A stretch of DNA of 29,267 bases from Acrasis kona (Eukaryota > Heterolobosea > Eutetramitea > Acrasida > Acrasidae), in NCBI GenBank assembly GCA_026419775.2, contig JAOPGA020001540.1, forward strand, positions 1-29,267. Direction: 5' to 3'. Below, piece by piece: positions 1-29,267 of the stretch. Below the pieces are notes generated by a model, which did not search any database, was not told where the DNA came from, and was given only the letters and a program-made list of their open reading frames with translations. Each line of letters begins with the position of its first letter. Within the stretch, counting starts at the first letter, position 1. The translations under genes and the position numbers were made by a program.

Positions 1-1179
1 CATAATGGAAACGAACAATAAGCCCATACTAAATTGTTTTTTTATTTATTGCAGCGATTTATGCAGATATCGTGGGGCGAAAAATCTGCTCTCCTTTTTA
101 CATCGTATCATTTCCTCTTATATTACATGTCTCACTCTCAAAAGTGATTATGCACAACTTAGTTATTCTCTCTTAATTTCTTTACTTCGTCATGCTCCTT
201 GTGCGCGATATACAACGTCAAACTCAAGTGCTCAGATCATTAATTGTAATTTTATGAATCAGATTCCCTAGCAACATTGCCGCTCTTTTCTGAACAGGTT
301 CACATTAGCAAAATGATTTTATAAACTATGAACGAATATCTTCCTAAGGTCACGGTGTGTTCCACTTGTTTGGTTGACTTTCTTGAGACGATGGCAATAG
401 CGGTGTAGCACAGGATTGCTCAGGTCCATTTCTTCCACCCAGAAAAGAAGATATATTGGCAACAATTTTTACCTGTGCTAGAGCAACCCTAAGTAACCCT
501 AACAAGTGAGGTATTCAAACAAAAGATTGTAAGTATAGTCAACCTAATTTCACCAAATGAACCAAAAACATTAACCGCCGAAACAGTGTAGGCAGAGTCT
601 AAGGGGTTAAGCTTAAGGATGATATTTGTACTTATCTCAACCTAGGTAGCTGCCCGATACGATCGGCATCCCTACAAGAAAATGAGATAGTGCCCTTATA
701 ATTGAGGGTCCCATTTAGAGGCAATAAGAGGCTTGTCTGCATCAAAGAAAACGAACATGTAATATTCAAACAGCAGCAAGCAAGCGTGCTAGGGACCACA
801 GCACAACAGCTCTTCTCCAGAAAATCAATTCGCAATGCGAATCCTGAAATTGTTTGATCTCAAAAACAAAGGTAGTGTAACTTTTCCATATTAGCGCATA
901 CTAATACAAAAAATAGAATACCTCCTGCAAACACTAATCTTTGAACAAGTTTTTGAGGTGTGCGAACCAAGGTTCCTACTGCAGTAAGATTTTATACATT
1001 GATGATAATTATATTTTTTTACAGAGTAATCATATCATCCAATTATCGCTGCCTTTACATGTTGATTTGAAGAGCGACACGCTCAATTTGGCATCCGTGA
1101 TTAAATCATGAAGAAGGAATCTGGTTCTGGGATCCGTAGAAAATGTTACACATCTTTGATCTATAAGTTAAGTGACTAG

Positions 1180-1420
1180 AAGAAAAAGAATGCGACACTA
1201 AAAGAAGCCTAGACAAGACAGCAATCAACGTCCCATCCTCGATAGTAAAAAGAGCAGCAAGAATGGCAGTATTAGAAGTGACAAGAGCAGTAACATAAGT
1301 GACGAAAAGAGTGGCAAGAAAAGAAGTAGCAAGAATGATGCTTAGACTGGTGGTCAAAGAGATGAGGGCAGGTGTGGCAAGAAGAGCAGTAGAAAGTGGC
1401 AGCAAGGTGGTACAAAATAG
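1180..1420. repeat. Purine-rich degenerate repeat
   Basis: The plus strand is strongly purine-biased and repeats variants of GTGGCAAGAAGAGCAGTA and GACAAGAGCAGTAA several times with loose spacing. Read on the plus strand it would encode a Lys/Ser-rich segment interrupted by stops, so it may be a decayed low-complexity exon or a simple-sequence tract. No function is assigned. Confidence 0.3.
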
Positions 1421-1947
1421 GCCATTAAAGGGCTATAATGTGCTTGAGCCATTTTAGAGATCCACAGCTCCAAAATGACTTTGTGCGAAAATCGTTCAAT
1501 AAACTGCCATTTTGTTTAATCCTGTATTGTACTTTTTAGTGCTATCCGGGGTGCTAAAAGTCGGACCGAAAATGGAGTAAAAAAGTTTTAGGGATTACAA
1601 CACAGCAATGTAACTCATGAAGTACACGTATAAGAACAAATAACATCAACCATGAAAATATTTATGTATCATTCATTACAGTATCAAGCTACCTAATGAT
1701 TTAAAACCAACAACACACAAATCTAATCATGAAACATGAATGTTTTTGTATTAAGCTACTAATCACCAAACCCTTCCTTGAGATGACAGTTGATTTATTA
1801 ATCTCGTTCTGAAGTAACTCCAATGAATCCTTTGAAGGTATTCTTTGCGTCTGCGAGAATGAGAATATGGCCTCAACTTGCTCTATTACTTTTTTCCATC
1901 TCCTCCTCATACAAATCCCACTGAGAAAAAAATCCTTTTCGCTCGAA

Positions 1948-2344
1948 TTATACTTTGTGTTCATTTTTGTTATTTAGAGAAGTAGAAGATTTATTCAGAG
2001 TGCTGTCACTATATTTATTTAAAGCTTGGTTATAACCGTCGGAGTCCTTGTTAAGGTTGGATAAGAAGTAGGTATCTAAGAGTTCAGGAAGTTGATCCGG
2101 ATCCCAAGGAGGCATGCTTAATGGGTAATAGAGTCTTATCGGGACTTGATGTTACTTGTTCATCTTGTTTGGGCAATCTTGATTGAATTACTGCATTAAT
2201 GTTTTCCATCGGCTTTAGTTTGGTAAGAAGGTCATTGATTGTCGTTATTAGTAATTTGGCCTGCTTTGAATTTGTTTGGTTGTTGTGGTTAAAGTATAAT
2301 CTTAGGCTAATGTTGTTGAATTGAATACATGCAAATGGTATTTC
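1948..2344 (-). pseudogene. Possible decayed coding sequence with a frameshift
   Basis: On the minus strand a frame open from 2344 to a TGA at 2084-2086 reads like protein (it includes the segment KLLITTINDLLTKLKPMENI). It overlaps a second frame, open from about 2150 to a TAA at 1948-1950, with an equally protein-like segment around MPPWDPDQLPELLDTYF (possible ATG at 2113-2115). No plausible short intron reconciles the two frames, so an indel within the overlap is the simplest reading. Beyond the TAA the second frame resumes briefly with an acidic stretch (YEEEMEK). I do not recognise the family; a relic of a mobile element or of a local gene are both possible. Confidence 0.3.
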
Positions 2345-2962
2345 TCAAATAAAGTCTCATAGTAACCAAGTGTGATTTTCGTCTCATCCCTAACTGTCAT
2401 TTTTCTTCTTTTTGAAATTCTAATTATAAAAGCATTGCGAGCAGTTCCTTTTGAAATGTTCTGTACCTGAGCGGCCGAACGTTTATGCATTGTCCACTGA
2501 TCAATGGAATTGTAATAATAAATTAAATGGAGATCAGAACAGAACGCCAAACAGCTTAACAAGCCCAAACAACGTATACGCGCTTCATATTTTCGTACTA
2601 TATGTGCTTTCACATACAAATATATTTCTTAGAAAAGTAACTTTATTAGAAAATGTATTGAAAATGGAATTCGAGATATGCTATCTTGCAGAGCGTATCA
2701 AACTACGTAAGAATATATATAAAGTCGATTTTGAGAACGGCTCTTAAGTTACCGCATTTCGAAAATCAAATTCAAATATCACTTGCTGAGAATCATCATC
2801 ATGTTCAACATTTGCTATCAATTAAACATTAATCCAATAGACCTTTGCCTTAACCCTTCAAATTCTTTCATCGCAGGATAAAAAGTTCTGCCGCATGGTT
2901 TACACAAAATGAAGTCAACTCAGTTTACAAATCAACCCAGAAACAACGGACAGAAAATTCAT

Positions 2963-2985
2963 CATGAACTCATGAACTCATGAAT
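2963..2985. repeat. Tandem CATGAACT repeat upstream of CPBP gene
   Basis: Two perfect copies and one partial copy of CATGAACT lie about 70-90 bp upstream of the ATG at 3055. It could be promoter-associated or incidental. Confidence 0.4.
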
Positions 2986-3054
2986 TATTATCATTAATTT
3001 CTCCATATCGCCATTTAAAAAGATCAGAGAGACAGTCTAAATTTATATTACAAA

Positions 3055-4110
3055 ATGATTGAAGACGTATCTAGATCAGGACTATTGTACGCAGCCTCTG
3101 CAGTTTGTTCCACATGCACTGCAGGTTACCTATTGTACAAGAAGTATTTAGACAAAAGTATCCCAAGTGCAGACGCTCAAATCAAACACGAGTTGATTAC
3201 TTTTACTGGACTAACAACAACTACTACTTGTGTTGTCGCCTCTGCCACGTATTATGCCGATAATGATCGCACCACTGCAGCTTTCCCAATCATGTTTGCA
3301 GGTTGCATGTTCGTTCCTGTAATTGTCGCCAAGGGCATTGAGTGGTACTATAGGAAGGAAGAGGACATCGTCAACACCACCATGGTAAAGCACGCCTACT
3401 CAAATAAAACAGCATACCTCGGAGCTGCAATTGTTGGGGCTATCGCAGTCGATACCATTTTAATTTCTTCGATGCTCCCAGGGAACAGACTCTCCAAAGG
3501 ATCCGAACACTTTGTTTCACGCCTTTCCGTTCAACATCGTGCAAAGATTGCTGACGAGATTAGCAATATGTCCCTCGGCCGATTCATACCAAAGGCACTT
3601 GCTGGTGTCTTTATTGGTGGGCTCAGCATCAACACATTACTTGCCTACATGGAGGAGCGTGGATGGAGACATTTCATGTACAAGAGACTTGACCAATTAT
3701 TAGGCAGGAATGCCTTTTGGACCCACAGTTTAATTACGGGTGCCACGTGGGGACTCTTCCATGTTCCTCTCATTTTCTGTGGTAGTAATTATCCAAACAA
3801 TCCATTGTACGGAGCAGGTCAGTTTATCGTCGCATGCATGGTGTACAGCCCATTGTTTAAGTATATTGTGGACAAGTCTCAAGAAGAGGAGGAAGAAACG
3901 CATGAAAGCAACAAAGTCTTCGTTAGTGGAGTTGTGGCAGCAATGTTACATGGAGTCATGAATGCAACTGGTAGTTTGAGTCTCATGTTTGTTAATGGCG
4001 GAAGCGACCTCTCCAATGGACTTGCAGGATGGGCAGGAATTTCTGCCTTTGCAATCGCCGATGTAGCGTTGTGGTTGTACCAGTCAACTTCCTGCTGTGC
4101 AAGAAAATAA
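3055..4110 (+). CDS. CPBP (CAAX/bacteriocin-processing) family intramembrane metalloprotease
   Basis: A 351-residue intronless membrane protein. The three CPBP motifs are in order: EExxxR as E200-E201...R205 (in MEERGWR), the second motif as W232xxxH236 (in TWGLFHVPL, with Trp where Phe is usual), and HxxxN as H299-N303 (in LHGVMN). Hydrophobic segments occur near residues 8-28, 78-95, 118-140, 180-197, 225-242, 252-270, 290-312 and 320-340, consistent with a polytopic protein. The family includes Rce1, the CAAX prenyl protease, and many proteins of unknown substrate. The poorly conserved N-terminal half means Rce1 function cannot be assumed. An EEEEE-rich loop follows residue 276. An AATAAA lies 19 nt after the stop. 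Confidence 0.85.
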   Translation: MIEDVSRSGLLYAASAVCSTCTAGYLLYKKYLDKSIPSADAQIKHELITFTGLTTTTTCVVASATYYADNDRTTAAFPIMFAGCMFVPVIVAKGIEWYYRKEEDIVNTTMVKHAYSNKTAYLGAAIVGAIAVDTILISSMLPGNRLSKGSEHFVSRLSVQHRAKIADEISNMSLGRFIPKALAGVFIGGLSINTLLAYMEERGWRHFMYKRLDQLLGRNAFWTHSLITGATWGLFHVPLIFCGSNYPNNPLYGAGQFIVACMVYSPLFKYIVDKSQEEEEETHESNKVFVSGVVAAMLHGVMNATGSLSLMFVNGGSDLSNGLAGWAGISAFAIADVALWLYQSTSCCARK

Positions 4111-4129
4111 TAGTTGATTGTAAGGTCAA

Positions 4130-4135
4130 AATAAA
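4130..4135 (+). terminator. Poly(A) signal AATAAA of CPBP gene
   Basis: Exact AATAAA that begins 19 nt after the TAA at 4108-4110. Confidence 0.5.
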
Positions 4136-4139
4136 ATAG

Positions 4140-4403
4140 TTAAAAGTAAAACAAATTTTGAATAATGCAGAGACTCGTACTCCAAACGCTACCAGATTCG
4201 TCACTTTCTTCATATTGTATGTTTGGTACATATGGTTCTTCTTCTGATGATAACAAATCTTTCATTTGTTCCACAACTACGTCAAAGTCCTCCTCATCTT
4301 CAAAATGTTTATTGTGATAGGTGTCATGGTCTGTAGTGTTGTTACTGTCGTCGTGGTCATCAAAGGTAACGGGAATCCCGCCACATTCTTCAGGAGTTGA
4401 TGT
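4140..4403 (-). CDS. Acidic hypothetical protein, 3' exon only
   Basis: An open frame of 87 residues, very acidic (clusters such as EDEED and SSEEE), preceded on the minus strand by a good splice acceptor (TATTGCAG at 4404-4411), so it looks like a last exon. The first exon should lie between 4404 and 4549, because the CRN-like gene on the same strand ends at 4550. One candidate exon starts with an ATG about 4543-4545, right after the CRN stop, and is in phase, but it would need an intron of roughly 100 nt, unlike the 35-46 nt seen elsewhere. There is no AATAAA after the stop, and the 3' end converges on the CPBP gene. Family not recognised; it could be a relic. Confidence 0.35.
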   Translation of the reverse strand, partial: TSTPEECGGIPVTFDDHDDSNNTTDHDTYHNKHFEDEEDFDVVVEQMKDLLSSEEEPYVPNIQYEESDESGSVWSTSLCIIQNLFYF

Positions 4404-4548
4404 CTGCAATACAGTGTTTAGGGTTAAAATTTTATGGATTGTAAAAGGTTGATCAGTTCGATCAAATTGGAAGGTTTAAAGACGTTAATTCTGTAATCAG
4501 AGTTCAAAATCACCCATAACAATAAACTTATTTTATATCCCAACATCT

Positions 4549-4554
4549 TTTATT
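4549..4554 (-). terminator. AATAAA overlapping the CRN-like stop codon
   Basis: The final codons read GGAATAAAAG on the minus strand: the TAA stop at 4550-4552 is the centre of AATAAA. Confidence 0.55.
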
Positions 4555-6670
4555 CCAAGTATTGTTCAATTCCGAAATTTTCCCTTGCAAAGTTGCGTAG
4601 GATTACTCTAACGTTGGCATTAAGATCAATTTTAATGTCATTTTGAATTCCGAAATCAATCTTTTTCAACAAGGCAAATCCCTCTCCATCAATGCCTGCC
4701 GACTTCAGCGCGTCTGCAACGCCTTGAAGTTTGCTATTTTTGTTTAACATCTCGAACAGTTGATTTTCATCAATAGTTTTGGGATCATATCTCTTACTCG
4801 CTCCACCACCCACTACAATAACATGTTGAGTACTTTTGTTGTGTTGTGACTTACATTGCTTTTGTAGATATAACTGCTGTTGCAACAATTGATTCTCCCT
4901 CTGTAGTGCTTCAATATTACTCTGAGAATCTGTGATCTCTCCATCTTGAAATTTTCTTTTTTTATTTAAATGTTTGCTATGAACTTCCTGTGGAGTCAAA
5001 GAAAGCTTCAAATGTACATCAACAACTTCGTCTTCAAAATGGATTTGCAGCTTGTTGAAATCAGCGTTGTGATAGACATATACTAATTTGCAGTACTCCC
5101 TTTTCGGGTAGTGGTAGATTTTGTCAGGAGCGTGTGTGGTGTGCTTTGGCTCGACATTAGTCCAGTCAATAACCCACATCTGATCTAGTTCTAGTACACT
5201 CTTGTATACATACGCTTGTTTGTCAATATGATGCATCAATGTCCCCTGTGAAGCTGAATCTGGTGCGATACTAACTGCTGCTGCGTGTTCAATACCAATT
5301 CTTTGTCCAGATAATTTTATAACAGAATCACACGACATTGTAGATTTCCCAACTTGAACAGGCTTTTCAATTAAATAAAAGTAGGACGTTTGGCTTGCGA
5401 GTAGTTTATCCAAAGCGATTTTGAATGCATTTACATAATGTATCTCCTTGTAGGCAGGACCACATTTACTGCAATGGCTATTTGAACTCTGCCTCTGTTG
5501 CATGATGATGTCTATAGGACTTATCAATTTGATCGTTTCTTTTAAAAGATTTTTTACAACCACAATACCACGCTCATCGTACAATGTAAATTCTTTGACA
5601 GCAGCAACTGGTCTTAATATATAGCTAATCAGTCGAGTCACAAAAGGATTTGCGACTACATATCTATCTGATTCTATGCGGACTATATTAGTTCTTTGTA
5701 ACAGGTACAAATTGTCTACATGAATATCACCAAGGTTTGGTATTGTCGCTGAAAGGCTTTTGACTAACACATCGAAAGTATCTGGATAACCAATCAAGTA
5801 CATATATATAGCCATGTAGTTGCTGCTCAGCAATATATTCAAAATGCATTCGGTCGAGTTCAAGTAATTGTACCATTCCGAGATATTGGGCATTTTGTTC
5901 TCACGAATACGATACTTATCCAACAGCTCCCCCATGATACAAGTCAAACCTGGTGCACCACCAGTGAATTCGAATGTTAAATCTATAATTTTGTCATCAA
6001 AATCCGTAATTTTGTTGTAGTCTTGATATTGTTTGAATAGGTCTTTCGTATCATCTAATGAGAAGAATGGTGCGAATTTTACATCATTGACATTGTATGG
6101 GGAACTTCCAACTGTTTCGATCAGGTATGGTCCAAAAACGTTTGATATGATAAACGAAGATAAAAGGAATGTCTTGTTACCTCCTCTGTTCTTATCCCTT
6201 TCCACTCTGATTGCGGTAAGAAACTCCTGCCGCTGTTTCTTGTCGACTCTAGGAGCTCCTATAGCGTCAATCTCATCAAGTAAAAGTACTAACTGCTTCC
6301 CGGAAGTATCAAATTCTTTGTAAACATCTTCGTATTTTTTAAAGTCTTGTTTCTGGTATCCAATAACTATTTGACGAAGTTGTTCGTTAACTTGACTTGT
6401 AAAATTCTCGAAAATATTATTCGTTAAGGCCATGGATGATGCGACAATGTAGATGCAATAATATTTGCCTGTGGCGTTTAATTGATCTTTTAGAGACAAG
6501 ACTCTTGTTGTTTTACCGCTTGAACTTGGTGCCAAAAGTATAACATGTCCTCCTCTTTCGATAACAGGAAGGAGGTGATTGGAGTTCCACTCACTTGGGT
6601 CAACAAAGAAAGAATTCTCTGGGCGCACTGGGTCTCTCGCATGAAAAGTCTTTACGAATGAGTTTTTCAT
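4550..6670 (-). CDS. Crinkler (CRN)-like protein: P-loop NTPase plus restriction-endonuclease-fold domain
   Basis: A 706-residue intronless protein. The N-terminal NTPase has Walker A APSSSGKTT (residues 47-55) and Walker B LVLLLDEID (127-135), then an AAA-like lid with FTGGAPGL (235-242). Residues about 400-555 resemble the nuclease-fold domain of CRN effectors: the order D448, IGIEHA (459-463), MHHID (479-483), MWVIDW (498-503) and KLVYVYH (528-534) fits the family. A clear ExK is absent (E461 is followed by H-A), so catalysis is uncertain. A basic NKKRKF (569-574) may be a nuclear signal. Then come a Gln/Leu-rich coiled coil (587-606) and a C-terminal SAM-like helical domain (about 635-706). 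Family knowledge: CRN-type NTPase-nuclease proteins occur in oomycetes, fungi and other eukaryotes, act in the nucleus, and are proposed to derive from mobile elements. No secretion signal is visible, so an intracellular role is as likely as effector export. Confidence 0.7.
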   Translation of the reverse strand: MKNSFVKTFHARDPVRPENSFFVDPSEWNSNHLLPVIERGGHVILLAPSSSGKTTRVLSLKDQLNATGKYYCIYIVASSMALTNNIFENFTSQVNEQLRQIVIGYQKQDFKKYEDVYKEFDTSGKQLVLLLDEIDAIGAPRVDKKQRQEFLTAIRVERDKNRGGNKTFLLSSFIISNVFGPYLIETVGSSPYNVNDVKFAPFFSLDDTKDLFKQYQDYNKITDFDDKIIDLTFEFTGGAPGLTCIMGELLDKYRIRENKMPNISEWYNYLNSTECILNILLSSNYMAIYMYLIGYPDTFDVLVKSLSATIPNLGDIHVDNLYLLQRTNIVRIESDRYVVANPFVTRLISYILRPVAAVKEFTLYDERGIVVVKNLLKETIKLISPIDIIMQQRQSSNSHCSKCGPAYKEIHYVNAFKIALDKLLASQTSYFYLIEKPVQVGKSTMSCDSVIKLSGQRIGIEHAAAVSIAPDSASQGTLMHHIDKQAYVYKSVLELDQMWVIDWTNVEPKHTTHAPDKIYHYPKREYCKLVYVYHNADFNKLQIHFEDEVVDVHLKLSLTPQEVHSKHLNKKRKFQDGEITDSQSNIEALQRENQLLQQQLYLQKQCKSQHNKSTQHVIVVGGGASKRYDPKTIDENQLFEMLNKNSKLQGVADALKSAGIDGEGFALLKKIDFGIQNDIKIDLNANVRVILRNFARENFGIEQYLE

Positions 6671-6754
6671 TGACCATCATGTTGTCAACTTCGGTTTTAC
6701 CATTCGATGAATAAAGAGTAAGGTTGGCCTTTATTTTAACATACATAAATATAA

Positions 6755-6771
6755 CCCTCCCCACCCATCCC
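6755..6771 (-). promoter_or_regulatory. G-quadruplex-type motif upstream of CRN-like gene
   Basis: Read on the minus strand it is GGGATGGGTGGGGAGGG: four G-runs of at least three with 1-2 nt loops, the canonical G4 pattern. It lies 85-101 bp upstream of the CRN-like ATG on that gene's sense strand. A related tract, GGGTGGTTGGGTGGG, occurs on the plus strand at 6929-6943, sense for the other gene. Confidence 0.5.
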
Positions 6772-6799
6772 ACAATAATTTCCATGAACTCTATCTATT

Positions 6800-6864
6800 A
6801 CCATAATTCAGAAGTAATCTCTCTTATAATCCCTCTTAAACTGATATAACCATAATACAGAAGT
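6800..6864. repeat. Spaced 16-bp direct repeat in divergent promoter
   Basis: ACCATAATTCAGAAGT (6800-6815) and ACCATAATACAGAAGT (6849-6864) differ at one base and are spaced 49 bp apart. They may be paired binding sites or a local duplication. Confidence 0.45.
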
Positions 6865-7102
6865 TCTTCTTTGTTTTACTAACTTGTTACTTTTATCTCA
6901 AATTAAGCATTCATTTCTTTAAAAACATGGGTGGTTGGGTGGGTTAAAAGTAGGATGTACTCTTGTTTATTTGTCGGTTATAAAATAATTGATACAACTA
7001 ACCCCTTTTTATAGCTCTTCTGCTCAACCTAATCAAAATCTACAATCAAATCAATATATTTGTAAAGCCTCCTCTTTATTCATTCTCATATTCAAAAACC
7101 TA

Positions 7103-7124
7103 CGTTTAAACTCCGTTTAAACTC
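7103..7124. repeat. CGTTTAAACTC tandem repeat
   Basis: Two perfect copies of the 11-mer, each containing the palindrome GTTTAAAC, end 7 nt before the ATG at 7132. Confidence 0.5.
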
Positions 7125-7131
7125 CGATTTT

Positions 7132-7503
7132 ATGGCAGACGTTAGAACCACTGCAGTGCTGTTTGTGCTGATGGCTGGAATGTATGGAGTTCGTCTTGCC
7201 TCTAATATACATCAAGAATCTGAAAAGCAAATAAAAGAGGGGGAAGAGAAGGAGAAAATTGCCCAAGAAGTACTACAAAAGATTGAAGCTGAGAAGTTGC
7301 GCCTTGAGGCTCATCACAAAGAGATATCCAAACTCCAACAAGAGTTCGACCAGCAGGATGTATATTATAAGGAGAAAGAGGAGGAAAATACATCAGAGAA
7401 CACAATCCTTTACGTGAGTGCAATTTTTCCAACTTACTAAAACTATAAGTGGGCTAAAAGTCTGATACCAAATTGGTTTAGAGTGGAACAAAAAAAAGAA
7501 TAG
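7132..7503 (+). CDS. Small single-pass membrane protein with coiled coil
   Basis: Two exons, 7132-7413 and 7450-7503, separated by a 36-nt intron (GTGAGT donor, TTACTAA branch-like site, TATAAG acceptor). The join is in phase 0 and gives 111 residues ending ...WAKSLIPNWFRVEQKKE, stop TAG. Residues 5-25 form a hydrophobic helix that could be a signal anchor; residues about 28-85 are a highly charged coiled coil. Without splicing the frame would end 9 codons into the intron. I do not recognise the family; a small organelle- or ER-membrane protein would fit. The nearest AATAAA is 7577-7582, 74 nt after the stop, unlike most neighbours. Confidence 0.65.
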
Positions 7504-7747
7504 ATTAACTTAGAATGATTTCTTCTGACACCGGAGCTTGTTGAAGATAGAGAAGACCGTGAATTTTACAGTACGAAATAAATCATTACCTGGTTCACGC
7601 TAATTATAAATTCCATACATTTGTGATTCAAACGTTATAACTCCTGACTATAATGTAACAATAAACGTATTAGCAAGGAGCTTCTAATTTTGTTCACACA
7701 AACCTTGTTCCACATCCTTCGTTGTAAATAACCGAGAAAAAAATAGC

Positions 7748-9815
7748 ATGTCTGAAGTATCAAAGGAAATAGAGTCATTAAAAGACAAAGCGAACGATCA
7801 TCTTAAGAAAAAAGATTACTTGAAAGCAATATCATACTATGAGCAGGCATTAGAACTCGCCCCAAAGACTTCGGAAGATTTATCCCACATCCATCACATA
7901 CTCTATAGCAATCGCTCTGCTGTGTATATGGCAATACATGAATACCAAAAAGCAGTTTTAGATGCGCAGCAATGTGTAAAGCTTAATCCAAACTGGCAAA
8001 AGGGTTACCTCAGACTGGCAACATCATACATGTCTATTGAAAACTTGGACGAAGCCTTGAAAACCATAGAGACTGGACTAAAGGTTGATAATGAAGTTCC
8101 GACCTTGGATCAGCTTCAGAGGTTGAAGAAGTTGGCATCTCTACATAAAGCTTACAAGAAAGGTATGATGATACAAAGCAAGTATTTTGACATTTAATAG
8201 CCGGATCAAGTAGATTTTTAATTGAGCAAGCAAAAACAAAATTCAACGTTGAAAAAACATTAGAAGCAGCCACTAATTCTTCAGATCCAGAAGCCATTGT
8301 AAAACTAGCCTCCCTGGCAGGTCCTCAACTGATGCAAAATTCATCAGTGGTAATGAAGCAGGGTGTCTTTAGTTTTTTTGCAAAATTATTGCAATCATCA
8401 AATGAATTGTTTATATTAATTGTTGCATTAGGCTTTTTGTGCAATTATACAAGCGATCCTTATAATTTCGTAATGATGCGAAGAATGATGGGCCTCAAAG
8501 TACATCTCCAAGCTATAAGCCGTCTACTTGATATCTACCAAAAAGATTGTGAAATACTGGAAGAACTACTAATACTGCTTGTGAATGTTGGAGACGAAGA
8601 GAGTGTAGCAGGACAGGTAGTGAGTGATAACAACATCTGGACCAGAGTGCTGAATGTTTACATAAACACAAACATGAGCAAAAAGACAAGAAAATTAGCA
8701 CGTAAAGTTATTTACTGCCTCTCATTCGATGGTAATTCTCACAATTCATTCTTTTTATTAACAATGAGTCAGAAAAAGGCAGAAGAGCTCTTGCAGCAAC
8801 GAATGATGATTTCACAAATACATTGATTCAAGACTGTTGCACCCTACAACTTGGAGATAACGAGGATCTGATTTATCTTGCACAAAACTCATTAATCTAT
8901 GCACCTGATGGAAGAATTAGTTTGTACCTAAGCAACAAGGACATGGTTCAATACATTGTTACATTAATTGGAAGAGGAGACATTACAGCGATCGGTTCAT
9001 TTTCAAACATGATTCACAGGAGCGACATTAGACAAGTCCGAAAGGCAATTAGCGAGAGATTAATCATAAACGTGGTCAAGCAGTTAATGTCTAACAATCA
9101 AGAAGCATGCAACATTTGTCTTGAGATTCTAAATTTCTTCTTTAAACATTTGATTGAATTAAAGGAACAGTTATTGTCTGCACACATTGATACTGTCATC
9201 CAACCATTGTGTTCACACAGGTCTTCTACTATTAATAATTTTGTAAAACTTTTCTTAGAAAAAATAAAAATAGCAAAGAAAGATGTCCCGGTCATCCAAC
9301 CCATGTGTCAGTATTGCAAAGAAAGATCAAAGGACATTAAGAAATGTAGCGTGTGTAAAACCACCTTCTATTGTAGCGGAGAATGTCAAAAGAATGATTG
9401 GCCGGACCATAAATTAGTTTGTCATCAGATCAGAGACAACCAAAGAAATGATGGAGATAAAGTAAGCAGAGAGACTAAAGACACTGACAGGACGCTTGCC
9501 TTACAGTTCCTACAGGAGAAATCTACATTGATTGAACAATTGTTTTCAAAGAAAAAGTTGAGTAGAGACCGATGCCTCTTGTATGTGGACATGAGAATGG
9601 TTCCAGTACAAATGGACTGCCTTTCGTTGGCTGAATTTGATAAAAAGGTGAAGGGACAACCGTTTGAACAAATGTGCAAGTTGGCTGTAGATGAAAAGAT
9701 GAAAAAGAGGGGTGACCAATGCTACATTGCGGTTGTGATACACGAAAACATTGCCATAACGTTTACAATGATGATTAAAGATGGATCTTCAGGAGGACTT
9801 TATGAAGTTGATTAA
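7748..9815 (+). CDS. TPR - helical repeat - MYND zinc finger protein
   Basis: Three exons: 7748-8162, 8201-8731 and 8773-9815. The introns are 38 nt (GTATGA...AATAG) and 41 nt (GTAATT...GTCAG). The second has no stop in its upstream frame, so it can be mistaken for coding or for a frameshift. The joined frame gives 662 residues. Residues about 3-125 are three TPR units (the first includes AISYYEQALELAP), typical of Hsp90/Hsp70 co-chaperones. Residues about 140-490 are helical and look armadillo/HEAT-like. Residues about 493-533 are a complete MYND finger: CxxC, CxxC, YCxxxC, HxxxC. A conserved-looking C-terminal region (about 560-662) is unassigned. TPR plus ARM resembles UNC-45 co-chaperones, but those lack MYND; the role is likely protein-protein interaction. 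A chaperone-linked function is inference. Confidence 0.8.
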
Positions 9816-9819
9816 TAAA
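9814..9819 (+). terminator. AATAAA overlapping the stop of the TPR-MYND gene
   Basis: GATTAATAAAAT: the hexamer starts at the second base of the TAA at 9813-9815. The convergent TMC-like gene ends only 65 bp away. Confidence 0.55.
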
Positions 9820-9870
9820 ATACTATTTTAAAAAACATGTTTGAGTTCTTGGTTGTTATTAATAATACAT

Positions 9871-9876
9871 TTTATT
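9871..9876 (-). terminator. Poly(A) signal of the TMC-like gene
   Basis: AATAAA on the minus strand begins 5 nt after the TGA at 9881-9883. Confidence 0.5.
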
Positions 9877-9880
9877 GAAA

Positions 9881-12300
9881 TCAAAGTGAAATGTTGTCAA
9901 GCATTTTTGAATTAGATCCCAGTCTGCTATCGATCTCTGATTTGATTGCGTTTATCAAGGTCATCTTTTCTTTTTTGTATAATATACTGCTCTTCTCACT
10001 GGTCTTGAACATACTCCGATATTTCTTCTTCTTGCTGTATTGGAAGTAGAATAAGAACAATGCTCCACATATAAACACAAATAATGTTAGTGGGTGAAGG
10101 ATATAGTAGGTAATTGAAGACCACACACTAACCAAACGTGGTACCTGCATAAAAGCAGGATTGTGATACCACATCTCGCCCATAATCTGAAGAGGACTAG
10201 CATACGATGTCACGTTTTTCGGCTCCAAGGTTTTGTTAAACATTGTCACGTTGTTTTCTGTCCATTGAACAATCGTAGGTACATAAATTGTAGAGTGGCT
10301 AATAACATTCGGATCTCCTGAATATACCAAATATTGAGTGGTATTGTACAATTGATCCCAATTCATCGATCTATATGCGTAAGGACCGCAACGAACATCC
10401 GATGATGATAGCATAAAATAGAAAGCAGGAATAATAGAACCAACAAGAGTGAATAACATCATAAAGAATGTTAGACTGTGTGACTTTGCATTGTGTTGGG
10501 GGTTGTCGGGGAACTTGCAAGTCAACTTCATTACACCGTACACCACATAAAACATGATGATGTTTGTAATAGTTCCCAACGCAGGAACCATAGGACTAGC
10601 AATACTTCCGATCCAAACCAGAGTTTGTCTGTATAGTAAAGATATCACGTTGGTGCTGGTATCAAACTCTATTTTCGCCAACTTTATGTGCTCACGATCC
10701 GTTCTCCATGCGATGATTTTAATAATAACATAGGACAATGGAATATAGAGTATTTGATAAGCCAACGAAGTAAAAAACTCAAGCAATAGCATTTGCCAAA
10801 ACAACAAACCAGACTCAGTCGTAACACATTTAAGAGGTTGTAAATTATCAGGGTCTATATTAATGGTTTGAACCATCAATGCAACAGTTGTACTCATTTT
10901 TATTAAATAAGTTCTTCCTACAATATTATAATTAATGTACTTTGCGGTTGTATAATCCTCTAAAAGTATCATAGCATAAATAATCAGCGGAAAGACACCA
11001 TTAATGATAGCAGTTAATATAGCCTGAGTAAACGCAAATTTTTGGTTCAAAACTTGATAATATTTTGTAATGTAAGCCACGGAAATTGGAGCTAAGCCAA
11101 TAAAGATGATTGAAACAATTATACCTATAGCCCTTAGTATATATTTCTTTACTAACATTCTTCTGGACATGAATATTATTTTTCCATACTGCACATCATG
11201 ATACATGTACTCTACGATAGTAGTAGCTATTCTCATTTTAGTCAACTCAATCTTGTTCGAATTTGACTCCTTGTGATCAAATCCATTAAACACAATCATA
11301 CAATAGCGTCTTCCGCTCAAGGTTGACATGTTTGGCGTTCGAAGACGTTTTCCTATGGACTTCATTACAACAATCGAACCAAAAAAAAAGTTCATTATAA
11401 TTGTAAAACAGTAAAAATATTCAAATGACCAATAGAGCTCTCCAATTTTTACATATTGCTCATATCCTACCACATAGTCAATGTAACCAGACGTTTACAA
11501 CACTCACCTCCATAAAAAAACCAGTACCTACCTATAAAATCACTTTTCCATCCAACTAGCCCCAAAAATACTGATAGCGATGAAGTATCCACCTCTTTAG
11601 GCCAAGTATCCGTTGGTCTCGATAGCCATGGTAAAATTAAAAGGAAAAAACTGATTAGCGAAGTGACGACGTTAATCCAAATGATGGTCATGTAGAAATC
11701 ATAAAAACTTCCAACTCCAGTTCCGAATTCATATGACGAAGTTATAGCTAAAGCTTTGAAAGGGTTCACAAAATCTCTAATCTAAATGTGTTAGGTGCGA
11801 GTTGAAATAACTTTACTAACCCTTTGAATCTTCTTGCCAATGTGGCGGAAATAGTATTTGAATTTTGATTGTTTTCGCAAGCTGTTATCGCACTCGAAAA
11901 GCTTGTGCTCGAACATTAACAACTTGAGGTTGCTTCTAAATGTATTGCTAGTGTCGCATTCTCCGATTTCTTGCGTTACAATCTCCTCAGCGGTTCGATT
12001 TTCGTTTATGGTTGGTGCTTTGGATATATCTATGATAACTTGTTCCACGGGCTCTGGAGTTTGTTCGACTGCTTGAGGAAATGCTTTTGCAAATTTTGTT
12101 GCTCTTCTTTGCCTAGGCCTTGTGATTGTTTGTACAGGAAATGCATTGGAGGATTCGTCCACTACAACGGGACTATCTGAAAGTACAAGATCGAAGCATT
12201 GATTTGGTAGAGATTTGAAAGTTCGTAGTTCGAGGTCCTCTAGTGAATTGGATGCATCATCGTCGCTGTCTTGTATTCTAACGCGCTTGTTTTGGGACAT
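9881..12300 (-). CDS. TMC (transmembrane channel-like) family protein
   Basis: Three exons on the minus strand: 12300-11821, 11781-11508 and 11466-9881. The introns are 39 nt (GTTAGT...TTTAG) and 41 nt (GTGAGT...GGTAG). The joined frame is 779 residues. The cytosolic N terminus (about 1-155) is followed by KKIQR-IRDFVNPFKALAI and an FGTGVGSFYDF segment across the first junction, matching the TMC entry into the membrane domain. The family's core signature is clear: FDTSTNVISLLYRQTLVWIG followed by SPMVPALGT. The usual CWET motif is reduced to C-V-T-T-E. About ten hydrophobic helices are visible. In animals TMC proteins are mechanotransduction or leak-channel subunits of the TMEM16-like superfamily. 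Channel activity here is inferred from family only. It lies head-to-tail after the sucrase/ferredoxin-like gene. Confidence 0.85.
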
Positions 12301-12685
12301 TACACCACATTAACTTTAGAATGATATACGGTTGTGGCTGCCAAGTTGGTTGACTAAGGAATATTCTACCAAATTTGTTCTGTGGTAATAGAGCAGTAAT
12401 GACCAACAACTTTGATTTCGAAAACTGTTGTCCTTGTAGGGTCTATCAATTAGATAGTGCTCAATATAACGTAAAGATGGATTCCTGCGACTAGTAATGC
12501 AATCATGAGATTGAACAATGGTTGATTGAAATGATATCAAAATCAAATGCTGAATGACACTTTTTTATTTTTGCTTAATGTCAAGACGATGTCATCAAGA
12601 AATTACAATATTACAAGTAATTCCAGAGAGGCCGTTAAAAGCATATGAATCAGGATTTTGAAAATAAAAATAGTTTATAATTTAT
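12301..12685. other. Intergenic region upstream of the TMC-like gene
   Basis: AT-rich spacer between two minus-strand genes. No coding exon with acceptable splice sites was found; it presumably holds the TMC-like promoter. The AATAAA of the upstream gene lies at its right-hand edge. Confidence 0.5.
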
Positions 12686-12686
12686 T
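12681..12686 (-). terminator. AATAAA touching the stop of the sucrase/ferredoxin-like gene
   Basis: Minus-strand TTAAATAAAT: the TAA stop (12686-12688) shares its last base with AATAAA. Confidence 0.5.
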
Positions 12687-13780
12687 TAATTTGTTTGAAA
12701 CTTTAAAAATTGTTTTGTTATAGCGGGTGTCATTCCTCCTCTCCCTCTCCAAAGATGTTTGACAATGTCGCCCTTCAGTATGTGCTTTTCAATTAGTTCC
12801 GTTACATTATCAGCGGAAACGTTCCAGTACCAATCTCCAAAAACTTTTTTTTGTTGTGCAAATGGTCTATAAATAATCAAAGTTCCTTCGGCGTCATGTG
12901 CTCTCAAGTCAGAAGATCTTCTAATTGTTACATGGTTAGCTCCTGGATATGACTGCATCTCACGAATCATGTGAGCTGCCAGCCTTGGACCATTAACAAG
13001 TATGTTGTGGTGACATTTTCTATAAAATTAGAGCATGGTAGAAGAGATGCTTACGTGTGACAATTTACAAGTACGTGAGTGCCTTGGAGTGTGTTATGCT
13101 TAAATTTGCTTCTTCGGCAGTTGATTATGAATTCAGTTACAAACTCGTCCACATTATTGGCGTTAATTCCATCCACAACCCTACGATCTGGGAAGATGAG
13201 TACGCTGAAACTGTCGTTCGAGGCGACCTCGCCATCAATATGCTCCGCTACTGTGATTAGAAAACGATTGTCTTTGTGTTTCTTCGTAGCAACCCTTAAT
13301 GATTCTAAGAATCCCTTAAAGAATTAAACGCAATTTTAAAAAGTATATTACCTCACGATCTATATGCTTGTCCCAATCTGTATAATTTTGACTGGTCAAA
13401 ACGACAAGATGTTTTTCGTAATATGGTATGCTACTTCCGCCATCCTCTGTGTGTTCAAGGGATTTGTTTATACGCGGCTGAGGGCTAACGTCCTTTTTTT
13501 CCACTAATAAATCAACTTGATCCACCTTGGAGTTGAAGTAAACAAGGTTGTTGACGCCCCTAGCAACGGCCGACTTTCTGCGTAGGGCAACGAATCCTAA
13601 GATAATTATAGCTACTAACAAGGTGATACATATCGCAGTGCTAGGCTTGTATAGTAGAGATAGCAGTACAGATGTGATGATAGTTCCTGCAAAAAATAAG
13701 AAATGTTTGGGGATCATTTTGTAAAGATTTGTGAGATAGTTGACGTCTGACAAGATGGGGAATGAGGCGAGCTCGACCAT
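12686..13780 (-). CDS. Membrane-anchored sucrase/ferredoxin-like (Apd1-type) protein
   Basis: Three exons on the minus strand: 13780-13352, 13314-13055 and 13019-12686. The introns are 37 and 35 nt, and the product is 340 residues. The ATG at 13778-13780 is the first in frame. Two hydrophobic helices near the N terminus (FLFFAGTIITSVLLSLLY and ITLLVAIIILGFVAL) suggest membrane anchoring. The rest follows the thioredoxin-like ferredoxin (Sucrase/ferredoxin-like, Apd1/Aim32) pattern: YYEKHLVVLT...W, VLIFPD, GTHVLVNCH, NGPRLAAHM, LIIYRP, a W-Y-W-NV strand, and the terminal LWRGRGG. Family members bind a [2Fe-2S] cluster with Cys and His ligands and act in redox tolerance. Here the usual ligands look altered (see findings). 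The C2-domain gene diverges from a 158-bp shared spacer. Confidence 0.75.
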
Positions 13781-13938
13781 AACAGATGTAAGAAGATGCA
13801 ATTTGTGTAATCTAATAGTTGTTATAGGACGAATCAAGTGGAGGCTCGCCAGTAGTATCAAAACCAGTTCCAACAACTGATTCTCCAATAAAACGCTCTG
13901 ACTCAGATAAAGCCAATGCAATACCGATTGGTCAAATT
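13781..13938. promoter_or_regulatory. Bidirectional promoter spacer
   Basis: 158 bp separate the ATG of the sucrase/ferredoxin-like gene (minus) from the ATG of the C2-domain gene (plus). The minus-side frame stays open upstream of the chosen ATG to about 13939 but offers no earlier ATG, so part of the spacer is taken as 5' leader. Confidence 0.5.
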
Positions 13939-15608
13939 ATGATACAAAACAAAGATTTTGAAATTGATGATTACTTGATTCATAATGGACAACAAAAGGT
14001 AATTGTGTAATTAACCCCCAGTTATTGAGTTTGTAGATGTTGCTGGATGTGTCATTTTACTACCCACCTGAAGTTATCGAACAAACTAAAGTCACCGAAA
14101 AGAAAGAACCTAGTATAAAATATAAAGTCAAACCAGCCAAAATTAAATCGACTGAGGAAGATGACATTGAGTTTGGAATCTACCCGCCAGACATGAGGGG
14201 GAACTACAATGCCTCCACATCAACAAATCAAAGTCAATCTAATAAATCAAAAAGTGAACAAGTACACATTGACTTTAATACAACTATAGAGCTTTACAGT
14301 GCATCAGGCACGATAATGCATACGATACATTCTAGACCCGAGTTGATCGAACAAGTGAAGAAGAAGAAGGCTTCAAAAAAAGAAGAAAACAACATTAAAA
14401 CATCTTGCTGCAAATTAATTTCGACTAGTTCGGAGGAGTTACATACATTACTGCAAGACAGAAGGAGGAAACTTCCAACCAATCAGCCGAAGTTTAACAG
14501 CAACATTTTCCCATTAAAAACAAGAAGTGATACTTTTTGCATTTGTTTGAGAACCAGTGACGATTTAAAAGTAGAAGAATCGGAAGATGACCAAGAAGAA
14601 GCAAAGTATGTTGAGAAAAATCACATGTTTGAGAAACTTCAATCCTTGCCTCAAGAACCATGTACTGCTGAGGGTGTCGCATATGTAATGATTAATGTAA
14701 ATTTTCCGACGCTTGATGTTGACTTGAAAGCATCGGAGGGTGTAGAAACAAAAAGAGGTTTTGATCAAAAGTTGGTTAATAATAGAGTGCTTACAAAAAA
14801 AAGCCCAAAGACAAATAAAATTTTAACTAGGGTGTTGATCGTTGATCATAAGGGATCGTTAATAGAACTTTGTAGATATATTTCGACCATAGAAAATAAT
14901 AATCTTTATAACAAGGACAACAACCAGACTACGGGCTTATTACATTTCACACCCCCAACATGGCTATGGCAATTTAGGAGCACAAATCACTTCAAGTTCA
15001 TTTCGCCGAAGAGACTTAAAATACGTGTAATTAAAGTTACGAGGAAAACTCAATTGTCTTTTGCATCCATTCTTGAGGACGCCCAAGATGACGAAGGTTT
15101 AGATTTTGAAGAGAAGCTTAGTAAAAAGACACAAGTATCTATCGGTAAGCATTTTTAATTTACATGTATTATTAATCAAACTAAAGAATATAATGGAAAA
15201 AAGACACATGCGGACTCTTCGAAAGAGAGTAAGAATTCTCTGGAACCAAGATTTGAAGGAACTCTGTCAACTTTGTAAGTATAGTTGGAATGCGTTTCAT
15301 TAATTTGAGTTAGTGATGTGGGTGCTCCTTCTGACAGGGTAATGATTAAATTCAATAGTGTAAAATCTCTCGTCTTCTCTCAGGAACTAATCGGTACCGT
15401 TGAATTACCTTACTTTCATGACATGTTCCCTCCACTAAACAGACAAAATAAACATTATCAGTTCTATCCGAAGAACTTACTTGCCGAAGATGAAAAGGAC
15501 AAAGACAAACCAAGGTTGACTAAAAAATCATATTTTGAGTTGTCCGACGCCAACAACAAAGGTGAAGTGTATGGAAGAATCAAGCTGTCAATTACATTAG
15601 AGTGGTAA
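13939..15608 (+). CDS. C2-domain protein with long charged N-terminal region
   Basis: Four exons: 13939-13998, 14037-15144, 15187-15274 and 15314-15608, with introns of 38, 42 and 39 nt, all GT-AG. The product is 516 residues. The first 20-codon exon (MIQNKDFEIDDYLIHNGQQK) joins in phase 0 at an AAG/GTAATT donor. Residues about 20-330 are charged, Lys/Glu-rich and largely unassigned. The last ~180 residues form a C2-like beta sandwich: RLKIRVIKV, then KKTQVSIEYNGKKTH, SLEPRFEGTL, RVMIKFNSV, LIGTVELPYF and the closing GRIKLSITLEW. The Asp clusters typical of calcium-binding loops are not evident, so calcium-independent membrane or protein binding is more likely. An AATAAA starts 7 nt after the stop. 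Confidence 0.7.
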
Positions 15609-15615
15609 ATGTAAT

Positions 15616-15621
15616 AATAAA
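15616..15621 (+). terminator. Poly(A) signal of the C2-domain gene
   Basis: AATAAA begins 7 nt after the TAA at 15606-15608. Confidence 0.45.
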
Positions 15622-15732
15622 ATTCTTTATTTAATGTTGTTGTTGATTCGCGAACATCTTGATATCTTATAAATTGTAATGAGCGAATGGTGATGATGTC
15701 TTGCGGATTTCCGATGAGTGAATAAATTGAAA

Positions 15733-16310
15733 ATGATCAAAGAAGTGATATTGATTATCGGAGTACTTTACAGATTAGCTGTTGTGTTTTTAGTGGAGAT
15801 ACCGGTAGTTCTAGATTGGCCTATCAACGCTGGTGACTGCACCGAGATTTGCAAAGGTGACATTGTACTCAGGGACGTGTGTGTAGCAGTGTGTAACACA
15901 AGATTCGAGGGAATCAATGATTACTTGGCGATGGATAAAACTCTCACTTACCCATACTCAAACTTACAAAAGTTGAATTTATTCTCGTTGGTTTGTTTCA
16001 CATCACCACTTTTCATTGCAGCAATTTTTGGACTACTTTTCAAGAAGTATGTAGCTATTATATTACACAAACTAACTTTATAAGACAGTGGGCATTTAAA
16101 TTAGGTTTGATTTCTGGTGGAATGTATTTATCAAACATGCTTTTGTTCTATGGTGCCGTGATATTGGAGTGTGAACAATACTTGACAGTGTTAGCCTATA
16201 ATGTACAAGATGGATTCCTCGCACTACTGCTATGCTACGCTGGATGGGTGGGACTGAACCGTGCTTCAGAACAACCAACTAACAGAAACCAAAAAAAGAA
16301 GTTACAATAA
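15733..16310 (+). CDS. Four-helix membrane protein with Cys-rich loop
   Basis: Two exons, 15733-16046 and 16085-16310, with a 38-nt intron that has a textbook ACTAAC branch site just before TTATAAG. The product is 179 residues. The ATG at 15733 is preferred over the in-frame GTG at 15718. A short upstream ORF (ATG ATG ... TAA, just before the start) may dampen translation. Hydrophobic segments: about 5-25, 82-102, 110-130 and 143-162. Between helices 1 and 2 lies a loop with four Cys (DCTEICKGD...VCVAVC), probably lumenal or extracellular and disulfide-bonded. The C terminus is basic (NQKKKLQ). The topology resembles claudin/tetraspan-like proteins, but no family signature is seen. Confidence 0.7.
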
Positions 16311-16311
16311 A
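16306..16311 (+). terminator. AATAAA overlapping the stop of the four-helix protein gene
   Basis: TTACAATAAATC: the TAA at 16308-16310 lies inside AATAAA. Confidence 0.55.
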
Positions 16312-16404
16312 TCATGAATTTATACATTCATTGAACATGTTACATCAAAGTTCCAATAAACGTAATTAATTCTGCTATTTAATCATACGATGACCTTGTG
16401 TTGT

Positions 16405-16712
16405 TTAATACAGTACCAAAGTAAATATAAGAACGATTAACATCACACAAAAGAAAAAGGAAATTGCTGAACGTATAGACTGCTTATTTCTAAGTAAGAA
16501 CCACCAATACTCTAATCTACTAGAAGGTTTGTTCTTCAATAAAACACCCCTGTGCGATTCGTAGCGCCATCCATTTGGATACACAAAGGCATCGCTCCAT
16601 ACCTCTTCTCCTGTCGCGAATGACTGCTAGTTTTAAAATGATTCTAGAATTTTCGACATACAATATTGCCTCCCAACATTTGTGGACTAATATGGAGCCT
16701 ATGGTCAGACAT
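16405..16712 (-). CDS. Small tail-anchored membrane protein (hidden two-exon gene)
   Basis: Exons on the minus strand: 16712-16662 (17 codons, MSDHRLHISPQMLGGNI) and 16626-16405, with a 35-nt intron (GTATGT...AACTAG) in phase 0. The product is 90 residues. The first ~65 residues are soluble and aromatic-rich (VWSDAFVYPNGWRYESHRG, then LEYWWFLLRNK). Residues about 69-90 are a C-terminal hydrophobic helix ending ...FTLVLY, the layout of a tail-anchored protein. Each exon alone is too short to draw attention; the continuous frame across a splice junction of the local type is the main evidence. It converges on the four-helix protein gene (94 bp) and diverges from NAPE-PLD (179 bp). The family is unknown. 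No AATAAA was found after its stop. Confidence 0.65.
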
Positions 16713-16891
16713 GATGTGTTTGCAAATTATTCATTGAAAGTCAACCAAAATTAAAGCTAGTAGATAATCAGGGCTGCTTATGCACTTCACTTGCAGTATG
16801 ATCAGCGATCACTTTATTATCCCAGTTACACGCATTGTGAATTTAATAATAAATATTTATTTTTAGATTATAGAATAAAAATAAACATAAC

Positions 16892-17992
16892 ATGCTGGCA
16901 TCAGCTCACCAACCAAACACTGTATTACCAAAACACCACGTTGGTAACGGTACATTCCAAAATGTAGAACATGATTATACATTGAGACCAACAAAGCAAA
17001 TTGGCAATGCCATAACAATGCTCACACATATTAGAGGCAAGAAACCAGAGGGCCTAGTTGAACATCCCATATGTACCCCAAACTTTGAGGCCATACATAA
17101 TCCAGATCCAAATGTGATACAATATACCTGGATCGGCCATTCTTCTTTCTTGGTCCAGTTCGGTGGTTATAACATTCTCACAGACCCTGTGTTTTGTAAA
17201 AGAGCCAGTCCAACAAACCTACTTGGACCCAAAAGGTTAAGACCTGTGCCCATGACTGTGGAACAGTTGCCCAGAATAGACATTATCACAATATCACATA
17301 ACCATTACGACCATTGTGATAGACAAGCCATCAAGGCTATATTTAAAAAGTTTGGTGAATTTGCAACCATCTATGTGCCATTAAATCTTAAGACATGGAC
17401 ACAAAGAAAGTTAAAGAACATTGACCACTCAAGAGTCATAGAAATGGATTGGTGGCAATCCCTAAATCATAATTTTGGTGACACGTCCCTTGGAAACATG
17501 GAAATTACATTTTTACCTGCTCAGCACTGGAGCAACCGTACATTCTTTGACTATAAAAAATCTCTTTGGGGAGGGTGGGGATTCCACTTTACTCCCAATT
17601 CTACTTTGTTAAAATCTCGTTGTGTTTATCATTGTGGTGATTCTGGTTATAGTGAAATTATTTTTAAAGACATTGGCGAGAAGTATAGCGTCCCTAGGGG
17701 TAACATTGATTTGGCATTTATTCCCATCGGTGCCTATGCTCCCACTTTTGTACTCCAAGTCCAACATGTAGACCCTACAGAAGCATATCTGGCTTCACTT
17801 TTAATAAAATGTAAGAAGGCTGTCGCAATGCACTGGGGCACCTTCGACTTGTCCTTGGAGAGAATTATGGAGCCTAAAGAAAAGTTAGAAAAAGTCGAAC
17901 AGGTTTATGCTAAAGGTAGACCGCCTACACTAGACGGAGAGCCTTTCTTTATGGCCGTTAATATTGGAGAGACAAAGATGACCGTACAATAA
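16892..17992 (+). CDS. N-acyl-phosphatidylethanolamine phospholipase D (NAPE-PLD)-like metallohydrolase
   Basis: An intronless 366-residue protein of the metallo-beta-lactamase fold. The zinc motif HxHxDH is SHNHYDHCD (H136, H138, D140, H141). Further ligands fit the family: H212 in AQHWSNRT, D250 in YHCGDSGYS, and H314 in AMHWGTF. TWIGHSSFLVQFGGYNILTD (79-98) and LWGGWGF are characteristic of the NAPE-PLD/UlaG-like branch. NAPE-PLD releases N-acylethanolamines and phosphatidic acid from N-acyl-PE at membrane surfaces in animals. The length is close to the mammalian enzyme. The reaction is inferred from the family; bacterial-type relatives of unknown substrate share the same motifs. Confidence 0.88.
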   Translation: MLASAHQPNTVLPKHHVGNGTFQNVEHDYTLRPTKQIGNAITMLTHIRGKKPEGLVEHPICTPNFEAIHNPDPNVIQYTWIGHSSFLVQFGGYNILTDPVFCKRASPTNLLGPKRLRPVPMTVEQLPRIDIITISHNHYDHCDRQAIKAIFKKFGEFATIYVPLNLKTWTQRKLKNIDHSRVIEMDWWQSLNHNFGDTSLGNMEITFLPAQHWSNRTFFDYKKSLWGGWGFHFTPNSTLLKSRCVYHCGDSGYSEIIFKDIGEKYSVPRGNIDLAFIPIGAYAPTFVLQVQHVDPTEAYLASLLIKCKKAVAMHWGTFDLSLERIMEPKEKLEKVEQVYAKGRPPTLDGEPFFMAVNIGETKMTVQ

Positions 17993-17993
17993 A
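17988..17993 (+). terminator. AATAAA overlapping the NAPE-PLD stop
   Basis: GTACAATAAAGT: the TAA at 17990-17992 is inside AATAAA. The next gene's ATG is only 73 nt further on. Confidence 0.55.
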
Positions 17994-18065
17994 GTGATTT
18001 TTTGAAGTTCGTGCCTTTGTTGTCGTTAAAAAGTTTTGACGTTAAAAGGATAAAATTGTTACATA

Positions 18066-19283
18066 ATGATTCCGTCCAAACACCCGACTTTGATAGAGGA
18101 CAATCAAGCTGTTACATATGGCTCCATTGTATCGATACATAATAACTCTCATGAGAGTTATTTGTGCGTTAGTTTGATGAGTACACTGACGGCGAACAGA
18201 AGCAAAGTTGGTTTGTGGGAACAGTTTATAATAGAGAGTGCAGAAGGGGAGACTCGTATTGGAGAACCTGTATGCTTTACAGATTTTATACATTTAAAAG
18301 GATACAACGGAAAATATGTTGCAGTAGCAAGTACAGGCACACTCAAGTGCAAAACAGATACACCAACGGATAACACATCATTTTGCATCAACTCTGGCGA
18401 CGAACTCAAAACAGAGGGCATCGACATGTCCACAGTTCCCGTGATGAATCACTCGAATATATCAATTTGGTCGAATTCTGTAGAAAAATACGTTGCTGCA
18501 ACGAGACTTGGGGCTGCATATTGTGATAGAGCTGTCAAGGGGCCGTGGGAGAGCTTTAAAATTCAAATGACACAAAGACAACCACTTTCTGACAAGTACA
18601 AAGCCTCGGCTAAAGCTGTTAATAAGAAGACAAGTAGAAATAATGACCTGTATGACCAAATAGTTGTGCCCCGACCTTCCTCTCCTACAATTCCAGAAAA
18701 ATCTGCCTCGAGTATCAAAGACCATGGTGAATGTGGAGCCGCAATGGAGACACTTTTCAACGAGATTAAATGCAACCATAGTGATGCTGCCGATGAATTA
18801 ATCAACAGCATCGATGCCTATTTTAATGGATTTTCGAATAAGACACTTCTGAGCGACCTACAGCTGGACCGACTTTATAAACAATACAAAAACATTAAAA
18901 AAGAATACGAACAAACCAAAAAAGCGAAGAAAAAGAAGGCCAAGCCGCAAGTTGCACACCAAGATGATTTTGACAATGAACAGGATGCGCCTCAACAACA
19001 AATGCAGCAGCAGGTCCAAGCGAAGCCGAAAATGAAGTTATCTGCCTCTGACTATCAAACATTTCAAGTCGAGAAGAAGATTGCTCAGGAGACCTATGAG
19101 GCCGTAAAAGAATTAGAGACCGAATATAATGATTTACATCTTTTGATGAAGGATGTCAATACATTATTACATGAACAAGAAGACTCTATTAACATGGTTG
19201 AGGTTAATGTTGAATATGCAAATCATAATATTGAAAAAGGAAGAGCAAACATTAAAACTGCTAGAAAATACAATTTGACTTGA
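18066..19283 (+). CDS. Fascin/beta-trefoil-like protein with C-terminal Q-SNARE motif and no membrane anchor
   Basis: An intronless protein of 405 residues. Residues about 15-168 look like a fascin/FRG1-type beta-trefoil: repeats ending in FIHLKGYNGKYVAV, IWSNSVEKYVAAT and WESFKIQ carry the usual spacing of aromatic and Gly residues. Residues 222-300 are helical with a KKAKKKKAK block, followed by a Gln-rich linker (302-320). Residues about 345-398 form a syntaxin-type SNARE heptad: LHLLMKDVNTLLHEQ, zero-layer Q371, then EDSINMVEVNV, which fits the syntaxin signature around the central Gln. The protein stops seven residues after the heptads, without a transmembrane helix, and no downstream exon supplies one. 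It may be a soluble SNARE regulator or a lipid- or actin-linked tether; this is inference. Confidence 0.7.
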   Translation: MIPSKHPTLIEDNQAVTYGSIVSIHNNSHESYLCVSLMSTLTANRSKVGLWEQFIIESAEGETRIGEPVCFTDFIHLKGYNGKYVAVASTGTLKCKTDTPTDNTSFCINSGDELKTEGIDMSTVPVMNHSNISIWSNSVEKYVAATRLGAAYCDRAVKGPWESFKIQMTQRQPLSDKYKASAKAVNKKTSRNNDLYDQIVVPRPSSPTIPEKSASSIKDHGECGAAMETLFNEIKCNHSDAADELINSIDAYFNGFSNKTLLSDLQLDRLYKQYKNIKKEYEQTKKAKKKKAKPQVAHQDDFDNEQDAPQQQMQQQVQAKPKMKLSASDYQTFQVEKKIAQETYEAVKELETEYNDLHLLMKDVNTLLHEQEDSINMVEVNVEYANHNIEKGRANIKTARKYNLT

Positions 19284-19288
19284 ATAAA
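19283..19288 (+). terminator. AATAAA sharing a base with the TGA of the fascin-like/SNARE gene
   Basis: ACTTGAATAAAAT: the A of the TGA stop is the first A of AATAAA. Confidence 0.5.
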
Positions 19289-19532
19289 ATATTTTTTATA
19301 CAAAGCAGTGGTCAATGTGTAACTGTGAGTGAGGGCTCACTCTTGTTAGTTTGAAAACTCGTGATTAACCTTATATGTGACTAGTTGTTGATCTGATGGG
19401 ACTCAATCCAATGTTCAATAACTCTACCTTCCTAAATAGATTCTATCATTATAAGGGAGGTTACTAAAACATGATGCGAACTACCATTTTATTATTATCT
19501 TGGTTGTGTTGACTTTGAGTGACATTGATGAA

Positions 19533-22500
19533 ATGAGCATATTCAACGCCTTGAGGAGGAGAAAAGAGCCTCCCTTGACTGAACCTTTGAGGGATGATTT
19601 AAAGTATTGGGTTAAGCAGGAATCATTTGTTGGGGCATTCGAACCGAGGGCTAAATCATCCTCTGTTCTTTTGGGAGACGGAAGAATATTTGTGTTTGGT
19701 GGTCAAACTAATAAGAAGGAAATTGATAACTCGTGCTTTATTATAGAGGAAAAAATATCAGAGGGCACAAGTACACCTAAAAGTACAAGCACTACATCCA
19801 TCACAAAGAACAACAAAAACTCTGTGTCGCTCTCAAAGATAGACGTTAAACCAAACGACCTTAAAAGACAAATTTCGGAAGGAACAAAACTGCTATATTT
19901 TGTTACAAATGCACCTATAGTAAACCCTCATGAGTCACCACCTTGCCTGCGGTCTCATTCTGCAGTGATGTACAACAACAAAGTGGTCATTTTCGGTGGA
20001 AAGAATAGAACTTTCTGTAATGCTACTTATATTCTCAACACCATAACATGGTAAGTGTTTATTGTAATAATTGTTTTTGTAACATCACAACAAGGGAATG
20101 GCAGCACGTTGTATGTCTCGATAGTCTAGTTCCCACATTCGTAAATCAAAAGAAAGGGAACAATTCGAACGCTAAAAACACCACCCGCCGCCTAAGGCTA
20201 CCGCAACCACGTTGTAGTCACTCCGCAGTCATGCTTGGAAATAAAATGATTGTATATGGAGGTGTCGGAAAAGCAATTACAAAGACAACATTAGGTAATT
20301 ATTATCAAAATACATCATTTCTAACCAACAAAGGCGATCTCTGGAGTTTTGATGTTGATACCCAACAATGGCAAGAAATTGAACCAAAAGGAGGAATCAT
20401 ACCTCCAGCAAGACACTCACATGTAGCCATTGCACTCAACGATAGCTGTATGCTAGTTTGGGGAGGTTCATGCACGGCTACAAACAACATTTCAGAAAAT
20501 GAACACAATTCCGAAACATCATCACCAGCATCACCCACATCAAACGAAACACAATCCATCAACAACAATCTTTGTTGGCTTTTTGACTTTCGTACTCAAG
20601 TATGGAGTCCCTTCGACTGTCCAATGGCCACCTCTCAGAATGAGTTTTCAAGATCGTCCGCTGCAGGAATTCGTATTCATGACGGTTTATTACTTTTCTT
20701 TGGTGGGCTTCACAACAGGTTACATTTAAAGGACTTTGTCGTGCTTGACTTGCAAAAGAGGTCTCAATACATTTTGGATCCATTACTTGACAAGAAACAT
20801 TTTCCATCCAGTCGAAGAGGCCATGAGTTCCAGCTTATCGGTAATCACTCCCACGCGTTAATCTTTGGTGGATTTTCACGAAAGAGAGGCCGTCTTGATG
20901 ACTGTCATGTGGTTGACTTGCAAAGAGTTGTAAGGAGAGCATTATTTGAACAAAGACATTCCGAAGCATGTGACAGATTACAAATTGAAATGAGCGCCAT
21001 GGGATCCGAACCGGAGCAACCCGACTCCATGTGGTACCTGCATCGTGCGTCCATGCACATCACATTACATAATTATACAGAGGCCGTACAAGATTTAGAC
21101 CAATGTTTGTATTTATTAAAAAATTTAAGTATGAGGGATGAAGCTCTCGAACAGCGTGCTAATTGTTATTTCGCATTAAATTTGTTTGAAGAATGTGAAC
21201 AGGACATCCAAGCGATAGGTCCGTACAAGAGCGAAAAGCTCACGTGGATGTTGGCTCATTGTTTGATTCATATGGGTCAGATCTCTCGTGCCAGTACATT
21301 ACTTGAGGCCTTCACATCGGGTCAACCAGGTTCCTTGTTGTCCAGTTTATCTCAAAAGGTTTCATTGTATGAAAAAGCAGAAAGAGAACAAAAAACGCGT
21401 GGTTATAAAAATGTAAAATATGCATCTGGAGTTGATAAGTCCACCTACGAGCCCCTGAATATTAATAATGTAATGGGAACCACAACTGTGGCTACCAGCA
21501 ATCAAGTCTTTAGAAATGTTAGCTCCGTAGAGAGGGAGGATTTGTTCTTGACTGGTGGCATGATTAGCTACGAAGATCATTACTTGTACGACGACAAATT
21601 AACTTTTGAGAAGGGAAAATCCAACTTGGTTTTAGTGGTAGGAGGTGGTCCCTCAAGCGGATGCACAACATTTATGCAACAAATCCGTCTGGCATACCGA
21701 AAGTCAATGAGTCCCGTAGAGTGCATGCAATACAAGACGGATATCCGCGCTAGATGTGTATATTTATTTTTTAGACTGTTGCAATTTAAAGATTTTTTAA
21801 ATTTATATTTTGAAAAGAATCCTCCAATAGATGGTCCCTCACAAATCCTCTTCTCCGGCGAGTCAAAGTTTTTGGAAGAAAACTTGAAGAAGGCTTATGA
21901 ATCCGTAGAACCAAACACATTTGAAAATAAAGATTTTTGTTTTGTGCGTGAGCAAGAAAGTTTGTTAAATCAGATTGTTTCGTTGGCACAAGACAAAACA
22001 TCAAGGATGACCTTTTTAAAGAAGGAGAAGAGAATCGACTGGTTGAGCAATCCAAAATTAGCACAAGAACTTCTCAATTATGACAGCACTCTATATGAAT
22101 GTCTTATGGATGCCAATGATTTGTCTAGTTATGTAAATGACTTTGAATATATCTTTGCCAATAATTACGAACCCAGCACAAATCACGTGTTGCGGTTGCC
22201 TCATCGAGATAGTGTGTATGCGCCTGATGAATTCCGGCGTCAAGTGATGCTAACTCCCAGAGGTTCCGTCATGGAGAATAGCAAGAGATTAGAAATGGAG
22301 AAGAAAAGAAAAAAGTATTCCATGACTACAAGTAAATTCTTTATTCAGGATGAAAGTGACGATGATGAGTTGTGTGATTTGAATGATAACTTCTTGATGA
22401 TGGCCTCCGACATTCAGTTGCATCGCGAAAGAAACTCACTAAGCGTCATGTATAAAACCAATCCTTATAGAATTATCAATCCACAAAGAGGTAATTCTTT

Positions 22501-23014
22501 AGAAGATTTATCGTCCGGGTGCTGCACCATCTTGTTGTTTGTTAATCTTGGTGATTTTGATAGAACACTGTCAAAGGATCTCTTAAGCACCAGTCAAAGT
22601 GAAATTGTTGGGGATAATTTGAGAATCAATTCTAATAGCAGCTCTGGTATCGTGAGCGGACTGCATTCTTTTGATAATATTTGTAACTTGCAAGACTTCT
22701 TCAATGTTCCCATTATTGTTGTTTTTACAAAATTTGATGTTTTTGTAGACAAGACCCGTCGAAAGATTAATTTGAAATGTGTATTCCCTGATATTGTTTA
22801 TGGAGATGGATCTAACGAATCTATTGTTTCCGATTCACAATCCTATTTGCAACAATCATTTGACAGGATCAACGGCAACAACAAGAGGAAAGTACATTAT
22901 CATTACATTGATACTTTGGACAGTTTTGATTGCTGCAGGACGTTCAAGGTAGTTGACGAATTAGTAGCCGCGGTCGACATGAGGAGATCACTTGCAGCTA
23001 ATGGTATGATGTAA
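19533..23014 (+). CDS. Kelch propeller - TPR - degenerate G-alpha fusion protein
   Basis: Two exons, 19533-20050 and 20095-23014, with a 44-nt intron (GTAAGT...ACAAG); the joined product is 1145 residues. The ATG at 19533 is the first in frame. Six Kelch units, each ending in a hydrophobic-GG pair (FVFGG, VIFGG, IVYGG, LVWGG, LFFGG, LIFGG), occupy about residues 35-450 and predict a six-bladed propeller. Residues about 457-580 are TPR-like. From about 684 the sequence follows G-alpha: a P-loop VGGGPSSGCTT (688-698), an all-helical insert including DANDLSSYV, a LLFVNLGDFDR strand, IIVVFTKFD (NKxD reduced to TKFD, about 1051-1054), then HYHYIDTLDSFDCCRTFKVV near the C terminus. The catalytic DVGGQ motif is missing. 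It is likely a pseudo-G-alpha or atypical nucleotide-binding module. The fusion appears genuine because all domains share one uninterrupted exon. Confidence 0.82.
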
Positions 23015-23018
23015 TAAA
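23013..23018 (+). terminator. AATAAA overlapping the stop of the Kelch-G-alpha gene
   Basis: ATGTAATAAACA: the TAA stop (23012-23014) runs into AATAAA. Confidence 0.55.
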
Positions 23019-23077
23019 CATACTTTTTGAGACTTTTTGTGACAATAATTGAATCAATTAAATAGAAGAATGCATGT

Positions 23078-23083
23078 TTTATT
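23078..23083 (-). terminator. AATAAA overlapping the stop of the four-exon membrane protein gene
   Basis: Minus-strand TCACAATAAAAC: the TAA at 23079-23081 is inside AATAAA. Confidence 0.55.
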
Positions 23084-23746
23084 GTGATTTCTTGACAACA
23101 ATGACTTCCTTCTTTGATTGGTACATCTCCTTAAAGGTCCAAAAGACATTCATCAATAGGAACATTCCCATGCAGAAGATGATTTCCATGCGTAGATCCT
23201 TGAAGTAAATACTAAAGAGATTAGAAGCTAAAGTCACTAACTATACTTACGTTTCTACTGCATAATGTGTGAATGCGAGGATGTTACCTTGGACGGCAAT
23301 TGAAGTGAGAGCGTCGTTCGCTGCGCCCTCATGCAACTTGGTAAGTGGCAGGAAGTTGGAGGCAGCCAAAATGATACATAGAATACCCTTGTTTTTAAAT
23401 ACCAAGTAACAAAATATAAACTTACGACGCTTCTTTGCAAATGCTCGTTTTTTCCTTCTCTGAATCCATAGAATCTTGCTAGATCAATTCTAGAACTTCC
23501 GCTCAAGGTTCCGAAATACAACAACAGACCGTTAAGTAGGAACAGTGAACCGCAGGCGAATAGGGTGCTACGAATGTATTTCTTGCTCTTTACTTGTACC
23601 TCTTTTACTGCTTCCTATGAAAAATTAACACAAGGAAGCTTGGTAGTACTTACCTGGATCTCAGCTTTTATCTCAGTTTGTTTATTCTTTAGGTTCTGCT
23701 TTAGATCTTGTACATTAGCATTGACTTGACCGGCTACGTTAGACAT
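23079..23746 (-). CDS. Small four-helix membrane protein in four exons
   Basis: Exons on the minus strand: 23746-23654, 23614-23426, 23387-23251 and 23211-23079, with introns of 39, 38 and 39 nt, all with GTAAGT donors. The product is 183 residues. It starts with a short amphipathic coiled coil (MSNVAGQVNANVQDLKQNLK..., about residues 1-42). Four hydrophobic helices follow: about 46-65 (STLFACGSLFLLNGLLLYF), 96-110 (ILCIILAASNFLPL), 122-138, and 147-165 (IIFCMGMFLLMNVFWTF). The C terminus is basic (KKEVIVVKKSQ). No single exon is convincing alone, but all joins keep phase and the product is coherent. The family is not recognised. It converges on the Kelch-G-alpha gene, with stops 64 bp apart. 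Confidence 0.75.
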
Positions 23747-23865
23747 GTTGGATTGTTGTTTTTCTCCTTTTTTAAGATTCTTTTAATAGAAAAAAATGGT
23801 TACAATTTGAAAAATGCCAGAAATTGCGGACGGACATTGATTTGGTCGGGAAGATAAATTATAAA

Positions 23866-23891
23866 CAAGTGATTAAAACAAGTGATTAAAA
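23866..23891. repeat. 13-bp tandem duplication
   Basis: Two perfect adjacent copies of CAAGTGATTAAAA lie between the four-exon gene and the adhesion receptor gene. Confidence 0.5.
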
Positions 23892-23919
23892 CAAAACATA
23901 AATTTTAATTACATCAAAT

Positions 23920-26900
23920 TTAACCTTGCATCTCCAAATCATTGCGTGGTGTTGGGGGTGAGGTTGGTGAGGTTGGTGATGGGAGTCTGTTGTAATCTGC
24001 TTCTTGTTGTGGGCTTCCCATGCTATCTAGCTTCATTCCAGTGGTGTTCTTTCTTCCAATGATGACGACTGCAATAACTACTACAACCAATAATGCTACA
24101 ATAATTACAGCACCAGCAATAGAACCGATGATGATACCGGCAATTTGTCCGCTGGTCAATCCATTGAAGAAGGATGGTGCGGCAGTGGTTGTTGGTGAAG
24201 TGGAGTTAACTTGTACGACAACATAATCTGTTGTGTGGTTGCATGAGCAAGATACCTTGTTGGCAGTTACGCTGGTTGTGGTGCAACCCATGTTGCTGAA
24301 TTCAAGTGCGTTAGCATCCCAGTATTGGCATTGGTAGTTCAAGGCGGTGTTGTAAGTACCAGCGATGCTGAAGTCAAGGTTTGATGTCAATCCCTTAATG
24401 GAGAATGGAGCATCGCAGTTCTCGCCGATGTGTACTGTGAACAAGTTTGAGACTACGTTCTTGCCTGAGCTACTCTTGAAGATATTCGAGGGGAGGGACA
24501 TGGCCTTGATTTGAACTGCTGAGTTATCGTCTCCCAAACCTCCGGCGTTTACTGGAACAACCAAATTGTCGGTTGCGTTGGATGCACCTAGTTGTTGTCT
24601 TGCCAAAATGTTGAATCTGAAGTTCTTTGTGACGAAAATCTTGATACTGCTTCCCAACACAACTGGAGCATCACCGGCGTTCAAACCAGTGGCGACACTG
24701 TCCATAACGTTGCAAGTTGCATCGTAACCTCTTTTGGCTACATCGTATGAAGATTGTTTGACGCTACGAGCCACGTTTGATCCTAATCCACGCAAACATG
24801 TTGGAAATGACATTTAAAACAGATGAACTTGTTGATACTGACAAGATACCAGAAGTCTTCTTCAACATATCGTTGATCTTATCCAAAGTGTTTGTTCTTG
24901 CTGCTGCTAAGACGGTATCTGAGTTCTTTGTTGCAGTGTTCATGAGACCAACAACATTGTCGACGTATTGATCAACAACTGCGGCAGCAGCACTACCAGC
25001 TGTGGCGTTGGCGTTGATAAACTTAAGAGCGTTTGAAACAATGTTTAAGGCGTTGGAGATGAAAGTTCTTTGAGCAGCTAATTCAGCATCAGTGTAACCG
25101 CAATCGCTACCACCAAATCCAACGTTGCAAATGCACGTGCCTCCGCTGCAAGATCCACGCTTGAAACAATCATTTGGACAAGCAGTGACTGGTTTTCCAG
25201 TTGAAACACCTTGACTAGCGGCATTGTTTGTTTGAACTGAATTCAAAATAGATAGACCAGAGTTGATGGTGTTCAATAGAGCTGGTTGTGGTGGAACGTC
25301 CAAGCTAACTGAGCTGATTTGACTGGAGAAGAAGGAAGTAATGGCGCTACTGTTGGTTGCGTTGGCAACTGATCCGGTAAGTCCAGGAATAGTTGGTTGT
25401 TGGACGGTGAAGGTAGCAGATGCTGATGAACTGTATCCTAGGGCGTTTGAAACTCTGACGGTGAAGGTGATTGGGTTTGACGTGGCAACGTATGGAATGG
25501 GGAACAGAGTTGATGCTGATTGTGAACCAGAAACAGCAGTGGTTGATGCTCCAGTTACTGGATCAGTGAACAAGAAAGAGTAAATCAATTGTGCACTGGT
25601 ATCTCCTAATGGATCACTGTCGGTGAAGCTTACGGCGGTGGCGGTGATGGAAGTTAGTGCTGGACCGCTGTATGAGCTCAAAGTCAAGTTACCAGTTACA
25701 ATGTTGTTTCCGACGACTGTGACTGAAACAGTGTTTGATCCAGAAACGCTTGAGCTTGGTGTCTTAACTGCGAGACCAATAGTGTAAACACCTTGTTTCA
25801 AGACACCGGCTGGTACGTTCAAAGTACCAGCGTTGAGTGCGACACCGGTTAAGCTTTGTACAACACCTCCTTGAGTGATGGTCCATGCATAAGTAGCCAA
25901 GAGTGGGCTGTAACTTGGTTGAAGGTTGGCAACAGTTGCTGGAACGGCAGTGATACTCAAAGGAGTTGCAAGTGAGATTGATCTGGTTGGGACACCAACT
26001 AGGTTGGAGACTGGAACTGCACCATTGACAACGGTGATGGTTGTGGTGGCGTTGGCGCTTGAACCGGTTGAACCAGTTACCTTGACGGTGACGACGTATG
26101 TACCGGCGGTGGTACCACTGATGGTTTGAGATAGAGTATTGGTGAAGGATGGTGAGGTTGGACCAGTTGCTGACCAGACGATAGTTGGAGTTGGTGATAG
26201 ACCATCAGCATCAACATAAGTGGCGCTCAATTTAACATCTTGATTAGCAGATGTAGTCAATGCGGAACCTTGGTCAATTTTAACGACCAATGGTCTCTCA
26301 ATAACGGAAATTACGATGGTTCCTTGGTAAGCAACGGTTACGGCACCGTTCAAGTTTACTTTAACTTGATAGTAAATGTTGTAGTTTGTGTTGACTTGTG
26401 GTAGAGAGAAAGCTGCTAGAGTCAATGATGATGCGTTGACTGGTACTGATAAAGCAGCGATGGCTGGTCCAAATGTTTGTGTGAAAGAAGTAGTGAAGTT
26501 TTGGTAGTTTGAGCATGGGTAAACAACTAGAGGGTTTAGTTGAATGCTATCTCCACGATAAGCACTGAGTGCTGACTTGAAGTTGGTGACAACAACTGTT
26601 TCTAGACCGACGTTGGTGGATACTGTAGCAGATGCTTGTCCGTCGACGGCACCGACTTCTAGTTTGAATAAGTGTTGCTTGCCGGGAACCAATTGGCTTC
26701 CTGGAATAACTACAACTGATCCAGTTTGTGCTGATAAGAAGGTGTTCAATGAGACAAGTGCGCTATCTGTTGTGTCAACTGTCCACTTGAATCTAGCTGC
26801 GTTGGTAGAAGCGTTACCGTACAATACTAGACCAGTGCATGGAGTTGGTGCTGAGATACTTACAGTGAAAACAGCATTTGGTCCTGTTGATGTTGGAGTT

Positions 26901-28213
26901 GGTGTTGGTGCAGCAGTTGTTGATGGAGCTGCTGGAGTTGGAGTTGGGGTTGTTGTAGCTGCTGGAGTTGGAGTTGGGGTTGTTGTAGCAACTGGTGTGG
27001 ATGTTGGGGTTGCTGTACGGGTTGAGGTGGCAGCTGGGGTGGCAGCTGGTGTGCTGGTTGAGGTGGAAGTGGCAGCTGGTGTACTGGTTGAGGTGGAAGT
27101 GGCAGCTGGGGTACTGGTTGAGGTGGAAGTGGCAGCTGGTGTACTGGTTGAGGTGGAAGTGGCAGCTGGGGTGGAAGTTGAGGTGGAAGTTGCAACTGGT
27201 GTAGATGTCGGTGTTGTTGTGCGGGTTGAGGTGGCAGCTGGTGTACTGGTTGAGGTGGCAGCTGGTGTGCTGGTTGGGGTAGCAGTTGACGTGCTAGCAG
27301 TGGTTGATGTACTAGTTGGTGTGCTAGTGGAGGTAGATGTAGCTGCTGGGGTTGAAGTTGAAGTACTAGTTGGTGTGCTAGTGGAGGTTCCAGCTGGAGT
27401 GGAAGTTTGAGTTGCGGTTGGTGTTGAAGTAGATGTGCTGGTTGCAGTGGATGTGACAGTTGGTGTGCTGGTTGAAGTGGATGTGACAGTTGGAGTTGAG
27501 GTTGGTGTTGAGGTTGAAGTGGATGTAACAGTTGGTGTTGAGGTTGGTGTTGAGGTTGATGTCGCGGTTGGGGTTGAGGTTGGTGTTGAGGTCGATGTCG
27601 CGGTTGGGGTCGATGTCGCGGTTGGGGTTGATGTCGCGGTTGGGGTTGATGTCGCGGTTGGGGTTGAGGTTGGTGTTGAGGTTGAAGTGGATGTAACAGT
27701 TGGTGTTGAGGTTGGTGTTGAGGTTGATGTCGCGGTTGGGGTTGAGGTTGGTGTAGCGGTTGGTGTTGAGGTTGGTGTAGCTGTTGGGGTTGCGGTAACT
27801 GTTGGTGTAGTGGTTGGGGTTGCGGTTGGTGTATCGGTGTGTGTTGGTGTAGCTGTGGGGGTTGGTGTTGAGGTTGGTGTAGCTGTTGGTGTTGAGGTTG
27901 GGGTTGGTGTAGCTGCTGTTGTATCTGTTTGAGTAGCTGTGGGTGTGGGTGTTGGGGTTGGTGTAGCTGTTGGGGTTGCGGTTGGTGTTGAGGTTGGTGT
28001 AACTGTAGGTGTTGCGGTTGGTGTATCGGTGTGTGTTGGTGTAGCTGTGGGGGTTGGTGTTGAGGTTGGTGTTGAGGTTGGAGTAACTGTTGGAGTTGGG
28101 GTTGGTGTCGGTGTTGCTGTTGGTGTATCAGTTGGTGTTGCAGTGGTGGTATCAGCGATCACAGTAGCGACCAAAAGCAATAGCAACAAGGACAATATGA
28201 TGATGTACTTCAT
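23920..28213 (-). CDS. Mucin-like REJ/PKD - EGF - GPS single-pass adhesion receptor
   Basis: Minus strand, about 1419 residues from two exons, roughly 28213-24798 and 24763-23920. The junction is the weak point: the frame changes near 24764-24797, and a 34-nt intron with a poor GTTTGC donor fits in phase, as does a longer one (donor GTATCT near 24856). An indel is not excluded. Residues 1-21 are a signal peptide. About 22-445 are an extreme Thr/Pro/Ser repeat, likely O-glycosylated. About 446-960 are PKD/REJ-like beta domains. About 1010-1042 are an EGF-like module ([14 protein letters not shown]...C-C). About 1283-1318 are a GPS motif: CQYWD, GC, then [12 protein letters not shown]. About 1345-1373 form one transmembrane helix. 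The 46-residue tail is Pro/Ser-rich. GPS-containing proteins may self-cleave at H-(L/T)-T. A cell-surface adhesion or mating role is inferred. Confidence 0.75.
26885..28150. repeat. Minisatellite encoding the Thr/Pro/Ser stalk
   Basis: Nested tandem repeats of a 6-nt core (GTTGGT/GTTGAG variants on the plus strand). Higher-order units are visible: a 30-nt unit around GGCAGCTGGTGTACTGGTTG repeated about five times at 27040-27180, an 18-nt GTTGGGGTTGATGTCGCG unit repeated three to four times at about 27605-27665, and a larger segment with GAAGTGGATGTAACAG duplicated at about 27490-27560 and 27665-27735. All unit lengths are multiples of three, so copy-number change keeps the frame. Length polymorphism is expected. 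Confidence 0.85.
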
Positions 28214-28758
28214 TTCTACAAACTTTTGCGGTGGGATGGATAATGTGAGATCGGTGTTAAATTACCGATGTTGGCCAATAAAAAATCTTCATCCTCGCGC
28301 TCAAAAATCTCACACTAAAAAATTCTAAACCGATAACCAATTTAGTAAATCTTGATGTTGAATGGATAGCGGAGATTTGAATTACAAAAAGGATTTCTCT
28401 GATGTCATTTATTTCAACGTCGTTCATGTGGTCAACCATACAAGAAGGGGTAAGGAGTCCGCGGAGTCCAATTAACGATCAAATCGTTTTTAATAATTGT
28501 CACGCCGTGTTAAACTTAATATTCTTCTCGTTCTTTAAACGAATTTGATTGTTTAAAACACAATCACAATTCAAAAAGATGAACAACATCACAGTGAATG
28601 GATCAAACATCAGTCTTAACACAGTCGTATAGCATGGTAACACTTTTCTTCTACAAGCACAAACGGAACTTGTTATCAGCACAAGTAACGGGACGTGTGT
28701 ACGAGTAAATCAATTAATTTACAAAGAAGTAAAAGAACATGTAAAATTTTAAAAATAA
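28214..28758. other. Intergenic region upstream of the adhesion receptor
   Basis: 545 bp between two minus-strand genes, holding the receptor's promoter and 5' leader. A small inverted repeat, ATCGGT-8 nt-ACCGAT (28250-28269), lies 37 nt upstream of the ATG and could form a weak hairpin in the leader. A GGAGTCC direct repeat sits at 28454-28469. No reliable gene was found; one doubtful micro-ORF is listed under rejected items. Confidence 0.45.
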
Positions 28759-28764
28759 TTTATT
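28759..28764 (-). terminator. AATAAA overlapping the eIF3m stop
   Basis: Minus-strand AAACAATAAATT: the TAA (28760-28762) is inside AATAAA. Confidence 0.55.
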
Positions 28765-29267
28765 GTTTCAATGCATTCTGCTGAATTGTTTTTTGTACCG
28801 AAGTAACACTTTGCTTCCACTCAGCCAACAGACTTTGTAGTTGCTTCCATTGTTCGTCCCCAAAGTTTCTCTGAACAGATTTACTATGCGTCGTTATCAA
28901 AAAAATGAAAATGAAGAAAAAACACATACATGATGTAAACCTTTTTTTCAAGTTGGTTTAGTCTTGCCTCAATTAACTTTGCAGATAGAGCGCGGATTAC
29001 ATAATCTTCGACTTCGTCTTCAGTTATTTGTAATTTATTGGAGATGTCACCATATGAAAGTTCGCTCCTACCGTTACATAATTCACACAAGCCTACAACA
29101 CGCATTTTTGTGGTCAAGTTATCCTTGTTGATACCGCTGATTTGTTGTACGTCGTTTGTTGAGGAGAATTTAATGTAGTCTTCGTATGTTCCTGAACCAA
29201 CGATGGTTAAAAGAGTGTATAATTTGTTGTTTGTATTTTTCCTAACTGTTTTACGGTCATCCAATTT
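28760..29267 (-). CDS. eIF3m: Eukaryotic translation initiation factor 3 subunit M, C-terminal part (5' end outside window)
   Basis: Minus strand; exons 29267-28930 (incomplete, open to the window edge) and 28883-28760, with a 46-nt intron (GTATGT...CATAG). The visible part is 153 residues. It covers the end of the PCI domain: KMRVVGLCEL, LSYGDISNKLQI, then VIRALSAKLIEARLNQLEKKVYI, and after the splice IKSVQRNFGDEQWKQLQSLL with a final W-K helix. The FG-x-x-QW motif right after the winged helix is diagnostic for eIF3m and separates it from the paralogue CSN7. The protein belongs to the eIF3 complex on the 40S ribosomal subunit. Family members are about 370-400 residues, so roughly 60% lies beyond the right edge. 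Confidence 0.88.

Follow-up and report, generated by a model that had tools for sequence, protein, structure and literature searches.

Signalling by a G-alpha after the loss of GTP has been worked out for the XLGs of plants, where XLG2 is functional with GTP binding removed, and where the XLGs are described as working without nucleotide and as binding both Gβγ and RGS independently of it (PMC8584482). The same review notes that some G-alphas of Naegleria and Dictyostelium deviate in their catalytic motifs. GTPase-like domains devoid of G motifs, termed pseudoGTPases, act in regulation (PMC5593906). A Kelch propeller and a G-alpha meet in yeast, in which the Kelch proteins Gpb1 and Gpb2 bind Gpa2 and inhibit receptor coupling (PMC2211295); in addition, the six-bladed Kelch propeller of LZTR1 has been docked onto the GTPase RIT1 in a model where the contacts are made by basic loop residues, one of which belongs to blade VI and its BC loop (PMC8154269).

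Here we describe a gene of Acrasis kona that places these elements on one chain, namely, a Kelch propeller, a TPR-like region and a degenerate G-alpha domain. The gene lies within a window of 29,267 nucleotides, which is the entire contig C805, and all of its features are on the + strand. Our searches of open-access text brought up no account of a protein fusing Kelch and G-alpha, and the word kelch is absent from the main text of both the A. kona genome paper (PMC11589745) and the N. fowleri G-protein paper (PMC9283941). Within that literature, the Kelch-TPR-pseudo-G-alpha architecture appears to be undescribed, the sequences being public and motif-deviant Naegleria G-alphas being in print (PMC8584482).

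Results

Joining the coding segments 19533-20050 and 20095-23014 gives, upon translation, a product of 1145 amino acids that equals the public A. kona protein, referred to as P0001, letter for letter; the coordinates, the 20051-20094 splice and the domain order of the initial annotation were right. Exon 1 (19533..20050) provides residues 1-172 plus two bases of codon 173, and encodes the N-terminus together with the first Kelch blade and the larger share of the second. Its ATG at 19533 is the first in-frame ATG downstream of a stop, and the N-terminus resembles that of a metagenomic relative, P0002. The predicted intron (20051..20094; GTAAGT...AAG), which is spliced in the same way in the public A. 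kona gene model, is 44 bp long and thus falls inside the 9-95 bp reported for introns of this organism, in which gene prediction drew on training with both transcriptome and protein evidence (PMC11589745). Reading through into it leads immediately to a TAA. Exon 2, stop codon included, spans 20095..23014 by translation, and holds blades 3-6, the TPR-like region and the G-alpha part in a single uninterrupted frame of 997 codons, with the intron sitting within the Kelch part.

To find relatives, we used the Kelch-TPR half in a protein search among the candidates sharing most 5-residue words, which returned 22 proteins including the query. Kelch together with the G-alpha family PF00503 was found in four of them, and Kelch without PF00503 in the remaining 18. 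The four are P0001 itself; P0002, a JGI metagenome protein of 1324 aa (40% identity); P0003, also from JGI, with 830 aa (37% identity), which is incomplete and ends inside the G-alpha part; and P0004, of 1278 aa (24% identity), which is C9374_001615 of Naegleria lovaniensis. The order Kelch-TPR-G-alpha is common to P0001, P0002 and P0004, and to P0003 up to its end. Thus, the architecture that was to be looked for in related protists does occur in one, and because the domain order is identical in Naegleria the possibility of two separate genes is disfavoured. The proposal that one gene supplies the Kelch, TPR-like and G-alpha-like parts is supported. Residues 600-1145, used as a query, retrieved no protein other than the one they come from, and a search with the G-alpha domain alone returned nothing at E 0.001 or better, despite good G-alpha matches in smaller databases; no relatives were seen among 152 pattern matches in viral contigs. 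As these searches need shared 5-residue words, no conclusion can be drawn from the absence of other species, for instance N. gruberi and N. fowleri, and there may be more members than these four.

The six-unit Kelch propeller covers about residues 38-447 (19644..20917, intron included). It is recognized by PF24681 with 186.5 bits (E 5.4e-55, cut-off 50), and PF01344 and other Kelch families also score above their cut-offs in the A. kona protein. Blade cores of the hydrophobic-GG type are found at residues 55, 154, 227, 295, 375 and 430, in agreement with the six units originally proposed, and the best solved match for the Kelch columns, using a profile of P0002-P0004, is the LZTR1 chain 9mey_B. 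This is the best conserved part of the protein, with identities of 56.7% to P0002 and 38.0% to P0004, and it contains the most constant stretches of the family. Among these is SRKRG[RK]LDD, which in A. kona reads SRKRGRLDD and follows the GG of blade 6 as a loop (20876..20902; residues 434-442). The motif is present in 4/4 family members and in 0/18 of the other Kelch proteins matched by the Kelch-TPR half. Since a basic residue of the blade VI BC loop has been proposed as a contact in LZTR1, the basic loop may, by analogy, be regarded as a candidate binding surface.

In NCBI and UniRef, P0001 bears the name "actin-fragmin kinase [Acrasis kona]". The actin-fragmin kinase of Physarum carries Kelch repeats. 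However, no kinase family is present among the 19 Pfam families matching the A. kona protein up to E 1, and we rejected this annotation.

TPR-like helical repeats are found next, at about residues 484-607 (21026..21397). The TPR region of the initial annotation keeps its place in the domain order as a TPR-like helical region. TPR models match it but remain under their cut-offs in A. kona (best E 6.2e-4), as they do in P0002 and P0004, and only in P0003 does one, PF07719, pass (29.5 vs 27). Residues 481-580, with block means of 71-85, are the only long stretch with pLDDT above 70 in a full-length AlphaFold2 model whose overall pLDDT is 40.0. Identities to P0002 and P0004 are 36.9% and 24.2%, respectively, for the TPR-like region, and 38.5% and 16.7% (in P0004, 6/36 aligned positions) for the linker that comes after it.

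The remainder of the protein, about residues 673-1145 (21593..23011), is assigned to the G-alpha family by PF00503, by G-alpha chains of the PDB and by hhalign. PF00503 scores 84.3 bits (E 1.1e-23, cut-off 48.8) in A. kona, 99.1 in P0002, 86.7 in P0004 and 48.0, just below the cut-off, in the incomplete P0003; HMM searches hence recover both the Kelch and the G-alpha domains that had been read from the sequence. When the last 484 residues were compared with the sequences of solved structures, the matches were G-alpha chains, the best one being an engineered mini-G12 (E 5.3e-16), as judged from the best 60 of the 186 sequences that reach an E of 0.01 or lower. In a single comparison with two A. 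kona G-alphas, hhalign aligned 321 columns at 23% identity (probability 97.9, E 6.2e-13), starting upstream of the P-loop and ending at the last residue. This alignment spans the helical-domain stretch but is weakest there, and helices are predicted in that stretch at low confidence; retention of the helical insert, as read in the initial annotation, is at most moderately supported. A chance match is excluded by the Pfam and profile scores together with the relatives sharing the domain order.

Structural modelling, which had been suggested as a check, gave models of too low a confidence to be decisive. Alignments of 4 rows were used for the above full-length model and for a G-alpha domain model, the latter with pLDDT 34.2. 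A Foldseek search with the domain model did list G-protein entries, but none below E 0.001, and with the full-length model G-protein and TPR entries were mixed with unrelated large assemblies. At these pLDDT values the hits, which lean towards G-alpha and TPR, count for little, and the models were used for no claim on pockets or interfaces.

Inspection of the GTP motifs, whose loss (P-loop Lys, DxGGQ, intact NKxD and TCAT) was absent from the initial annotation, gave the following results. The degenerate P-loop, GGGPSSGCTT (21641..21670; residues 689-698), has a Cys in place of the G-alpha Lys, and the family loops GGGPSSGCTT, GAEHKNGCTT, GADRQNGCTT and GQHECGMTS all depart from GxGESGK[ST], the Lys missing in 4/4. 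As a control, 27 A. kona G-alpha loci were examined, and the Lys is kept in 21/21 readable P-loops, the other six (L021, L027, L028, L032, L034 and L035) being unreadable; the matches of L006, L017 and L019 end right after this Lys, probably at an intron, and L024 nearly duplicates L025. A pattern search for DxGGQ (G3, switch II) over the whole protein found it in none of the 4/4 family members. The switch I relict, NYEPSTNHVLRLPHRDS (22163..22213; residues 863-879), has lost its RxKTTG core, the family having LRLPHRDS, LRMTNRDS and LRLSGRDA in its stead and an unrecognisable sequence in P0004. It is followed, before the C-lobe, by an insert (22214..22456; about residues 880-960) with an acidic run, DESDDDE. 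Further on, the canonical NKxD of G4 is reduced to TKFD (22727..22738; residues 1051-1054), and TCATD of G5 to IDTLD (22907..22921; residues 1111-1115). In the three members reaching these motifs, P0003 stopping earlier, G4 reads TKFD, TKYD and THHD, with the D kept in 3/3, and IDTL, INAL and VNTL replace TCAT.

The C-terminal helix, alpha5, placed by sequence comparison at 22943..23011, ends in SLAANGMM. Helix and tail are present in 3/3 members reaching the C-terminus and are, by a manual count from Phe, four residues longer than in the A. kona G-alpha C406, whose SLKDQGMM is similar to SLAANGMM; the majority of the further A. kona G-alpha tails compared look different from SLAANGMM. Identities to P0002 and P0004 within the G-alpha part are 38.3% and 18.5% for its N-terminal portion, 44.7% and 19.1% for the insert, and 43.9% and 29.7% for the C-lobe.

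Given that the P-loop Lys, DxGGQ and intact NKxD and TCAT are all missing, the domain is unlikely to go through an ordinary GTP cycle and looks like a pseudo-GTPase; the motif loss that characterizes pseudoGTPases was found, and it is sequence homology that supports a G-alpha fold. Weak nucleotide binding is conceivable, since the G4 aspartate is retained. Motif decay alone is not special, because G3 or G4 is altered in a number of further G-alphas of A. kona and some of those of Naegleria deviate as well. In ordinary G-alphas, the switch II and alphaN surfaces contact Gβγ, switch II being the usual Gβ contact. These surfaces are missing or replaced here, which weakens a direct role with Gβγ, and a Gβ-like contact of the ordinary kind is disfavoured by the absence of switch II.

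With regard to copy number, the best matches of P0004 in the A. kona genome fall in the present gene on C805, both for its Kelch half (8.8e-18) and for its G-alpha half (8.8e-15), and the same is true for both halves of P0002. Among themselves, the G-alpha domains of the family score 75-330 bits, whereas no A. kona G-alpha scores above 25.1 bits with any of them; that of P0004, in particular, scores 75.0 with P0001 and 76.3 with P0002, and does not exceed 23.8 with any A. kona G-alpha. Two of these A. kona G-alphas were compared in spliced form and the others as single-exon frames, which lowers their scores. PF00503 matches at least 74 places of the genome, a good number of which are lone exons or weak, incomplete matches, and PF24681 matches at least 87; among these matches, C805 is the one contig on which both lie close together. 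A second Kelch/G-alpha pair was not found in the A. kona assembly, nor was a full-length paralogue (1021 contigs); the 37.4 Mb searched compare with a published estimate of 44.02 Mb (PMC11589745), and a second copy could have escaped the search. Within this assembly, a paralogous family was also rejected, as on C604, C224, C384 and C495, the other contigs with both kinds of match, the Kelch and G-alpha matches are at least 19.7 kb apart.

Discussion

The Kelch-TPR-G-alpha protein is real and is probably an old signalling protein. Its distribution is most simply accounted for by a single fusion that would predate the split between Acrasis and Naegleria, with transfer between the lineages as the alternative. 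We consider it reasonably probable that this fusion, common to Acrasis, its metagenomic relative and Naegleria, provides a heterolobosean pseudo-G-alpha that acts without nucleotide as a scaffold or decoy. Residues needed to hold GTP and to hydrolyse it have been lost, and the C-terminal half and last helix have been kept; a scaffold role seems, on these grounds, more likely than a GTP switch. With its C-lobe and tail, the protein would bind a G-protein partner, for example a receptor or an RGS protein, to which the propeller and the TPR-like region would recruit a second protein, resulting in a scaffold or decoy alongside the numerous true G-alphas that these amoebae possess. It would be regulated through the propeller, for example via its invariant basic blade-6 loop, instead of through GTP, and this loop may possibly contact the acidic insert of the pseudo-G-alpha. 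With 13 G-alphas and 28 seven-transmembrane RGS proteins reported for N. fowleri (PMC9283941), partners to compete for exist in Naegleria, and the genes reported as up-regulated during A. kona aggregation include a GPCR and two Gβ subunits (PMC11589745).

The yeast precedent invites another explanation, to which we give little credence: that the protein mimics a heterotrimer in a single chain, its propeller folding in cis onto the G-alpha as a Gβ-like partner, as Gpb1 and Gpb2 do in trans with Gpa2. Propeller and G-alpha share one chain in Acrasis and Naegleria alike, and an invariant basic loop in the former could be matched with an acidic insert in the latter, but switch II is gone, the full-length model was too poor for any interface to be modelled, and the two parts are separated by the TPR-like region and a linker that is poorly conserved in Naegleria. 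A bolder version, a nucleotide-free 'locked heterotrimer' in which the G-alpha gave up GTP because the propeller on the same chain had come to stand in for Gβ, and in which a tail binding receptors or RGS proteins has its availability switched by ligands of the propeller and TPR, strikes us as a speculative and, at present, unlikely extension; if true, GTP-independent G-alpha signalling would have been invented independently of plant XLGs, in amoebae with large G-alpha families.

Other explanations fare worse. That the domain is a divergent working GTPase, with unusual nucleotide binding and the Kelch-TPR part as its effector, might be argued from the conserved G4 aspartate and the fairly well conserved C-lobe, and is nonetheless improbable in view of the loss of the P-loop Lys and DxGGQ in every member, and of RxKTTG and TCAT. 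It is more improbable still that we are dealing with a cytoskeletal Kelch protein that carries its G-alpha part as a neutral relic: the database name and the high conservation of the Kelch part would fit, but there is no kinase domain among the Pfam matches, and the G-alpha part has been kept in both lineages, its C-lobe being closer to that of Naegleria than is the TPR-like region (29.7% vs 24.2%). As for an artefact of gene modelling or assembly fusing two genes, it would have to exploit the one predicted intron on which the model depends; this intron, however, lies within the Kelch part, everything from blade 3 to the G-alpha shares a frame, and the order recurs in the Naegleria and metagenome proteins, so that we give this explanation almost no weight.

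A fusion held in common, with similar motif loss, in a eukaryotic lineage distant from plants would be an independent case of a G-alpha without GTP, here with a propeller attached. In practical terms, a misleading database name is corrected, and SRKRG[RK]LDD becomes a candidate signature with which to find further family members.

Compared with known systems, the A. kona protein is homologous to the canonical G-alphas of A. kona and N. fowleri from the P-loop to the C-terminus, with PF00503 above cut-off, but unlike them it has no working G1 or G3, some 670 residues ahead of the domain, an acidic insert and an alpha5 longer than that of C406. Like plant XLG1-3, it combines a long N-terminal extension with a C-terminal G-alpha whose motifs are degraded; the XLGs, however, are described as plant-only, with a Cys-rich motif, an NLS and an NES in their N-terminus (PMC8584482), where the heterolobosean protein has Kelch and TPR-like repeats. 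The pseudoGTPases pG1 and pG2 of p190RhoGAP, CENP-M and dynein LIC likewise embed a GTPase-like domain lacking G motifs in a larger regulator, although pG1 has a Ras-like fold (PMC5593906) and the domain described here is related to heterotrimeric G-alpha. Kelch repeats are shared with the actin-fragmin kinase of Physarum, but a kinase domain is not detectable in A. kona. LZTR1 also links a six-bladed Kelch propeller to a GTPase; it differs in its BTB-BACK domains and in recruiting a separate, Ras-type GTPase for ubiquitination (PMC8154269). Finally, Gpb1/Gpb2 and Gpa2 likewise pair a Kelch propeller with a G-alpha (PMC2211295), but whereas in yeast these are separate proteins, in A. kona they come as one chain, and with a degenerate G-alpha.

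Motif variation in the G-alpha family and the name of the fusion protein

The public name of the 1145-residue product of 19533-23014, 'actin-fragmin kinase', is unsupported, since no kinase domain was found in this protein by Pfam searches up to an E value of 1. As for its G-alpha-like portion, the nucleotide-binding motifs G3 or G4 are also altered in several further G-alpha genes of A. kona, namely, those at loci L018, L022, L027 and L034, where examples include DCAGA, DVCAT, DIGGA and HGDLL. Judging from these sequences, A. kona's numerous G-alphas may often show partial decay of such motifs.

Neighboring open frames in the window

On the minus strand, a 708-residue open frame (4550-6676), with a weak N-terminal match to AAA-type ATPases (PF00004, E = 3.8e-05), may resemble Crinkler-type proteins, and a second frame (9881-11494) encodes a TMC domain (PF07810, E = 2e-11), found in putative mechanosensitive channels. 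Between them, on the plus strand, TPR and then MYND-finger open frames (7688-9815), which overlap in different reading frames, possibly form a single spliced gene. At 24764-28261 (minus strand), open-frame reading gave a mucin-like frame of 1165 residues with long Thr/Pro/Ser repeats, where the DNA is strongly GC-skewed. The plus strand also encodes, at 16874-17992, a metallo-beta-lactamase fold protein (PF12706, E = 2.2e-28) that is probably NAPE-PLD-like. N-acyl-phosphatidylethanolamine PLD is named in the legend of a signalling figure in the A. kona genome paper (PMC11589745).
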